Source: an uncultured Candidatus Entotheonella sp. (GTDB taxonomy: Bacteria > Tectomicrobia > Entotheonellia > Entotheonellales > Entotheonellaceae). From it: DNA of 64,000 nucleotides. Below are positions 1 through 64,000 of this stretch, one piece after another (positions within the stretch are counted from its first letter, which is position 1; every line of letters starts with the position of its first letter). The notes under the pieces were generated by a model that did no database searches, was not told the DNA's origin, and saw only the letters and a program-made list of their open reading frames with translations. The DNA is taken from the NCBI GenBank assembly GCA_951828535.1, contig OX639990.1, positions 3,335,300 through 3,399,299 of the forward strand, in the 5' to 3' direction. Position numbers and translations under genes: made by a program.

Positions 1-2
1 CC

Positions 3-479
3 GAAATTCTCCTCATGGACGAGGCCTTCAGCGCCCTTGATCCGCTCATCCGCAGTAGCATGCAGGACCGCCTTCTGGAACTGCAGGCCAAGCTCAACAA
101 GACCATCGTCTTCATCACGCACGATCTCGATGAAGCCCTGAAGCTGGGCGACACCATCGCCATTCTCAACGACGGCATGGTGGTGCAGGCGGGCGATCCG
201 CAGGACATCATCATGCATCCGGCGAACGACTACATCCAGAATTTCGTGCAGGACATTAACCGCGCGCGGGTGATCCGGGCGCGTTCGGTCATGGAGCCCG
301 TTGCGGCAGCCAACGGCGCCAACCTGCAGGCCGAGGTGACCGCAAACGACACTCTGGAAACCGTGCTCGCCGCCATGCAGGGCAATCCCGACGGCTGCGT
401 CGGCGTGACCCAGGACGGGCTGACGGTGGGCACCATCACGGCCCGCAGAATGCTGGAAGTGCTGCCGCCGCAGCGATGA
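3..479 (+). CDS. ABC transporter ATP-binding protein, ProV-like (5' truncated by window)
   Basis: C-terminal 158 residues of an ABC ATPase whose start lies before the window. The first codons encode the Walker B/D-loop [13 protein letters not shown], and FITHDLDEA is the switch-histidine region. After the nucleotide-binding domain come about 60 residues (SVMEPV... to [14 protein letters not shown]) resembling a single CBS-type regulatory module, as in ProV/OpuAA glycine betaine or proline importers. It would energise an inner-membrane osmoprotectant permease, probably encoded upstream. It ends TGA at 477-479. The family call is good; the substrate is inferred. Confidence 0.85.
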
Positions 480-800
480 AACCCGGCGGGCCGCCTGACG
501 GTCAGCATCGTTGAACGGGTTACGACCCTTTTCTCCTTTCTGGACGTCATTCTGCTCCTGTTTTTAGGGGCCGGCGACTGTTGTCGCCTTTACGTAGAAC
601 GACATGATCAATCCACCGGCAGTTGAGCCAGTTCGGAACTGGCTGAAGGCGCACGATACCGAGTTGTCGTGAAGCCCCCAGCAAGCAGAACACGCTGCAC
701 GGTGAAACCTCGCCTCAGGTACGGCCCAACACACCCGCCGCAACGACAGCAAAATTCATTCGCTGATCTTAACTGCCAAACCCCCAAAAGATCCGGCCTA
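480..800. other. Gene-free stretch
   Basis: About 320 bases between the ABC ATPase and the toxin-antitoxin promoter. Only short overlapping open frames without convincing ribosome sites or recognisable products are seen. Composition becomes AT-richer toward the right, entering the accessory region. Confidence 0.5.
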
Positions 801-829
801 TTGATACATATAACTTCCAGGGTTATAAT
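801..829 (+). promoter_or_regulatory. Near-consensus sigma70 promoter with overlapping operator palindrome
   Basis: TTGATA (801-806), 17-bp spacer, TATAAT (824-829). An inverted repeat TATAAC / GTTATA (809-814 and 822-827, 7-bp spacer) overlaps the spacer and -10, a typical placement for autoregulation by the antitoxin. The -10 ends five bases before the ATG at 835, so the message would be nearly leaderless if that is the true start. Confidence 0.75.
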
Positions 830-834
830 TAGCA

Positions 835-1192
835 ATGTACGCAATAATCTCTCATGAGCGGCCTGACGGATCTTGCCCATATGAAGAGTATGTGAAGGAC
901 GTTTATTACTCGGGGAGGAAACGTGACGCTGCGAAAATTAGAGCTTTCGTAGAACGTCTTGGGCAATCAGGCTCTCAACGGCTCACTACAATGCAGTGGG
1001 CGGAAAAGATGAATGACGTGTGGCAACTCCGACCCGGTCATCATCGCATTTTTTTTCTGGCACGCCCAGGCCGGGCAATATGTCCTGCTGAATGGTTTCC
1101 GGAAAAAGTCGAACAAGACCCCACGTAAAGAGCTGACCAGAGCTGAAACTCTACGAGGTGAACATCTTGACACATCAGGAGATGGCTCATGA
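835..1192 (+). pseudogene. HigB-like (phage Gp49-like) toxin, frame broken in a T8 run
   Basis: The open frame from 835 runs as a RelE/HigB-2-type RNase toxin up to LRPGHHRIFF, then leaves the family sequence at eight consecutive T (1050-1057) and stops at 1128. Removing one T restores FWHAQAGQYVLLNGF, RKKSNKTPRKEL and a stop at 1190-1192, giving 118 residues, the usual length. The restored stop overlaps the antitoxin start as ATGA (1189-1192), the normal toxin-antitoxin coupling, so the restored frame is the ancestral one. Causes could be a real frameshift, transcriptional slippage on the T8 run, or a sequencing error. Expected role: ribosome-dependent mRNA cleavage, neutralised by the next gene. 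Confidence 0.8.
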
Positions 1193-1647
1193 AGCGCCAC
1201 TACCTTCAGGACAGTCACACTTTGTGGCTACAAGACATCGAGTATCGGGGAGAGTTCGGGTCTGAGAGCGCCAAGCTAGAGGTCGCAGCGGCGCTGGCTG
1301 CTGCACGGGAAACTGCCGGTATCACTCAGGCCGCACTGGCGGAGCAAGCTGGCGTGTCTCAGGCGTACATCGCAAAGCTGGAGAAAGGCGACGCAAATCC
1401 CACTGTGGGGAACGTCGGCCGATTGCTCGCATACATGTGGTATAGACCCTCTATCAGTCTGACCCCCATGGAGGCACCTAGTCCTTTCGAATCGGTTTTC
1501 ATAGAGAATCAAAGCGCCTCGGATTTTTCGGACTTTGACATGACCCACTCTCACTCTGACAACTTACGGACTACCTTTTCAAGTTCATTGGTCGAGAGGC
1601 CGGCGTCAGAGGAAGCCGTCGAATATGGGGAACCAGCATGGAGGTAG
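1189..1647 (+). CDS. HigA-like XRE-family antitoxin
   Basis: 152 residues with a helix-turn-helix around residues 35-85: AAARETAGITQAALAEQAG, VSQAYIAKLEKG, NPTVGNVGRLLAY. This is the XRE fold of HigA-2-type antitoxins, which bind the toxin and repress their own promoter. Its ATG overlaps the restored toxin stop, supporting translational coupling. The normal antitoxin ends shortly after the HTH; here about 65 low-complexity Ser/Asp-rich residues follow, which may reflect tail extension by frame drift. It overlaps the following gene by 10 bases. The palindrome at 809-827 is the likely operator. Confidence 0.8.
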   Translation: MKRHYLQDSHTLWLQDIEYRGEFGSESAKLEVAAALAAARETAGITQAALAEQAGVSQAYIAKLEKGDANPTVGNVGRLLAYMWYRPSISLTPMEAPSPFESVFIENQSASDFSDFDMTHSHSDNLRTTFSSSLVERPASEEAVEYGEPAWR

Positions 1648-2048
1648 AATGGCTGATTCTGGCAGATGCTGCGCAAGTGACCTCGAACAAACTTTATCTC
1701 CTCGGGGGTGGCTGGGACCGGCTTGTTATTGCAAGAACATTTCCTGTCACACATCAGATGGCTGTTGCGACAGCATTTCGAGTTTCGTGGAATGAGACCA
1801 ACCAGGAGCATGATTTCGAGATTGAAGTCATCAATGCCGATGGTGCTGGAGTTGCCAAGCTGGCTGGCCAATTTGAAGTCGGCAGACCGCCTGGAATTCC
1901 ACCGGGACAGGATCAACGGACGCAGATCGCGGTGAACTTAGGACTACCACTTAAACATCCCGGTACGTACGAGGTGGTAGCACGGCTCAATGGCGAGGAG
2001 AGTCGTCGCTTTCCGTTTAATGTTGTCGCTCATCCCAATCTTTCTTAG
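1638..2048 (+). CDS. DUF6941-like protein
   Basis: 136 residues, start ATG 1638. Begins MEVEWLILADAAQ, then NKLYLLGGGWDRL, WNETNQEHDFEIEV and FEVGRPPGIPPGQDQR, the pattern I associate with the small uncharacterised DUF6941 family (beta-rich, about 130-140 residues). No signal peptide or membrane segment. Composition is AT-richer than the flanking metabolic genes, as in the adjacent toxin-antitoxin pair, suggesting arrival with the same accessory segment. Function unknown; the family assignment is from memory of conserved motifs. Confidence 0.65.
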   Translation: MEVEWLILADAAQVTSNKLYLLGGGWDRLVIARTFPVTHQMAVATAFRVSWNETNQEHDFEIEVINADGAGVAKLAGQFEVGRPPGIPPGQDQRTQIAVNLGLPLKHPGTYEVVARLNGEESRRFPFNVVAHPNLS

Positions 2049-2176
2049 CGGAGCGCATAGGGGCTTTGCTGCAAAAGACTGCGGAGAGCTTGTTTGTCCA
2101 TTCTCAGTGGACTTCGTAACTGCGAACGTCTTGGCACCTGAGTAGTGTGGGTAAATTTGGCTGCTTGGAGGATTCG

Positions 2177-2427
2177 ATGCAGGTCAACATGCATAAGGCA
2201 AATCCCAACTCTCGAGGCTGGGTAAACTGGCCTGGAAGGGCGAGGAAATCGTGATCGCCAAGGCCGGCGAGCCCTATCTGCGGCTGGAGCCGTATCGCAG
2301 GGGTAGGCAAGAACGGACACCGGGCGGGCTGGAAGGGCAGTTCCGGATGTCCCCGGACTTCGAAGAGGAAGACGAAGAACTAATCGAGGCGATTGAGAAG
2401 TCGAAGATTTTCCCGGATGAGGATTGA
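2177..2427 (+). pseudogene. Phd/YefM-like antitoxin remnant (one-base deletion)
   Basis: ATG 2177 opens MQVNMHKA and then shifts. Adding one A to the AAA at about 2200-2202 restores KSQLSRLGKLAWKGEEIVI and AKAGEPYLRLEPY, ending PDED at the TGA 2425-2427. This is the N-terminal DNA-binding fold and C-terminal toxin-binding tail of a Phd/YefM antitoxin of about 83 residues. The start is preceded by GGAG. It lies 2 bases before the start of the degraded PIN toxin, the usual antitoxin-toxin order. Confidence 0.75.
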
Positions 2428-2429
2428 CT

Positions 2430-2749
2430 GTGCCTCGCCTGCTGCTGGATACCCGCGCATTCGTGGTGGCTATCCGACTTTTCGAAGCTGGCTGTGGGCG
2501 CGTACGCCGCTATCGCCGATCCGCGCAACGATGTTTTCGTCAGCGCCATCACGGGATGGGAAATTGCAGTCAATCGGGCAAGGGGACGGATAACCGCGCC
2601 AGAAAATTTGTCAGCCATCGCTGAAGAAAAAGGGGTTCACGCATTTGCCGCTGACCTTTCATCACGCGGAACAGGCGGAAAATCATCCGGCCCGCCTCTC
2701 GGATATGACCGCGATTCAACCCCGGTTCCCCCTTCGCTAGGCTTCTGAT
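2430..2749 (+). pseudogene. VapC-like PIN-domain toxin remnant (two frameshifts, truncated)
   Basis: GTG 2430 starts VPRLLLDTRAF, the first PIN motif with its catalytic Asp. The frame then breaks at GTGGTGG; the next frame reads WWLSDFSKLAVGAYAAIADP and DVFVSAITGWEIAV. A second shift at GGGG (about 2632-2635) leads to FTHLPLTFHHAEQAE. After that the expected DPFDRMLIAQ region with the last acidic residues is missing. Three separate lesions in this and the preceding gene make a functional VapC unlikely. Confidence 0.75.
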
Positions 2750-2784
2750 ACCACCCTGAATTCACTTTAGGATGAGGACACAAT

Positions 2785-3657
2785 ATGATCAGCCGCCAAA
2801 TGTTCGGTCGTACCGGACACCTCAGCAGCCGCGTGATCTTCGGCGCCGCCGCCTTTAGCCGAGTCTCTCAGGATGAGGCCGACCGCACCCTCGAGGTGCT
2901 GTTGGAGCACGGCGTCAACCACATTGACACCGCCGCGCGCTACGGCGACTCCGAGCTGCGCATCGGCAAATGGATGGCGCGGCACCGGCAGGACTTCTTT
3001 CTGGCCACCAAGACGAGAGAACGCGGCTACCAGGCGGCGTGGGACGACCTGCGGCGCTCCCTGGACCGGTTGCAGGTGGATGCCGTGGACCTGTGGCAGT
3101 TTCACAATCTCGTCGACGCGCAGGAATGGGACATCGCCATGGGGCCGGACGGCGTGCTCGCCGCCGCCGTCGAGGCGAGAGAGCAGGGCCTGATCCGCTT
3201 CATCGGCGTCACCGGCCACGGCTTGCCGATCCCGTCCATGCACCGGCGCAGCCTCGAGCGGTTTGCCTTCGATTCGGTACTGCTGCCGTACAACGTCACC
3301 ATGATGCGGACTCCGCAGTACGCCGCGGACGTGGCGGCGTTGCTGAAAGTGTGCGCCGACAGGGGCGTTGCGGTGCAGACGATCAAGTCCCTGGCCGTTG
3401 GGCCCTGGGATGGGCCGCCGACACACAGCACCTGGTACGAGCCGCTGGAGGAGCAGGCGGACATCGACGCCGCGGTGCATTGGGTGCTCGGCTGCCCCGA
3501 CGTGTTTCTCAATACCGCAGGCGACATTCATCTCTTACCGCGCGTGTTGGAGGCAGCCGGCCGCTTTGAGTGCCGGCCGTCCGAGGAGGAGATGCAGGCC
3601 GCGGTGGACCGCTGCGGCATGGTGGCCCTGTTCACCGAGGAACGCAGCGGGCCCTAG
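2785..3657 (+). CDS. Aldo/keto reductase
   Basis: 290 residues; a cytoplasmic NAD(P)H-dependent carbonyl reductase of the AKR (beta/alpha)8 barrel family. The catalytic tetrad is visible: Asp48 and Tyr53 in [12 protein letters not shown], Lys76 in LATKTRERG and His107 in WQFHNL. Length is slightly short of the usual 300-330. Start ATG 2785 follows AGGATGAGGAC. It converges on the LLM gene to its right. Some members of this branch carry a C-terminal Fe-S segment; the tail here has only an isolated Cys (near DRCGM), so no cluster is predicted. Substrate unknown. Confidence 0.9.
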
Positions 3658-3677
3658 CGCCAAGATGTTCCTGGCGA

Positions 3678-4679
3678 TTACACCAACGGAAACACCGAGT
3701 CGCCGAGGGTGCGGATGAGGGCTTGGCGTGCTTCCACAAAGCCGGTGAACAGGATGTTCGGTATCCCCGCCTCACCGACCCGCCGAATCTGCGCAGCGCA
3801 TTCCTGCGGCGTTCCCAGAATGGCAAAGCGCTGGGCCATGTACTCCAGAAACTCCGGGTCGGCGATCAATTGGGCGTTCGGCGATTCCCCGTGCGCCTCG
3901 TGCTGGTGCGGCTGATAGCCTTGCTGGACGCGCCGGATGGCGTCGTGAAATGCCGGCGGCACCTGCTTTCCCGCCAGCGTGAAGCGAAACGCGTGGTGCG
4001 CCGTCGAGGCGAGTTCCATGCGGATCTCTCGGATCAGGGCGTCGCGGTCCTGACCGACGTTGACGCGCGCCATGGCCCAGATGTCGAGGTCCCGCAGGCT
4101 GCGCCCGGCCCGCTCGGCACCGCGCCGCAGATGCTCCAGGCACAGGGCCACGTTCTCCGGTTCCAGACCCAGCCCGCAAATCACGCCGTCCGCCACCTCG
4201 CCTGCCAATTCCAGCGTTTTCGGACCCTCCGCCGCAATGTACACCGGCACCGGGTGGGGCACCCACTGGGTGTGGATGTCCCGCCCCTGCCACGCCGCAT
4301 GGTCGCCGCGCAGCAGCGCCTGCATGGTCTCGATGGCGGCCCGCATCCCCGCCAGATTGAACGGCTTCTCGCCCAGGTTCAGAATGGCGCTGTCCCCCGA
4401 CCCCATGCCGAACAGGCAGCGCCCGTCGCCAATCTCATTCAACGTCGCAATCGCGCTGGCCGCCACCGCCGGATGCCGGGTTATCGGATTGGTCACCGTC
4501 GGCCCCACCCGCACCCGCGACGTCTGACTCAGAATCATCGCCGCGGTCACGTACACCTCCCGGAACACCGACTGCGAATCCGCCACCCCGACCAGATCAA
4601 ACCCTGCCGCCTCCGCCAGCCGTGCGTTTGCCGCCGCGCCGGCCACGCTGCGAGGTATTTCGATGATGCCGAATTTCAT
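3678..4679 (-). CDS. LLM-class flavin/F420-dependent oxidoreductase
   Basis: About 333 residues of the bacterial luciferase-like TIM barrel. Start chosen at MKFGIIEIPRS (4679); an upstream ATG at 4694 would add METVP. Typical features: FDLVGVADSQ, RVRVGPTVTNPITRHP, FGMGSGDSA, and a C-terminal TPQECAAQIRRVGEAGI segment. Such enzymes use F420 or FMN for hydride transfer or monooxygenation; the substrate cannot be inferred. One of four LLM genes in this window. Convergent with the aldo/keto reductase. Confidence 0.88.
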   Translation of the reverse strand: MKFGIIEIPRSVAGAAANARLAEAAGFDLVGVADSQSVFREVYVTAAMILSQTSRVRVGPTVTNPITRHPAVAASAIATLNEIGDGRCLFGMGSGDSAILNLGEKPFNLAGMRAAIETMQALLRGDHAAWQGRDIHTQWVPHPVPVYIAAEGPKTLELAGEVADGVICGLGLEPENVALCLEHLRRGAERAGRSLRDLDIWAMARVNVGQDRDALIREIRMELASTAHHAFRFTLAGKQVPPAFHDAIRRVQQGYQPHQHEAHGESPNAQLIADPEFLEYMAQRFAILGTPQECAAQIRRVGEAGIPNILFTGFVEARQALIRTLGDSVFPLV

Positions 4680-4697
4680 GGGTACCGTTTCCATGGT

Positions 4698-5198
4698 GTG
4701 TTATCCGCTCCCGGCCCAACGTTCGCACCAGACGCCGGTGAGGGCACGAGGGATAGGGATATCTGGCGCCTGCTGACCGATAAGGTAATCTATCGGGTGG
4801 TGACTGTGGTCGTCATGTTTTTCATGGTGCAGGTCCTGATCAGTCTTTACCAGTACAACAGGAGGTTGGCGGCCTTTTGGGAATCCCGGGCCGCCGCGGT
4901 CGAAATTTCGCAGCCGTTCGGGAACGGCGAGCGCTTGGCGTGCGGCCATCTGGTTCAAGCGGTGCCGCCCGATTCTGTCAACTTCAGACCGATGCCAAAA
5001 CCAGCCGCCTTAGATCCCGGTGAACCGGTTAATCCATCCCTGGTTGGACCGAGCGACCTCCCTAATATGGACCACACTTCCTCACGGTTGGGACGAAGGT
5101 CTTCTGGTATCAAACCCGACAGCCTGTTAATAGAGGTATTGACCACCGTTGACGTGGAGCGTTTGGCCAGTTATATGGTGAGATTCATCAGAGGCTAA
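4698..5198 (+). CDS. Putative small membrane protein (uncertain, possibly decayed)
   Basis: A long open frame crosses this region. From a possible GTG at 4698 it reads a hydrophilic N-terminus, then DIWRLLTDKVIYR followed by a hydrophobic stretch VVTVVVMFFMVQVLISLY and QYNRRLAAFWESRAAAVEI. A single membrane helix followed by a polar, apparently conserved-looking juxtamembrane segment is unlike a GC-driven shadow frame. No good ribosome site is visible. The 3' end overlaps the SDR gene on the other strand, so the true C-terminus may be near 5050. No family recognised. Confidence 0.35.
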   Translation: MLSAPGPTFAPDAGEGTRDRDIWRLLTDKVIYRVVTVVVMFFMVQVLISLYQYNRRLAAFWESRAAAVEISQPFGNGERLACGHLVQAVPPDSVNFRPMPKPAALDPGEPVNPSLVGPSDLPNMDHTSSRLGRRSSGIKPDSLLIEVLTTVDVERLASYMVRFIRG

Positions 5199-5876
5199 AA
5201 ACACTGCCAGATCTGCGACGTCTTGCGGCATAGCCAGACGCCCGAGCGGCACCTCGCGTCCGACCGCTTGAAGTTCGTCTTCGGACATGCCATAGCGCGG
5301 CTGGGCCGTATCCGTGGTACCGGGGGCAATAGCATTGACCCGGATGCGATACGGGGCCAGCTCGAGGGCGGTGGCACGTGTCAACCCTATCATGCCAGCT
5401 TTGCTGGAGACGTAGTGCACGCCGCGCGGGGAGCTCCGAAAGGCGGCGGCGGAAGCCAGGTTGATGACGGCGCCGTTCTGTCCGCGCGCCGCGATCTGGC
5501 GCGTAACCGCTTGCGTACACAGAAAGGCCCCTTTCAGATTGACGCCGAGCACCTCGTCCCACTGCGCTTCTGTCGTGTCGAAAAAGGCCACCCGAGGGAA
5601 GATACCCGCATTGTTCACCAAAACGTTGACACCGCCAAAGTCCTCACCCGCTGCCACCATGGCGCGGATATCGTCGGCCTGCGCCACACTTCCCGACACC
5701 GTAACGGCGCGTGGGCCGCATTGACGAATGCGCGCCGCAATGTCTTCGGCAGCCGCCTGGTCGTCAAGATAGTTCACCACCACATCCGCACCCTCACGGC
5801 CATAAGCCAGAGCGATAGCCTCGCCAATCCCCTGCTGAGCGCCCGTCACCAGGGCCACCTTACCCGCTAGACGCAT
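5127..5876 (-). CDS. SDR-family NAD(P)-dependent oxidoreductase
   Basis: 249 residues, a classical short-chain dehydrogenase/reductase. TGAQQGIG (11-18) is the nucleotide-binding glycine motif, NNAG sits near residue 90, catalytic Ser in NLASAAAF and Tyr/Lys in YVSSK. The tail SHHITGQTLHVNGGQYLY is typical of FabG-like enzymes. The region VVVNYLDDQ after beta-2 lacks an obvious NAD-type acidic end, so cofactor choice is unclear. Start ATG 5876 is preceded by GGGGAGGAACGCC. Substrate unknown. Confidence 0.92.
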   Translation of the reverse strand: MRLAGKVALVTGAQQGIGEAIALAYGREGADVVVNYLDDQAAAEDIAARIRQCGPRAVTVSGSVAQADDIRAMVAAGEDFGGVNVLVNNAGIFPRVAFFDTTEAQWDEVLGVNLKGAFLCTQAVTRQIAARGQNGAVINLASAAAFRSSPRGVHYVSSKAGMIGLTRATALELAPYRIRVNAIAPGTTDTAQPRYGMSEDELQAVGREVPLGRLAMPQDVADLAVFLASDESHHITGQTLHVNGGQYLY

Positions 5877-5935
5877 GGCGTTCCTCCCCTACCCCCATTG
5901 CTATGATCCCGCCCAATTGAAGCAAGATCGTCCTC

Positions 5936-6430
5936 TTACCCTGTCTCGGTGTTGTAAACCTGCAGGCCCCGCGCTTGGTAATTGGCCAAAGCGTGCGGAT
6001 GATCCCACGAACAGGTGTGCAACCACACCCGTTGCGTTCCCTCTTCCCAGGCCCGCCGTAGCGCCGCGGTCAACAGAGCTCCACCCACGCCACTTCCGAC
6101 AAAAGGCGGCAACAAACCGAACATTGCCACCTCCACCTGGTTCCCCTCCTGTCGCGCCAATTCAAAGTACCCCGCCGGAGTTCCTTGCACGTAGCCAATC
6201 CACGTCTCCAACCCCGGCCCCTCGGCATAGGCTTGCCACTCCTCGTCCGACCAAGGCAAACGGTCCGTCCAGCGCCAGGCCGATCCGACCGTGTGGTAGA
6301 AGAAGCGATTTAAGGCGCCGTACGGAATCTGCGACCGCTCAGCCGCAAAGTCCTCCACCACCCGAGGCGACGGCTGCAACTGTATCGGATCCGTCATTTC
6401 CAAATAATACGTCGTCAAGGTAGCGCCCAT
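5936..6430 (-). CDS. GNAT-family N-acetyltransferase
   Basis: About 164 residues from the ATG at 6430 (MGATLTTYYLEMTDP); the open frame extends upstream, but those residues look non-coding. The acetyl-CoA-binding region is EVAMFGLLPPFVGSGVGGAL, a Q/RxxGxG/A-type loop (GSGVGG), followed by AWEEGTQRVWLHTCSWDH and ANYQARGLQVYNTE, the usual strand order of the GNAT C-terminal half. Predicted cytoplasmic acyltransferase of unknown acceptor. Confidence 0.82.
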   Translation of the reverse strand: MGATLTTYYLEMTDPIQLQPSPRVVEDFAAERSQIPYGALNRFFYHTVGSAWRWTDRLPWSDEEWQAYAEGPGLETWIGYVQGTPAGYFELARQEGNQVEVAMFGLLPPFVGSGVGGALLTAALRRAWEEGTQRVWLHTCSWDHPHALANYQARGLQVYNTETG

Positions 6431-6587
6431 AACCCCCCTCACCCGAAGAAAAACAAACGTTAAGCGATCTGCGAGATGTTGTCGCTGAATTTGGCGCGTT
6501 TCACCATAATCTCCTCGGTTGAGCACCAGAACCTAACCCAGAATTCTGTCAGAATAAACGGTCCAATTTCCGGGAGCGGGTCAGCAG

Positions 6588-6637
6588 TTGGACAGACATG
6601 AACTCATCCTTATACTGTGTTACACTTGTTATGTGTA
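6588..6637 (+). promoter_or_regulatory. Promoter and palindromic operator of the VapBC-like pair
   Basis: TTGGAC (6588-6593), 17-bp spacer, TATACT (6611-6616), immediately followed by the inverted repeat TACAC / GTGTA (6621-6625 and 6633-6637, 7-bp spacer). The palindrome covers the likely transcription start, a sensible site for repression by the ribbon-helix-helix antitoxin encoded 34 bases downstream. Confidence 0.7.
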
Positions 6638-6670
6638 TAGCGAACACAACGGTGACTGGGAGGACGAGAC

Positions 6671-6922
6671 GTGAACATCACGTTGAGCGTCGACGAGGCA
6701 ATCGTCAAGAAGGTACGCAAAATTGCCATTGACAGGGACACAACCCTGAACGCCATGGTGCGCGAGTATCTGATATCCGTTGCGGAAAGCGATGCCGCTG
6801 TCCGCAAGGAGCAGGCCGACAGGCTGATGACGTCCACCGAACGCCTCGCGCGTGACATGGGACCGCGCGCTTGGACCCGGGATGACCTCTATGAGGAAAG
6901 GTTTGCCAAGTATGGCAGATAA
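6671..6922 (+). CDS. VapB-like ribbon-helix-helix antitoxin
   Basis: 83 residues from GTG 6671, preceded by GGGAGG (6658-6663). The N-terminus MNITLSVDEAIVKKVRKIA, then TTLNAMVREYLISVA, matches a ribbon-helix-helix DNA-binding fold; the C-terminal half, ending DLYEERFAKYGR, is charged and should wrap the toxin. It overlaps the PIN toxin start by 11 bases. Expected to neutralise the toxin and repress the promoter at 6588-6637. Unlike the two toxin-antitoxin pairs at 0.8-2.8 kb, this one is intact. Confidence 0.85.
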   Translation: MNITLSVDEAIVKKVRKIAIDRDTTLNAMVREYLISVAESDAAVRKEQADRLMTSTERLARDMGPRAWTRDDLYEERFAKYGR

Positions 6923-7328
6923 GGCGTTTCTGGACACCAACGTTCTGGTATACATGTACGATCTCGGGGACCCTGCAAAACGGACAACCGCTCGGCAGCT
7001 GGTGAGGAGCGGAATCGAACGTGGAACCCTCGTGATATCTGTGCAGGTGCTCGGCGAGTTTTTCTCCACGGTGACGAGGCGCATCCCGAAGCCGCTCTCG
7101 GCCGATGAGGCGGAGGAAGAGATTAACCGAATTACCGTTCTTCCAGTCGTCGGCATCGACGTGGATATTGTTCGGCGGGGCATCTTCACCCACAAGCGAT
7201 ACGGCGTCACGTACTGGGACGCCTTGATCATCGCCACTGCCGAGCGGGCTGGATGCGCGCAGATTTTCTCGGAAGACTTGAATCCTGGCCAATCGTACAA
7301 CGGCATAGTTGTCGAGAACCCCTTCTGA
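6912..7328 (+). CDS. VapC-like PIN-domain ribonuclease toxin
   Basis: 138 residues from ATG 6912, inside the end of the antitoxin gene. The PIN-fold acidic residues are in place: Asp in AFLDTNVLVYMYD, Glu in VQVLGEFF, Asp in TYWDALIIATAE, and SEDLNPGQ near the end. Such toxins cleave tRNA or rRNA in a Mg-dependent manner when released from the antitoxin. Length and order fit type II VapBC. The ATG start is chosen because it overlaps the antitoxin stop and precedes the conserved first Asp by six residues. Confidence 0.9.
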   Translation: MADKAFLDTNVLVYMYDLGDPAKRTTARQLVRSGIERGTLVISVQVLGEFFSTVTRRIPKPLSADEAEEEINRITVLPVVGIDVDIVRRGIFTHKRYGVTYWDALIIATAERAGCAQIFSEDLNPGQSYNGIVVENPF

Positions 7329-7354
7329 ACGTCTGATTGTCCAAAGGCAACATC

Positions 7355-8731
7355 ATGACACAGGCTGTTGACCGTCTGGTTCAGCACGTGACTACCACCC
7401 GGTTCCAAGACCTTCCGGCGGCGGCGGTGGCAGCGGTGAAAACGTTTTGTCTGGACACTATCGGGGTAAGCGTTGCCGGCACCACGGCGCGGTACGCGGC
7501 TGAGATGCGGGCGGCAGTGGGCGAATGGGGCAGCAGTGACGAGGCCGCGGTGCTGGGATTAGACGGCAGACTGCCCGCAGGTGCAGCGGCGATGGTCAAT
7601 GCCTTTCATGCCCACAATCAGGAATTCGATTGCGTGCACGAGGCCGCGGTGGTGCACCCGTTGACGACGATCCAATCCGCTGCGCTGGCGTACGCCGAAC
7701 GGTCAGGGGGTGTGACAGGACGGGAGTTGATCCTGGCGTTGGCGCTTGGCGTCGACGTGGCCACGTCCATCGGCATGGCGGCGAAAACGGGTCTGCGGTT
7801 CTTTCGCCCGGCCACCGCCGGCGTGTTCGGCGCCACCGCGGCTGTCGGCAAGCTGGCCGTCCTGGACGCCGTGAGGCTGAAGAACGCGCTCGGCCTGGCC
7901 TACGCGCAAAACGCCGGCACCATGCAGTCGCACGTCGAAGGCGGTCCGGCGCTGGCCCTGCAAATGGGCTTTGCCGCCGGCGCTGCCATCCGGGCCGTTG
8001 ATCTCGCGCAGGCCGGCATGCCCGGACCGCACGACGTTCTGGAAGGGCCGTTCGGTTACTTCCGCCTGTACGAAGGAGAATGGGACCTGGAACCGGTGTG
8101 GGCGGAACTGGGAGCCGTCTGGCGCATCACCCAGGTCAGCCACAAGCCGTTCCCGACCGGCCGCGCCGCGCATGGCGGGCTGGACGGCATCCTGCAACTA
8201 CGGGCCACGCATGGCTTGCAGGCTGACGACGTCGCCCGGCTGACCTTGGCGGCGCCGCCGCTGATCCACCAACTGGTGGGGCGGCCCCCACAGCCTGACA
8301 TGGACGTGACCTATGCCCGCCTGTGTTTCCAATACGTCGGCGCCCTAGCTCTGCTGCACGGCGTCATCGATGTCGCTGACTTCAGTTCCGAACGCCTCGC
8401 CGACCCCCGCTTGCACGACATCGCCCGGCGTATCGAACTGGCGGCCGACGGCAATCCCGATCCCAACGCCCTGGCGCCACAAGCCGTTACCGCCCACCTC
8501 AAGGACGGCCGCACCCTGCGCGTCGACGTTGCCCACACCCTCGGCAGCCCCGAACGTCCTCTCAGCCGAGAGCAGCACCTCGACAAATTCCGCCGCTGCT
8601 GGTCCTGCGGCGCCCAACCCCTCGCCGCCGAGGCGGCCGACCGGCTCATACACTTCGTCGATGGCCTGGACGCGTTGGACAATTCCAACGCGCTGGTCGC
8701 CCTCACGCGCCCTAATTGGGACGCAGAATGA
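7355..8731 (+). CDS. MmgE/PrpD-family protein
   Basis: 458 residues from ATG 7355 (MTQAVDRLVQHV); an in-frame TTG 18 bases upstream is less likely. Family features: FQDLPAAAVAAVKTFCLDTIGVSVAG, AFHAHNQEFDCVHEAAVVHP with the active-site His/Asp region, RFFRPATAGVFGATAAVGKL, and SHKPFPTGRAAHG. Members include 2-methylcitrate dehydratase and cis-aconitate decarboxylase; many are uncharacterised. No other methylcitrate-cycle genes lie nearby, so a methylcitrate role is not implied. Confidence 0.88.
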   Translation: MTQAVDRLVQHVTTTRFQDLPAAAVAAVKTFCLDTIGVSVAGTTARYAAEMRAAVGEWGSSDEAAVLGLDGRLPAGAAAMVNAFHAHNQEFDCVHEAAVVHPLTTIQSAALAYAERSGGVTGRELILALALGVDVATSIGMAAKTGLRFFRPATAGVFGATAAVGKLAVLDAVRLKNALGLAYAQNAGTMQSHVEGGPALALQMGFAAGAAIRAVDLAQAGMPGPHDVLEGPFGYFRLYEGEWDLEPVWAELGAVWRITQVSHKPFPTGRAAHGGLDGILQLRATHGLQADDVARLTLAAPPLIHQLVGRPPQPDMDVTYARLCFQYVGALALLHGVIDVADFSSERLADPRLHDIARRIELAADGNPDPNALAPQAVTAHLKDGRTLRVDVAHTLGSPERPLSREQHLDKFRRCWSCGAQPLAAEAADRLIHFVDGLDALDNSNALVALTRPNWDAE

Positions 8732-8747
8732 CAGATTACAAATCAGG

Positions 8748-10007
8748 CTATGGGATTGTGCGAACAAGGCGGAAGCCGACGTTGGCGCCGCGAAAGGCGG
8801 GGTGGGCATGGCTGCGGGAGGCGGCGCGGCAATCCTCGGCAGGGGAGAGATAACTGCCGCCGCGTATAACCCGCCGGTTGCCGGGAGGCGGGCCGACGGA
8901 CTCGGTGGCGGCTTCCGACGGGTAGGCGCCGTAGCGGTCCTGCACCCACTCCCAGACGCCGCCGTGCATAGCGTACACGCCCCAGGCGTTCGGCTGCTTC
9001 TCGCCTACCGGGTGGGTGGTGTTGCCGGAGTTGTCGGCGTACCAGCCGTAGGCGTCGAGCTGGGCCGCGTCGTCGCCGAAGGCGTAGGCCGCAGCGGAGC
9101 CGGCGCGCGCGGCGTATTCCCACTCGGCCTCGGTGGGCAGGCGATACGTGGTGCCGGGCTCCATGGCGTTCAGCTTGTTGACAAATTCCCGCGCGTCGTT
9201 CCAGGAGACGCTCTCGACCGGTCGGCTGGGATCCCCGGTAAACTGGCTGGGGTCGCTCTCCATCACCGCGTGCCACTGCGCCTGCGTCACCTCAAACTGC
9301 CCGATATAAAACGGCTTGTCGAGGGCCATCGAGCGCACCGGCCGCTCGTCGGCATCGCCGCGTTCCGACCCCATCTCAAACGAGCCGGCCGGGATCAGCA
9401 CGAACGCCATGTCCAGGGTGTTCGCCCAGGTCTTCGACGGCTCGGCAGCGGCGGCCGCAGCAGCAGGCGGGGCCGCCGCGAGAGCCGCGATGTCCTCGCG
9501 CGCCGCATCCAGATCAGCGCGCGCCTCGCGCAGTTCCTGCATAACGGATTCGACCTGCCCGGCGAGCTCGGTCAGGCGTTGAGCGGCCGCCTGTTGCCGG
9601 GTCATGGCCGTAAACACCTGATCTTCAATCTGCGCCAACCGCCGACCGGCGGCCTGCTGATCGGCGGTGGCGGATTCCAACCGGCTTTGCAACGCCGTGA
9701 GGCGCTCATTCGTGCCCTGCTGCAGCGTGTCCAGGGTGGATCGCGTCTCCTCGACACCCTGCACCGCGGCGTCGACCTGCTGCACGAGTTGCGCCAGGCG
9801 TTGCGTGACCTCCTGTTGCTCCGAGATGGCCGCGCGCAACTGGTCCTGCATCCCAATCAGACGCTCCCCGGCGTCCCGGAGGCGCACCGCTCCGCCCTGA
9901 AGCTGCCAGCCGACGTAGATCAAGCCGGCGGCCAGCACGGCAATCACCCCCCACTGCCAGCGGCTCTGGGATGTTGTCCGTGTCACCGGCGTTCCTGTTG
10001 CCATCAC
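8748..10007 (-). CDS. Membrane-anchored coiled-coil protein with FGE/SUMF1-type C-terminal domain
   Basis: 419 residues in three parts: a membrane helix at about 18-36 (WGVIAVLAAGLIYVGWQL), a long Gln/Ala-rich coiled coil (about 40-185) and an Ala-rich linker, then a formylglycine-generating-enzyme-like domain from FVLIPAGSFEMGSERGD through YRLPTEAEWEYAARAG, GGVWEWVQDRYG and RVIRGGSY to GFRLVR. The domain is probably periplasmic. The Cys pair of true FGE is not visible (only one Cys, in EDCRAASR), so sulfatase activation is unlikely; such domains often act as binding modules. The coiled-coil style recurs at 17.6 and 49-52 kb. Confidence 0.88.
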   Translation of the reverse strand: MMATGTPVTRTTSQSRWQWGVIAVLAAGLIYVGWQLQGGAVRLRDAGERLIGMQDQLRAAISEQQEVTQRLAQLVQQVDAAVQGVEETRSTLDTLQQGTNERLTALQSRLESATADQQAAGRRLAQIEDQVFTAMTRQQAAAQRLTELAGQVESVMQELREARADLDAAREDIAALAAAPPAAAAAAAEPSKTWANTLDMAFVLIPAGSFEMGSERGDADERPVRSMALDKPFYIGQFEVTQAQWHAVMESDPSQFTGDPSRPVESVSWNDAREFVNKLNAMEPGTTYRLPTEAEWEYAARAGSAAAYAFGDDAAQLDAYGWYADNSGNTTHPVGEKQPNAWGVYAMHGGVWEWVQDRYGAYPSEAATESVGPPPGNRRVIRGGSYLSPAEDCRAASRSHAHPAFRGANVGFRLVRTIP

Positions 10008-10104
10008 GCCCCCTGTTCAGGAACGGGTCTGCAATACAGCGACCTCACACACATTCCACTTGATCCGAAACCAGCCCGCAAGCGGCATCGGGCGCCGGGC
10101 GGGA

Positions 10105-11811
10105 TTACCCTCGCGCCAGCGCGCCGCGGATCAACTGACCGGGCAGGGCGCCGGTGTGCTCGTTGTCGCGCATCAGCACCTCGCCGTTCACCACGGTCGC
10201 CTTGATGCCGACCGATTTCTGTTTCAGCCGCCGCGCCCCGGCAGGCAGGTCGTTCACCACCTCCGGCAGCATCGGCGCGATCGTTTCGGGATCGAATACC
10301 ACCACGTCCGCCGCGCCACCCGCGCGCAGCAGGCCGCGATCGTTCATGCCCCAGTAGGAAGCGGGCACCAACGTCAGTTGCCGCACGGCGTCCTCAAGCG
10401 TCAATTCCTGGCGCTCCCGCACCCAATAGCCCAGCAGGTGGGTCTGCAGCGAGGCGTCCATGATCTGCGACACGTGGGCGCCGGAATCCGAAAAGGTGAC
10501 CACGGTGCGCGGGTGCCGGATCAACTCCAGCGCGTGCTCCTCGTTCTCGTTGGCGATGGGTTGCAGAAAGCACTGCTTCATGCCCTTCTCCAGCGCCAGA
10601 TCGATCACCACGTCCACCGGATCCTGGTTACGCTCCCTCGCCACCTCGGCTACGGAGCGATGCGGCGTCAGGCCGCCATTCATGACGAACAGGTGGTCGT
10701 AATTCGCCGACCGGGCCTCGGGGCCGACGCCGTGGCCGCCGTCATCCGCCTGCCCATGGGCCGCCTCGACCAGCTTACGGCGCAGCTCGGGATCGCGCAG
10801 CGCGGCTTGCTGCTCGCTGAGGGAGAGTTGGCGCACGTCGCGCCACACCGGCAGGTTGTCGTAAGGCATGTGGGTCTCGAACGACAGGACCAGGTTGAGC
10901 GCCCGGCTGTGCACCTGGATGAACATCCTGCCGCCGGCCGCGGCGGTCTCGTCGGCCGTGGCCAGGAAGGAGCGCCAGGTTTCCGGCCCGTTGCGGCGGC
11001 TGAACTGGCCGTAGGTGATGGGCACGCCGGTATCGACGGCGAGGTCGCGCAGGCGCGACAGGTAATCCTGCAGGTCCTCGGGCGTCTTGGGGTTCTCATT
11101 GGCGATCTCAAACACCCCGGCGCCCATCTCGCCCATGGCGCCGACGAGCTGCCGGACCTCATCCCAGGCCGCCAGCCGGCTGGCCACCGGTTGCCCGTTG
11201 GGGGTGCGGTGCGACTGGCTGCGGGAGGTGGTGAAGCCCATGGCGCCGGCGCGGATGGCGTCGCGCACGTGGCGCTGCATGTGGTCGACGTCCTCAGGGG
11301 TCGCCGCCTCGTCGAAGGCCCGTTCGCCCATGACGTAGGTGCGCAGGGCCGAGTGGCCGACGTAGGCCGCGTAGTTGATGCCCTTGGGCAGCCGGTCCAC
11401 GGTGTCGAGGTATTCCGGGAAGGTCTCCCACGTCCACTTGATGCCCGCGGCCATGGCTTGCGGCGAGATGTCCTCGGCGCGTTCGAGGTTGCGCATCACC
11501 AGGTCGTTGTGCGCCTCGGCGCAGGGGGCGAGGGAGAAGCCGCAGTTACCCATCACCACGCTGGTAACGCCGTGCCAGCAGGAGCAGGTGCCGAGCGGGT
11601 CCCAATTGACCTGGGCGTCCATGTGGGTATGGCCGTCAATAAAACCGGGCGCCACCACGTGCCCCTCGGCGTCGAGCGTTTCCTTGGCGGCGGCGTTGAG
11701 CCTGCCGATGGCGGCGATCCGGCCGTGTACGATGCCCACGTCGGCGCGGTAGCGCGGCATGCCGGAACCATCGACGACGGTGCCGTTGCGAATGATGAGA
11801 TCGTATTGCAT
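10105..11811 (-). CDS. N-acyl-D-amino-acid deacylase family amidohydrolase
   Basis: 568 residues, a metal-dependent TIM-barrel amidohydrolase of the D-aminoacylase group. MQYDLIIRNGTVVDGSG opens the small beta domain; GFIDGHTHMDAQ is the metal-binding HxH; TFSDSGAHVSQI carries the catalytic Asp; PASYWGMNDRGLLRAGGAADVVVFD and VVNGEVLMRDNEHTGALPG close the protein. It would hydrolyse N-acyl-D-amino acids or a related cyclic or acyl amide in the cytoplasm. ATG 11811 follows GGGGACACC. Confidence 0.9.
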   Translation of the reverse strand: MQYDLIIRNGTVVDGSGMPRYRADVGIVHGRIAAIGRLNAAAKETLDAEGHVVAPGFIDGHTHMDAQVNWDPLGTCSCWHGVTSVVMGNCGFSLAPCAEAHNDLVMRNLERAEDISPQAMAAGIKWTWETFPEYLDTVDRLPKGINYAAYVGHSALRTYVMGERAFDEAATPEDVDHMQRHVRDAIRAGAMGFTTSRSQSHRTPNGQPVASRLAAWDEVRQLVGAMGEMGAGVFEIANENPKTPEDLQDYLSRLRDLAVDTGVPITYGQFSRRNGPETWRSFLATADETAAAGGRMFIQVHSRALNLVLSFETHMPYDNLPVWRDVRQLSLSEQQAALRDPELRRKLVEAAHGQADDGGHGVGPEARSANYDHLFVMNGGLTPHRSVAEVARERNQDPVDVVIDLALEKGMKQCFLQPIANENEEHALELIRHPRTVVTFSDSGAHVSQIMDASLQTHLLGYWVRERQELTLEDAVRQLTLVPASYWGMNDRGLLRAGGAADVVVFDPETIAPMLPEVVNDLPAGARRLKQKSVGIKATVVNGEVLMRDNEHTGALPGQLIRGALARG

Positions 11812-11976
11812 GGTGTCCCCTTATGGTACGGGTAGGAGGTGGGATGATTCAGCTACGATAGCACAGCGGGCCTGGCGTCTCCACCGCCGCGCCGCACCGC
11901 TGTGGACGCCACCGCCAAAATGTGATTTAGTGTGCCGTTACAGCCAATCCATTCCCCACCATAAGGAGAAGCCTTC

Positions 11977-12387
11977 ATGGGCGTCGACGTCGTGAAAGAG
12001 GCAATTGACCTGGGCATCGTCACCACCAACGGCGATGCCATGCTGACGTTTTACCGGGACGTGCTCGGCTTTCGGCACGAGGGCGACCTTCACATGGAGC
12101 ACGTCGGCATCCATACCATGCACCGGCTCTGGTTCGGCAACAGCCTGATCAAGATCGTCGTGCCGGTCGACGACCCCAACAGGCCCGCTGCGCCCGGCGG
12201 CATCCCCGGCGGCACCGGCTACCGCTACTGGACGATGACCATCAGCAACCTCGACGCGGTGCTGGACGCCGTTGGCGCCGCGGGACACAAGGTCGTCTGG
12301 CCGCGAACGGAGGTGCGTCCCGGCGTCGTCATCGCCATGGTCGAGGACCCCGACGGCAATTGGGTCGAGTTCATCCAGTCTGCGTAA
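11977..12387 (+). CDS. VOC-family (glyoxalase/bleomycin-resistance fold) protein
   Basis: 136 residues with paired beta-alpha-beta-beta-beta modules: DLGIVTTNGDAMLTFYRDVLGF, then YWTMTISNLDAVLDAVGAAG and VIAMVEDPDGNWVEFIQ, whose Glu is the usual metal ligand. Start ATG 11977 after AAGGAGAAGCCTTC. It precedes the 2-hydroxyacid dehydrogenase by 48 bases on the same strand, suggesting a shared small-molecule pathway. Could be an isomerase, dioxygenase or lyase; the substrate is not inferable. Confidence 0.88.
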   Translation: MGVDVVKEAIDLGIVTTNGDAMLTFYRDVLGFRHEGDLHMEHVGIHTMHRLWFGNSLIKIVVPVDDPNRPAAPGGIPGGTGYRYWTMTISNLDAVLDAVGAAGHKVVWPRTEVRPGVVIAMVEDPDGNWVEFIQSA

Positions 12388-12435
12388 TCAAAACCGCCAC
12401 CGTTCTGAATTACCCCACACGCATGGAGTACCACA

Positions 12436-13491
12436 ATGCCCCTGAAAGTCGCCTTGATGAACAACAAATACAACCGCTTTGACCTGTTTGAAAAAGCGGG
12501 TATCGAAACCGTTGAAGGACATGCTCGCACCACCGAAGAAATGATCGACCTGTTGCGTGACGCCGACGGCGCCCTGGTCAACACCCGCCCGGATACCAGC
12601 CGCGAGGTCATGGAAACCTGCACCAAGCTCAAGGTCGTGTCGCGCATGGGCGTTGGCGTGGATTCCATCGACTTGGCTGCGGCCACCGAACTGGGCGTCC
12701 TCGCCTGCAACGTGCCCGGCGTCAACACCGCCGAGGTGGCGGATCACGCCGTTGCCATGCTGCTGGCCATGACGCGGCGGCTCTACGAAACCATCACCGC
12801 CACGCGGCAAGGGCAGTGGAGCGACAATCCGCCGCTGATGAACGAATTCCAGCAATCCGTGCGCCGCATCGGCGGTCACACCGTCGGCATCGTCGGCTTC
12901 GGCAACATCGGACGCGCCTTCGCCATGCGCATTCGCGGTTTCGGCCCGGCGCAAATCATCGCCTACGACCCCTTCGTGCCGCAGTCGTCCGCCGACCTGT
13001 ACGGCGTGCGGCTCGTCAGCCTCGAAGAGTTGGCGCGCACCTCGGATTACATCTCCATCCACAGCTCGGCCACGAGCCAGAACGTCCACCTGTTCAACGC
13101 CGGCCTCTTCGCGCAGATGAAGTCCACCGCCATTCTGGTGAACTGCTCGCGCGGGCCGCTGATCGACCAGAAAGCGCTGCTCACCGCGCTGCAGGAAGGC
13201 CAGATCGAATCCGCCGCCATCGACGTCACCGAGATCGAGCCCATCGAGCACGACAACCCGCTGCTCAAGGTTCCCAACCTTGTCATTACGCCCCACCTCG
13301 CCGGCTTCTCGCCCACCTTCCTCGACGAATGCCCGCGCAAGCAGGCCGAGAACGTCATCAACGTCCTCACCGGCAAGCGCCCTCACGGCCTCGCCAACCC
13401 TGAGGTCATCAAAACCCTCGCCGTCATGCGCGCCTCCGACCCCGGGCGCTGGGAAGGCATCCCGGATTTTTCCATCGCGCTGGAGTTGTAG
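12436..13491 (+). CDS. D-isomer-specific 2-hydroxyacid dehydrogenase
   Basis: 351 residues. VSRMGVGVDSIDLAAA starts the catalytic/cofactor transition, GIVGFGNIGRAF is the Rossmann GxGxxG, and the catalytic triad is visible as Arg in NCSRGPLID, Glu in VTEIEPIEHDNPL and His in VITPHLAGFSP. It reduces 2-keto acids or oxidises D-2-hydroxyacids with NAD(H). It resembles the phosphoglycerate dehydrogenase branch but lacks an ACT domain and follows a VOC gene, so a catabolic role is more likely than serine synthesis. Confidence 0.9.
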   Translation: MPLKVALMNNKYNRFDLFEKAGIETVEGHARTTEEMIDLLRDADGALVNTRPDTSREVMETCTKLKVVSRMGVGVDSIDLAAATELGVLACNVPGVNTAEVADHAVAMLLAMTRRLYETITATRQGQWSDNPPLMNEFQQSVRRIGGHTVGIVGFGNIGRAFAMRIRGFGPAQIIAYDPFVPQSSADLYGVRLVSLEELARTSDYISIHSSATSQNVHLFNAGLFAQMKSTAILVNCSRGPLIDQKALLTALQEGQIESAAIDVTEIEPIEHDNPLLKVPNLVITPHLAGFSPTFLDECPRKQAENVINVLTGKRPHGLANPEVIKTLAVMRASDPGRWEGIPDFSIALEL

Positions 13492-13573
13492 AGGGTTGCG
13501 CGGGGCTGTGAGCGGGGAGGGGGGATTGAACCGGTCATGGCAAACGGGGGGCCGCGTCCCTCTTCTTCAAACC

Positions 13574-13602
13574 TTGACAATGCCGTCGGCAGGCGATATG
13601 CT
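13574..13602 (+). promoter_or_regulatory. Consensus promoter of the initiator tRNA
   Basis: TTGACA (13574-13579), 17-bp spacer, TATGCT (13597-13602), 13 bases before the tRNA. It closely resembles the promoter at 61320-61348 (both TTGACAATGCC ... TATGCT). Confidence 0.85.
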
Positions 13603-13615
13603 TCCCGGCATCAAG

Positions 13616-13689
13616 TGCGGGGTGGAGCAGTCAGGCAGCTCGTTGGGCTCATAACCCAAAGGTCGCTGGTTCAAATCCAGCCCCCGCTA
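13616..13689 (+). tRNA. Initiator tRNA-fMet (CAT)
   Basis: A 74-nt cloverleaf. Acceptor stem GCGGGG / CCCCGC with an unpaired T at position 1 facing T at 72, the initiator hallmark of no 1-72 pair; D-arm GAGCAGTCAGGCAGCTC; anticodon arm TTGGGCTCATAACCCAA with three consecutive G-C pairs and anticodon CAT, again diagnostic of fMet; T-arm GCTGGTTCAAATCCAGC. CCA is not encoded. A strong promoter precedes it and an intrinsic terminator follows 10 bases later, so it is a stand-alone transcription unit. Confidence 0.97.
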
Positions 13690-13698
13690 TGAACGAAA

Positions 13699-13733
13699 CC
13701 GGCACTCCCTGAGCAGGGAGTGCCGGTTTTTTT
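13699..13733 (+). terminator. Intrinsic terminator of tRNA-fMet
   Basis: Perfect GC-rich hairpin CCGGCACTCCCTG / CAGGGAGTGCCGG (13699-13726) followed by seven T (13727-13733), just after the tRNA. Confidence 0.93.
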
Positions 13734-13752
13734 GTGCCCGCCTGGCGCCAAC

Positions 13753-13788
13753 AAAAAAGGCGTGCGGGAAAAAATTCCCACACGCCTT
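13753..13788 (-). terminator. Intrinsic terminator of the minus-strand NPC-repeat gene
   Basis: Hairpin AAGGCGTG / CACGCCTT with an inner GGGAA / TTCCC stem. On the minus strand it is followed by a T run (A run 13753-13758 on the plus strand). It lies 22 bases past the stop at 13810. Confidence 0.85.
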
Positions 13789-13809
13789 GCCGCTGCGGCA
13801 ACGTACTGA

Positions 13810-13974
13810 CTACTGCCCGTCTCCGCCCTGTGGGTTGCAGGGATTGCACGGGTTACAAGGATTGCACGGGTTGCATGGGTTCGCCTCGCCTTCCTCATGG
13901 CTACCAGCAAACGCCACAGAGGAACCGATAAGGAACATCGCCAAGGTCAAAAAGACTACGATAGACTTGCGCAT
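13810..13974 (-). CDS. Small secreted protein with tandem Asn-Pro-Cys repeats
   Basis: 54 residues from ATG 13974, preceded by AGGAGG with a 6-base spacer. MRKSIVVFLTLAMFLIGSSVAFA is a clear Sec signal peptide. The mature part is about 31 residues: SHEEGEA then five NPC triplets and NPQGGDGQ. Five closely spaced Cys in a short acidic, Gly-containing peptide suggest metal binding or disulfide linkage in the periplasm or outside. Promoter at 14027-14056 and terminator at 13753-13788 show a dedicated monocistronic gene. A longer frame from 14022 exists but bypasses the ribosome site. Confidence 0.85.
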   Translation of the reverse strand: MRKSIVVFLTLAMFLIGSSVAFAGSHEEGEANPCNPCNPCNPCNPCNPQGGDGQ

Positions 13975-14026
13975 GGAATTGCCTCCTGCATGGATTGAAA
14001 GCGTCACGACTTTGTTGGGCACCCTA

Positions 14027-14056
14027 ATTCTACTAAAGGTTCCCGTGCCTTGTCAA
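14027..14056 (-). promoter_or_regulatory. Promoter of the NPC-repeat protein
   Basis: On the minus strand TTGACA (14056-14051), 18-bp spacer, TAGAAT (14032-14027), about 50 bases upstream of the ATG at 13974. Confidence 0.75.
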
Positions 14057-14085
14057 GTTAAGTCATCGGTAGTTTTACCCTCTCG

Positions 14086-15381
14086 TCAAAACTGCCTTAC
14101 AAACCGCAGTTCGGCGCGGTTGCGCTCATAGTCCTGCGCCTGCGCGTTGGTGAGGCGGGCCTCGTTGATGAGCGCCAGTTGCGGGCTGAAGCCGTAGAGG
14201 GTGAAGGCGCGGTTGAGGACCGAGACGGTGAACGTGCGGATGCGGTCAAACCGCTGGTCGCCGTCCAGCGTCAGGTGCACCTGGCCGCTGCCGTCGTAGC
14301 GCACCCGCCGCATCTGGGCGCTGGTGCCCAGGGTGAAGCCCAGCGGCAGGGCGAGCGAGGTGCCCACCCGCACCCAGCGCGCCAGGTTGCGCCAGTGCAC
14401 GGACGCCGCGTGGTCGCGCTCGTAGCCCACGGTCATGTGGACGCGCAGCACCGGCGCCGGCGTCCAGGCGAAGCTGAGGTTAAAACTTGCTTGCGGGCCG
14501 TCGAGAAAGTCACGCTGCTGGTGGTCGCGCTCGCGGTACGCCGCGGTGCCGCGCGCCCACAGCCGCGCCGTCAGGCGGCGGTCGAGTTCCAGGCGCACGC
14601 CGGTCTCGTCCACGTACGGGGTGCCGCCGAGCCACTGCCGCTGCGCGGTGGCCAGCAGGCTGAGCTCGGTAATCGGGCTCGCCAGCCAGCGCGGCCCGGC
14701 GTGGGCGGCCAGAAAGAATTGATCAAAGTCGCTGCCACTGTATTCCCGCTGCGCCACGTCGGCGCCCACCCGCAGCCGCAGCCGTTGGCTCAACGGCTGC
14801 TGGTACTCGCCGCCGCCCCACACCGAGACGCCCAGGCCGGAGCGGGCACCGAAATCCCCCTGGCGAGTGAAGGGCAACCGCCCGCTGCCGAGGTCGAGGT
14901 AGATGATTTCGGTCTCCGAGGCGGCGTTGAGGTTGCTGTCCGGGGCGATGGCGGCGCCGAAATAGCCTGTGAGGCGCTTGCGGGCGCGCATGACGTTGAG
15001 GAAGCGGTGGATGTTGGCGGTCACCGGCGGCGGCACGCCGCCGGCCAATACCAGCTCGAAGTGCCACCGCGCCAGTCCGTCCTGCCTCTTCAGGAAGAAC
15101 GTCCGCGCCAGTTCCAGCCGCACCCGCACCAGTTCCGGTCGGTTGACCAGGATGAGCCGGAAGGCGGCGATGGCCCGGTCGTACAGCTCGTCGCGCGCCT
15201 CGTCGCTGTCGGCCTGCTCGGCCGCGGCCAGCGACTGCATGCCGATGCGGAACAGGACGGCGATACGGTCAACCCGTTCGGGTGCCGGTTCTTCTTGGGC
15301 ATTCGCCGCGCAAGCCAACAGGATACACCCCAGCAGGACAACCTGGACGGGTATCCAAAAGTGCGGGCGGAGTGTCCTCAT
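14086..15381 (-). CDS. Slam-like surface lipoprotein assembly modifier (DUF560 barrel)
   Basis: 431 residues: signal peptide (residues 1-28, ending ACAANA), an alpha-helical TPR-like region (about 35-130) with LVNRPELVRVRLELARTFFL, then a C-terminal beta-barrel domain beginning GYFGAAIAPDSNLNAAS. Family-like segments include SGLGVSVWGGGEYQQPL, AHAGPRWLASPITELSL and the end FTLYGFSPQLALINEARLTN closing with RFVRQF, a terminal aromatic expected of outer-membrane barrels. Slam proteins move lipoproteins to the cell surface. The gene immediately upstream encodes a lipoprotein with a TbpB-like end, a plausible client. Confidence 0.85.
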   Translation of the reverse strand: MRTLRPHFWIPVQVVLLGCILLACAANAQEEPAPERVDRIAVLFRIGMQSLAAAEQADSDEARDELYDRAIAAFRLILVNRPELVRVRLELARTFFLKRQDGLARWHFELVLAGGVPPPVTANIHRFLNVMRARKRLTGYFGAAIAPDSNLNAASETEIIYLDLGSGRLPFTRQGDFGARSGLGVSVWGGGEYQQPLSQRLRLRVGADVAQREYSGSDFDQFFLAAHAGPRWLASPITELSLLATAQRQWLGGTPYVDETGVRLELDRRLTARLWARGTAAYRERDHQQRDFLDGPQASFNLSFAWTPAPVLRVHMTVGYERDHAASVHWRNLARWVRVGTSLALPLGFTLGTSAQMRRVRYDGSGQVHLTLDGDQRFDRIRTFTVSVLNRAFTLYGFSPQLALINEARLTNAQAQDYERNRAELRFVRQF

Positions 15382-15443
15382 CTATTTGGCATCGTCCTTT
15401 GGGCTACGGAGAGGCAAGCGAAGAAACAGGAAGGCAAAGAAAA

Positions 15444-15471
15444 AGGAGGGCGGTGCAGGTGCCGCCCTCCT
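15444..15471 (-). terminator. Hairpin between lipoprotein and Slam genes
   Basis: AGGAGGGCGG / CCGCCCTCCT stem with a short loop; on the minus strand it is followed by a T-rich stretch (TTTTTCTTTG). It could lower Slam expression relative to the lipoprotein gene. Confidence 0.65.
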
Positions 15472-15510
15472 GTAGGGATTGAAGCCTGGAGAATCAGATT
15501 CCCAGGTCTG

Positions 15511-17046
15511 TTACTCCTCCATGGTGGCGCCGAAAACGCCCGTCATGTTGCCGACGGTGCTATTGCCCAGCTCACCAATAAAGACGCCAAACTCGCCGGT
15601 CACGGCCAGCGGGTGGTCGCTGGCCTGGCCCCAGAACTCCGCTACCCAGCGGCCCGCGCCCTTGACGTTGCCGCCAAGATCCCACTCGGCGGTAAGGTCG
15701 GCGGATGAAGTGCCGAAGAACGGCAAAGTGTCCGCCCCTTGCATGCCGTCGAGGGTGGCGGCCTGGTCCGCCATCATGAGTTCCACGGTCCAGTCACGCG
15801 ACGTCTCGCCCGTCATGAAGTTGTCGATCGTGCCGGTGACCATCACGCCATCCATCGTATCTGCCGTGTCGGTTTCCACGTCGAAGTCTGCCTCCAGCAT
15901 CGCGTCGGCAGTGAAGTGGCCGGCTTCGGAGTTGCCCGCTCCAAGACTGTGCAGGGCGTACTGGCCTACTGAAGCGCCGCGGTAGACCGCCACGCCTGTG
16001 AGGGCTGTAACGGCGGTGGCGTCATCAGTCCGCTGGGTCATGCCCACGACGTCAGTGAAGGTATCCAATCCGGTGGGGACGCCGTCGTCATCCTCTTGCA
16101 GCCACCAGCCGAGCACCAGGTAACCGTCGCCGTCGGGCACGTCCGTCGCGGCAGCGGGGTCCGTGGGGGTGAAGGTCCAATTAGCAGCATTTGTGGGATC
16201 ATCAACCGAGCCGTCCGAATTGCGCGCCGGCACATTACAGTTAGCGGCAGTGTCCGCACAACTGAACGTGCCAGCTGCATTGCCCACCAGGCCGGCAAAG
16301 GTGGTCATTTCCTCGTCCACGGTGTTGGTGCTGCGATCATCAGCCGTATAAACCGACATGGCGTCGTCGCGCGTCACGCTGGCCCAAGGGATGTCGCCAG
16401 CCATGTCATCCTCTGCCGCGGCAGTCCTATCCACAAAGTAACTGCCCGCGCCAGGGCTGGTGGAATTGTACAAGTCGCCCAGTGGCGTGGCCACAGCGTC
16501 GTCGATGTCACTGTAGAGGGTGATGAGTTGGTTGTCGCGTTCCAGCATGGCGCCGCGCCAGCCGTCAATCATGTCCGGGCTGCCGTCGGCCATGGTGTAG
16601 CGGGCCTGAGACGCGCTGAACTCGCCGGCTGAGGAGGCCGTGACGCTAGGCTCGTTGCCATCGATGGCTTCGCCAACAAGAAACGGCACATCAGTATTAA
16701 TCAGGCCAAGCAGCGCATTGGTCACATCGATGGCCATTTCGCGCGCTGCCGCGGCCGCCGCGTCGTCGATCTGCTTCTGCAGGGCGTCCCTCTGATCCTT
16801 CGCGTCCTGCAACTGGGTCATCAGATCCGAGTTTTCGTCTTGCTCGTCCTCAAGCTCTCCTTCCAGGTCTGTCACCCTCTGATTGGCGGTATCCAACATG
16901 CCCTGGAGGTCGTCGCGGTCCATCACCACCTGGTCGTGCATGGACTGACTGACACCGTCGTCACCCCCGCATCCCTGAAGAACCATCGCCAGTATCGCGA
17001 CGGCAGCGATAACCCCTAACGTTCTTCCCAATTTATCGAGGTTCAT
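15511..17046 (-). CDS. Coiled-coil lipoprotein with TbpB-like C-terminal region, candidate Slam substrate
   Basis: 511 residues from ATG 17046, preceded by GAGGAGGG. Signal peptide and lipobox VLQGC, lipid-modified Cys26, then GGDDG. Residues about 35-95 form a charged coiled coil (DLEGELEDEQDENSDL, QLQDAKDQRDALQKQI). The remainder is acidic and beta-rich, ending with GAGRWVAEFWGQ, HPLAVTGEFGVFIGEL and VGNMTGVFGATMEE, the G-x-FGA-type ending of transferrin-binding-protein-like barrels that Slam exports. No charged residue follows the lipidated Cys at +2. The ligand cannot be inferred. Confidence 0.8.
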   Translation of the reverse strand: MNLDKLGRTLGVIAAVAILAMVLQGCGGDDGVSQSMHDQVVMDRDDLQGMLDTANQRVTDLEGELEDEQDENSDLMTQLQDAKDQRDALQKQIDDAAAAAAREMAIDVTNALLGLINTDVPFLVGEAIDGNEPSVTASSAGEFSASQARYTMADGSPDMIDGWRGAMLERDNQLITLYSDIDDAVATPLGDLYNSTSPGAGSYFVDRTAAAEDDMAGDIPWASVTRDDAMSVYTADDRSTNTVDEEMTTFAGLVGNAAGTFSCADTAANCNVPARNSDGSVDDPTNAANWTFTPTDPAAATDVPDGDGYLVLGWWLQEDDDGVPTGLDTFTDVVGMTQRTDDATAVTALTGVAVYRGASVGQYALHSLGAGNSEAGHFTADAMLEADFDVETDTADTMDGVMVTGTIDNFMTGETSRDWTVELMMADQAATLDGMQGADTLPFFGTSSADLTAEWDLGGNVKGAGRWVAEFWGQASDHPLAVTGEFGVFIGELGNSTVGNMTGVFGATMEE

Positions 17047-17193
17047 CCAGAACCCTCCTCTCAAGCGAAACTGTTTGCCGGTACCCCGGAGGCCCCAGCG
17101 GTGAAGGCCCCGAACCGTGAACGCTCGCCGCGCGTTTTGGCGAATCGTGCTGCGTGCGGGCTGCCCTGGCACCCCTGCCACAGCGTCAGGCGG

Positions 17194-17236
17194 CTAAACA
17201 TACCGAAGTTGCTTTGCAATGACAAGCCCCGTGATT
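17194..17236 (+). repeat. Degenerate direct repeat, copy 1
   Basis: Contains TACCGAAGTTGCTTTGCAAT and then GACAAGCCCCGTGATT, matching copy 2 at 17303-17345 with a few differences; upstream flanks (GTCAGG ... GGCTAA) also agree. Confidence 0.8.
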
Positions 17237-17302
17237 CAGGAAACCGAAACATCCGCAGGCGGCTCGCGTGACCGGCCGGCCCCCCGCAGTCAGGATGGTG
17301 GC

Positions 17303-17345
17303 TAACGATACCGAAGTCGACTTGCAATGACAAGCCCCGTAATCC
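17303..17345 (+). repeat. Degenerate direct repeat, copy 2
   Basis: Contains TACCGAAGTCGACTTGCAAT and then GACAAGCCCCGTAATCC. About 109 bases from copy 1 in the same orientation. Confidence 0.8.
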
Positions 17346-17549
17346 ATAGGGATGGGATTCCCGCGGGTAAGGCGGCTCGCCGCTGCAAGCCGGTGGCAGA
17401 ATTCAAGTCGGATATATTAACGGCAGCCGACAGGGGGTGCAAGCATTAAATGCGAGGGCCGGGAAACGATGGACGTCGGTGGCATTGGCCGCGGGTGTCA
17501 TCCGACCGACACATCCGACCCACAGATTCAGGGTGGGTTACGGGCAGGT

Positions 17550-18020
17550 TCAGGGCGAGGGTGCGTCGACGGTCTGCAACTGCTCGGTGAGGGCGTCGAT
17601 TCGTGTTTCGTTTCGGGTGACGCGGTCGCTGAGTCTGCGGAGTTCAGAGACATCTTTAACGAGGTCCTCGATGCGTCTGTCTTGGGCGTCGAAGCGCTGG
17701 TCCACGGCGTCGAAACGCTGGTCGATGTATTTATCCTGGTCGTCGAAACGCTGGTTGATCGATTTGTTCTGGTCGTCGAAACGCTGGTTGATCGACTTGT
17801 TCTGGTCGTCGAAGCGCTGATTGATCGATCTGTCCTGGTCGTTCAAGCGCTGGTTGATGTACTTAATCTGATCGTCGATGCGCTGGTTGACGGTGTCGAA
17901 GCCTTGCTGCATCGGTCTGACAACGCTGAATTGGATGATGGCGGCGAACCCGCCGAGGATGGCGATGGTCACGGTGATGGGACCGGCGTTGTCTTGGATC
18001 CAGTTCCATATTTTCCGCAT
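17550..18020 (-). CDS. Membrane-anchored coiled-coil protein with 11-residue repeats
   Basis: 156 residues. MRKIWNWIQDNAG, then a membrane helix PITVTIAILGGFAAIIQFSV, then an uninterrupted coiled coil with tandem 11-residue units of the type NQRFDDQNKSI between about residues 50 and 115, and a C-terminal helix with LTEQLQTVDAPSP. Hendecad periodicity favours a right-handed or straight helical bundle. The underlying DNA repeats every 33 bases (about 17690-17880). ATG 18020 follows AGGACCT. No family recognised; function unknown, probably structural or a membrane-tethered oligomer. Confidence 0.8.
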   Translation of the reverse strand: MRKIWNWIQDNAGPITVTIAILGGFAAIIQFSVVRPMQQGFDTVNQRIDDQIKYINQRLNDQDRSINQRFDDQNKSINQRFDDQNKSINQRFDDQDKYIDQRFDAVDQRFDAQDRRIEDLVKDVSELRRLSDRVTRNETRIDALTEQLQTVDAPSP

Positions 18021-18158
18021 AGGTCCTCCAACGTTTCAGGATCGTGAAGAATTGTATCACGAACCGCGGACGTTTCGGCTTGGATGGCGGCGGGGCCGGG
18101 TGCCGCCGGCGGCTGAATCGGCGATGGCGCGTTGCGGCGTGAGAGCCGCTACGGAAAC

Positions 18159-18184
18159 GTCGGATTACGCTTCGCCAATCCGAC
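18159..18184 (+). repeat. Dispersed palindrome, family B, copy 1
   Basis: GTCGGATTACGCTTCGCCAATCCGAC-type palindrome; related copies at 25133-25162 and 54906-54931. Confidence 0.75.
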
Positions 18185-18207
18185 CTGCATTTTTTCGGTG
18201 CAGGTTT

Positions 18208-18885
18208 TCACGGCGCCGGGTGGCTGATGGTGCGCCAGTCGCGGGCGTCGAAGTAGGTGGCGAATTGGTTTTCGATATGGGTTTGATCGGCGGCGGTCTT
18301 GGGGCGCCGCAGTTCGTAGAGGTGCGGGAAGGCGGCCCAGCCGACGGTGAGGTCCCACAGGCGCATGGCGTCGTCGCCGCTGGGTGCCGGGGTGATGACC
18401 GGGCCGAACAGCGCGGTGCCGTCGTCGAACACCAGGGTGGGCACGCCGAAGCCGCCGCGCTGCACCACGGCATCGTGGTCGGCGCGCACGTCGTCGTGGG
18501 TGGTGTCGTCGGCGATGGCGACGTCGACGAGTTGCGGGTCGAGGTCCATGCCGGCCAGCACCTGGCGGGCGCCGTCGGGCAGGTGGACTTTTTGGCCCTC
18601 CTCGTGCAGGGCGCGCCCTGCGGCGGCGTAAAAACCGTCGAGCTCGTGCATGGAGCGGCGGCGCAGCAGGGCGCCGACGCGCAGCAGCGACCAGCCGTAG
18701 GACCACGGGCGCTCCCAGGGATGCTTCTTGCCCTCGGGGCGGTTGATTTCCTCCAGGCTGAAGAACTTCCAGTGGATCTCAAGGCCGTTGCGCTCGCGCA
18801 CGTCGCGAATCCATTTGGAGGTCTGGTAGGCCCAGGGGCACATGATGTCGAAGTAGAAATCCAGGCGCGTCGGGCGGGCGGACAT
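18208..18885 (-). CDS. DsbA-family / nitroreductase-type thioredoxin-fold protein
   Basis: 225 residues. LDFYFDIMCPWAYQTSKWI is the thioredoxin-fold active-site region; the motif is C16-P-W-A, so only one Cys is kept. GGFGVPTLVFDDGTALFGPV supplies the cis-Pro (VPT). The helical insertion and RPWSYGWSLLRVGALLRR resemble the DsbA/2-hydroxychromene-2-carboxylate isomerase group and Rv2466c-type mycothiol-dependent reductases. A monothiol mechanism would need an external thiol. Likely cytoplasmic. ATG 18885 follows AAGGAGCTTACC. Confidence 0.82.
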   Translation of the reverse strand: MSARPTRLDFYFDIMCPWAYQTSKWIRDVRERNGLEIHWKFFSLEEINRPEGKKHPWERPWSYGWSLLRVGALLRRRSMHELDGFYAAAGRALHEEGQKVHLPDGARQVLAGMDLDPQLVDVAIADDTTHDDVRADHDAVVQRGGFGVPTLVFDDGTALFGPVITPAPSGDDAMRLWDLTVGWAAFPHLYELRRPKTAADQTHIENQFATYFDARDWRTISHPAP

Positions 18886-18917
18886 GGTAAGCTCCTTGGT
18901 TGAATTTTGGGCGGCGG

Positions 18918-18955
18918 CCCCCTCTCCCTAACCCTCCCCCGCGAGGGGGGAGGGG
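18918..18955. repeat. GC-rich palindromic repeat, family A, copy 1
   Basis: CCCCCTCTCCCTAACCCTC, then CCCCGCGAGGGGGGAGGGG; arms pair to form a strong hairpin between the DsbA-like and LLM genes. Confidence 0.8.
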
Positions 18956-18986
18956 ACCGACAAGCAACCTCCCACAGCGGCGCTTT

Positions 18987-19027
18987 CTCCCTCTCCCCTG
19001 GTGGGAGAGGGTCGGGGTGAGGGGGAA
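18987..19027. repeat. GC-rich palindromic repeat, family A, copy 2
   Basis: CTCCCTCTCCCCTGGTGGGA followed by GAGGGTCGGGGTGAGGGGG; inverted relative to copy 1, 32 bases away, so the two together form a larger inverted pair. Confidence 0.8.
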
Positions 19028-19091
19028 GGGGAAACGCCAGTTCGATCACCGAGACATTTTACCCGAAACGCAAAACACCAGAGGATAGTCC

Positions 19092-20114
19092 ATGAAAATC
19101 GACACGCAGATCGCCGGCGGCGTTTCCGGGAACGTTGCGGCGGACGCGCAACGCCTGGAGCGCATGGGGTTCGACGGCGCCTGGACGTTCGAGTCCAAGC
19201 ACGACCCGTTTCTGCCGCTGGCCCTGGCGGCGACCGCCACCGAGCGGCTGCAACTGGGAACCAACATCACGGTGGCCTTCGGGCGCAGCCCGTTCTCGGT
19301 GGCGCAGACGGCGTGGGACCTGCAGCGCGGCAGCGGCGGACGCTTTCACCTGGGGCTGGGCACGCAGGTGCGGGCGCACATCGAGCGGCGCTATTCGATG
19401 CCGTTCGACCACCCGGCGGCGCGCCTCACCGACTACGTGCGCTGCCTGCGCGCTATCTGGGACACCTTCCAGAACGATACGCGGCCGCGCTACGAGGGGC
19501 CGTTCTACCAATTCAAGCTCATCAATCAATTCTTCAACGCCGGGCCGATCGAGCACCCGGACATCCCGGTGTACGTGGCCGGCGTGAACCCGCGCATGTG
19601 CCGCGTGGCGGGCGAGGTGGCGGACGGCCTGCACGTGCACCCCATGCACTCGGTGGGCTACCTGCGTGACGTGGTGCGCCCGGCGCTGGAGGACGGAGCG
19701 CGGCGCAGCGGGCGCGACGCCGCGGCGCTGGAATTGTACGCGCCGGTGATGGCGGTGACGGGCGACACGCAGGCGGAGATGGACACGGCGGCGGCGAAGG
19801 CGCGGCAGCAGATCGCCTTCTATGGCTCGACGCCGAGCTACCGCGTGATGCTGGACTACCACGGCTGCGGCGCGCTGGGTGATGAACTGAACCGGCTGAT
19901 GCGCCAAGGGGATTTTGACGAAATGGGCCGCCGGGTGCCGGACGAGCTGCTGGAGGCGGTGGCCATCGTGGCGCCGACCGGCGAGCTGGCCGCCAAGCTG
20001 CGGCAGCGCTACGAGGGCGTGCTGCACCGGCTGTCGATCTACGCGCCGGTGCCGGAAGGGGCGTCGGAGGCCGAGTGGCAGCAGTTTATCGCCACCTTTC
20101 GCGCCGCGGCGTAG
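19092..20114 (+). CDS. F420-dependent LLM-class oxidoreductase (TIGR03617-like)
   Basis: 340 residues, luciferase-like barrel. MKIDTQIAGGVSGNVAADAQ, RLERMGFDGAWTFESKHDPF and RLQLGTNITVAFGRSPF are typical of the TIGR03617 F420-dependent subgroup; GRFHLGLGTQVRAHIERRYS and PDIPVYVAGVNPRMCRVAGE follow as expected. Likely uses F420H2/F420 for hydride transfer on an unknown substrate. ATG 19092 is preceded by GAGGATAGTCC. Family A palindromes lie on both sides of the gene. Confidence 0.9.
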   Translation: MKIDTQIAGGVSGNVAADAQRLERMGFDGAWTFESKHDPFLPLALAATATERLQLGTNITVAFGRSPFSVAQTAWDLQRGSGGRFHLGLGTQVRAHIERRYSMPFDHPAARLTDYVRCLRAIWDTFQNDTRPRYEGPFYQFKLINQFFNAGPIEHPDIPVYVAGVNPRMCRVAGEVADGLHVHPMHSVGYLRDVVRPALEDGARRSGRDAAALELYAPVMAVTGDTQAEMDTAAAKARQQIAFYGSTPSYRVMLDYHGCGALGDELNRLMRQGDFDEMGRRVPDELLEAVAIVAPTGELAAKLRQRYEGVLHRLSIYAPVPEGASEAEWQQFIATFRAAA

Positions 20115-20182
20115 AGCATGCGGGTCGGCTTGGCGCAGGGTAATTCGACACGTCCGCACAGGGGCCCAAGGGAGAAACAAGG

Positions 20183-20845
20183 ATGCGGCGCGGGTTGACG
20201 ACAGCGGCAGGTTTCTTGGCGGCGGTGTTGTTGGTAAGCGCCCCTCACCCTGACCCTCTCCCGCGAGGGGAGAGGGGAGGAAAACCACCCCGTGGTGCGG
20301 CGGTTGCGGAAGAAGCCGATTGCCCGGCGACGACGGGCGTCGCGCGCCCGGCAGCGTGTCAGCAGACGGTGCTCGTCTTCGTCACCCAGGCCGCCTTCCA
20401 GGGCAACTTCGACGGCTTGGCGGGCGCCGACGCGCGGTGTCAGGAAGCAGCGCGCCAAGCCGGGCTGCCCGGTGTGTTCCGCGTCTGGCTGTCCACCGCG
20501 GCCGAACCGGCCGGCGCCCGTATTGCCCACAAGGACGTGCCCTACGTCATGCCGGGCGGCATCCGGGTCGCCGACAACTACGACGATCTGACGGACGGCG
20601 ACCTCGCCCACCCCATCGACCGCACGGAATACGGCGCCGCCGTGCCGTCGCCGTTCCTCGCCCGCACCGCCACCACGCCCGACGGCCAGGCGCTGTCGCC
20701 CACCTGCGCCGACTGGACCTCACGCCGCCGCTATGACGGCGGCTGGTGGGGTGCGACGGACGCCGCCTCGCCCGCCTGGTCGCGCACCGGCGTGTTTCCG
20801 GGCCGGTGCGATTATCTGGCGCATCTGTATTGCCTGGAGCAATAG
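20183..20845 (+). CDS. Secreted DUF1554-like protein carrying an in-frame palindrome
   Basis: 220 residues. MRRGLTTAAGFLAAVLLVSA is a signal peptide. Immediately after it, PHPDPLPRGERGG is the translation of a family A palindrome (20241-20280) inserted in frame. The mature domain starts near DCPATTGVARPAACQQTVLVF and contains LAGADARCQEAARQAGLPG, FRVWLSTAAEPAGARI and a Cys-bearing end (TCADWTS, GRCDYLAHLYCLEQ), resembling the DUF1554 fold seen in secreted proteins. Six Cys suggest disulfides. The insertion seems tolerated because it lies between signal and domain. Confidence 0.75.
   Translation: MRRGLTTAAGFLAAVLLVSAPHPDPLPRGERGGKPPRGAAVAEEADCPATTGVARPAACQQTVLVFVTQAAFQGNFDGLAGADARCQEAARQAGLPGVFRVWLSTAAEPAGARIAHKDVPYVMPGGIRVADNYDDLTDGDLAHPIDRTEYGAAVPSPFLARTATTPDGQALSPTCADWTSRRRYDGGWWGATDAASPAWSRTGVFPGRCDYLAHLYCLEQ
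20241..20280. repeat. GC-rich palindromic repeat, family A, copy 3 (inside a CDS)
   Basis: CCCCTCACCCTGACCCTCTC, then CCGCGAGGGGAGAGGGG. It lies in frame inside the DUF1554-like gene just after the signal peptide region. Confidence 0.85.
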
Positions 20846-20869
20846 CGGCGGTCGGGGCATTTTTCCTGT

Positions 20870-20908
20870 CCCCTCCCCCCTCCGCGGGGGAGGGCTAGGG
20901 AGAGGGGG
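20870..20908. repeat. GC-rich palindromic repeat, family A, copy 4
   Basis: CCCCTCCCCCCTCCGCGGGG, then GAGGGCTAGGGAGAGGGGG. It supplies the stop codon of the DUF559 gene and is inverted relative to copy 5 on the other side of that gene. Confidence 0.8.
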
Positions 20909-21254
20909 CTTCCCTCTCACACGCCCGGGCAATCACCTCCTTCACCGCTCCCACATTACCCAGCACCTCCGTGTTCCAGAACCTCAGCACCCGAAAGCCC
21001 TGCGCCTCAAGCCAGGCTGTCCGCTGCGTATCGTACGGCTGCTGGTCCGTATGCTGCCCGCCATCCACTTCGACGATTAAGCGGGCTTCAAAACATACGA
21101 AATCGACAAGATATCGCTCGAAGGGTACCTGCCGGCGAAACTTGTGGCCGTTGAGGCGGGCGGCCCGCAACTGTTGCCATAGGGCGCGCTCGGCCTCGGT
21201 GGAGTTTCTGCGCAGTTGGCGGGCGCGGGAAGTCGTGCTGTCGGGTTGTGACAT
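20895..21254 (-). CDS. DUF559-type (Vsr-like) endonuclease-domain protein
   Basis: 119 residues from ATG 21254 (MSQPDSTTSRARQLRR). LRRNSTEAERALWQQLRAA, HKFRRQVPFERYLVDFVCF, ARLIVEVDGGQHTDQQPYD and FRVLRFWNTEVL are the DUF559 signature: a PD-(D/E)xK-like fold with D in YLVDFVC and E-x-D in IVEVDGG. Upstream in-frame codons to 21377 translate a palindrome and are probably not used. The gene sits between two oppositely oriented family A palindromes, and its last codons and stop lie in one of them, which looks like a small mobile cassette. Confidence 0.87.
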   Translation of the reverse strand: MSQPDSTTSRARQLRRNSTEAERALWQQLRAARLNGHKFRRQVPFERYLVDFVCFEARLIVEVDGGQHTDQQPYDTQRTAWLEAQGFRVLRFWNTEVLGNVGAVKEVIARACEREAPSP

Positions 21255-21260
21255 GCCGAA

Positions 21261-21300
21261 TCCCCCTCTCCCTAACCCTCTCCCACCAGGGGAGAGGGGA
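21261..21300. repeat. GC-rich palindromic repeat, family A, copy 5
   Basis: TCCCCCTCTCCCTAACCCTC, then TCCCACCAGGGGAGAGGGGA; abuts the DUF559 start and is inverted relative to copy 4. Confidence 0.85.
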
Positions 21301-21468
21301 AAAACCCCGTCATCGTTTCTTAGTTTCACCATTTCTACACGAGAAAATATGCTTCCTTTGAGGATGGCAGAAGTCAAGGGTGTTCATAAACCGGACAGGG
21401 GCTCAGTTCCAAATCTCCCTTCACATGCAAGCCCTCCACCCGGCCCTCCTCTCATAGGGGGAATTTTT

Positions 21469-21535
21469 GCTCCCTCTCACCTTGCGGGAGAGAGCCTGCC
21501 CCGGGCTCGATCCGGGGTTGGGGTGAGGAGGAATG
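21469..21535. repeat. GC-rich palindromic repeat, family A, copy 6 (longer variant)
   Basis: GCTCCCTCTCACCTTGCGGG, then an inner palindrome CCGGGCTCGATCCGG and GGTTGGGGTGAGGAGG; a longer two-hairpin version of the family. Confidence 0.7.
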
Positions 21536-21657
21536 ACGCAAAGTAGAGCACGACCGCAAGTTGCCGTCGTTTGCGCGCGTTCGGCGCCGATTGCTATGAT
21601 GCGGGCCGAGGCCCCCCTCACCCGAACGCCCCAAAGGGAAACCTGACAGGACAAGCC

Positions 21658-23200
<1,543 letters not shown>

Positions 23201-23208
<8 letters not shown>

Positions 23209-23515
23209 GGAGTTGGAAACCTTCTTGCAGCAGTACCCGGACCTGGTGCTGCTCAATTTCTGGCAGGAGGGCTGCGACGCCAGCCGCTACATGGCGCAAA
23301 TGCTCGGCGGCATGGAGCGTTTCCAGCAGGTCTCGGTGCTGCACCTCAAGCTGGCCGAGCACCGCCCTTGGGCACGTGACCACGGCGTTTTCGGCACCCC
23401 CGCGCTGGTGGTGTATTACCGCAGGCGGGCGCTGTTCCGTATCATCGGGCGCGTGACGCCGGAGGAGTTGTTGCGGCGGTTCCGGGAGTTGGACGTGGGG
23501 GAGGTTCGGTTGTGA
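23201..23515 (+). CDS. Thioredoxin-fold protein with atypical active site
   Basis: 104 residues from ATG 23201, inside the end of the activator gene. LVLLNFWQEGCDASRYMAQM is the active-site helix; the WCGPC motif is replaced by WQEGC, so a single Cys remains. VFGTPALVVYYRRRALFRII gives the cis-Pro strand and EELLRRFRELD the last helix. Monothiol chemistry or a purely binding role is more likely than classical disulfide reduction. Overlap with the regulator implies co-expression. Confidence 0.82.
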
Positions 23516-23520
23516 ACCTT

Positions 23521-23562
23521 TCCCCCTCACCCCAACCCTCTCCCGTCAGGGGAGAGGGAGGA
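23521..23562. repeat. GC-rich palindromic repeat, family A, copy 7
   Basis: TCCCCCTCACCCCAACCCTC, then TCCCGTCAGGGGAGAGGGAG, between the thioredoxin-like and LLM genes. Confidence 0.85.
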
Positions 23563-23583
23563 TAGAGGATAAAGGATGAAGAC

Positions 23584-24597
23584 ATGAAAATCGGGTTGTT
23601 TACCACGAACCAGCAATACCTGGACACGGACATGGTGGGCGCCCTGGAGGCGCAGTACGCCATGGTGCGCCTGGCACGCGACCGCGGTTGGGATTCGCTG
23701 TTCACCGGTCAGCACTACCTCAACGAGGGTAACAACAAGCAGTTGCAGATCGTGCCGTTCCTGTCGCGGCTGATGGCGGAGGCGGGGGAGATGACCGTCG
23801 GCATGGGCGTGCTGCTGCTCAATCTGCACAACCCGGTGTACGTGGCCGAGACGGTGGCGTCGATGGACATTCTGGCGCGCGGCAACTTCGTGTTCGGCGT
23901 CGGCCTGGGCTACCGGGAAGTGGAGTTCGACGCCTTCGGGGTGCGCAAGGGGCAGCGGGTGAAGCGCTTCGAGGCGTACCTTGACGTCATACAACGGCTG
24001 TGGCGCGGCGAGGCGGTGACCTACGAGAACGAGATGTGCAAGCTGGACGCGGTGCGCATGAACATCCGCCCGGTGCAGCAGCCGCGCCCGCCGCTGTGGA
24101 TCGCCGCCAATAACGACGCCGCGGTGCGGCGCGCGGCGCGCCTGGGCGATGCGTGGATGATCAACCCGCATTCGACCGTCGAGACGGTGCGGCGCCAACT
24201 GGCGCTGTACCGCGACGAGCTGGCCAAGGCGGATAAGCCGCTGCCGAGCGAGCTGCCATCGATCAAGGAAGTCTTCTGCGCCAAGGACCGTGCCACGGCC
24301 CTACAAGTGGCCGGCCCGTACCTGTTCGGCAAGTATCAGGATTACGCCAAGTGGGGTCAAGACGACGCCATGCCGGCCAGTGAGTCGTTCAACCAGGAGT
24401 TTGATTCGCTGCTGCAGGACCGCTTTGTTCTGGGCTCCCCCGAGGACTGCTACGAGCAATTGCGGCCGTACTGGGAGGAGCTGAACGTGAACCACCTGAT
24501 TATCCGCACCCACTGGGCGGGGCTGCCGCTGTCGGCCGCGTTGTCGAGCATCCGGCTGATGTCGGACGAGTTGCTGCCGGCGCTGCGCAAGGTGTGA
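23584..24597 (+). CDS. LLM-class flavin-dependent oxidoreductase
   Basis: 337 residues, luciferase-like monooxygenase fold: MKIGLFTTNQQYLDTDMVGA, RGWDSLFTGQHYLNEGNNKQ, MTVGMGVLLLNLHNPVYVAE, NFVFGVGLGYREVEFDAFGV and PPLWIAANNDAAVRRAAR. The C-terminal SPEDCYEQLRPYWEELNVNH is the usual closing helix. ATG 23584 follows AAAGGATGAAGAC. The CinA-like gene starts 13 bases later, suggesting an operon. Substrate unknown. Confidence 0.9.
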   Translation: MKIGLFTTNQQYLDTDMVGALEAQYAMVRLARDRGWDSLFTGQHYLNEGNNKQLQIVPFLSRLMAEAGEMTVGMGVLLLNLHNPVYVAETVASMDILARGNFVFGVGLGYREVEFDAFGVRKGQRVKRFEAYLDVIQRLWRGEAVTYENEMCKLDAVRMNIRPVQQPRPPLWIAANNDAAVRRAARLGDAWMINPHSTVETVRRQLALYRDELAKADKPLPSELPSIKEVFCAKDRATALQVAGPYLFGKYQDYAKWGQDDAMPASESFNQEFDSLLQDRFVLGSPEDCYEQLRPYWEELNVNHLIIRTHWAGLPLSAALSSIRLMSDELLPALRKV

Positions 24598-24610
24598 GAG
24601 GAGGGATGAC

Positions 24611-25108
24611 ATGTCTCGATTGACGGCCATGGCGTCGTCGGTTGGCGAGCGCCTGAAAGCCTCCGGCGCCTCGCTGGGAGTATCGGAATCATCGTGCGGC
24701 GGCCTCATTTCGGCAACCCTGGTGGCGGTGCCGGGGGCCTCGGCGTACTACCTCGGCGGCGGCGTCATCTATACCGCGGCGTCGCGTGAAGGGCTGTTGG
24801 CGATCGGCCCGCAGGCCATGCAGGGGCTGCGCGCCAGCACGGAGGCTTACGCGCTGCTGAACGCCCGCACCATCCGCGAAACCCTGGGCGCCACCTGGGG
24901 ACTGGCCGAAACCGGCGCCAGCGGCCCCACCGGCAACCGCTACGGCGACGACGCCGGGCACGCCTGCATCGCGGTTGCCGGCCCGGTGACGCGCGCCATC
25001 ACGCTGGAGACCGCCGTGGCGGACCGCGAAGCGAATATGTGGACGTTTGCGCAGGCGGCGCTGGACTTGCTGCTGGCGTGCATGGCCGAGGAAGACGGGT
25101 CGGGTTAA
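24611..25108 (+). CDS. CinA-like nicotinamide-nucleotide amidohydrolase
   Basis: 165 residues, a stand-alone CinA C-terminal domain (PncC-type). LGVSESSCGGLISATLVAVPGAS carries the conserved ES/TGG segment, YLGGGVIYTAASRE follows, and GLAETGASGPTGNRYGDDAG matches the family G-AGP motif with a substitution (ASGPTG). Such enzymes deamidate NMN to NaMN in pyridine nucleotide recycling. The usual VCIAV strand is AHACIAVAGP-like here. Located directly after an LLM gene. Confidence 0.85.
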   Translation: MSRLTAMASSVGERLKASGASLGVSESSCGGLISATLVAVPGASAYYLGGGVIYTAASREGLLAIGPQAMQGLRASTEAYALLNARTIRETLGATWGLAETGASGPTGNRYGDDAGHACIAVAGPVTRAITLETAVADREANMWTFAQAALDLLLACMAEEDGSG

Positions 25109-25132
25109 GCCGCCCTTCGGGAATGTCAAAAT

Positions 25133-25162
25133 GTAGCTCGGATTAGCGTAGCGCAAGCCGAC
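25133..25162. repeat. Dispersed palindrome, family B, copy 2
   Basis: GTAGCTCGGATTAGCGTAGC, then GCAAGCCGAC; a variant of the 18159 and 54906 elements in opposite orientation. Confidence 0.7.
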
Positions 25163-25179
25163 AGTTCACCCGGTGCTGC

Positions 25180-25608
25180 TCACCCGCAGGTCGGCGGCAC
25201 GGAAATCTCGCCCCGGTTCAGCAGGCCGATGAGCTCGGCGTCGCCCGCCAGAAAGTCGAACGCCGGCAATTGATCCGGGGCAGCCCAGCGAATCTGCTCA
25301 AAGGCGTGGTTGCGCAGTTCGCCGCTGAAGCGGGTGACGTGGTGAAAGACGATCTTGACGCGGTAGACCCCTGGATAGTCGTGCTGCGTGCGGTACAGTT
25401 TCGCACCGATGTCGGCCACGATGCCCAATTCCTCCTGCAACTCCCGGCGCAGGGCCGCCTCGCTGCTCTCGCCCGCCTCCAGCTTGCCGCCGGGAAATTC
25501 CCACTGCAACGCGAACGCCGCATCACGCCGCCGCTGGCAAACAAGCAAGGCACCGTGACGCTGAATGAGCCCGGCTACGACGGTCAGGATGGGCAATGCG
25601 GAGGACAT
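25180..25608 (-). CDS. mutT: NUDIX hydrolase, MutT-like
   Basis: 142 residues with a complete Nudix box: GGKLEAGESSEAALRRELQE then ELGI (G-x5-E-x7-REUxEExGU). LLVCQRRRDAAFALQWEFPGG before the box is the MutT hallmark. It would hydrolyse 8-oxo-dGTP to the monophosphate, limiting mutagenesis. An upstream gap of about 60 bases separates it from the divergently transcribed methyltransferase. The gene symbol is given by family similarity only. Confidence 0.87.
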   Translation of the reverse strand: MSSALPILTVVAGLIQRHGALLVCQRRRDAAFALQWEFPGGKLEAGESSEAALRRELQEELGIVADIGAKLYRTQHDYPGVYRVKIVFHHVTRFSGELRNHAFEQIRWAAPDQLPAFDFLAGDAELIGLLNRGEISVPPTCG

Positions 25609-25671
25609 GAAAAGAACTCCTAAGTATAGTCTACATTGACATTATGACGTCTGGACGTCTATAGTGCGCTC

Positions 25672-26808
25672 ATGAAACAGACCAGTAACAGACAGGCGCC
25701 GGGTCGGGTGCGTGATGCGATCATTCAGGTTTTGAAGCTAGCATCCGACGGTTTATCGGCGAAGCAGATCGCGGAACGGGTCGCAAGCGTCAACGGGCCC
25801 ATTCCTGAGTCGTCAATCCGCTCGTATCTTAGCCTGAACACACCCGATACCTTCGTCAGGGAGAACCGGGGCGTGTACAGGCTCGGCGGGGATTACGGCG
25901 CCGAATTGCAACGGCCCCTGTTCGAAGTTGCGGCCCAGAGAAAGCCGTTCACGTTCGGCAGGGCAACCCTGTTTCACGCCAACGCCCTCGATTGGCTCCC
26001 CGACCAGGCAGACAACTCGATTCACGCAATCGTGACCGACCCCCCATATGGCTTGCAGGAATACACGGCGAAGGAGCAAGCAAAGCTCCGCAGCGGCAAG
26101 GGGGGCGTTTGGCGCATACCCCCGTCATTTGACGGGCACACGCGTTCGCCGCTGCCACGCTTTACGACCTTGACCGGCTTCCAGAAGGGTTCCCTGCGGG
26201 AGTTTTTCTTCATCTGGGCACGGCTTCTGGTGCCCAAGCTCGTGCCAGGGGCCAATGTGGTCGTGGCTTCCAATCCGATGCTGTCCGACATTGTCTCGGC
26301 GGCCTTGTCGGACGCGGGACTTGAAAGGCGGGGCGCCATTGTCAGACTCGTGATGACCATGCGCGGCGGTGACCGCCCGAAGGCAGCGCATCAAGAATTT
26401 GCCGGGGTGAGCGTGCTTCCGAGGTCGATGTGGGAGCCTTGGGTTCTGTTCCGCAGACCGATTGAAGGCAGGGCACAGGATAATCTGCGAAAGTGGAAGA
26501 CCGGAGGCTTTCGCAGGCCCTCGGCGTGTTTGCCATTTGGAGACGTAATCCAGTCTTCCCCGACGCGAAAGCGCGAGAGGCTTATCGCTCCCCATCCAAG
26601 CCTGAAGCCGCAGGCGTTCTTGCGACAACTCATCCGGGGCGCCCTTCCCCTCGGCGAGGGCGTCGTCGTCGATCCGTTCGCGGGTGCGGGTTCCACCCTG
26701 GCGGCGGCAGAAGCAATTGGATACGCATCGCTGGGCGTCGAAAGCGATCCCGTGTATTTCGACATGGCAGCCAAGGCCATACAACCGCTGGCGGAGATCG
26801 AAACCTGA
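25672..26808 (+). CDS. DNA methyltransferase of a type II-like R-M system (beta class)
   Basis: 378 residues. Residues about 10-75 form a winged-helix-like domain (LKLASDGLSAKQIAERVAS, GVYRL). Catalytic motif IV TDPPYG precedes the AdoMet motif I DPFAGAGST near the C-terminus, the order of beta-class N6-adenine or N4-cytosine amino-methyltransferases. HPSLKPQAFLRQLI sits before motif I as expected. It converges on a candidate restriction enzyme gene ending 14 bases away. Composition is somewhat less GC-rich than neighbours, consistent with transfer. Confidence 0.9.
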   Translation: MKQTSNRQAPGRVRDAIIQVLKLASDGLSAKQIAERVASVNGPIPESSIRSYLSLNTPDTFVRENRGVYRLGGDYGAELQRPLFEVAAQRKPFTFGRATLFHANALDWLPDQADNSIHAIVTDPPYGLQEYTAKEQAKLRSGKGGVWRIPPSFDGHTRSPLPRFTTLTGFQKGSLREFFFIWARLLVPKLVPGANVVVASNPMLSDIVSAALSDAGLERRGAIVRLVMTMRGGDRPKAAHQEFAGVSVLPRSMWEPWVLFRRPIEGRAQDNLRKWKTGGFRRPSACLPFGDVIQSSPTRKRERLIAPHPSLKPQAFLRQLIRGALPLGEGVVVDPFAGAGSTLAAAEAIGYASLGVESDPVYFDMAAKAIQPLAEIET

Positions 26809-26822
26809 CAACATGACTCCGC

Positions 26823-27425
26823 CTAAACCATGTACAGCCAGTTCTGCCGCAGCTTCCTGATCCCGTGCCGGTCTAGTGTGGCGGTCCGTGTGCCAAGTTC
26901 ACCGCGCGGATTACGCCTGAAGTCCTCTACGCCAACCTGACTCAGGTACACTTCAGTAAACGTCGTGGGCCGCCTGTCCGACGCCGGCTCTGTTTCATTG
27001 TCGACGCTGTAGACAAAGACGCACATCCACTGTTCTCGTGCGCCGTGGGTATCAACCGCTCCTCCTTTCTTCCGTGTCGTTTTGATCTCCACGCCCTGGC
27101 TGCCTGCCTTCACCGCATTTTCCGGGTAAACGCCCTGCACAATGAGGTCCGGATGGCCGTTGAAATAGGTGTTTTCGGTCAAAACCCGCGAATGCCTGGC
27201 CAAGCTGGACGTCAACATATCAGAGAGAACGCCGGACATGATAGCCGGGCGCAGCATATCGTCGAGGCGCTGCAATCCTTTGCTGACTAAGTTGGCATTT
27301 ACGTCGTAGAAAAAGTCGTAAACGTCTTGCATTGCCGAGTCAAAATCCCGGATGCGAAGCTCGTAAGGAAGCGATATCATCGGATTGAAGCTTGCTTGGT
27401 TGACAATGTTGCGGTTGATCGGCAT
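26823..27425 (-). CDS. Candidate type II restriction endonuclease
   Basis: 200 residues. NGHPDLIVQGVYPENAVKAG followed by SQGVEIKTTRKKGG fits a PD-(D/E)xK nuclease core (Asp in PDLIV, Glu-x-Lys in EIK). The surrounding mix of helices and strands, REQWMCVFVYSVDNE and FTEVYLSQVGVEDF, is typical of small restriction enzymes that sense product or partner strands. Its convergent position next to a DNA methyltransferase is the main support. ATG 27425 has AGGA about 12 bases upstream. Recognition site unknown. Confidence 0.75.
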   Translation of the reverse strand: MPINRNIVNQASFNPMISLPYELRIRDFDSAMQDVYDFFYDVNANLVSKGLQRLDDMLRPAIMSGVLSDMLTSSLARHSRVLTENTYFNGHPDLIVQGVYPENAVKAGSQGVEIKTTRKKGGAVDTHGAREQWMCVFVYSVDNETEPASDRRPTTFTEVYLSQVGVEDFRRNPRGELGTRTATLDRHGIRKLRQNWLYMV

Positions 27426-27575
27426 TTAACAAGTGTCCTTTGGGCCCAGAGAAGACTTACGGTTGCTTTCTATACCCTCATTTTATACCAGCACAACGAT
27501 CGGGGCATCGAATAATCCCCTCGCTGGCTGGTGGGCTTGTGATAGACAGTGGCGCGCTTGGCGAGGAGACGAGGC

Positions 27576-28994
27576 ATGATACCTGTTGTGCTGTCGGGAG
27601 GAAGCGGAACGCGGCTGTGGCCGGTGTCGAGGGCATCGTGGCCGAAGCCGTTCTGCGACCTGTTCGACGAGCCCCTGTACCTGAAAACGCTGAAGCGGCT
27701 GCTGCCTCTGGGCAGCCCGTGGACGGTGACTGTGCGGGCGCTGCAGGCCCGCACGCGCGAGGCGTGCGGTCAGGTCGGCTTGCCGGAGGCGCAGGTCATT
27801 TACGAGCCGTTCGGCCGCAACACGGCGCCGGCCATCGCGCTGCTGTGCCGCCTGTTTGCCCTGTCGGGCAGGGGCGGCGAGGTGGTGGGCATCTTTCCGG
27901 CGGACCATCTGGTTCAGGATGGCGAGGTTCTGCGGCAGGCGGTCGAACTGGGCGCCGACTACGCCGCCAAGGGCGAGGTGGTTACCCTCGGCGTGACCCC
28001 AACGCGCCCGGCGGTGATGTTCGGCTACATCGAGACCGCGGGCGACGCTCCGGTCCGGGAAATCCCCTGCGTTGTGACCGCCAAGCAGTTTGTCGAAAAA
28101 CCGGACGAGGCCACGGCGCGCCGGTTGCTCGCCGCCGGCAACTGCCTGTGGAACGCCGGCATCTTCCTGTTCCGTGTCGACACGATGGTCGGGCACTTCC
28201 AATCGCTGCTGCCCGACTTGTGGCGGCGCATGGAAACCATCCACGCCGGCTGCTCGAATCTCGAGTCCGTCTATGAGGAAATCGAGCCGCTCAGCTTCGA
28301 CCACGGCATCCTGGAGCGCCTGGCTTCCCTGCTGTGCATTCCCTGTGACATCGGCTGGAGCGACATCGGCTCCTGGGAAGAGGTGAGCGCCCTGCCGAAC
28401 GGCGGCGACCCCGGCGCGCATGTGTTCACGGCTGACGCCGACAACAACTACGTGCACCCACAAGACTCGAAGGTGTACGGCTTGGCTGGCGTGGACGACC
28501 TCATCATCGTCGATACCGACGACGCCCTGTTGGTGACCCGCAAGGGCCAGAGCCACCGGGTGCGGGAAATCGTAGAGGCCGTCAGGCAGCAGGGCCTGCC
28601 CGCCGCCGCGCAGCACGACCACCGCTTCGACTCACGCCCGTGGGGCCGCTACGAGGTGCTGGCAGCGCCGGATCATTTCAAGGCCAAGCTTATCACCGTG
28701 GCGCCGCACGCCCGCCTGTCCTACCAATCCCACGAGCGCCGCGAGGAGCACTGGCTCGTCGTGCGCGGCGCCGGGCAGGTCGTCCTCGACGGCCTTACCC
28801 GCGACGTCAAAATCGGCGACCACGTCTTCGTGGCCAAAGGCTGCCGACACCGCATGATCAATCCCCACGACAGCGACCTGCAGTTCGTCGAAATCCAGCT
28901 CGGCAGTTATTTCGGCGAGGACGACATCACCCGCTACCAGGACGACTATCAGAGGGCCACAGACCCACCCGACGGCGGCGCGGAGCGCCCCTGA
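27576..28994 (+). CDS. manC: Mannose-1-phosphate guanylyltransferase / mannose-6-phosphate isomerase
   Basis: 472 residues from ATG 27576, preceded by GGAGACGAGG. The N-terminal nucleotidyltransferase has VVLSGGSGTRLWPVSRASWP, the GxGxRLxP..KP signature, FPADHLVQD and FVEKPDEATARRLL; the C-terminal cupin has RPWGRYEVLAA, RLSYQSHERREEHWLVVRG and GCRHRMINPHDSDLQFVEIQ, the type II PMI fold. It forms GDP-mannose for LPS, capsule or other glycans. No glycosyltransferases flank it, so it appears as a stand-alone housekeeping copy. Confidence 0.93.
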   Translation: MIPVVLSGGSGTRLWPVSRASWPKPFCDLFDEPLYLKTLKRLLPLGSPWTVTVRALQARTREACGQVGLPEAQVIYEPFGRNTAPAIALLCRLFALSGRGGEVVGIFPADHLVQDGEVLRQAVELGADYAAKGEVVTLGVTPTRPAVMFGYIETAGDAPVREIPCVVTAKQFVEKPDEATARRLLAAGNCLWNAGIFLFRVDTMVGHFQSLLPDLWRRMETIHAGCSNLESVYEEIEPLSFDHGILERLASLLCIPCDIGWSDIGSWEEVSALPNGGDPGAHVFTADADNNYVHPQDSKVYGLAGVDDLIIVDTDDALLVTRKGQSHRVREIVEAVRQQGLPAAAQHDHRFDSRPWGRYEVLAAPDHFKAKLITVAPHARLSYQSHERREEHWLVVRGAGQVVLDGLTRDVKIGDHVFVAKGCRHRMINPHDSDLQFVEIQLGSYFGEDDITRYQDDYQRATDPPDGGAERP

Positions 28995-29161
28995 TACTGC
29001 GCCAGCCCACCCGTCCTTGCGCGGTGTATCGTTTGACACTACCATGGCGCACTTTTTTGGCGTGCCGAACCGGCCCATCACTTCCCCGCTTTTGGCAGGC
29101 GTCGCGCGAAGACCCGGCCAAGTCGGCGCCGCCGGTCTGCCCTCAGACGCCCGGCACCACA

Positions 29162-29188
29162 GCTCGCCGAAGCGGAGCGTCGGCGAGC
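29162..29188 (+). promoter_or_regulatory. Strong hairpin in the khpA leader
   Basis: GCTCGCCGA / TCGGCGAGC, a perfect 9-bp stem with a 9-base loop, 57 bases before the KhpA start. No T run follows, so it is not a plain terminator; it may be a leader structure or processing site. Confidence 0.4.
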
Positions 29189-29245
29189 GTAAAAGACAGG
29201 GCGCCGGGAGCGCTAGCGACCGATACCTTGGTTGAGGGGAACCCG

Positions 29246-29476
29246 ATGAAGGAACTTATCGAACAGATCGCCAAGACCATTGTTGAGAACCCCGAGGAAG
29301 TCCAGGTCAGAGCTATCGAGGGCGAACACGCGGTAGTCATTGAGTTGCGCGTCGCCCCCGGCGACATCGGCAAGGTCATCGGCAAGCAGGGTCGCACCAT
29401 CACCGCCATGCGAACCATCCTGAACGCCGCCAGAGCCCAGAAAGAAAAACGCCAGATCCTCGAAGTGATCGAGTAG
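29246..29476 (+). CDS. khpA: KH-domain RNA-binding protein KhpA
   Basis: 76 residues, essentially one type II KH domain. ELRVAPGDIGKVIGKQGRTI contains the GxxG loop (GKQG) in the context IGKVIGKQGRT, and AMRTILNAARAQKEKR completes the C-terminal helix. The usual length for the KhpA/YlqC family. It binds RNA, often as a dimer with KhpB, in ribosome biogenesis or sRNA control. In many genomes it sits in an rpsP-khpA-rimM operon; that context is absent here. ATG 29246 after GAGGGGAACCC. Confidence 0.93.
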   Translation: MKELIEQIAKTIVENPEEVQVRAIEGEHAVVIELRVAPGDIGKVIGKQGRTITAMRTILNAARAQKEKRQILEVIE

Positions 29477-29548
29477 AACCCCGCGGGTTTGCCCCGCCCA
29501 CCCGGCGCGCCGTCGCCTTCCGGTCTTATCCCTATTCCCGGAGTTGCA

Positions 29549-31468
29549 ATGAAAGCCCCTCGATCCACCCGGTACACGCGATGGACGCGCATGGTCTGCC
29601 TGGTGCTGACACTGCTGTTCCTCGCCGGGTGTTCAAGGCCGCCAGCACCAACGCCCGAGCCCGAGCCGCCGCAGACCAGCGTCGAACCGAGCGCCGAAGA
29701 GGTGTTCGCGGCCGCTTCGGCGTTGCGCCGCAACGAGCGCAACGCCGAAGCGTTGCAGGCGTTCGCCGACTTCATGGAGCGGTTCCCCGACAGCCCACTG
29801 GGCGACGACGCGCGGCTGGCCATCGGGAAATTGGCCGCCGCGTTGAACCGTCTGGATGACGCCGCGGCGGCCTACACGGACCTGATCGGCAACTTCCCGG
29901 ATTCCGAGCTGCGGGCGGAGGCGTATCTGGGCCTGGGACGGATGCGCTACGATCAGCGGGACTACGCCAGCAGCTGGGTGGCCCTGCAGGACGCCCTTGA
30001 CGCCTCCCCCACGCCGGCGCAGGCGGCGCGCGCCCATTACCACCTCGGCGCCGCGTCGGTTGCCCTGCGAACATACGGGGAAGCCATCAGCGAATTGGCC
30101 ATGGCTGCTGCTGCTGACGATCCGGCGCTGGCCAAAAAAGCCCGCGACCTGCTCGGCGACGTCGTCCGCGACCACCTCGACGCCCCGCAGCTCGATGCCC
30201 TTTCGCATCGCTTTCCGGCCGTCTATCCCGGCGACCTGATCCTGGCCCAACTGGCGCAAAGGCACCGCAGCGCCGGCAACGTGCCGTCCGAAGTCGACGC
30301 CCTGCGCCGCCTGGCCGCCGCCTTCGCGGAGCATCCCGGCGCCGCCACGACGCTGGAACGCTTGCAAACGCTTGAGGCCATGCTTGACACCGACCCCACC
30401 CGGCTCGGCGTTCTGATGCCGCTGTCCGGCCCCACCGGGCCGATCGGCAGGTCGGCCCTGCAGAGCGTGCAACTCGCCCTCGACATGCTGCAACGACGCC
30501 ATGCCGATCTCGACCTGTCGCTGGTCATTCGCGACACCGGCGCCAGCACCGAGACGGCCCGCAACGCGCTGCACGCCTTGGCCGAGGAAGCACACGTCAT
30601 TGGCGTCATCGGCCCGCTGCTCAGCCAGACCGCCGAGAAGCTGGCGCCCCTCGCCGACAAGCTGGGCGTGCCGCTCATCTCGCCATTCGCGCGCGACAGT
30701 CAGTTCCCGCTGCTCAGCCGCTACGCCTTTCGCAACAGCCTGACCGATGCCATGCAGGGCCGTCTACTGGCCTCGTACGCCACCCAACGGCTGGCCCGCA
30801 GGCGTTTCGCCATCCTTTACCCGGACGATGCCTATGGCGCCGCGCTCGCCGATCACTTCAGCGCCGCGCTCGCCGACCACAACGGCCGGGTGGTGGTGAA
30901 AGCCGCCTATCCACCCGCCGCCCAGGACGTCCACCGCGCCGTGCGGCGTATCCGCACCGAGACGTACGATGCCCTGCTGGTGCCGGACTACGCCGACAAC
31001 ATCGCGCGCCTCGCCCCGGAGCTGGCCTATGATGCGGAAGCCGGGGTCCAGTTGTTGGGAACTGACGGCTGGAACCATTCGGAGATCACGACCATCCCGG
31101 CGTGGGTGGTGGATGGGGCGGTATTCGTGGACGGCTTCTACGCGGATTCGCCGGTGCCGCACGTGGCGGCGTTCGTGAGCGCTTTTCGCGACCGCTACGG
31201 CGCCGTTCCCGATCTGCTGGCAGCGCAGGCCTACGACACCCTGATGATGTGCGCCCAGGTGCTGCGAACCGGGGCGCGAACGCGCCCCGAACTGCGCGAC
31301 GGCTTGGCGCGGATACGCGGCTTCCCCGGCGTCTCCGGCGTCACGACGATGAACGCCGATGGGGATGCGGAAAAAGTGCTTTACGTGTTGAGCGTTCGGG
31401 AGGGCGAGATCATCCAGATCAACGCGCCGGCGTTTCAGCATCCCGACGCCGGCGATCCAGTTGATTGA
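29549..31468 (+). CDS. LpoA-like lipoprotein: TPR region plus periplasmic-binding fold
   Basis: 639 residues from ATG 29549. Signal peptide and lipobox VLTLLFLAGC, followed by SRPPAPTPEPEPP. An N-terminal TPR array (about 45-285; ALQAFADFMERFPDSPLGDD, AYTDLIGNFPDSELRAEAYLG) is followed by a type I periplasmic-binding-like domain: RLGVLMPLSGPTGPIGRSA, VIGVIGPLLSQTAEKLAPL, FAILYPDDAYGAALADHF. This architecture matches LpoA, the outer-membrane activator of PBP1A. The PBP1A gene converges on it and their 3' ends overlap by 50 bases. Confidence 0.88.
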   Translation: MKAPRSTRYTRWTRMVCLVLTLLFLAGCSRPPAPTPEPEPPQTSVEPSAEEVFAAASALRRNERNAEALQAFADFMERFPDSPLGDDARLAIGKLAAALNRLDDAAAAYTDLIGNFPDSELRAEAYLGLGRMRYDQRDYASSWVALQDALDASPTPAQAARAHYHLGAASVALRTYGEAISELAMAAAADDPALAKKARDLLGDVVRDHLDAPQLDALSHRFPAVYPGDLILAQLAQRHRSAGNVPSEVDALRRLAAAFAEHPGAATTLERLQTLEAMLDTDPTRLGVLMPLSGPTGPIGRSALQSVQLALDMLQRRHADLDLSLVIRDTGASTETARNALHALAEEAHVIGVIGPLLSQTAEKLAPLADKLGVPLISPFARDSQFPLLSRYAFRNSLTDAMQGRLLASYATQRLARRRFAILYPDDAYGAALADHFSAALADHNGRVVVKAAYPPAAQDVHRAVRRIRTETYDALLVPDYADNIARLAPELAYDAEAGVQLLGTDGWNHSEITTIPAWVVDGAVFVDGFYADSPVPHVAAFVSAFRDRYGAVPDLLAAQAYDTLMMCAQVLRTGARTRPELRDGLARIRGFPGVSGVTTMNADGDAEKVLYVLSVREGEIIQINAPAFQHPDAGDPVD

Positions 31469-34016
31469 GCCTTCGGCGGGACGGCGGAACGGTATCGCCG
31501 GTGGGGGCCGAAGGCTCGGCCAACAGGGGAACGGCTGTCACCGTGCCGTTGATCAAGGCGGCGGTTGAGGTGGCGTAATTCGGGTCGATGAACACCTCGA
31601 AATAGGGGTCGCCCTCCGGCGTGCGCGTGATGGCAGCCGTTTCATCCTGCGCGGCCTGACGGACAAAGCGGATGCCCGGCGGGACCGGAAAAGCCGTCAC
31701 CGGGTGCCCCTGCAACGCCTTTTGCATGAACGCCAGCCAGATCGGCGCCGCCACCCGGCCGCCGCTCTCGCGTTTGCCCAGCGAGATCTGATTGTCGAAT
31801 CCCACCCATACGCCGGTGACGATCTCGGGCGTATAGCCGATAAACCAAGCGTCGTGGAAGTCGTTCGTGGTACCCGTCTTGCCTGCTGCCGGGCGCTTCA
31901 GGGCACGCACGCGCCGCCCGGTGCCATACTGCACAGCGCTCTCCAGCATGTTGGTGACGGTATAGGCCACCTCCGGGCTCATCACGCGCTGCGCCGTCAG
32001 CATGTGCTCTTCTTTAATCGTTCCATAGCGGTCCACGATGCGGGTAATGAACACCGGCTCGGTATGAATCCCCTGGTTGGCGAACACCCCGTAGAGGGTC
32101 GTTACGTCGAGCAGCGTCATCTCCGCGGCCCCCAAGGCCAGGGAAAGCACGCACGGCAACTCGCGGCGCAAACCGAGCCGCCGGGCATAGGCGCAGGCAG
32201 CGTCTACGCCGATTCGCTCCAGCACGTTGATGGTCGCCAGATTGCGCGACTTGGTAAGCGCCAGGCGCATCGGGATCGGCCCGAGGAATTCTTCGTCATA
32301 GTTTTCCGGTTCCCACGTGCCTCCCCCGGGAATCTCGCGCACGATGGGCTCGTCGAAGACCTGCGAGGTCGGATTCATGCCGGCTTCGATGGCGGCGGCG
32401 AAGATGACCGGCTTGAACGCCGAACCGGGTTGCCGTACCGCCCGCAGCGCCCGGTTGAACTGGCTGCTGTCAAAGTCGTAGCCGCCGATCATGGCCAATA
32501 CGTGGTTGCTGCTGGCCTCCAGCGCCAACAACGCCCCCTGCACCTCCGGGTCCTGCTCCAGCGCCAACTCGTGCGACGACTCCTCGGGGTCGGCCTGCGT
32601 GACCCGCACCCGTACGACGTCGCCGCGCCGCAGCAATTGCGTCACGTCGCCGTCGAACTCGTCCGGCTCGCCGACCACCGATCGGATCCACTCGATGCCC
32701 GCCGGCTTGATCACGCCGCGCGACTTGCGGACGGCCACGGTGGCGCTATCCGCCTGCGCCTCCAGCACCACGCCGGTCAACAAGTCCCCGTCGTGCACCT
32801 TCGGAGAGGCGCCGTGCGTCATGGTGATCTTCTCGATCAGCGTGGTGTTGCGGGCGGCGTCCGAGGTGAGCACCACGCTGCGAGAGGGCCGCTTCCAAGT
32901 GCCGCGGCGGATGCGCTTGTCCACCGTCAACAGGCCATCCTGGATGGCCCGTTGCGCCGCCTGTTGCAGCCGCATATCCAGCGTCGTGTGCACCGTGAAG
33001 CCGCCGCGGTACAGCGCCGTCGGGCCGTATTCGTCTTCCAGATGCTGACGCACGCGCTCAATGAAATACGGCGCCTTGTTGACGCGATGGGTGACGTGCG
33101 GACGCTCGCCGGGAGAGCACAGCGGTTCCTGCTCCGCCGCGGTCGCCGCTTCGGGACCCAGATAACCCTCGTCTACCATGCGCCGCAGGACGTGTGCCCG
33201 CCGCCGCAGGCCGCGCTGTGGGTTTCTCAGCGGTGAATACGTGTTCGGGGCCGGCGGCAGACCGGCGATCATGGCGCCATCGGCGAGGCTGAGATCGGCC
33301 ACGGATTTGTTGCAGTAAAGCTGGGCTGCCGCCTCGATGCCGTAGGTGTTGTGGCCGTAAAAAATCTGGTTCAGATAGATTTGCAGGATGCTGTCTTTGT
33401 CGTACTGCTGCTCGATGCGACGGGCCAGAATGGCCTCGCGAACTTTGCGCCGCAGCGTGCGCTCGCGGGTGAGGAAGAGATTGCGCGCCACCTGTTGGGT
33501 GATCGTGCTGGCGCCCTCGCGGGTGGTGCCGGCGCGCAGGTTCACCCAGACGGCGCGCCCGATGCCGATGTAATCCACGCCGCCGTGCGAGTAGAAACGG
33601 CTGTCTTCGGCGGCAATCGTCGCGTGCCGCACGTAGATGGGGATTTCGGTGAGGTGCACCAGGCGGCGTTTTTCGACGAAGAACTCGGCGATCAGCTGTT
33701 CGTGGCGGTCGTACACCTCGGTGACCAGGCTGGGCTGATAATCTTCGAGCGCCGCCACGTCGGGTAAGTCGGTCGCCAGGCCCCGATACGCGACGTAGCC
33801 CGCCGTGCCGACGCCGGCAATGCCCAACAACATCGAAACGGCAAAGCCGACGAGCACGCGACGCAGGATGCGCCGCAGGATGCGCCGCCGCCGCTGGGCC
33901 CGGGCCGACCGTCTCGGCGGTTGCGCGCCGCTGTTGCGTATCGGCGCTCTGACGTTTGCGTGTGGACTCCGCGACCTGCCGTGACTCGGCGGGCGCTTCT
34001 GCGGTTCTTCTCTCAT
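31419..34016 (-). CDS. mrcA: Class A penicillin-binding protein 1A
   Basis: 865 residues. A basic cytoplasmic tail, membrane helix at about 55-78, GT51 glycosyltransferase with AAEDSRFYSHGGVDYIGIGR, the catalytic Glu and TITQQVARNLFLTRERT, an OB-like insertion, and a transpeptidase domain with the SxxK motif PGSAFKPVIFA, SRN in TKSRNLATIN and KTG in AGKTGTTNDFHDAWF. It polymerises and cross-links peptidoglycan in the periplasm. Start ATG overlaps the UDG stop (ATGA). Last gene of the minus-strand operon from 39235; convergent with the LpoA-like gene. Confidence 0.96.
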   Translation of the reverse strand: MREEPQKRPPSHGRSRSPHANVRAPIRNSGAQPPRRSARAQRRRRILRRILRRVLVGFAVSMLLGIAGVGTAGYVAYRGLATDLPDVAALEDYQPSLVTEVYDRHEQLIAEFFVEKRRLVHLTEIPIYVRHATIAAEDSRFYSHGGVDYIGIGRAVWVNLRAGTTREGASTITQQVARNLFLTRERTLRRKVREAILARRIEQQYDKDSILQIYLNQIFYGHNTYGIEAAAQLYCNKSVADLSLADGAMIAGLPPAPNTYSPLRNPQRGLRRRAHVLRRMVDEGYLGPEAATAAEQEPLCSPGERPHVTHRVNKAPYFIERVRQHLEDEYGPTALYRGGFTVHTTLDMRLQQAAQRAIQDGLLTVDKRIRRGTWKRPSRSVVLTSDAARNTTLIEKITMTHGASPKVHDGDLLTGVVLEAQADSATVAVRKSRGVIKPAGIEWIRSVVGEPDEFDGDVTQLLRRGDVVRVRVTQADPEESSHELALEQDPEVQGALLALEASSNHVLAMIGGYDFDSSQFNRALRAVRQPGSAFKPVIFAAAIEAGMNPTSQVFDEPIVREIPGGGTWEPENYDEEFLGPIPMRLALTKSRNLATINVLERIGVDAACAYARRLGLRRELPCVLSLALGAAEMTLLDVTTLYGVFANQGIHTEPVFITRIVDRYGTIKEEHMLTAQRVMSPEVAYTVTNMLESAVQYGTGRRVRALKRPAAGKTGTTNDFHDAWFIGYTPEIVTGVWVGFDNQISLGKRESGGRVAAPIWLAFMQKALQGHPVTAFPVPPGIRFVRQAAQDETAAITRTPEGDPYFEVFIDPNYATSTAALINGTVTAVPLLAEPSAPTGDTVPPSRRRLNQLDRRRRDAETPAR

Positions 34017-34741
34017 CTCCCTTGTCCTCCCCGGCCCGGCAGGCCCAATTCACGCTGAATGTCCTGCATGTCCTCCCACACCTTACGCTTGTCCTGCGGA
34101 TTGCGCAGCAGGTACGCCGGGTGGAAGGTGGGCCGCACCAGGATATCGCCCATCGGGTGAAATCGTCCGCGCAGGCGCGAGATGCGCTCATCGGTACGCA
34201 GCAGGGCCTGCGCCGCAAACGCGCCGAGGGCGCAGATGACGCGTGGCTTCAGGCAGGCGAGTTGCTCGTCGATGATCGGCCGGCACGCCGCCACCTCGTC
34301 GGGCTGCGGGTTGCGGTTCTGCGGCGGGCGGCACTTGATGACGTTGAGAATGTAGACGTCCTGACGGGTCAGACCGATGGCCTGAATGATGCGGCTGAGA
34401 AGCTGGCCGGCGGCGCCGACGAACGGCTCGCCCTGGAGGTCCTCGTCGCGTCCCGGCGCCTCGCCGACGAATACCAGGTCAGCCGCCGGGTTGCCGGTGC
34501 CGAACACCACCTGCCGGCGGCCCTCGTGCAGTCGGCAGGCCTGGCAATCCCTGACGGAGGCCGCCAGTTGCGCCAACTGCGCGGCGGCGTCGGCTACGGA
34601 CGGCGCCGCGCTTGAGACGTTCGGGTCCACCGCGCCGCCGCGCGGCGATGGCAGCACCAGCGGCAGTTCCGTAACGCCGAGGCGCTGCAAATAGCGCACG
34701 TAGTCGCGCGCCGCGGCCGCGGCGGCGCCGGTCGGATTCAT
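34013..34741 (-). CDS. Family 4 (Fe-S) uracil-DNA glycosylase
   Basis: 242 residues. Four cluster-type Cys are visible: two in [12 protein letters not shown], one in [17 protein letters not shown] and one in [27 protein letters not shown] is the uracil-pocket GEAPG-E/D motif and [13 protein letters not shown] the C-terminal catalytic-loop motif. An Ala-rich N-terminal extension of about 40 residues ([14 protein letters not shown]) precedes it. It removes uracil from deaminated DNA. Start overlaps the CoaBC stop, stop overlaps the PBP1A start, so it is fully embedded in the operon. Confidence 0.94.
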
Positions 34742-35961
34742 GCCGTGCCTCCCTGGCGCTGCGTCAGCACCGCCTGGACACGGTCGAGAATGGTCTCCGC
34801 CAAGGCGCGCTTACTCATCACCGGCAAGGGCTCGACGCCCCCGGCGGCGTCGATCAGGTGCACGCGGTTGTGGTCGCTGGCAAAACCGATGGCGGGGTCG
34901 CTGACGTCATTGGCCACGATCAGGTCCAGGGCCTTTTTGCTCACCTTTCGCTTCGCGTTGGCCAGCAGGTCGCGCGTTTCGGCAGCGAAGCCAACCAGCA
35001 CGCGGTTGCCTTTTGCGGCGCCCAACTCGGCCAGAATGTCGGGGTTGCGTTCGAGCGTGATGCTCAGCGTCGCGTCCTCCTTCTTGATCTTGTCGGCGAT
35101 AGCGGTTGCCGGCCGGAAATCCGACACGGCCGCCGATTTGATGACCACGTCGGCGGCTGCGACGTGCTGCCGCACCGCGTCGCGCATCTGCACCGCCGTG
35201 CGGACCGGGACACAGGTGACGCCGGCCGGCGCCTGCAAGTGCGTGGGGCCGGTGATCAGTACGACCTCGGCGCCGCGTTGCCGGGCTGCCTCAGCGAGGG
35301 CGAAGCCGGTCTTGCCGGAAGACGTGTTGGAGATGTGGCGCACCGGATCGATCGGCTCTTGCGTGGGGCCGGCGGTGATGATCACCGTCCTGCCGCTCAG
35401 AACGGTCGTTTGCCGCAGCGCCGCGGCGACGGCGTCGACCACGGTTGCGGCAGCGATGTTCCAGCCCAGCTCGTCCGCAGCGTCGTCCGTTTCCGCCACC
35501 CCGGCGTCGCACAGGATCATCCCGGCGTCGCGTAGGCGCTGTACGTTGTGCCGCGCCAGCGGGTGCCGGTACTCGGCGGCGCGCGCGACGAAGGCGAACA
35601 CCGTCGGCCCGTCGTGCAGCAGCATCGCTCGCACCAGGGCCTCGTCGGCCAAGCCGGCCGCTGCCTTGGCGATCAGCGCCGGGGTTGCGGGCACCACCAC
35701 CAAGCCGTCGGCATTCTTTACCAGGCCGTGCAGGGAATGGAAGTCCTGCGCGCCCATCCGGCCGTACAGGTCGCCGGGCATAATCACGTCGCCGTCGGCG
35801 AGACTGCGGAAGGTCAGGCCCGGCACAAAGGTTTCGGTCTCGGCGCTGATCACGACCCGCACGCCGGCGCCGGCGCGCTGCAGGGTGCGCAGCACCTCGA
35901 CGGCCGTCGAGGTCAACGGCCCGCCGCCAACGCCGAGCAAGATGGTTTTGTCCTGCAGCAT
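34738..35961 (-). CDS. coaBC: CoaBC-type phosphopantothenoylcysteine synthase/decarboxylase with divergent CoaC half
   Basis: 407 residues from ATG 35961 (MLQDKTILLGVGGG). The C-terminal CoaB half is canonical: VIITAGPTQEPIDPVRHISN, SSGKTGFALAEAA, ADVVIKSAAVSDFRP, KIKKEDA, VGFAAET and DLIVANDVS. The N-terminal flavoprotein (CoaC) half keeps the fold (DGLVVVPATPALIAKAAAG) but I cannot find the PAMN Asn motif or the catalytic-Cys flap QACGDxGxGRM; the corresponding stretches read FVARAAEYRHPLARHN and DAGVAETDDAAD. So CoA synthesis may rely on another decarboxylase, or the residues have moved. Confidence 0.88.
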   Translation of the reverse strand: MLQDKTILLGVGGGPLTSTAVEVLRTLQRAGAGVRVVISAETETFVPGLTFRSLADGDVIMPGDLYGRMGAQDFHSLHGLVKNADGLVVVPATPALIAKAAAGLADEALVRAMLLHDGPTVFAFVARAAEYRHPLARHNVQRLRDAGMILCDAGVAETDDAADELGWNIAAATVVDAVAAALRQTTVLSGRTVIITAGPTQEPIDPVRHISNTSSGKTGFALAEAARQRGAEVVLITGPTHLQAPAGVTCVPVRTAVQMRDAVRQHVAAADVVIKSAAVSDFRPATAIADKIKKEDATLSITLERNPDILAELGAAKGNRVLVGFAAETRDLLANAKRKVSKKALDLIVANDVSDPAIGFASDHNRVHLIDAAGGVEPLPVMSKRALAETILDRVQAVLTQRQGGTA

Positions 35962-35977
35962 GGTTGAAACTCCCACC

Positions 35978-36607
35978 TTACGCACCGCTGTTCAGGAGTT
36001 GTCGGATGGGTGCCGGATTCGCGTGCCGAACACGGTGGCGCTCCGCGAGGACGATGGCCTTCAGCACCGCAAGCGCTTCGGCAAAGCAGTCGTTAATCAG
36101 CACGTAATCATACGCTGCGTATTGGGCGCTTTCCTGCCGGGCGACCGCCAGTCTCTCGCTGGCCAGCTTTGAGCGTGCTGTTTTGGCGCCGGGCTCGCGC
36201 CCTGCCAGCCGTTCTTCCAGCGTCTGCCACGAGGGCGGCAGCACGAAGACGTGCACCGCATCGATACCGGCAGCGCGCAACTGCGCGGCGCCCTGCACGT
36301 CGATGACCAGCAGGACGTCCTTGCCGGCGGCCGCGGCCTCGTCGATGGGTTGCCGCAGCGTGCCGTAGCGGTGCCGGTGCACACAGGCCCACTCCAGGAA
36401 ATCGCCGGCCGCCACACGCTCGGCAAACTGTTGCGCGCTGATGAAGTGATAGTCAAGGCCGTCTTGTTCCTGCGCCCGCGGCGCGCGCGTGGCGCAGGAG
36501 ACGGAGCGCACCACGTCGTCCACGTCGGCGCATAACGCCTCGCACAACGACGTCTTGCCGACGCCGGAGGGTGCCGATATCACGAACAGGATTCCCGTGC
36601 GACTCAT
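35978..36607 (-). CDS. gmk: Guanylate kinase
   Basis: 209 residues from ATG 36607 (MSRTGILFVISAPSGVGKTS). P-loop APSGVGKTS, GMP-binding SVSCATRAPRAQEQDGLDYH with Tyr/Ser contacts, FLEWACVHRHRYGT, VLLVIDVQGAAQLRAAG and the LID region ERLAGREPGAKTARSKL are all in order. Phosphorylates GMP to GDP in the cytoplasm. It follows yicC by 45 bases, the common yicC-gmk pairing; rpoZ, which often follows gmk, is absent and coaBC comes next. Confidence 0.95.
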   Translation of the reverse strand: MSRTGILFVISAPSGVGKTSLCEALCADVDDVVRSVSCATRAPRAQEQDGLDYHFISAQQFAERVAAGDFLEWACVHRHRYGTLRQPIDEAAAAGKDVLLVIDVQGAAQLRAAGIDAVHVFVLPPSWQTLEERLAGREPGAKTARSKLASERLAVARQESAQYAAYDYVLINDCFAEALAVLKAIVLAERHRVRHANPAPIRQLLNSGA

Positions 36608-36652
36608 CTGGTGTCCCGTGACGCGGAGCGGGCCGGCCCAACTCCGCATCGG

Positions 36653-37531
36653 CTATTCGATGTTCTGGATCTGCTCGCGGCAGCGTTCCAGCTCACTCTT
36701 GATCTCCACCACGCAATGCGAAATCGTCAGGTCGTTGGCCTTGGCGGCGATTGTTTCGATCTCGCGACGCATTTCCTGCACCAGAAAATCGACCTTGCGG
36801 CCCACCGTCTCGCCGGAGGCCAACAGCGTCTGCATGGCCTGCAAGTGCGCCTCCAAGCGCGTCAACTCCTCGGTGACGTCGCCGCGCTCGGCAAACAGGA
36901 CCGCTTCCTGCGCCAAGCGTGCGGCGTCCAGGGCGACGCGTTCAAACCATTCCTTGAGCCGCTGTTCCAGACGTTGCAGATAGTCCGTTAACATCTTCGG
37001 CAGGCGCTGCCGGATGAGCGCCACCTGCTGCGCCACCGCCTGCATGCGCGCGCTCAGATCCCCGCGCAGAAAGGCGCCTTCCTGCAGCCGCATGGCCTTA
37101 AGCGCCGCAAGCGCCGCTGCCAGCCCCTCGGCAATGAGCGGCCAGTCGGCCTCCACGTCCGCCGGCGCGTTCTCGCTGACCTTGAGCACGTCCCGCAGGC
37201 CCATGAGCAGGCTCATGTCGACGGTGCCCGGCGCCCCCAAGCGGTGCTGCAACTCCCGCAGCGCCTCGTAATACTGTTGGGCCAGGGCGTAATCCGGCGT
37301 CACGGTGCGGGAGGCATCGCCGTTCTCCCCCAGGGTGATGCGGATGTCGATACGGCCGCGTGCGAAATGCTGACTGACGAGTTGTTTCATTCGCGCTTCG
37401 AGGGGCGCGTACGTGCGAGGGTAGTGCCAGGCGACGTCGAGATAGCGGTGGTTGACCGACTTGGCCTCTATGGTCAGGGCCAGCCGGTCGTCGTGCACGT
37501 CACTGCGGCCGTAGCCGGTCATGCTTTGCAT
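36653..37531 (-). CDS. yicC: YicC-family endoribonuclease
   Basis: 292 residues. MQSMTGYGRSD is the family N-terminus, EAKSVNHRYLDVAWHYPRTY and QHFARGRIDIRITL follow, and the conserved C-terminus reads VGRKVDFLVQEMRREIETIA, AKANDLTISHCVVEIKSELE and REQIQNIE. Full-length and intact. YicC/YloC proteins act on RNA (E. coli YicC promotes RyhB decay). Upstream of gmk in the same operon, as in many proteobacteria. Confidence 0.95.
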   Translation of the reverse strand: MQSMTGYGRSDVHDDRLALTIEAKSVNHRYLDVAWHYPRTYAPLEARMKQLVSQHFARGRIDIRITLGENGDASRTVTPDYALAQQYYEALRELQHRLGAPGTVDMSLLMGLRDVLKVSENAPADVEADWPLIAEGLAAALAALKAMRLQEGAFLRGDLSARMQAVAQQVALIRQRLPKMLTDYLQRLEQRLKEWFERVALDAARLAQEAVLFAERGDVTEELTRLEAHLQAMQTLLASGETVGRKVDFLVQEMRREIETIAAKANDLTISHCVVEIKSELERCREQIQNIE

Positions 37532-37554
37532 AGGTAGCGCCTGTGCTCCAGGGT

Positions 37555-38454
37555 CTAGGGCGTCGCCGCCGAATCCGGCGGGGTGGGTTGCACGGCAGCG
37601 CTCAGGAACGCCATCAGCCGGGGCACGACCGTGCGGGCCGCCTGTTCGAGGGCAAGGGCGCCGGCCTGCCCGGATTGGGTGCCATTCACATTTGCTTCAC
37701 CCCGCTCCTGCGCGAGCACGCCGCCCGTGGGGGTATCCAGAACGCGCAGTTGCAACGTGGCGTGCACGGTGGAACCGGACAGCGCATTGTAGATCTGTTG
37801 TACCCCGGCATGACCGACCAGCAGTATGGCAACCTCGGCTTCGCGCGCCGCTTTCAGGGCTGCGCCCTCGGTGCCGTCCCAATGCAGACCGGGCTCCAAC
37901 TCGCCGATGCGCACGCCGCGTTCCGTCAGCTGCGAGCGCAGCGTGCGGGTGACGACGCCGCGCTCGGCCCACCACGTCGATGTTGCCTGGCCGAGGTGAC
38001 GCTCCGTAATCAGGATGGCCAGCCGTCCGGCGTCATCTTCCGGCAGGCGTCCCGGATCGACCGCGGCAACCGACGGATCCAACACCGCCAGCGCTTGCCG
38101 CACCTTTGTCGAGGCGACTTCTGCCGCCAGGCGGACGCGGTAGACCTTGCCCGGCGCGTCGGGGTATTCCCACAGCACGCGGTAGCTGGCGATGTACGGC
38201 CACGGCTCGGCGTACAAACGCTCGTTCAGCACATGGATATTGGCCACCACCGCATCGGTGCCGAGCACGCTTAGGACGGCCTCTTGCAGTGCCTCGCGCA
38301 GCGCCACACGAACCGCTTGCTGACGCGCCGCCGCCTGGTCCGCCGACACGATGGCCCCGACGCCCTCAACCTGATAGGTCCACGAGGGGGCCGCAAAGCC
38401 GTTCGACGCCGCCGACACCAGCAGCAGGATCAGGCCGATTATCGTCTTGCGCAT
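37555..38454 (-). CDS. Secreted FlgT-N-like protein
   Basis: 299 residues from ATG 38454. MRKTIIGLILLLVSAASNGFA is a signal peptide. The first mature region, YQVEGVGAIVSADQAAARQQ with AVRVALREALQEAV, resembles the N-terminal domain of flagellar assembly protein T and related periplasmic proteins. A second alpha/beta region has RLAILITERHLGQ and AEVAILLVGHAGVQQIYNAL. No flagellar genes are nearby, so the role may be general envelope. It sits between rluB-like and yicC with 22- and 23-base gaps. Confidence 0.7.
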   Translation of the reverse strand: MRKTIIGLILLLVSAASNGFAAPSWTYQVEGVGAIVSADQAAARQQAVRVALREALQEAVLSVLGTDAVVANIHVLNERLYAEPWPYIASYRVLWEYPDAPGKVYRVRLAAEVASTKVRQALAVLDPSVAAVDPGRLPEDDAGRLAILITERHLGQATSTWWAERGVVTRTLRSQLTERGVRIGELEPGLHWDGTEGAALKAAREAEVAILLVGHAGVQQIYNALSGSTVHATLQLRVLDTPTGGVLAQERGEANVNGTQSGQAGALALEQAARTVVPRLMAFLSAAVQPTPPDSAATP

Positions 38455-38476
38455 CCGTGTTCCCCCGCCTCGACGC

Positions 38477-39235
38477 TTATGGCGCTGCTTTGTCGAGGCC
38501 GCAGGCTTGGTACAACCGGTCCACTTCAAACGAATCGAGAAAGCGAAACTGGCCGGGGGCGAGACCGGCGAGGGTCAGGGGTCCCAGGCCAACGCGCTGC
38601 AATTTCCGAATACCGTAGCCGCCGCAATATTCCAGCATGCGGTGGACCTGCCGATTTTTCCCCTCGCGCAACGTGATCCGCAACCAGCTGGTCTTCTCAA
38701 AGCGCCGCACTATGTGTACCTGCGCAGGCAAAGTCCTGCCGTCGGGCAGATCGACGCCGCGCCGCATGGTTTCGAGGTCCCTTTCGGCTACCGTGCCGTT
38801 GACGCGTACCAGGTAAACGCGCGGTGTACCGTAGCGCGGGTGCAGCAGACGATTTGCCAGCGGGCCGTCGTTGGTCAGCAGCAGCAACCCTTCGGTATTG
38901 AAGTCCAGGCGTCCGACCGGAAACAGGCGCACTGGCTGGCGTTTCAGCAGGTCGAACACGGTAGGGCGGCCTTTCTCGTCGTCGGCGGTGGTGACGCAAC
39001 CGGTCGGCTTGTGCAGAATCATGTAGCGCATCGGCGCCCGCCGGCGCAGCCGGCGACCGTCCACCACGACGTCGTCGTGGTTAGCGTCGACCGTTGTGCC
39101 GAGGGCGGTTACCAGGTGGCCGTTGACGCGCACACGCCCCTGCCGGATCATCTCCTCGGCTCTGCGGCGCGAGGCCAAGCCGGCCTGTGCGATGACCTTC
39201 TGCAATCGGATAGAGGCTGGCGGCGCCTTGGGCAT
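38477..39235 (-). CDS. rluB: Ribosomal large-subunit pseudouridine synthase, RluB/RsuA type
   Basis: 252 residues. An N-terminal S4 domain (IRLQKVIAQAGLASRRRAEE, GRVRVNG) is followed by the RsuA-family catalytic domain with MILHKPTGCVTT, FPVGRLDFNTEGLLLLTNDG (catalytic Asp in RLD) and LREGKNRQVHRMLEYCGG. It isomerises a uridine in 23S rRNA. First gene of the seven-gene operon running to 31419; divergent from selA across 225 bases. RluB versus RluE/F cannot be settled by eye. Confidence 0.92.
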   Translation of the reverse strand: MPKAPPASIRLQKVIAQAGLASRRRAEEMIRQGRVRVNGHLVTALGTTVDANHDDVVVDGRRLRRRAPMRYMILHKPTGCVTTADDEKGRPTVFDLLKRQPVRLFPVGRLDFNTEGLLLLTNDGPLANRLLHPRYGTPRVYLVRVNGTVAERDLETMRRGVDLPDGRTLPAQVHIVRRFEKTSWLRITLREGKNRQVHRMLEYCGGYGIRKLQRVGLGPLTLAGLAPGQFRFLDSFEVDRLYQACGLDKAAP

Positions 39236-39460
39236 GGGGGCAATCCTTCGTTTCGGAGGGGGCTGTGCGGCTGGTCTGAGATTGGCTAATTGTAGGGTTG
39301 GCGCTGGGGCGCGTCAACGCGAATCTCCCCGCCATGACGGCGGCGCCAGACGGCTTGCGGAGCGTCCCCGTAGCGCGCGCGGCGGCTGGCATTCCACCAT
39401 GCGAGACGCTACAATGCTTGCCTCCGTAAACCGACCGACACGCGCTTACAGGATTCGACC

Positions 39461-40897
39461 ATGCCTTCCGAACCCGCGGGCAACGTGCATCTCTCTTATC
39501 TTCGCCGATTGCCGGCGGTCGATGAACTCCTGCGCACGCCGCAAGCGCAACACTGGCAGGCCCGACTGTCGCGGCAAACCGTGACGGACGCTGTTCGCCA
39601 GGCGCTGGAAGCCACCCGACGCAGCATTCTGCAAACCACCGAAGAGGCCGCTTTGGCCGCCTTGCCCGTCGGCTCGGCCGCCGTGCTGTCGCAGGTGGAG
39701 GCCATCCTGGGCGCCGCGCAAGCCCGCGAACTGCAGCGCCTCATCAACGCCACCGGCGTCATCGTGCACACCAATCTCGGACGCTCGCTGCTGGCCGACG
39801 CGGCGGTGGACAACATGCGGACGGTGGCCGCCGCTTACAGCAACCTCGAGTACGACGTTGAACTCGGGGAGCGCGGCACCCGCTACGGGCACCTTGAAGG
39901 ACGTCTGCGCTCCCTCACCGGCGCCGAGGCCGCTCTGGTGGTCAACAACAATGCCGCGGCGGTGTACCTGGCCTTGCAGGCGCTGGCCAAGGGCAGGGAG
40001 GTGATCGTGTCGCGCGGCCAGCTCATCGAAATCGGCGGCTCGTTCCGTATTCCCGACATCATGCGCAGCAGCGGCGCCATCCTGCGCGAGGTCGGCAGCA
40101 CCAACAAGACACATCTGCGGGATTACGCCGCCGGCATTTCGGCCGACGCCGCGCTGTTGTTGCGGGTGCACACCAGCAATTATCGCATCGTCGGCTTTAC
40201 CGCCGAGGTGCCGCGGCATGAATTGGTCGCGCTGGGCCGCGAGCACGGCTTACCTGTCATGGAGGATCTGGGCAGCGGCACGCTGGTCGATCTGCAACCG
40301 TACGGCCTGCACGACGAGCCAACAGTCAACGAGGTGGTCGCCAGCGGCGTCGATGTGGTGACGTTCAGCGGCGACAAATTGCTGGGCGGCCCGCAGGCCG
40401 GCATCGTGGTAGGCAAGGCTGCCTGCGTCGATCAATTGCGGCGCCATCCGATGCACCGCGCCGTGCGGGTGGACAAGTTCACGGTGGCGGCGCTCGAAGC
40501 CACGCTGAAGCTGTACGCCGACCCGCAAAGGGCGCGGCGTCAGATTCCCACCCTGACGATGCTCGGCCTGTCGCCGCGAGACGTCGCGCGGCGCATTCAG
40601 CGGCTGCGGCGCCTGTTGCCGGCCGGCAGCGCCGCAGCCTACCGGCCCCGCGTGATCGACGGCAACTCAGCCGTTGGCGGCGGCGCCCTGCCGATGGCCG
40701 TTCTGCCCACCAAGCTGCTGGCGCTGCAGCCGGAATTCTGCTCGGTCAGCAGCCTCGAACGGCGCCTGCGCTGCCGTCAGCCGGCTATCATCGGGCGTAT
40801 CGCGCGAGACCAACTGCTGCTGGACTTGCGCACCGTTACGGAGCGCGAGATCCCCGAGCTCGCCGCCGCCCTGCACGAACTGGTACCAACGACATGA
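39461..40897 (+). CDS. selA: L-seryl-tRNA(Sec) selenium transferase
   Basis: 478 residues. N-terminal [15 protein letters not shown], then [40 protein letters not shown] and [16 protein letters not shown]; the PLP Lys lies in [16 protein letters not shown]. It converts seryl-tRNA(Sec) to selenocysteyl-tRNA using selenophosphate. Its stop overlaps the selB start by 4 bases (40894-40897). Presence of selAB implies that UGA is read as selenocysteine in this organism, as supported by the two genes at 58.4-59.0 kb. selC and selD are not in the window. Confidence 0.97.
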
Positions 40898-42801
40898 AAC
40901 AGATCGTCCTGGGCACTGCCGGCCATATCGACCACGGCAAGACGAGCCTCATCAAAGCCCTCACCGACATCGACACCGACCGCCTCAAGGAGGAGAAGGA
41001 GCGGGGGATCACCATCGACCTCGGCTTCGCCTTCCTCAACCTGACGGACGAGGTGCAGTTGGGCATCGTCGACGTGCCGGGGCACGAGCGGTTCGTCAAA
41101 AACATGCTGGCGGGGGTTGGCGGCATTGATCTCGTGCTGTTGGTCATCGCCGCTGACGAGGGTGTCATGCCGCAGACGCGCGAGCACCTCGCCATCTGCG
41201 AGTTGTTGCGGGTGCAGGAGGGTCTGGTGGCGCTCACCAAGACGGATATGGTGGAGGCGGAGTGGCTGGAGTTGGTACGCGACGACACCGCCGAATTCCT
41301 GCGCGGCACGTTTCTGGAAGGCAAGCCGATCGTACCGCTGTCCTCACGCACCGGCGAGGGGTTGGAGGCGCTTCTGCAAGCGTTGCGCAACGCCTGCCAA
41401 GCGCTCAGCCCGCGCACGTCCGGCGGCCCGGTGCGTCTGCCCATCGACCGCGTGTTCACCATGCGCGGTTTCGGCGCCGTCGTGACGGGCACCCTGTTTT
41501 CCGGCAGCGTGCGGCTTGAGGATCGCCTGGAGGTGTTGCCGAAGCGTGAACTGGCGCGGGTGCGCGGTCTGCAAGCGCATAGCCGGACGGTCAGCGAGGC
41601 AGTCGCCGGACAGCGCACCGCCGTCAATTTGCAGGGCGTCGAATTGGACGACCTGCAGCGCGGCGACGTGCTGGCAACGCCGGGGCGTTTTCCCACCACT
41701 TACATGCTGGACGTGACGCTGAAACTTCTGGATGACGCGCCGCGCGCCCTGAAGCACCGCGCCCGCGTCCGTTTCCACGTCGGCACCAGCGAGATCATGG
41801 GGCGGGTCATGCTGCTCGACCGCGACGAGATGCGGCCCGGCGAGGAGGTTTGCGTGCAGTTGCACCTGGAGCAACCGACGGTGGCCGCGGCGCGAGACCG
41901 CTACGTGATTCGCAGCTATTCGCCCATCCGTACCGTCGGCGGCGGCGTCATTCTGGACGCCGTGCCCGTGCGGCACCGGCGCCATCGCCCGCAGGTTCTC
42001 GACCAGCTCGCCGTGCTGCGCGACGGCAGTGATGCCGAGGCGCTGGCCGTGCACCTGTTTAACGCCGCGCACGCCGGCCTGCAATGGTCGGACCTCATAC
42101 AACGCACCCCGCTGGAAGACGACGCCTTGCGCCAGGTCGTCCAGGAGGTCATCGAGCGAGGTATCGGCGTCGTGATCGAGGACAACCCGCCGTGGCTGCT
42201 GCACCGCGAGCGCTACGATCAGGCCTGCGCCGAGATGCGGGGGCTGGTGGAGGACTTTCATCACCACAATCCGCTCAAGCCGGCCATGTTCACCGAGGAG
42301 TTGCGCAGCAAATTTCCACGCATGGCGGACAAAGTGTTCAGCGCCATTCTGCGCGACCTGACCGCCGCCGGCGAGCTCGACGTCAGCCGCGACAAGGTGA
42401 AGTTGGCCAGTCATGCGGTCACGCTGTCGACCGAGCGGCAGGCGCTGGTTGATGCCCTGGAACACACGTTTCAGGCGGCCGCTTTTCAGCCGCCGAGCGT
42501 CGAGGAAGCCTTGGCGGCGCAGAGCGGCAAACCCGCTGACGCGCGCGCCCTGTTGCAAGTGCTGGTGGACCAGAACCGGCTGGTGCGCCTGAAGGGCGAC
42601 GTGTTCTACCACAAGGAGGCGCTGGACACGATCGAACAGCGCCTGCGCGCCCACCTCGAAGCGCACCGGGAAATTACCGCCGGCGAGTTTCGGGACATGC
42701 TGGAAATATCCCGCAAGTACGCCATCCCGCTGCTGGAACATTTCGACGGTCAGCGCATCACGCTGCGCACGGGGGACAAACGCATCCTCCGCAACCCCTG
42801 A
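40894..42801 (+). CDS. selB: Selenocysteine-specific elongation factor
   Basis: 635 residues. EF-Tu-like GTPase with P-loop [18 protein letters not shown]2/G3 region [13 protein letters not shown] and [18 protein letters not shown]4 LTKTDMV; beta-barrel domains follow to about residue 340; the C-terminal part carries the winged-helix repeats that read the SECIS hairpin (FREMLEI-like [20 protein letters not shown] near the end). It delivers Sec-tRNA to UGA codons. Translationally coupled to selA. Confidence 0.97.
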
Positions 42802-42826
42802 CGACCCCGCATACGAAGGACGGACC

Positions 42827-43438
42827 ATGGCCAGCCGTACAACGCCAAAACGCAAGCAACAACTCGCCGCGGCCGAGAAGCCCATCAGCCGCTACCCGGT
42901 GCCGGCCCTTGACGACCTGCCCGCCGACCTGCAAGAACGCATCGTCGAGGTGCAGGCCAAAACCGGCTTTATCCCGAACGTTTTTCTCGCCCTGGCGCAT
43001 CGCCCCGACGAATGCCGCGCCTTTTTCGCCTATTACGACGCCCTGATGCTGCGCGACAGCGGTTTGTCCAAAGCCGAGCGCGAAATGATCGTGGTGGCCA
43101 CCAGCGCCGCCAACGGCTGCCCGTACTGCGTTGTGTCGCATGGAGCCTTGCTGCGTATTTACGCCAAGAACCCCATTCTGGCCGACCAACTCACCGCGAA
43201 TTACCGCCACGCGGACGTCACGGCGCGGCAACGGGCCATGCTGGATTTCGCCGTCAAGATGGCGCGCCAGCCGGAGCAGATTGAGGAGGCAGATGTGCAG
43301 ATTTTGCGCGGGGAGGGATTTTCCGACGAGGATATCTGGGACATCGGCGCCATCACGGCGCTGTTCGCTATGTCAAACCGGCTGGCCCACCTGACCAACA
43401 TGCGCCCCAACGAGGCGTTCTTCTCGCTAGGGCGCTAA
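42827..43438 (+). CDS. AhpD-like peroxidase-related (carboxymuconolactone decarboxylase family) protein
   Basis: 203 residues. EREMIVVATSAANGCPYCVVSHG contains the E-x(n)-CxxC-x3-H motif of AhpD-type alkylhydroperoxidases, with Cys at both positions. FIPNVFLALAHRPDECRAFF and EDIWDIGAITALFAMSNRLA are typical of the peroxidase-related subgroup (TIGR01926-like). It lies 25 bases after selB. AhpD-like proteins are frequent selenoproteins in other bacteria; this one is a plain Cys form. Confidence 0.9.
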   Translation: MASRTTPKRKQQLAAAEKPISRYPVPALDDLPADLQERIVEVQAKTGFIPNVFLALAHRPDECRAFFAYYDALMLRDSGLSKAEREMIVVATSAANGCPYCVVSHGALLRIYAKNPILADQLTANYRHADVTARQRAMLDFAVKMARQPEQIEEADVQILRGEGFSDEDIWDIGAITALFAMSNRLAHLTNMRPNEAFFSLGR

Positions 43439-43458
43439 AACGTTGGAAGGACCTGGTC

Positions 43459-45102
43459 CTAATCGAAGCGCGAGCGGCGCGCCTCGAAGTTGGTGTGGAT
43501 GTCCAGCAGCACCGTGCGGCCCTCGGCGTTGAGTTGCTGCGCCTTTTGCAGGGCGCCGGCCACTTCGCCGGGCTGCGTGACGGTGATGCCCACGGCGCCC
43601 ATGCCCTCGGCGATCTTGGCGTAATCGCCCGTCATGGTGGTGACGTTGAACACCTCGCGCGCCGTCTGGTAGCCGACGGGGTAGGTCGCCATGTCGCCGT
43701 TGTTCAGCACGATGGTGGTGATGGGAGCACCCGCCCGCACGGACGTTTCGATGTCCAGGCCGGACATGCCGAAGGCGCCGTCGCCCATGAAGTTGAGGCA
43801 GAACTTGTCGGGCTTGGCGAGTTTGGTGCCGATCATCAGCGGGATGCCGTAGCCGAGGTGGGTGGTCTTGCCCCAGCCGACGTAGCTGTGGGGCACGGTC
43901 GCCGTGTAGAACGGCATGATGGTGTCGCGCGGGGTGCCGGCGTCGTGGGTGACGATGCTGTTGTCCTTGTCGAGGTTGCGCTCCAGTTCGCCGATGATGC
44001 GGTAGACGGTCACCGGCATCTCGTCGGAGCGCAGGATGTCAGCCCACTCGGACATCCATTGCTGCTTCACCTCGGCGACCTCGGCGGCCACCTGGGTCTG
44101 CCCCTTGCGGCCGTTCTCCCCGAGCTGGCCCTTCACCTCGTCGATGAGCATGCGGATAGCGAGGCGGGCATCGCCGGGCAGGCCGACGGCAGCGGGAAAG
44201 TCCTTGTTGATGTCCTCGATGCTGTCGGTGTTGTGGAGAATGGTCTTGCCGTCGGGGATGGGCTGGCCGTAAGTGGTGCGGGTCATGCTGGAGCCGAGGG
44301 CGAGCAGCACGTCGGATTCCTGAATCCAGCGCCGCGCGTGCAGGCCGGCAGCGCCGCTGCCGGCGCCCAGAGCCAGTGGGTGGCGCTCGTCGAAGCCGGA
44401 CTTGCCGGGCATGGTGCAGTAGACCGGCACTTCCGTCAGCTCAGCCAGTTCCCGCAGTTCCTCGGTGCCTTCCGACATCAGCGTGCCCATGCCGGACCAG
44501 ATGAGGGGCTTGTTGGCGCCCAGCAGCAGGTTCACGGCGTCCTTCACGTCGCCCGCCGCCGGCGCCTGCGGGTGGCGCTTGGGCGGCTGGTAATTCTGCA
44601 CCACGGCGTCGGGCACCTCGCCGGTGCCGACATCACCGGGGATCTCGACGATCACCGGACCGGACCGCCCGTTGCGCAGGTGGTGAAAAGCGCGCCGCAT
44701 TACGCTGCCGACCATGTCCGGCTTCCAGATCACCTCGCCGTACTTGCACACCGACTGATACGTCCGCACCGGGGAAAAATTGGGCCGGATGTCGTGCTGG
44801 TTCACCGCCGGGCCGCCGGGCAGGTAGAGGATGGGCACGTTATCGCCGAACGCCTGGGCCAGGCCGCCCATGGAATTTTCGGAGCCGGGGCCGCCCTGGG
44901 TGATGACCACCCCAAACTTCCTGCGGTCATGCATGCGGCTGTATCCGTCAGCGGCCATCATGGCGCCGCGCTCCTGCCGAAACATGATGGGCCGGATGCC
45001 TTCGTTGGCCACCTCTTCGATGAGATTATTGGACGGAAAGCATGCCACCCACTCGACACCTTCTACCTTCAAAAGTCGCGCTACGGCTTGCAGCGTGTTC
45101 AT
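43459..45102 (-). CDS. Thiamine-pyrophosphate-dependent enzyme, acetolactate-synthase-like
   Basis: 547 residues from ATG 45102 (MNTLQAVARLLKVEGVEWVA); an upstream in-frame ATG at 45159 adds unlikely residues. Domain order PYR / central / PP: the catalytic Glu lies in MFRQERGAMMAADGYSR, central LLLGANKPLIWSGMG, and the TPP/Mg motif GDGAFGMSGLDIETSVRAGA followed by TTIVLNNGDM. It may be a 2-keto acid decarboxylase, oxalyl- or sulfo-compound enzyme; no acetolactate-synthase regulatory subunit is adjacent, so a catabolic role is more likely. Confidence 0.9.
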   Translation of the reverse strand: MNTLQAVARLLKVEGVEWVACFPSNNLIEEVANEGIRPIMFRQERGAMMAADGYSRMHDRRKFGVVITQGGPGSENSMGGLAQAFGDNVPILYLPGGPAVNQHDIRPNFSPVRTYQSVCKYGEVIWKPDMVGSVMRRAFHHLRNGRSGPVIVEIPGDVGTGEVPDAVVQNYQPPKRHPQAPAAGDVKDAVNLLLGANKPLIWSGMGTLMSEGTEELRELAELTEVPVYCTMPGKSGFDERHPLALGAGSGAAGLHARRWIQESDVLLALGSSMTRTTYGQPIPDGKTILHNTDSIEDINKDFPAAVGLPGDARLAIRMLIDEVKGQLGENGRKGQTQVAAEVAEVKQQWMSEWADILRSDEMPVTVYRIIGELERNLDKDNSIVTHDAGTPRDTIMPFYTATVPHSYVGWGKTTHLGYGIPLMIGTKLAKPDKFCLNFMGDGAFGMSGLDIETSVRAGAPITTIVLNNGDMATYPVGYQTAREVFNVTTMTGDYAKIAEGMGAVGITVTQPGEVAGALQKAQQLNAEGRTVLLDIHTNFEARRSRFD

Positions 45103-45225
45103 CCTGTTTCCTCCCCGATTTGTGCGATGTGACGTGGCGAAAGCGGTAGGATACTCCATCGCCTGCGGTGGGGCAACGGGCGCACCGCAGGGCCGCAGAT
45201 CGCCCCTACACGGGCGGGGATTGTC

Positions 45226-45234
45226 TGATATAAT
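45226..45234 (+). promoter_or_regulatory. Extended -10 promoter of the DUF1800 operon
   Basis: TGATATAAT (TGn plus TATAAT), no good -35; 56 bases before the DUF1800 ATG. Confidence 0.6.
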
Positions 45235-45290
45235 TCGCGCCTCACGCCAAGAAGCGATTTGAGACGACCCCCTTCGAGAAGGAAGCTGGC

Positions 45291-46745
45291 ATGCCCACCG
45301 TGCATTCGAAGCAAGATGTCGCGCTGATGGCGCACCTGCTCAGGCGAGCGGGGTTTGGCGCCACCCTGCAAGAACTCGACCGCTGCCTCGAGCAGGGCTA
45401 CGAGGCTACCGTCGAGGCGCTGCTGAGCCCGTCGGCGCCGGACGCCGTGCCGGAAGACCTGATCCGCCGCTACCACGTGGATCAATCCGATCTACGCAAC
45501 CATGCCGCCGGCGCCGCTTACTGGATTTACCGCATGGTGCAAACGCCGGCGCCGCTGCGCGAAAAGATGTCCCTGTTCTGGCACCGCGTCTTTGCCACCG
45601 CGGCCACTAAGCTCATTCAGGCGCGCATGGTGGCGAACCAGCTCGACATGTTCCGCGACCACGGCATGGGCAGCTTTCAGGATTTGCTGCTGCGGCTGTC
45701 GCGCGACCCCGCCATGATGATGTGGCTGGATAACCAGGACAACCACAAGGGCTCGATCAACGAGAACTACGGGCGGGAAATCCTGGAGCTGTTCTCGATG
45801 GGCGTGGGCAATTACACCGAGGACGACATCAAGGAATGCGCCCGCGCCTTCACCGGCTGGCGGGTGGTCAACCCCGATTACATGTCCATCCGCATGCGCA
45901 ACAACACCGCGCGGCCCTACGGCTACATCGCCTGGCAATTCGAGTATGACGACACGGATCACGACCACGACGAAAAGACGTTCCTTGGCCAAGTAGGGGA
46001 CCTGAACGGCGAGGACGTGGTCGCCATCATCTGCCGCCAAGAAGCGACGCCGCGCTTCATCGCCCGCCACCTGTACCACTTCTTCGTCGCCGACGAGGTG
46101 CCCGTGCCGCAATGGCCGCACACCGCGCCGCGCGACCCGCAGGCCATTGATCTGATGTGCCAAGCCTATTTTGATTCCAATTACGATATATCGGCCATGC
46201 TACGGGCCATGTTCAACGCCGACTTCTTCAAGTCGGAAGCGGCGCGCTTCGCCCGCGTCAAGAGCCCGGTCGAGATGGTGGTCGGCACCCTGCGCATGGC
46301 CGGCGGGCTGGAATTGCCGTCGACCGACACGTACGCCGCCGTCGGGGTGTGCGCCGCCATGGGGCAGTTCCCAATGAACCCGCCGAGCGTCGAGGGCTGG
46401 CAGGGCGGCAGCGAGTGGATCAACACCGGCGCCTACGTGCAGCGGGTCAATTTCGCCAGCCGCGTCCTCAGCGATCCAGGCAAGCCGGGCATCCAGGCCA
46501 TCATCGGACGCATCCGCGACCTTGCCAACGGTCGCGGCCTGTCGGCCGAAGAACTGGTCGACGCCTGCCTGCACATCGTCGGGCCGCTGGAGGTGCCGGA
46601 CAGCACCCGCGACGGGCTCATCGAGTATGCCCGCTCCTGGGGCGACGTGGATTTTGCCGACGCGGCGTCAACCGCGCAGGCAGAGCGCACGATCGTGGCG
46701 CTGTTGCAGTTGGTCGTCACCACGCAGGAATACCAGATGGTGTAG
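45291..46745 (+). CDS. DUF1800 protein without signal peptide
   Basis: 484 residues. MAHLLRRAGFGATLQELDRC and MSLFWHRVFATAATKLIQAR match the DUF1800 family start, followed by MMMWLDNQDNHKGSINENYG, REILELFSMGVGNYTEDDI and ECARAFTGWRV, its strongest signature. The C-terminal half includes MVVGTLRMAGG and MGQFPMNPPSVEGWQGG. Homologues often have export signals and sit next to DUF1501 genes; here the N-terminus MPTVHSKQDVALM is not a signal, so the protein seems cytoplasmic. First gene of a five-gene operon. Biochemical role unknown. Confidence 0.93.
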   Translation: MPTVHSKQDVALMAHLLRRAGFGATLQELDRCLEQGYEATVEALLSPSAPDAVPEDLIRRYHVDQSDLRNHAAGAAYWIYRMVQTPAPLREKMSLFWHRVFATAATKLIQARMVANQLDMFRDHGMGSFQDLLLRLSRDPAMMMWLDNQDNHKGSINENYGREILELFSMGVGNYTEDDIKECARAFTGWRVVNPDYMSIRMRNNTARPYGYIAWQFEYDDTDHDHDEKTFLGQVGDLNGEDVVAIICRQEATPRFIARHLYHFFVADEVPVPQWPHTAPRDPQAIDLMCQAYFDSNYDISAMLRAMFNADFFKSEAARFARVKSPVEMVVGTLRMAGGLELPSTDTYAAVGVCAAMGQFPMNPPSVEGWQGGSEWINTGAYVQRVNFASRVLSDPGKPGIQAIIGRIRDLANGRGLSAEELVDACLHIVGPLEVPDSTRDGLIEYARSWGDVDFADAASTAQAERTIVALLQLVVTTQEYQMV

Positions 46746-46761
46746 GGGGAGCATTCAGGGC

Positions 46762-47769
46762 ATGACAACCGCAACGTTTCGACTGCAATATAGCGACGCC
46801 ATCGGCTTCGTTGCCGATCAGGGCGGGCGCGGCTTTCACCTGCCGATGTCGATGGTGATTCGCGGCGACGGCCGCATCTTCGTGGTCAGCCGCAGCAACA
46901 CCCAGGCGCTGGACATCGTCGGCATTCAGATGGTCACCCGCGGGCACGAGTTCTTCGGGCAGATCGGCGGCTACGGCCAGGAACCGGGCAAGATGATCTG
47001 GCCGACCGCGCTGGCGCTGGACCGCGCTGACAATCTGTATCTCGCTGACGATTACCTGCAACGGGTCACGATCTACGACCGCGACGGCGCCGTGCAGAGC
47101 ACCTGGGGCACCAAGGGCAGCGCCGCCGGTGAGTTCGATGGGCCGTCCGGCCTGCTGTTCGATGCGGACGACAACCTGTTGATGGTGGACCACCGCAACC
47201 ATCGCATCCAGAAATTCACCCGCGACGGGCAGAGTCTCGGCACTTGGGGCGCTTATGGCGACGGCGACGGGCAGTTCAACCTGCCGTGGGGCATTGCGCA
47301 GGACCGCCAGGGCTTCCTGTACGTGGCCGATTGGCGCAACGACCGCATCCAGAAGTTCACCCCGGACGGCGAGTTTGTGGCCAAGTTCGGCGCCTCGGGC
47401 GACGGCGACGGTCAGTTCAACCGGCCCTCCGGCTTGGCGGTGGGCGCCGACGGCAACCTTTACGTCGCCGATTGGGGCAACCAGCGGGTGCAGGTGCTCG
47501 ATGCCGCCGGCAATTTCCTGTTGCAGCTCCGGGGCGAGGCCAAGCTGTCGCCGTGGGCGCAGGAATACATCGCGGCCAACGCCGACGAATCCGCGGCGCG
47601 CGCTACGTACGTGCCGGTGTTCGACGTCGATACCGCGGACGCCAACGAAGTTTCGGCACGCATCGAGCCGTACTTCTGGGACCCGGTTGACGTCGTGCTG
47701 GACGACGACGAGCGCGTTTACGTCCTGGAGACCAGCCGGCATCGCTTCCAGGTCTACGATAAGGTGTGA
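46762..47769 (+). CDS. NHL-repeat beta-propeller protein
   Basis: 335 residues from ATG 46762, 16 bases after the DUF1800 stop. Successive NHL blades with the D-x-x-N-x-x-hydrophobic-D pattern: ALDRADNLYLADDYLQRVTI, LFDADDNLLMVDHRNHRIQK, QDRQGFLYVADWRNDRIQKF, VGADGNLYVADWGNQRVQVL, enough for a six-bladed propeller. No signal peptide. Such propellers bind proteins, RNA or carbohydrates. Placed between DUF1800 and DUF1501 genes it may scaffold them. Confidence 0.92.
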   Translation: MTTATFRLQYSDAIGFVADQGGRGFHLPMSMVIRGDGRIFVVSRSNTQALDIVGIQMVTRGHEFFGQIGGYGQEPGKMIWPTALALDRADNLYLADDYLQRVTIYDRDGAVQSTWGTKGSAAGEFDGPSGLLFDADDNLLMVDHRNHRIQKFTRDGQSLGTWGAYGDGDGQFNLPWGIAQDRQGFLYVADWRNDRIQKFTPDGEFVAKFGASGDGDGQFNRPSGLAVGADGNLYVADWGNQRVQVLDAAGNFLLQLRGEAKLSPWAQEYIAANADESAARATYVPVFDVDTADANEVSARIEPYFWDPVDVVLDDDERVYVLETSRHRFQVYDKV

Positions 47770-47801
47770 GGCAGCAACAATACTGATCGAGAAGGAAGGC
47801 C

Positions 47802-48938
47802 ATGATGGGTGACGAAAAGAACCGCAAGGTGGTGGTGGTGCAACTCTCCGGCGGCAATGACTACCTCAACTGCGTGGTGCCGTACAACAACCCGCGCTAC
47901 ATCGACAACCGGCCGAACGTGCGGCTGTCGGAAGACCAGATCATCCCGTTCGACAACGGCTACGGCCTCAACCCCTCCATGCAGCCTGTCAAGGACCTGT
48001 ACGACGAGGGCAAGGTGGCCGTTATCCACGGCGTCGGCTACCCGCAGCCCAACCGGTCGCACTTCCGCTCCATGGACATCTGGCACACTGCCGAGCCGAC
48101 CAAGGTGGGTGACAAGGGCTGGCTGGGGCAGGCCATCCGGGAGATGACGCCGGACGGCGACAACGTCGTCATCGCCGTGAATTTTGCCGCCGCGCTGCCG
48201 CGGGCGCTGGTGACGCTGGGCGCGCCGGTGGCCTCGGTGACCGACCTGAACAGCTACGGCCTGCTCAATCACATCGACGCGGCGCCGCAGCGCTCACAGG
48301 CGCTGGACGCCTTCCGCGACATGTACAGTCGCGCGCTGGGCAACGGGCCGGTGATGGATTACCTGAGCAAAACCGGCTTGGACGCCCTGCGCGGCGCTGA
48401 CATCCTCAGCGCCGTGCCGCAGAAATACGCCTCGACGGTCGAATACGGCAGCAACCCCTTCGCCAAGAGCGCCAAGAGCGCCGCGCAGGTGCTGCTGGCC
48501 GACGTCGGCACCCGCATCTGTTACACGCAGCACGGCAGTTTCGATACGCATACCAACGAGGTGGCGCTGCAAGCCAGGCTGTGGGACGACGTGGCAGGCG
48601 GCATTCGCGACCTGTACACCGACCTGAAAACGCACGACGCCAGCGACGACGTGTTGATCTTCGTGTTCTCGGAGTTCGGCCGCCGGGTGAAAGACAACGG
48701 CAACGGCACCGACCACGGCTCCGGCGGCGTGGCGTTCCTCATCGGCGACCGTGTCAAGGGCGGGCACTACAGCGAATATCCCTCCCTCGACGACGACAAA
48801 CTGGTCGAGGGCGACTTGGCCTTCAACCTCGATTTCCGCTCCGTGTACAGCGAAATTCTGGAAGACTGGATGGCGGTCGAGGCCAAGCCGATCGTTAACG
48901 GCACGTATGAAAAGCTCGGCTGCCTGAACCTCAACTAG
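47802..48938 (+). CDS. DUF1501 protein without signal peptide
   Basis: 378 residues. KVVVVQLSGGNDYLNCVVPY is the family SGGND motif, GVGYPQPNRSHFRSMDIWHT carries the conserved SHF, QHGSFDTHTNEV and VFSEFGRRVKDNGNGTDHGS the metal-ligand-like His residues of an alkaline-phosphatase-like fold. Usual homologues start with a Tat signal; MMGDEKNRK is not one. It begins 32 bases after the NHL gene, after AAGGAAGGCC. Activity unknown; co-occurrence with DUF1800 is a recurring genomic pairing. Confidence 0.92.
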   Translation: MMGDEKNRKVVVVQLSGGNDYLNCVVPYNNPRYIDNRPNVRLSEDQIIPFDNGYGLNPSMQPVKDLYDEGKVAVIHGVGYPQPNRSHFRSMDIWHTAEPTKVGDKGWLGQAIREMTPDGDNVVIAVNFAAALPRALVTLGAPVASVTDLNSYGLLNHIDAAPQRSQALDAFRDMYSRALGNGPVMDYLSKTGLDALRGADILSAVPQKYASTVEYGSNPFAKSAKSAAQVLLADVGTRICYTQHGSFDTHTNEVALQARLWDDVAGGIRDLYTDLKTHDASDDVLIFVFSEFGRRVKDNGNGTDHGSGGVAFLIGDRVKGGHYSEYPSLDDDKLVEGDLAFNLDFRSVYSEILEDWMAVEAKPIVNGTYEKLGCLNLN

Positions 48939-48957
48939 GGAACCTTGGGGCCTCGGC

Positions 48958-49092
48958 ATGCGCACTTTCTTCACAGCGCTGGCTTTCCTGGCAATTCTGA
49001 TGGCCGTCATTCCGGCGGTCCGGCGATCTTTCCCGCCGCGGCGAGACGACGGCGGTTCTCACGCTTCATCGCGTAAAGGAGAACAGGTATGA
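48958..49092 (+). CDS. 44-residue single-span membrane peptide
   Basis: Short ORF between DUF1501 and the repeat protein: MRTFFTALAFLAILMAVIPA forms a membrane helix or signal anchor, followed by a basic and Ser-rich tail ending SSRKGEQV. Its stop overlaps the next ATG as TATGA (49089-49092), so the repeat protein can be translated by coupling. The ORF starts 19 bases after the DUF1501 stop. No homologue recognised; overlap and hydrophobicity are the support. Shine-Dalgarno is weak. Confidence 0.6.
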   Translation: MRTFFTALAFLAILMAVIPAVRRSFPPRRDDGGSHASSRKGEQV

Positions 49093-52000
49093 CGCAGGAG
49101 AGAGGAAGTTCGCAGATGTCGTCCTTCTTGGAACCGATGTTCAATCGGGCCGTCTCGTTGGCTCTCATTGCCATTGTGGTTTTCCTGGTTATCTACGTCA
49201 TTACGATCGAGCGGCGCTTCAGTCAGAACGCTTCCAGCATGGACGCGAATCAGGTGCGTGTGGCAGAACTGTCGGACGGCTTCAGAAAAGCCGCCACCAG
49301 CGAGCAGGTGGCCGGCCTGGCGACCGCGGCAAGCGTGACCGAGCAGGCCGATAAGCTCGCCGTCCTCGAGGGGCGTCTGAGTCAGCAGGTGGCCGTTCTG
49401 ACGCAGCAGATCGAGGGCCTCAATCAGCAGGCCGCGACCATTACCGCCAATGATGAAGCGGCACAGGCTGAGGAAATGGCGCAGGGCGAGCAGATTGCCG
49501 ACATTCAGGAGCAGCTTGCTTCCTTGAGCGGGCGAGCCGACGAATTTGCCAGCGCCGATGACGCGAGTGTGGAAGACCTGGATGCGCTGGCAGCCCAGTT
49601 GGATACCTTTGTCACCCATGCCGACTTGGCCGCCTTGGAATCCCAGATGGGGGCCTTTGCATCGGCCGAAGATGAAGCCGACCAGGACGCCCAACTAGCC
49701 GACTTGGCGGAGCAGATCGACGACCTGGGCCAACAGGCTGCAACCTTTGCCGCTAATAACGAAACGCTGCAGGCCGAGGAAGCCGCCCAGGGCGAGCAGA
49801 TTGCCGACATTCAGGAGCAGCTTGCTTCCCTGAGCGGGCGAGCCGACGAATTCGCCAGCGCCGATGACGCGAGTGTTGAAGGCCTGGATGCGCTGGCAGC
49901 CCAGTTGGATACCTTTGCCGCCCGTGACGATCTGGCCGCTTTAGAGGCGCAGATGGGAACCTTTGCGACTGCCGAAGATGAAGCCGACCAGGACGCCCAA
50001 CTGGCCGATTTGGCGCAGCAGATCGACGGCCTCAATCAGCAGGCTGCAAGCATTACCGCTAATAACGAAGCGCTGCAGGCCGAGGAGATGGCCCAGCTCC
50101 AGCGCATCAACGTCATGCAGGGACAAATCGACACCCTGGGCCAGCAGACCGGCTCCTTTGCCAGCACGGAGGCCGTGGCCGCCGTGTCACAAAGGTTGTC
50201 CGAGGCCGCCGAACGGCTGACCGCTGAGGAAAACGCCCAGGACGCGCAACTGGCCGCCCTGGCACAGCAGATCGACGGTCTGAGCCAACAGGCTGCGACC
50301 TTTGCCGCTAATAACGAAACGCTGCAGGCCGAGGAAATGGCCCAGGGCGAGCAGATTGCCGATATTCAGAAGCAGCTTGCTTCGCTGAGCGGGCGAGCCG
50401 ACGAATTCGCCAGCGCCGATGACGCGAGTGTTGAAGACCTGGATGCACTGGCAGCCCAGTTGGATACCTTAGCCGCCCGTGACGATCTGGCCGCTCTAGA
50501 GGCGCAGATGGGAACCTTTGCGACTGCCGAAGATGAAGCCGCCCAGGACGCCCAACTGGCCGATTTGGCGCAACAGATCGATGGTCTGAGCCAACAGGCT
50601 GCAAGCATTGCCGCCAATAACGAAACGCTGCAGGCTGAGGAAATGGCCCAGCTCCAGCGCATTAACGTCATGCAGGGACAAATCGACACCCTGAGCCAGC
50701 AGACCGGCTCCTTTGCCAGCACGCAAGCCGTGGCCGCCGTATCACAAAGGTTGTCCGAGGCTGCCGAGCGGCTGACCGCTGAAGAAGGCGCCCAGAGCGC
50801 TCGACTCGATGCCCTGGCGCAGCAGATCGATGGTCTGAGCCAACAGGCAGCAAGCATTGCCGCTAATAACGAAACGCTGCAGGCCGAGGAAATGGCCCAG
50901 CTCCAGCGCATCAACGTCATGCAGGGACAAATCGACACCCTGAGCCAGCAGACCGCTTCCTTTGCCAGCACGCAGGCCGTGGCCGCCGTGTCACAAAGGT
51001 TGTCCGAGGCCGCCGAACGGCGGACCGCTGAGGGAGCCGCCCAGAGCGCTCGACTGGCCGCCCTGGCGCAGCAGATCGATGGTCTGAGCCAACAGGCCGC
51101 AAGCATTGCCGCCAATAACGAAACGCTGCAGGCTGAGGAAATGGCCCAGCTCCAGCGGATCAATGTCATGCAGGGACAGATCGACACCCTGAGCCAGCAG
51201 ACCGGCTCCTTTGCCAGCACGCAGGCCGTGGCCGCCGTGTCACAAAGGTTGTCCGAGGCCGCCGAACGGCGGACCGCTGAAGAAGGCGCCCAGAGCGCTC
51301 GACTGGCCGCCCTGGCGCAGCAGATCGATGGTCTGAGCCAGCAGGCTGCGACCTTTGCCGCTAATAACGAAACGCTGAAGGCCGAGGAAATGGCCCAGCT
51401 CCAGCGCATCAACGTCATACAGGGACAGATCGACACCCTGAGCCAGCAGACCGGCTCCTTTGCCAGCATGGAGGCCGTGGCCGCCGTGTCACAGCAGTTG
51501 TCCGAGGCCGCCGAGCGGCTGAGCGCTGATGAAGCCGCCCAGGGCGCCCAACTGGCCGACTTGGCGCAGCAGATCGATGGTCTGAGCCAGCAGGCTGCGA
51601 CCTTTGCCGCTAATAACGAAACGCTGAAGGCCGAGGAAATGGCCCAGCTCCAGCGCATCAACGTCATACAGGGACAGATCGACACCCTGAGCCAGCAGAC
51701 CGGCTCCTTTGCCAGCATGGAGGCCGTGGCCGCCGTGTCACAGCAGTTGTCCGAGGCCGCCGAGCGGCTGACCGCTGAAGAAGGCGCCCAGAGCGCTCGA
51801 CTGGCCGACTTGGCGCAGCAGATTGACGGTCTGAGTCAACAGGCCGCAAGCATTGCCGCTAATAACGAAACGCTGCGGGCCGAGGAGATGGCCCAGCTCC
51901 AGCGGATCAACGTCATGCAGGGACAAATCGACACCCTGAGCCAGCAGACCGCTTCCTTTGCCAGCACGCAGGCCGTGGCCGCCGTGTCACAGCAGTTGTC

Positions 52001-52217
52001 CGAGGCCGCCGAGCGGCTGACCGCTGAAGAAGGCGCCCAGAGCGCTCGACTGGCCGACTTGGCGCAGCAGATTGACGGTCTGAGTCAACAGGCCGCAAGC
52101 ATTGCCGCTAATAACGAAACGCTGCGGGCCGAGGAAATGGCCCAGCTCCAGCGGATCAATGTCATGCAGGGACAGATCGACACCCTGGGCCAGCGAGTCG
52201 ACGTCCTTTCTCAATAG
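49089..52217 (+). CDS. Giant membrane-anchored tandem-repeat coiled-coil protein
   Basis: 1042 residues. A membrane helix at about 22-41 (AVSLALIAIVVFLVIYVITI), then almost continuous Ala/Gln/Glu-rich coiled coil to the end. Two internal modules repeat: a 102-residue module around ADEFASADDASVEDLDALAA (306 bp; three copies) and an 83-residue module around AEEMAQLQRINVMQGQIDTL and SFASTQAVAAVSQRLSEAAE (249 bp; about seven tandem copies, the last incomplete). No Cys is evident in the repeat region. It likely projects a long rod into the periplasm. Tandem near-identity predicts length variation by recombination. Function unknown; last gene of the DUF1800 operon. Confidence 0.9.
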   Translation: MTQERGSSQMSSFLEPMFNRAVSLALIAIVVFLVIYVITIERRFSQNASSMDANQVRVAELSDGFRKAATSEQVAGLATAASVTEQADKLAVLEGRLSQQVAVLTQQIEGLNQQAATITANDEAAQAEEMAQGEQIADIQEQLASLSGRADEFASADDASVEDLDALAAQLDTFVTHADLAALESQMGAFASAEDEADQDAQLADLAEQIDDLGQQAATFAANNETLQAEEAAQGEQIADIQEQLASLSGRADEFASADDASVEGLDALAAQLDTFAARDDLAALEAQMGTFATAEDEADQDAQLADLAQQIDGLNQQAASITANNEALQAEEMAQLQRINVMQGQIDTLGQQTGSFASTEAVAAVSQRLSEAAERLTAEENAQDAQLAALAQQIDGLSQQAATFAANNETLQAEEMAQGEQIADIQKQLASLSGRADEFASADDASVEDLDALAAQLDTLAARDDLAALEAQMGTFATAEDEAAQDAQLADLAQQIDGLSQQAASIAANNETLQAEEMAQLQRINVMQGQIDTLSQQTGSFASTQAVAAVSQRLSEAAERLTAEEGAQSARLDALAQQIDGLSQQAASIAANNETLQAEEMAQLQRINVMQGQIDTLSQQTASFASTQAVAAVSQRLSEAAERRTAEGAAQSARLAALAQQIDGLSQQAASIAANNETLQAEEMAQLQRINVMQGQIDTLSQQTGSFASTQAVAAVSQRLSEAAERRTAEEGAQSARLAALAQQIDGLSQQAATFAANNETLKAEEMAQLQRINVIQGQIDTLSQQTGSFASMEAVAAVSQQLSEAAERLSADEAAQGAQLADLAQQIDGLSQQAATFAANNETLKAEEMAQLQRINVIQGQIDTLSQQTGSFASMEAVAAVSQQLSEAAERLTAEEGAQSARLADLAQQIDGLSQQAASIAANNETLRAEEMAQLQRINVMQGQIDTLSQQTASFASTQAVAAVSQQLSEAAERLTAEEGAQSARLADLAQQIDGLSQQAASIAANNETLRAEEMAQLQRINVMQGQIDTLGQRVDVLSQ
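49490..50560 (+). repeat. 306-bp coding repeat modules
   Basis: The marker GAGCGGGCGAGCCGACGAAT recurs at about 49526, 49832 and 50387 (spacing 306, then 555 = 306 + 249), showing three copies of the first module with one 249-bp module inserted. Confidence 0.85.
50560..52200 (+). repeat. 249-bp tandem coding repeats
   Basis: The marker CTGAGCCAGCAGACC recurs at 50691, 50940, 51189, 51438, 51687 and 51936, exactly 249 bases apart, with a last variant CTGGGCCAGCGAG near 52185. Confidence 0.93.
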
Positions 52218-52334
52218 TGAGCAGGCGTCGGCTACAAAACGGTTGGCATCCGCCGATCCAGGCCGGCGCCCCGCAAAATCCGTAATCCAACCCCTTCACC
52301 CCGTGGTCGGCGGTAGGCGGCCGACAGGAACGCC

Positions 52335-53618
52335 ATGGAGTATTTCCACATCGAGGGCGGGCACCGGCTCGGGGGCACCATCACCCCTGCGGGGAACAAG
52401 AATGCCGCCCTGCCCCTGATGGCGGCCAGCCTGCTGACTCACGAGCCGCTGCACCTGAACAATGTCCCCAACATTGGCGATGTCCGCACCAAGGCTGTTC
52501 TCCTCAATCGCCTGGGGGTCGATACGCACCTGAGTTCCGACGGGCACTGCCTCCTCCAGGCCTGCACCGTAGGCGATAACCAGCCCGACCTCGACCTGTG
52601 CCGCCAGATCCGCACGGCGCCATTGTTCGCCGGTCCGCTGCTGGCACGGCGCGGTTTTGTGACCATCGGGCGACCGGGCGGCGACCGCATCGGGCGGCGG
52701 CGTCTCGATACCCACCTGCTCGCCCTGCAAGCCTTGGGCGCCGATATCGAGGTCACCACGGACCGCTTCATCCTGAAGGCCAAGCGGCTGCGCGGCGCCG
52801 ACATTTTTCTGGACGAAATGAGCGTCACCGGCACCGAGCAGGTGCTCCTGGCCGCGGTGCTCGCCGAGGGCACCACGCTCCTGGGCAACGCCGCCTGCGA
52901 GCCGCACGTGCAGGACGTGTGTCATTGCCTGAACGCCATGGGCGCCGACATCGAGGGCATCGGCAGCAACAGCCTGGTGATTCGCGGCGTCAGCAGCCTG
53001 CGGGGGACGACGTACGCCATCGGGCCCGATTACATGGAAGTCGGTTCCCTGATTGCGCTGGCGGCGATGACCGGCTCGCAACTTCGTATCCGCCATGCGC
53101 GCCCGCGCGAGCATCGTATGACCCGCATCGTTTTCGCCCGCCTGGGAGCGACGTGGCACGACGACGGCGACGACATTGTCATCCCCGCGGATCAGGATCT
53201 GTACGTGCGCAGTGAGTTCGACGGCGCCATGCCGAAAATCGACGACATGCCGTGGCCGGGTTTTCCGCCCGATCTGATCAGTATTGCCCTGGTCGTCGCC
53301 ACGCAAGCGCGCGGCACGGTGCTGATTCACCAGAAGATGTTCGACCGCCGACTGGTGTTCGTCGACCGCCTTATCGAAATGGGCGCCAACATCGTGCTGT
53401 GCGACCCGCATCGCTGCGTGGTGATTGGCCCCTCCCGCCTACATGGCGAACCCCTCATTTCGCCGGACATTCGCGCTGGCATGGCGCTGGTCATCGCCGC
53501 GCTGGCGGCCGACGGCGCCAGCAGCATCCACAACATCAGCCAGATCGACCGCGGCTACGAGCACCTCGAAAAGCGCCTGCAGGCCCTCGGGGCGCGTATC
53601 GAACGGCGGCAAGGGTAA
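52335..53618 (+). CDS. murA: UDP-GlcNAc enolpyruvyl transferase with catalytic Cys replaced by Asp
   Basis: 427 residues. [16 protein letters not shown] carries the Lys-Asn pair; the catalytic loop that normally reads LPGGC-x-IG-x-RPVD is [13 protein letters not shown], so residue 117 is Asp (GAC at 52683-52685), while the flanking Arg is kept. [11 protein letters not shown] gives the catalytic Asp, [12 protein letters not shown] the conserved Arg, and [16 protein letters not shown] the end. MurA starts peptidoglycan synthesis from PEP and UDP-GlcNAc. Asp at this site is known in other bacteria and prevents fosfomycin alkylation. ATG 52335 after AGGAACGCC. Confidence 0.92.
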
Positions 53619-53657
53619 ACGCGGCATTCAGGAGCTATCGGCAGAGGAGCCTTACCT

Positions 53658-54761
53658 ATGGCGAGTTCTCGGAGTTTTGGTTTCGGCATCGTCGGCCTCG
53701 GTGTCATCGCCGACTTTCATGCCCGTGCCATTCAGGACATGCGCGGTGGGCATCTCGCCTGCCTTTTTTCCAACAGCGGCGGCAGCAACGCCAAAGCGCT
53801 GGCTCGGCGCTGCGGCGTCGAGTTGTATGCTGGCGATTATGATGCTTTTCTTCAGCACCCGGATCTTGACGTTGTGGTCATTGCCACGCCGTCTGGCGTC
53901 CATCTGGAGCCGGTGGTAGCCGCTGCCAAGGCCGGCAAGCACGTCGTCTGCGAAAAGCCGTTAGAGATAACACTGGAGCGCTGTTCGCAGATGATTCGCG
54001 CCTGTAAGCGGGCCGGCGTGCAGTTGGGCGGTATTTTCCAGAGCCGCACCGGGGCGGCGGTTCAGGCGATTAAGAGGGCGCTTGACGCGGGACGATTCGG
54101 CAAGCTGACGGTTTGCAACGCCATCATCCCCTGGCACCGCACCCAGGCGTACTACGACTCGGGGGCCTGGCGCGGCACCTGGGAACTGGACGGCGGCGGC
54201 GCTTTGATGAATCAGTCCATCCACACCATTGACCTGCTACAGTGGCTGGCGGGGCCAATTCGCTCCGTGCACGCCCTGGCGGGTAACTTGGCGCACAAAC
54301 GCATTGATGTCGAGGACACCGCGGTGGCGGTGGTGCGCTACAAGTCAGGCGCCTTGGGCACCATCATTGGCTCCACTGCGGTGTGGCCGGGCTGGCCCAA
54401 TGAGATTCACATTGTGGGAACGGGCGGCTCGGCGTGCCTGCGCGGCGGGGAGTTGGTGCACTGGGATTTCGTGGACAAGAAATCGACTGACGCGCGCATT
54501 CACCGCACGCTGGGGCCACAGTCGCAAAAGACCTCGCGCTGGGGCGCGGGCAGCCCCACCTCCATCGGTACCGAGGGGCACCAGTGGCAGTTTGAGAATT
54601 TCGTGCGCCATCTGAGGGGTAAGGCGCCGCTGCTCGTCGACGGCGTTGAAGCGCGCAAGTCCGTGGAAATCATTCTGGGGATTTATGCCTCGGCGTTGTC
54701 GGGCGAGACCGTGAATCTGCCGCTCAAGCGGACGCCGGAGCGCCACGCTTTCGGAAAGTGA
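53658..54761 (+). CDS. Gfo/Idh/MocA-family oxidoreductase
   Basis: 367 residues. GFGIVGLGVIADFHARAIQD is the Rossmann start, VVIATPSGVHLEPVVAAAKA and VVCEKPLEITLE include the EKP motif, and the C-terminal alpha/beta domain has GSWELDGGGALMNQSIHTID-like WELDGGGALMNQSIHTIDLL with the conserved Asp/His. It would oxidise or reduce a sugar or inositol-type substrate with NAD(P). ATG 53658 after GAGGAGCCTTACCT. No sugar transporter adjacent. Follows murA by 39 bases. Confidence 0.92.
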   Translation: MASSRSFGFGIVGLGVIADFHARAIQDMRGGHLACLFSNSGGSNAKALARRCGVELYAGDYDAFLQHPDLDVVVIATPSGVHLEPVVAAAKAGKHVVCEKPLEITLERCSQMIRACKRAGVQLGGIFQSRTGAAVQAIKRALDAGRFGKLTVCNAIIPWHRTQAYYDSGAWRGTWELDGGGALMNQSIHTIDLLQWLAGPIRSVHALAGNLAHKRIDVEDTAVAVVRYKSGALGTIIGSTAVWPGWPNEIHIVGTGGSACLRGGELVHWDFVDKKSTDARIHRTLGPQSQKTSRWGAGSPTSIGTEGHQWQFENFVRHLRGKAPLLVDGVEARKSVEIILGIYASALSGETVNLPLKRTPERHAFGK

Positions 54762-54905
54762 GAAGCCGGGGGTATGATTCAGAAACAATTGTTCAGGATT
54801 GCCGGTCCGGGTCGGGTTGAATGGTGTGTGGACTGGCGGCTTCAAGTAGGTTCGGTTAGCCATAGGCGTAGCCCGACGGCAGCAGCCTGCGGAGCGCCGT
54901 GGAAC

Positions 54906-54931
54906 GTCGGATTACGCTCCGCCAATTCGAC
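54906..54931. repeat. Dispersed palindrome, family B, copy 3
   Basis: GTCGGATTACGCTCCGCCAA, then TTCGAC, in the gap between the oxidoreductase and LLM genes. Upstream bases (GCGGAGCGCCGTGGAAC) also echo copy 1. Confidence 0.75.
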
Positions 54932-54943
54932 TCGCAGCTTTCG

Positions 54944-55939
54944 TCATCCGACCAAGCGCTGCAGAATGCGAGCGGTTTCGTCCGGCGGCGCGTCCACCTG
55001 CACGGTGTGCATGTCGATTCCCGCTTCCGATTGCGCCGTCAGGCGGTCCAGGCAGGCTTCCAGCGATCCGGCGAAAAACAGGCTGTCGACGAGGTCGTCG
55101 GGCACCGCGGCGGTTCCGGCGACGCGGCCGCCCTTGTCCCAGGCGGCGCGAATGGTCTGGACGGCGTCGCCATGACCCAGGCGGGTGAGTTGCTCGCGAT
55201 AGTAATCGCCCATGTTGGTGACGTAAAACGCGATGTGACTCTTGCCTTCCTGCCGGTAGGCCTCGATGTTGGCGGTCACGGTGACGCTGCCCGGACTGCG
55301 CACGGCGACGCTGCCGGGGTCTCGGCCTGCCGCCGACACCTGCTGACGGAACGCCTTCACCTCCTGCCCGAGTTGTCCCAACGGAATGAGAACCGGCATC
55401 CAGCCGTCAGCCAACCGGGCGGTCTGGGCTACGCTCTTGGGCGTCAGCGAGGCGATGAAAATCGGGATGTTGGCGCGCAACGGCTCGAAGCGCAGTCGGA
55501 AGCCGCGCTGCAGCGTGAACACCTTGCCCTCGTAGTGCAGCGGTTCGTGGGCGAGGATGATGCGGATAATCTCGATGTATTCGCGCAGCCGTGTCAGGGA
55601 CGGCTGGAAGGGCACCCCGTGCCAGTGCTCGATGACGCGATGACCGCTGGTGCCGAGGCCGATCAGCATGCGCCCGCCGCTCAGTTCGTCGAGGGTGGCG
55701 AAGTGCTGCGCCAGGGCCGACGGGGTGCGCGAGTAGGTGTTGACGATGCCGCTGCCGAGCGTGATGCGCTTCGTCTCGCGCGCCAGTACCGCCAGCATGG
55801 TGAAGCAATCGCGGCCCCACGCCTCCGGCACCCACACCGTATCCACCCCTGCGTCGTCGGCCGCGCGCACCCGCGCAATGCCCTGCTCCCAATCGAATGG
55901 CCCCTGCCAGTTAAAGCCTACGGACAGCCGCCGCGCCAT
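54944..55939 (-). CDS. LLM-class F420-dependent oxidoreductase
   Basis: 331 residues from ATG 55939 (MARRLSVGFNWQGPFDWEQG), preceded by GGAGCAACGC. Luciferase-like barrel: AGVDTVWVPEAWGRDCFTML, RITLGSGIVNTYSRTPSALA, GRMLIGLGTSGHRVIEHWHG and IPIFIASLTPKSVAQTARLA. The GLGTSGHRVIE segment is typical of F420-dependent members. It ends the dapF / threonine aldolase / LLM operon with a 31-base gap. Substrate unknown. Confidence 0.9.
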   Translation of the reverse strand: MARRLSVGFNWQGPFDWEQGIARVRAADDAGVDTVWVPEAWGRDCFTMLAVLARETKRITLGSGIVNTYSRTPSALAQHFATLDELSGGRMLIGLGTSGHRVIEHWHGVPFQPSLTRLREYIEIIRIILAHEPLHYEGKVFTLQRGFRLRFEPLRANIPIFIASLTPKSVAQTARLADGWMPVLIPLGQLGQEVKAFRQQVSAAGRDPGSVAVRSPGSVTVTANIEAYRQEGKSHIAFYVTNMGDYYREQLTRLGHGDAVQTIRAAWDKGGRVAGTAAVPDDLVDSLFFAGSLEACLDRLTAQSEAGIDMHTVQVDAPPDETARILQRLVG

Positions 55940-55970
55940 GCGTTGCTCCTTGTCTGATTGACGGATTGAA

Positions 55971-57011
55971 TTATCGAGCCTCCAGAATACTGCACATGAT
56001 TTCGGCGGCCCGCTCCACCTCGTCGCGGCTGACGTCGAGATGGATGACCAGGCGCATGCCGTAGCGCCCCATGACGAGGGCCATGACACCCCGCTGCCAC
56101 ATCGCCGCCGCCAAGCCGGGCGCGTCCACACGCGCCTCGTCCGGGTCGAGTTGCAGGTAGATGATGTTGGTTTCGACGTTGGACGGCTCGATCCGCATGC
56201 CGGGGGCGCCGCTGATGCGCTCGGCGAGCAGCTTGGCGTTCAGATGGTCGTCGGCCAAGCGTTCGACGTTGTTCTCCAATGCGTAAATGCCGCCGGCGGC
56301 CAGGATGCCGGCTTGCCGCATGCCGCCGCCGAACATCTTGCGGTAGCGTTGCGCCCGGCGGATGAAGTCCTCGCTGGCGGCAATGACGGAGCCGACCGGC
56401 GCGCCCAGGCCCTTGGACAGGCACAGCGTGCACGAATCGAAGTAACGGGTGATCTCGATGGCCTGCAGGCCGGAAGCCACGGTGGCGTTCATCAGGCGGG
56501 CGCCGTCGAGGTGCATGGCGAGCCCTTCGGCGCGGGCCACGTCGTGGATTTCCTTGATGCGGTCCATGGGATAGACGGTGCCGCCGCCGCGGTTGTGGGT
56601 ATTTTCCAGCGATACCAGGCGGGTCGGAGCGTTATGCACGTCGTTGTCGTGGCGAATCACGCGCGCCACCTGCTCGGCAGACAGAAGGCCGCGCTGGCCG
56701 TCCAGCAGGTTGACCTGCACGCCGGACAGCGCCGCCAAGCCGCCAGACTCGCTGTTGAACGGGTGGCTGGTGCGCTCCATGATAATCTCGTCGCCGGGCT
56801 GCGTATGCACCTTGATGGATATTTGATTGGCCATGGTGCCGGAGGGCACGTACAGGGCCGCCTCCTTGCCCAGCACTTGCGCGGCGAGTTCCTGTAACCG
56901 GTTGACGGACGGATCCTCGCCAAACACGTCGTCGCCGACCTCGGCCTCGGCCATGGCGCGGCGCATCTCCGGGGACGGTTTACTGACGGTATCGCTGCGT
57001 AGATCGATCAT
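55971..57011 (-). CDS. ltaE: Low-specificity L-threonine aldolase
   Basis: 346 residues from ATG 57011 ([20 protein letters not shown]). The PLP fold I signature includes [46 protein letters not shown] (Asp and Arg contacts) and the Schiff-base Lys in [14 protein letters not shown]. The C-terminal [17 protein letters not shown] is typical. Cleaves threonine/allo-threonine to glycine and acetaldehyde. Its ATG overlaps the dapF stop (ATGA), implying coupled translation. Confidence 0.95.
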
Positions 57012-57859
57012 GAGCGCGCTTCCTCCTGCTGATGCCATTCGCCGCTGAACACCTCCACGGCCGGGCCGGTCATCAAGACCTGATTGTCGCTGGCCTGCCA
57101 TTCCAATTCCAGGGGACCACCCAACAGGTGCGCGGTGACCCGCCGGTCCGTGCGCCCGGTGAGGTGGCACGCCACCGCGGCCGCCGAGGCGCCGGTGCCG
57201 CAGGCAAGCGTTTCGCCCGAGCCGCGTTCCCAGACGCGCATGCTGAACGATCCCCGGTCGCGCACCTGGATGAACTCGGTGTTGATCCCCTCCGGGAAGG
57301 CGGCGTGGTGCTCAAAGTGCGGGCCCCAGCCGGCCACGTCGAAGCTGGCAACGTCTTCCACGAACACCACGCAATGCGGGTTGCCCATCGATACCGCAGT
57401 GACGTCGAAGGTGGCGCCATTGACAGGCAGCGGCTCGTTGATCACTTCGCCCGACGCCCCTTGCATGGGAATTTGCGCCCGCTGCAGGCGAGGCTCGCCC
57501 ATCTTGACGCGCACCCTGTCGACCACGCCGTCGGCGATAAACAAGTCCAGATTCAGAACACCCGCCAGGGTTTCCACGTTCAGGGCGGTGCGGCGGGCAA
57601 TATCGTGATCGTAGACGTATTTGGCCACACAGCGAATGCCATTGCCGCACATCTGCGCCTCGCTGCCGTCGGCGTTGAACATGCGCATGCGGCAATCGGC
57701 TCTGTCGGAGGGCAGGATGAGAATCAGACCGTCAGCGCCGATGCCGAAATGCCGGTCGCTCACCGCCCGCGCCACCGCGGCGGGGTCGTCGACCTGTTCG
57801 TCGAAGCCGTTGATGTATATGTAATCGTTACCAAGCCCGTGCATCTTGGTGAAGCGCAT
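57008..57859 (-). CDS. dapF: Diaminopimelate epimerase
   Basis: 283 residues from ATG 57859 ([20 protein letters not shown]). Both catalytic Cys are present: MCGNGIRC and [31 protein letters not shown], and [12 protein letters not shown] complete the signature of a full-length DapF. Converts LL-DAP to meso-DAP for peptidoglycan and lysine. It starts a three-gene operon with threonine aldolase and an LLM enzyme. Confidence 0.97.
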
Positions 57860-58087
57860 GCCGCATCCCCGTGTTTGATGACTGTCTCGAACGTTCCTGG
57901 CCAAAGGAGCGCGTGTTTTCGGCTCCGGTACGGTGGCAAAACCCCGCACGGTTTGTCAAGCCGAGAATGGCTTGACTTCGCCGGTGCCAGTCCGTAACCT
58001 GCCGCCTCGGTTTCTGACTTCCCGGACAGACTCCGGGAGGTCGGTTCTTGTTCGTGTTCGGCCCATTCAACGGAGAAGGAGCCCCCT

Positions 58088-58393
58088 ATGAAATTCGGTA
58101 GGCGGCGCTTGGCAGCCGCTGCCCTGACGATTGTCCTTGTGGTCGGCGGCCTGGGTTTGGGTACGGCACAGCCACAGGACGAGGGCACGCCGATAAACAT
58201 CAACACGGCCGACGAGGTCGAGTTGATGATGTTGAAGGGCATCGGTGAAGCAAAGGCAAAGGCCATTATCGAGTACCGGGAGGCACAGTCCTTCGAAACC
58301 ATCGAAGACATCATGAAGGTCTCGGGAATTGGCGAGAAGACCTTTGAAAACAACAAGGACCGCATCACCGTTGGGGAGACGGCGGACGAGTAG
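58088..58393 (+). CDS. ComEA-like helix-hairpin-helix protein
   Basis: 101 residues: hydrophobic N-terminal signal/anchor (LAAAALTIVLVVGGLGLGTA), then PININTADEVELMMLKGIGE, the ININTA start of ComEA-type HhH domains, with KAKAIIEYREA and IMKVSGIGEKTFENNKDRIT giving two hairpins. It probably binds DNA at the cell surface or periplasm. ATG 58088 follows GAGAAGGAGCCCCCT. The ArsC-like selenoprotein starts 27 bases downstream, so the three genes may be one transcript. Confidence 0.92.
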   Translation: MKFGRRRLAAAALTIVLVVGGLGLGTAQPQDEGTPININTADEVELMMLKGIGEAKAKAIIEYREAQSFETIEDIMKVSGIGEKTFENNKDRITVGETADE

Positions 58394-58420
58394 AGGCGCA
58401 AGGCCTGCGAAGGAGTGCAC

Positions 58421-58768
58421 ATGAGCCGGCAAGTGGATTGGTACTATCACCGCAAGGGTTGAAGCACCTGCGCCAAGGTTTCCAGGTTCTTGGAGACCCA
58501 TGACGTGACGGTGCAGGACACGATTCCGGCGAGCAGGAAGCTCGGGCTGAGCGATGCGCTGGCATTGGTGGAGCAGGCCGACCGGCTGGTTGTCGCGAAG
58601 GGCAAGAAGCTGACGGAGTTCGATCTGGGCGCCGAATCGCCGGCCCCTGATGCGGTGGCCAAGCTGATGCTGGGGCCCACCGGCAACCTGCGAGCCCCCA
58701 CCCTGCGCGTTGGACGCACCCTCGTCGTCGGCTACAATGAGCAAGTACTGGTTGAGACGTTCGGCTAA
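58421..58768 (+). CDS. ArsC/Spx-like selenoprotein, UxxC active site (in-frame UGA)
   Basis: 115 residues with selenocysteine at 14 (TGA 58460-58462). ATG 58421 follows AAGGAG with a 5-base spacer. MSRQVDWYYHRKG-Sec-STCAK places U in the resolving thiol motif U-S-T-C (Sec14, Cys17), and the same frame continues for 100 codons: VSRFLETHDVTVQDTIPASR, LGLSDALALVEQADRLVVAK, NLRAPTLRVGRTLVVGYNEQ. This is an ArsC-family thioredoxin fold; TLRVGRTLVVGY matches the C-terminal strand pair. A SECIS-like hairpin follows the UGA, and selAB are in the window. A conventional annotation would miss the start or call a pseudogene. Confidence 0.9.
58460..58498 (+). promoter_or_regulatory. SECIS-like element of the ArsC-like selenoprotein
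   Basis: The UGA at 58460 is followed, after 14 bases, by the stem GGTTTCC / GGAGACC (58477-58483, 58492-58498; one G-U pair) with loop AGGTTCTT. The loop resembles the AGGUCU loop of E. coli fdhF SECIS. Confidence 0.75.
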
Positions 58769-58807
58769 TTCCGCGGCAAGGCGCGGGCTGAGAGAAAGGA
58801 AGTGAGC

Positions 58808-59041
58808 GTGGACAAAGAAGTGATCGTCTACAGCAACGTCGGTTGAGGCCCCTGTCACCAGGCGATGGAGTATCTATCGCAGAAGGGGGTCGCGTTTGTG
58901 GAAAAGAATGTCGCCCGTGATCCCGACGCTGTGCAGGAGTTGATCGGCATGGGGTTGCGCTCCCTCCCGGTGGTGGTGATCGGCGAGCAGCGGCTCAGCG
59001 GCTTTAATCCCGCCGCCATCGACGCCGCCCTGGCCTCGTAG
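58808..59041 (+). CDS. Glutaredoxin-like selenoprotein, UGPC active site (in-frame UGA, GTG start)
   Basis: 77 residues with selenocysteine at 13 (TGA 58844-58846). GTG 58808 is preceded by AAGGAAG with a 5-base spacer. VDKEVIVYSNVG-Sec-GPCHQA is the classical glutaredoxin/NrdH active site CxPC-type with Cys16 as partner; continuing in frame, MEYLSQKGVAFVEKNVARDP, GMGLRSLPVVVIGEQRLSGF (cis-Pro TVP-type SLPVV, GF) and NPAAIDAALAS, TAG 59039-59041. Length and every fold element match small glutaredoxins. It starts 39 bases after the ArsC-like selenoprotein. Confidence 0.92.
58844..58889 (+). promoter_or_regulatory. SECIS-like element of the glutaredoxin-like selenoprotein
   Basis: Downstream of UGA 58844: lower stem CCCCT (58849-58853) / AGGGG (58884-58888), upper stem GCGAT / ATCGC (58862-58866, 58876-58880), loop GGAGTATCT. 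Placement, 15 bases from UGA to the upper stem, fits bacterial SECIS. Confidence 0.65.
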
Positions 59042-59045
59042 GAAA

Positions 59046-59086
59046 GCTCGCGGCGAACGCCCCGTCCCGGGCAAGACGCCGCGGGC
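59046..59086. terminator. Candidate bidirectional terminator
   Basis: GCTCGCGGCG / CGCCGCGGGC stem (59046-59055, 59077-59086) with one G-T pair, exactly between convergent selenoprotein and FTR-like genes. The T tract is weak. Confidence 0.5.
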
Positions 59087-59500
59087 TTAATCGTGCGCCG
59101 CCTCCTCGGTGGCGCCGATCTTGTGCCGCATCGCCCGTCCTTTATCGGCATGCGGGTCTTTTACAAGACCGTATATCTGCCGTCCCTCGTGATCCTCCGG
59201 CAGATGTTCGGTGATTGGAATGCCCTCCTTGTTAACGAACAACAGGCAGTGACAATACTTGTACATCTGCATTTCGTCGCAGGCGCAACGCCAGCGGCGC
59301 AGCTTCGCCTCGGCCGGCTTGTCGGGGTAGAAGTTGCACGGGCACAGCGGCACGCCGACCTCCTCGATATGCCGCGCCAGACCCTCGACAACGGTTTCCG
59401 TGACGCTGCGATCGGGGTGCAGATAGCTGCCTGATTTTTCGGCAAACTTCTCAGCGTACTTTTGCATCTTGGTAATGTTCTTTTCACTCGGCTTGTCCAT
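59087..59500 (-). CDS. Ferredoxin-thioredoxin reductase catalytic-chain-like protein
   Basis: 137 residues from ATG 59500, preceded by AGGAGG. Conserved FTR-beta pattern: HIEEVGVPLCPCNFYPDKPA, then WRCACDEMQMYKYCHCLLF, giving CPC ... CAC ... CHC, the Cys set that holds the 4Fe-4S cluster and the redox disulfide. FTR reduces thioredoxin-fold proteins with electrons from ferredoxin. Facing two thioredoxin-fold selenoproteins, it is their plausible reductant. Plant/cyanobacterial FTR has a partner alpha chain, not found here. Confidence 0.9.
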   Translation of the reverse strand: MDKPSEKNITKMQKYAEKFAEKSGSYLHPDRSVTETVVEGLARHIEEVGVPLCPCNFYPDKPAEAKLRRWRCACDEMQMYKYCHCLLFVNKEGIPITEHLPEDHEGRQIYGLVKDPHADKGRAMRHKIGATEEAAHD

Positions 59501-59535
59501 TTGCAGAGCCTCCTCTCTCTCCATGTTGCGGCGCC

Positions 59536-59826
59536 TCAGGTGGCGATGTCTTCGATGCGCTCCGCGAGGGTGAAATCCAGGTCGCTGATGCCGCCGACGT
59601 CGTGAGTATTCAGAGCGATGCTGACGCGATTGTATACGTTGGACCATTCCGGATGATGGTTCATCGATTCCGCCGCCAGTGCGACGCTGGCCATGAACCC
59701 GAAAGCGTTGACGAAAGAGTCGAACCGGAAAGTCTTGCTGAGTTTGCCATCAATGAGTTCCCAGCCATGCAGCTCGGGCAGCCGCGCGGCCACCTCCGCC
59801 TCGGACAGTTTTTGTCGTGCCGCCAT
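59536..59826 (-). CDS. phhB: Pterin-4a-carbinolamine dehydratase
   Basis: 96 residues. [20 protein letters not shown] and [20 protein letters not shown] carry the family signature, with the active-site His pair in MNHHPEW followed by [20 protein letters not shown]. Full length. It recycles tetrahydropterin cofactor or acts in molybdopterin-related pathways; no phenylalanine hydroxylase gene is adjacent. It lies 35 bases upstream of the FTR-like gene on the same strand. Confidence 0.95.
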
Positions 59827-59958
59827 GAATGCCGCCTTTCCTCAAACCCTGACCTGATGTTACATAACAAAGTCGCCTAGCCGTGTTCGTCCTGGAAATT
59901 GAGAATGACACACCATGCGCACGGTCGCCAGCTTTTTTCTTGAAATGGAGATGGGCGT

Positions 59959-60849
59959 ATGACTGTGGCGCTGATTGCCCTGATCCTGCTGATCGCGGTG
60001 TCTGGCGTGATCCTGTGGGCCGGTGGCGACAAAACCGTCTTCGAGGCCCAGGGCGTCGGCATCGTCGAGGCCATCCCCGAGAGCCTTCCCGAGTCGTCCG
60101 CCGTGCCGTCCGATACGCTGACCTTGTTCTCGTACAACCTGAATTACGGCCTCGGCGATGCGGGGGCAAGGGCGGCGCCGCAGACGGACGCAGCAGTGTA
60201 CGATCGACTGGACTGCGTCATCGAGGCGATCGCGGCTTGTGGAGCTGATGCGGCGCTACTGCAGGCGGTCGATTTCGCCAGCCGACGCACGGATTGCGTT
60301 GCGCAACTGCATTACATGGCAACGGCGCTGGGTTGGGGGTACGTGGCGGCGGTCACGACCTGGGAATGCCGCTACTTGCCGGCCCCTTGGCCACAGGCCG
60401 GACGCGTGCGCGCCGGGCTGGGGGTGATCAGCCGGCTGCCGCTGGAGCACAACAGTTGGCAGCGGCTGTCCCAATCGCGGGTGTTTCCCCTATTTGCGGC
60501 GCTGTTCGCTCCACACGACGCGGTTCAGGTGGTCGACATGCGTTGCGGCGTCCGTGGTGTGCGGTTGGTGCAGGCTCATCTGGCGTCGTTCAGCGCCGGT
60601 AGGTATCAGCGAGAAGAGCAGTTGGCAGCCATCGTGCGTCGTGTCGTGATGCCGAGTTGCGTGATGACGGGAGTCGACGAGGCCACTGCGGATGGAATCT
60701 GCGCTCACTTGGGCGCTACACCGGCCCTGCGGTCAGAAGCCGGCGGCGTACTTCTTGGGAGCGGTTGGGCCGGCGCAGAAGTGCTCCTTTTGCCGCCACT
60801 GGCCGGCGTTTCCGAGCATTCCCCGGTGCTGGTGAAGCTGCCGTTGTGA
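59959..60849 (+). CDS. Membrane-anchored EEP-fold (endonuclease/exonuclease/phosphatase-like) protein
   Basis: 296 residues. An N-terminal membrane helix (VALIALILLIAVSGVILWAG), then LTLFSYNLNYGLGDAGARA, the EEP N-x-N start, ADAALLQAVDFASRR in place of the LQEVD motif (catalytic Glu displaced to Gln/Ala), RVRAGLGVISRLPLEH for the GLAI-SR strand, and an SDHxP-like SEHSPVLVKL end. Key acidic residues look altered, so catalysis is uncertain. No signal for secretion beyond the anchor. Confidence 0.72.
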   Translation: MTVALIALILLIAVSGVILWAGGDKTVFEAQGVGIVEAIPESLPESSAVPSDTLTLFSYNLNYGLGDAGARAAPQTDAAVYDRLDCVIEAIAACGADAALLQAVDFASRRTDCVAQLHYMATALGWGYVAAVTTWECRYLPAPWPQAGRVRAGLGVISRLPLEHNSWQRLSQSRVFPLFAALFAPHDAVQVVDMRCGVRGVRLVQAHLASFSAGRYQREEQLAAIVRRVVMPSCVMTGVDEATADGICAHLGATPALRSEAGGVLLGSGWAGAEVLLLPPLAGVSEHSPVLVKLPL

Positions 60850-60864
60850 ACACCGAGCCGTCTG

Positions 60865-61215
60865 TCAGGGATAGGATTCCTTGTCGCCCGGTTTGGTGCC
60901 CAGCCGGATTTCCTCACCGTTCGAGACGCCGTCGTAGTCCGAATCCTTTTCTTCAACGGCGAGATAGATTTCCACCGCCGGTTCCATGCCTGCCTTCTTG
61001 GCGCGCCGCAGCGCCCTGCCGTACGAGTTCAGTTTCCGCTTGTTTATGTGGCAGACTTTACAGGAGGCGTAGTACAAGTCCGTGTCGGGTATGAGGTAGT
61101 CGTAGTAGAGCTTCTCGAAGTGTTTCTGATCCTTGTTGTGCGCCCCGGCGATAACCGCCGCGGCCAACAAGAGGCCTGCCGCCGCGACGGCGCATAGCAC
61201 GTGGTTGCCTTTCAT
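60865..61215 (-). CDS. Secreted CxxCH protein with calcium-type Asp loop
   Basis: 116 residues. MKGNHVLCAVAAAGLLLAAAVIAGA is a signal peptide. YYASCKVCHINKRKLNSYGR contains the heme-binding CxxCH (CKVCH) of c-type cytochromes. The C-terminal EEKDSDYDGVSNGEEIRLGT has the D-x-D-x-D-G loop of thrombospondin type 3/dockerin-like Ca sites. Likely a periplasmic monoheme protein. Starts at ATG 61215 after AAGGGAAGGACTCTCGA. Confidence 0.87.
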   Translation of the reverse strand: MKGNHVLCAVAAAGLLLAAAVIAGAHNKDQKHFEKLYYDYLIPDTDLYYASCKVCHINKRKLNSYGRALRRAKKAGMEPAVEIYLAVEEKDSDYDGVSNGEEIRLGTKPGDKESYP

Positions 61216-61319
61216 TCGAGAGTCCTTCCCTTTTCAGGTCACGTCTCTGTCGCAAGGCGCCACAATGACTCGCCGGGCGAGCAGCGGAGGGGCATCTTAA
61301 CATAACGGCGAGGCGTCGA

Positions 61320-61348
61320 TTGACAATGCCATCCGGTGTCCATATGCT
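61320..61348 (+). promoter_or_regulatory. Promoter of the enolase-superfamily gene
   Basis: TTGACA (61320-61325), 17-bp spacer, TATGCT (61343-61348); near-identical to the tRNA-fMet promoter at 13574. Confidence 0.75.
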
Positions 61349-61411
61349 GCGCTCCCGGCACAGAGTTCCGAATTGGGCTTAGTTGGTCATTGCTTCTCGC
61401 GAGGTGAGACG

Positions 61412-62536
61412 TTGAAGATCACAGACATCACAGTGAATCAGTTGAAGAGCTTCTTGCCCAAGGAAGCGACGCCCTTCGTCGGCGCTGGCGGCCGGCTGAT
61501 CGTGCGTGTGTACACCGACGAGGGCATCGTGGGCATCGCCGAGGGCTCCCGCAATTTGAGCGTGTTCCGGGCCTACATCGACGACCTCGTCAAACCGCTG
61601 CTGGTTGGCGTCAATCCCTTGCAGCCCAAGCGCCTCTGGGAACTGCTGGCGCAGGGCAGCGGCCAACACGCGACGCGGTTTCCGCCGCAGGTCGTCGGCG
61701 CCATCGACATTTGCTGTTGGGACATCCTGGGCAAGGCGGCCGGCCTTCCTGTACACACGCTGCTGGGCGGCCTCAAGCGACGGGAAATTCCTTTGTACTG
61801 GAGCCGCGGCAACGGTTGGAAGAAGGCGCCAGGCGCCATGCTGCAGGAGGTGCAGGAGGGGTTCGAAAAGGGTTTCCGGGCCTTCAAGGTGCGCATGGAT
61901 TGGCGGGACTATCGGCAGGACGGCAACCCGATGAAGGACTTCGCCATCTTCCGCACCTGCAGGGAGTGGCTGCCCGACGACGTGCCGCTGGGATTCGACG
62001 CCAACAACGGCTATTCCGTCTCCACGGCGATCGAGCAGGGCCGCCGGCTGGAGTCATTTGGCGTGGCGCACTTCGAGGAGCCGCTGCCGCAGTACGACCT
62101 GCGCGGCCTTCGACAGGTTGTGGACGCGCTGGATTGCGCCGTTTCCACCGGTGAGCAGGAGACCTCGTCGTGGCGCTTCCGGGACTTGATGGACCTGGCG
62201 AATCCCGACATCCTGCAGCCGGACATTCTGAACGTCGGCGGCCTCACCGAGATGCTGCGGGTGTATGACATGGCGGTGGCCAGCAATAAGGTCATCATGC
62301 CGCACAGCCCCAACGTCGGCGTCAACTCGGTCGCCAGCCTGCACGCTTACGGCACCGTTACCAACGCCGTCAGACCGCACGAATTCTCAGAGGAATTTAC
62401 CGGTCCCACCGAGCGTGTGGCGGAACTGTTCGTGGACCCGATCATTCCCGAAAACGGCGTCATCAAGTTGCCGGACAGACCCGGCTTTGGGCTGGAGTTT
62501 GACGACAAGGTCCTGGAAAAGGCGATTGTTGCCTGA
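61412..62536 (+). CDS. Enolase-superfamily (mandelate racemase/muconate lactonizing) enzyme
   Basis: 374 residues, TTG start at 61412 preceded by GAGGTGAGAC; an upstream in-frame TTG lacks that site. Capping domain VRVYTDEGIVGIAEGSRNLS, then the barrel: KVRMDWRDYRQ with catalytic Lys, GFDANNGYSVSTAIEQGRRL (metal Asp), FEEPLPQYDLRGLRQV (metal Glu), VSTGEQETSSW, and PDILQPDILNVGGLTEMLRV, then HSPNVGVNSVASLH. Likely a sugar-acid dehydratase or racemase. Next gene is convergent. Confidence 0.9.
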   Translation: MKITDITVNQLKSFLPKEATPFVGAGGRLIVRVYTDEGIVGIAEGSRNLSVFRAYIDDLVKPLLVGVNPLQPKRLWELLAQGSGQHATRFPPQVVGAIDICCWDILGKAAGLPVHTLLGGLKRREIPLYWSRGNGWKKAPGAMLQEVQEGFEKGFRAFKVRMDWRDYRQDGNPMKDFAIFRTCREWLPDDVPLGFDANNGYSVSTAIEQGRRLESFGVAHFEEPLPQYDLRGLRQVVDALDCAVSTGEQETSSWRFRDLMDLANPDILQPDILNVGGLTEMLRVYDMAVASNKVIMPHSPNVGVNSVASLHAYGTVTNAVRPHEFSEEFTGPTERVAELFVDPIIPENGVIKLPDRPGFGLEFDDKVLEKAIVA

Positions 62537-62548
62537 GCAGGATGCGGA

Positions 62549-63355
62549 TCAGGAGACAGCGCCGAGGAAGCGCAGGGTTTCGTGGGCGCATTCTTCGCTG
62601 CGGGTCAGGAAGACGTGATGGCTGGAATCATAGAACATCACCAGGCGGGCGTTGGGAATGGCCTCGCACATCGCCCGCGCGTCTTCCACCGGGACGATCG
62701 GCGACTGGCCGGGATGCAAAATGAGGGCCGGCACCTGTACCCTGGGGCAGGTAGATGACATGTCAACGCTCGGCAGGAAGCGCGAAATGGCACGGATGAC
62801 GTCCACGTCCGTGCGTCCTACCAGATCCGCAAACCACTGAATCATCTGTTGATCGTCTTTATCGGGGTCGAACCGCGTGGCGGTGTCGTACAGGTACCAC
62901 TCCTTGACGGTCATTTGCTGGAGTTGTTTCGACCACTGCCGCACCTTGTCCTGCACCGCACCGGGATAGCGATACGGCGTGGAGCACAGCGTCAGGCTGG
63001 CAAGGCGGTCCGGATAATCGAGGGCAAACTGAATCCCCACGTTCCCCCCCAGCGACTCACCCACCCAGTGAATGCGGCGGACTGCCAGGCGATCGAGCAG
63101 CAACTTGGCCTCGCGCGCCAGGGTCTCCAGGGACCACGGATAACCCACCCGCGGCGGTGCCGAACGGCCATGCCCGCGGTAGTCCGTTCGCAGCACGCGA
63201 TAATGCCTTGCCAAGATGGGCACCCAGCCGTACCACACATCGACGGTGCGTCCCAGACCGTGGTAGAGTAGCACCATTTCCGGCTCTTTCCAGGGGTCCG
63301 TGAAGTCGTCGATTTCGTAGTACGTCAAATAACCGTCAATCTCACCGGTGAGCAT
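62549..63355 (-). CDS. Alpha/beta hydrolase
   Basis: 268 residues. LLYHGLGRTVDVWYGWVPIL is the oxyanion start, RTDYRGHGRSAPPRVGY follows, WVGESLGGNVGIQFALDYPD contains the nucleophile elbow G-E-S-L-G, PALILHPGQSPIVPVEDARA holds the acid-loop region and YDSSHHVFLTRSEE the catalytic His. It lies 12 bases from the end of the enolase-family gene, convergent. ATG 63355; upstream the SDR gene is divergent. Substrate unknown. Confidence 0.92.
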   Translation of the reverse strand: MLTGEIDGYLTYYEIDDFTDPWKEPEMVLLYHGLGRTVDVWYGWVPILARHYRVLRTDYRGHGRSAPPRVGYPWSLETLAREAKLLLDRLAVRRIHWVGESLGGNVGIQFALDYPDRLASLTLCSTPYRYPGAVQDKVRQWSKQLQQMTVKEWYLYDTATRFDPDKDDQQMIQWFADLVGRTDVDVIRAISRFLPSVDMSSTCPRVQVPALILHPGQSPIVPVEDARAMCEAIPNARLVMFYDSSHHVFLTRSEECAHETLRFLGAVS

Positions 63356-63492
63356 CGTTAACTCCTCCCGCCACCATCATTTTCTCGCCCGGCTAAGCGT
63401 ATTATTTTGAGGCCTTGGGGGCGAGATGCGCAGGGGTGCGTTGTAGGGGAGATTGGCATCGTTGTCAAGTGCCGACAGAGGGAGAGCAGGTG

Positions 63493-64000
63493 ATGGATTT
63501 GTTTGATTTGCGGGGTAAAGCGGCAATCGTGACCGGGGGTAACGGCGGCCTGGGGCGCGGCATGGCGCTGGGTTTGGCGGCGGCCGGTGCGAATTTGGTG
63601 ATCGCGGCTCGCGATCAGGCCAAAACGGCCGAGACGGCGGCGGAATTGCGGCAGATGTACGGCGTCGAGGTATTGGAGGTGCAGGTCGACGTGTGCGACG
63701 AATCCTCCGTGCACGCCATGGTGGAGCAGACGCTGACTACATTCGGTCGGTTGAATATCCTGATCAACAACGCAGGTACCAACATCCGCAGGCCGCCCGA
63801 AGAGCTGAGCATGGACGATTGGCGCACCATCATGGACACCAACCTGACCAGCACCTTCCTCTGCTCGCAGGCTGTGTACGACGCAATGGTGCAGGGCGGC
63901 GGCGGCAAGATCATCAACAACGGCTCGATGTTTTCCATCTTCGGCGGCAGCCACGTATTGGCGTACGGCGCCAGCAAGGGCGGCGTGGTGCAGTTCACCA
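63493..64000 (+). CDS. SDR-family oxidoreductase (3' end beyond window)
   Basis: First 169 codons of an SDR from ATG 63493, after GGAGAGCAGG. MDLFDLRGKAAIVTGGNGGL with TGGNGGLG gives the cofactor motif, LINNAGTNIRRPPEELS the NNAG motif, and IINNGSMFSIFGGSHVLAYG then ASKGGVVQFT the Ser and Tyr/Lys catalytic residues. No stop is reached before the window ends. Resembles gluconate 5-dehydrogenase/2-deoxy-D-gluconate 3-dehydrogenase-type SDRs, which would suit a sugar-acid role beside the enolase-family gene. Confidence 0.9.
   Translation, partial: MDLFDLRGKAAIVTGGNGGLGRGMALGLAAAGANLVIAARDQAKTAETAAELRQMYGVEVLEVQVDVCDESSVHAMVEQTLTTFGRLNILINNAGTNIRRPPEELSMDDWRTIMDTNLTSTFLCSQAVYDAMVQGGGGKIINNGSMFSIFGGSHVLAYGASKGGVVQFT

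Follow-up and report, generated by a model that had tools for sequence, protein, structure and literature searches.

A predicted selenocysteine glutaredoxin of Candidatus Entotheonella and its conserved neighbour, the catalytic subunit of ferredoxin-thioredoxin reductase

Sequence evidence supports the identification of positions 58808-59041 (plus strand) of the window, a 64,000-nt stretch of genomic DNA from an uncultured Candidatus Entotheonella sp., as a selenocysteine (Sec) glutaredoxin gene, hereafter Sec-Grx, accompanied by a SECIS hairpin and by the Sec machinery of its host. Judging by the Pfam score, the exact coincidence of a TGA with the catalytic Cys column, and the conservation in many genomes, the match is far beyond chance. 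As a whole, the explanation that we prefer, and consider reasonably though not strongly probable, is that of an NrdH-like redoxin with SECIS-directed Sec, reduced by FTRb (the catalytic, or beta, subunit of ferredoxin-thioredoxin reductase) or by thioredoxin reductase (TrxR), and with an ArsC-like protein as its client.

The window sits in a single 3.62-Mb contig of a metagenome-assembled genome (MAG) of a Candidatus Entotheonella relative, estimated to be 92% complete (G000). The sister genome G001, an uncultured Candidatus Entotheonella chromosome and likewise a MAG, encodes a Sec-Grx protein 96% identical to that of the window. The genus Entotheonella belongs to Candidatus Tectimicrobiota. 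Further genomes referred to below include G003, an Entotheonella-family relative, and G116, a Rokubacteria genome.

Reading frame, selenocysteine codon and SECIS hairpin

As originally predicted, the gene opens with GTG (58808), contains a single in-frame TGA (58844-58846, codon 13) and ends with TAG (59039-59041). With the UGA read as Sec at residue 13, the product is a protein of 77 residues with a UGPC active site, VDKEVIVYSNVG-U-GPCHQAMEYLSQKGVAFVEKNVARDPDAVQELIGMGLRSLPVVVIGEQRLSGFNPAAIDAALAS-stop. An AGGA ribosome-binding site lies 7 nt before the GTG (58797-58800, plus strand) and supports this start, as does the ATG with which relatives begin at the matching residue. On the minus strand, a shadow ORF of 263 codons (58067-58858) overlaps the 5' part of Sec-Grx and could mislead gene finders; an internal UGA and, in this case, a GTG start make genes of this type easy for such programs to miss or cut.

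In a set of 37 sequences to which the window gene itself belongs, the codon for residue 13 is TGA in 15 and TGC or TGT in 22; the in-frame UGA aligns with the Cys of homologues, the pattern by which a bacterial selenoprotein is recognized. A TGA-bearing match was found in all five genomes examined from the phylum Candidatus Tectimicrobiota. The 79 Rokubacteria-type relatives of G116 yielded matches at E<=1e-15 in 36 genomes, and each of the 40 matches listed from these has one TGA. Between the window and its sister G001, the codons after the TGA differ by 16 synonymous and 2 non-synonymous changes, indicating that this part of the gene is under purifying selection.

Just 3' of the UGA, at 58862-58880 (plus strand; +18 to +36 from the UGA), lies the hairpin GCGATGGA-GTA-TCTATCGC, in which an 8-bp stem (GCGATGGA/TCTATCGC) carries the apical loop GTA, beginning with a conserved G. 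The Sargasso Sea survey (PMC1088965) describes a bacterial SECIS of this form, whose small apical loop has a conserved G. The best contiguous stem has a mean length of 7.9 bp in the 15 Sec genes versus 3.6 bp in the 22 Cys genes, with mean folding energies of -10.1 versus -2.8 kcal/mol, and codon-preserving randomisation of the window gene gave only 5 versions in 5,000 that fold as well as its actual hairpin. Codons 19-24 are identical DNA in six genomes (0/90 synonymous differences), with variation in the flanking codons. Pairing holds in 93% of cells across 15 distinct sequences, and four of the eight pairs change on both sides; the resulting covariation score was reached by none of 500 shuffles and by no slid version. 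Rokubacteria hold more compensated versions of the hairpin, such as GCGACAGAGTATCTGTCGC. Covariation, absence from Cys homologues and frozen synonymous sites together argue that the hairpin is a bacterial SECIS.

The window's genome also encodes the full Sec machinery. The genes selA (L-seryl-tRNA(Sec) selenium transferase; 39461-40897) and selB (Sec-specific elongation factor; 40894-42801) lie on the plus strand of the window itself, selD is present in the genome, and a tRNA-Sec with anticodon TCA scores 73.9 bits (cut-off 47).

Given a metagenome-type assembly and a family in which Cys homologues are common, the TGA might be a sequencing or assembly error for a true TGC or TGT, or the gene might be dead. 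The identical TGA, however, recurs in independent assemblies of two phyla, which excludes the sequence error that the original prediction had named as the threat to its claim. Together with the conserved SECIS and the purifying selection downstream of the TGA, this conservation rules out both error and pseudogene, and the full Sec machinery likewise speaks against them; we give this reading practically no weight. An in-frame TGA is by itself silent on the residue inserted, and a changed code or a suppressor could have it read as Trp or Cys. TGA nevertheless serves as a normal stop in the window, where it ends 21 of the 43 long ORFs, selA and selB among these, and a code change is thereby ruled out. 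Homologues, moreover, have Cys rather than Trp at residue 13, and the machinery for Sec is at hand, so that the chance of such decoding is minute.

Family, fold and known relatives

With Cys placed at the TGA, Sec-Grx scores 48.7 bits against Pfam PF00462 (Glutaredoxin; cut-off 22.9) and belongs to that family; this match, with a TGA at the catalytic Cys column in many genomes, upholds the prediction of a glutaredoxin-family selenoprotein. As NCBIfam labels, YruB (TIGR02196, 71.2 bits, cut-off 88.55), NrdH-redoxin (TIGR02194, 58.6 bits, cut-off 85.75) and UXX-star selenoproteins (NF041212, 42.7 bits, cut-off 66) were rejected, all scores being under the curated cut-offs. The site had been described as a textbook glutaredoxin active site. 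Sec in place of Cys within the glutaredoxin family stands, but "textbook" is loose, because a CGPC motif is that of thioredoxins, and NrdH/YruB is the branch nearest to the protein.

The AlphaFold model (pLDDT 94.9) has the thioredoxin/glutaredoxin fold with its C/U-x-x-C motif and cis-Pro loop proline; C/U13, C16 and P54 are invariant. The best solved relative in a structure search was 7c10, "Dithiol cGrx1" (TM 0.90, about 40% identity), followed by E. coli NrdH and M. tuberculosis NrdH. To judge from their entry titles, 7c10 and 7c12 ("cGrx1") represent the protein of Clostridium (Alkaliphilus) oremlandii, whose selenoprotein Grx1 has U13 and C16 (PMC4479559; for the protein, Kim et al. 2011, cited there and in PMC13188914). 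Sec-Grx resembles this protein, its top match by both sequence and structure, in the glutaredoxin fold and in having Sec13-x-x-Cys16 at identical residue numbers. It differs in its UGPC motif, in an SGFNP tail as in NrdH, in its FTRb and ArsC-like Sec neighbours, and in its uncultured hosts, Tectimicrobiota and Rokubacteria. With NrdH-redoxin (TIGR02194; 1h75), it shares the fold, an SGF-x-P motif near the C-terminus and an active site that is thioredoxin-like rather than of the GSH type; Sec in place of Cys and the TIGR02194 score under the cut-off set it apart.

Sec-Grx is a member of an already known kind of protein, since the family has been catalogued from the Sargasso Sea survey onwards, with ten sequences there (PMC1088965) and further ones in the later GOS and bacterial genome surveys (PMC2398784, PMC1794560). 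Selenoprotein glutaredoxins have thus been known since 2005, and one, C. oremlandii Grx1, is characterised; Sec-ArsC-like and Sec-FTR proteins are likewise catalogued selenoprotein families. The survey members share with the window's protein the glutaredoxin prediction, UxxC, a bacterial SECIS and PF00462; a linkage to FTRb was not found reported in the consulted parts of the three surveys.

Outside the window, the same genome contains a second Sec-glutaredoxin-like ORF (L084 1361-1561; G000:C1:771360-771560), VRLYKRVG-U-SSCRALEEL..., with a C-terminal extension. It falls under all NCBIfam cut-offs.

The FTRb neighbour and the probable reductant

The sole FTRb gene of G000 (59087-59500, minus strand; CPC-X16-CAC-X8-CHC) is convergent with Sec-Grx at a gap of about 50 nt, as it is in G001; being on opposite strands, the two genes of the window are not co-transcribed. 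FTRb occurs as one gene per genome, and in three of four Entotheonella-family genomes it lies within 2.4 kb of Sec-Grx. In all 17 Rokubacteria-type loci L094-L110, it follows Sec-Grx immediately on the same strand, at a gap of 5-71 nt. It was not found in the fetched flanks of the next two Rokubacteria-type loci (UTGC), of a third (UVPC) or of more distant Sec-Grx clades. Literature searches, conducted mostly by title and abstract, returned no description of a link between FTR and Sec-Grx, nor of selenocysteine in Entotheonella or Rokubacteria. Within the literature searched, the conserved Sec-Grx/FTRb gene pair is the part for which no earlier description was found.

Genome content bears on the same question. 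In profile searches, no TrxB match over the cut-off was obtained in the MAGs G000 and G001 (best in G000, 49.6 versus 343 bits), and a search confined to GshB itself gave no match in G000, a 92%-complete MAG. These results favour FTRb as the reductant here, and the lack of a GshB match in G000 disfavours glutathione-dependent turnover of Sec-Grx. Taken together, gene neighbourhood and genome content suggest that FTRb is probably the partner and electron donor of Sec-Grx.

Alternatively, a genuine Sec-glutaredoxin might depend on glutathione or TrxR in the ordinary way and have no special tie to FTRb, the neighbourhood reflecting a general clustering of redox genes. In favour of this reading, the selenoprotein glutaredoxin of C. 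oremlandii is reported to reduce the selenoprotein MsrA (PMC4479559). A full TrxR gene lies immediately upstream of Sec-Grx in 8 of the 17 loci L094-L110, where TrxR may be the reductant. Elsewhere, low-molecular-weight TrxR scores over the curated cut-off in the genomes G002 and G116, and G003 has a full-length match just under it. Against an ordinary redoxin stand the failure to detect TrxB in G000 and G001 or GshB in G000, as well as the consistent adjacency of FTRb in the Rokubacteria-type loci and its proximity in most Entotheonella-family genomes. On balance we consider this alternative unlikely, though it deserves serious weight.

In its more specific form, the FTRb hypothesis makes the Sec-containing NrdH-like redoxin a substrate dedicated to a [4Fe-4S] disulfide reductase of the ferredoxin type, in a pair conserved across Rokubacteria and Tectimicrobiota that in Entotheonella would replace the NADPH-thioredoxin reductase or glutathione route and feed an ArsC-family selenoprotein. 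We advance this version tentatively, at somewhat less than even odds. If true, it would amount to an electron chain in Entotheonella from iron-sulfur to selenium to selenium. The conserved neighbourhood provides a family of selenoproteins whose biochemistry is little known with a partner that can be tested. It also suggests a possible route of disulfide reduction for bacteria in which neither thioredoxin reductase nor glutathione synthetase is detectable, the Entotheonella lineage being an example.

Two known systems offer partial parallels. PDB 7pwe, the glutaredoxin/ferredoxin disulfide reductase of Desulfotalea psychrophila, is a natural one-chain fusion of Grx and FTRb-type domains; here the genes are separate, and the similarity is distant only. 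A selenoprotein FTR catalytic subunit has been described in the GOS survey (PMC2398784) and is modelled by the NCBIfam family FtrB_double_U, from which the all-Cys FTRb of the window differs in scoring under the cut-off. In the FTRb of G003 (L078; G003:C122:8501-8752), a TGA replaces the codon for the final Cys of CHC, a position of the active-site disulfide. With CHU in place of CHC this FTRb resembles the described selenoprotein FTR, and the likely partner of Sec-Grx in that genome is therefore itself a selenoprotein.

The upstream selenoprotein and the proposed mechanism

A second selenoprotein gene had been predicted to adjoin Sec-Grx directly, and this was confirmed: the gene 39 nt upstream (58421-58768, plus strand; UxxC, UGA at 58460-58462) belongs to the ArsC family (NF041106, 122.7 bits, cut-off 85) and has its own hairpin downstream of its UGA. 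The pair, with a TGA in both genes, is kept in all four genomes of the Entotheonella family. The pairing of Sec-Grx with Sec-MsrA in Clostridium offers an analogy that makes the ArsC-like selenoprotein plausible as a client of Sec-Grx.

We propose that Sec-Grx acts as a small dithiol-type glutaredoxin or NrdH-like redoxin in which Sec13 would be the attacking and Cys16 the resolving residue. Recoding of the UGA would be steered by the SECIS 18-36 nt downstream and executed by SelA, SelB, SelD and tRNA-Sec of the host. Sec13 would attack an oxidised partner, likely the ArsC-like selenoprotein just upstream, to form a mixed selenylsulfide that Cys16 would resolve. Neighbourhood and genome content suggest that the resulting Sec-Cys bond would be re-reduced by the neighbouring FTRb, or by TrxR in genomes that have it, and not by glutathione.

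Upstream of the selenoprotein pair and in the same direction as Sec-Grx lies a gene for a ComEA-like helix-hairpin-helix protein whose N-terminus is hydrophobic (58088-58393, plus strand). This gene stands directly upstream of the pair only in the two Entotheonella-type genomes.
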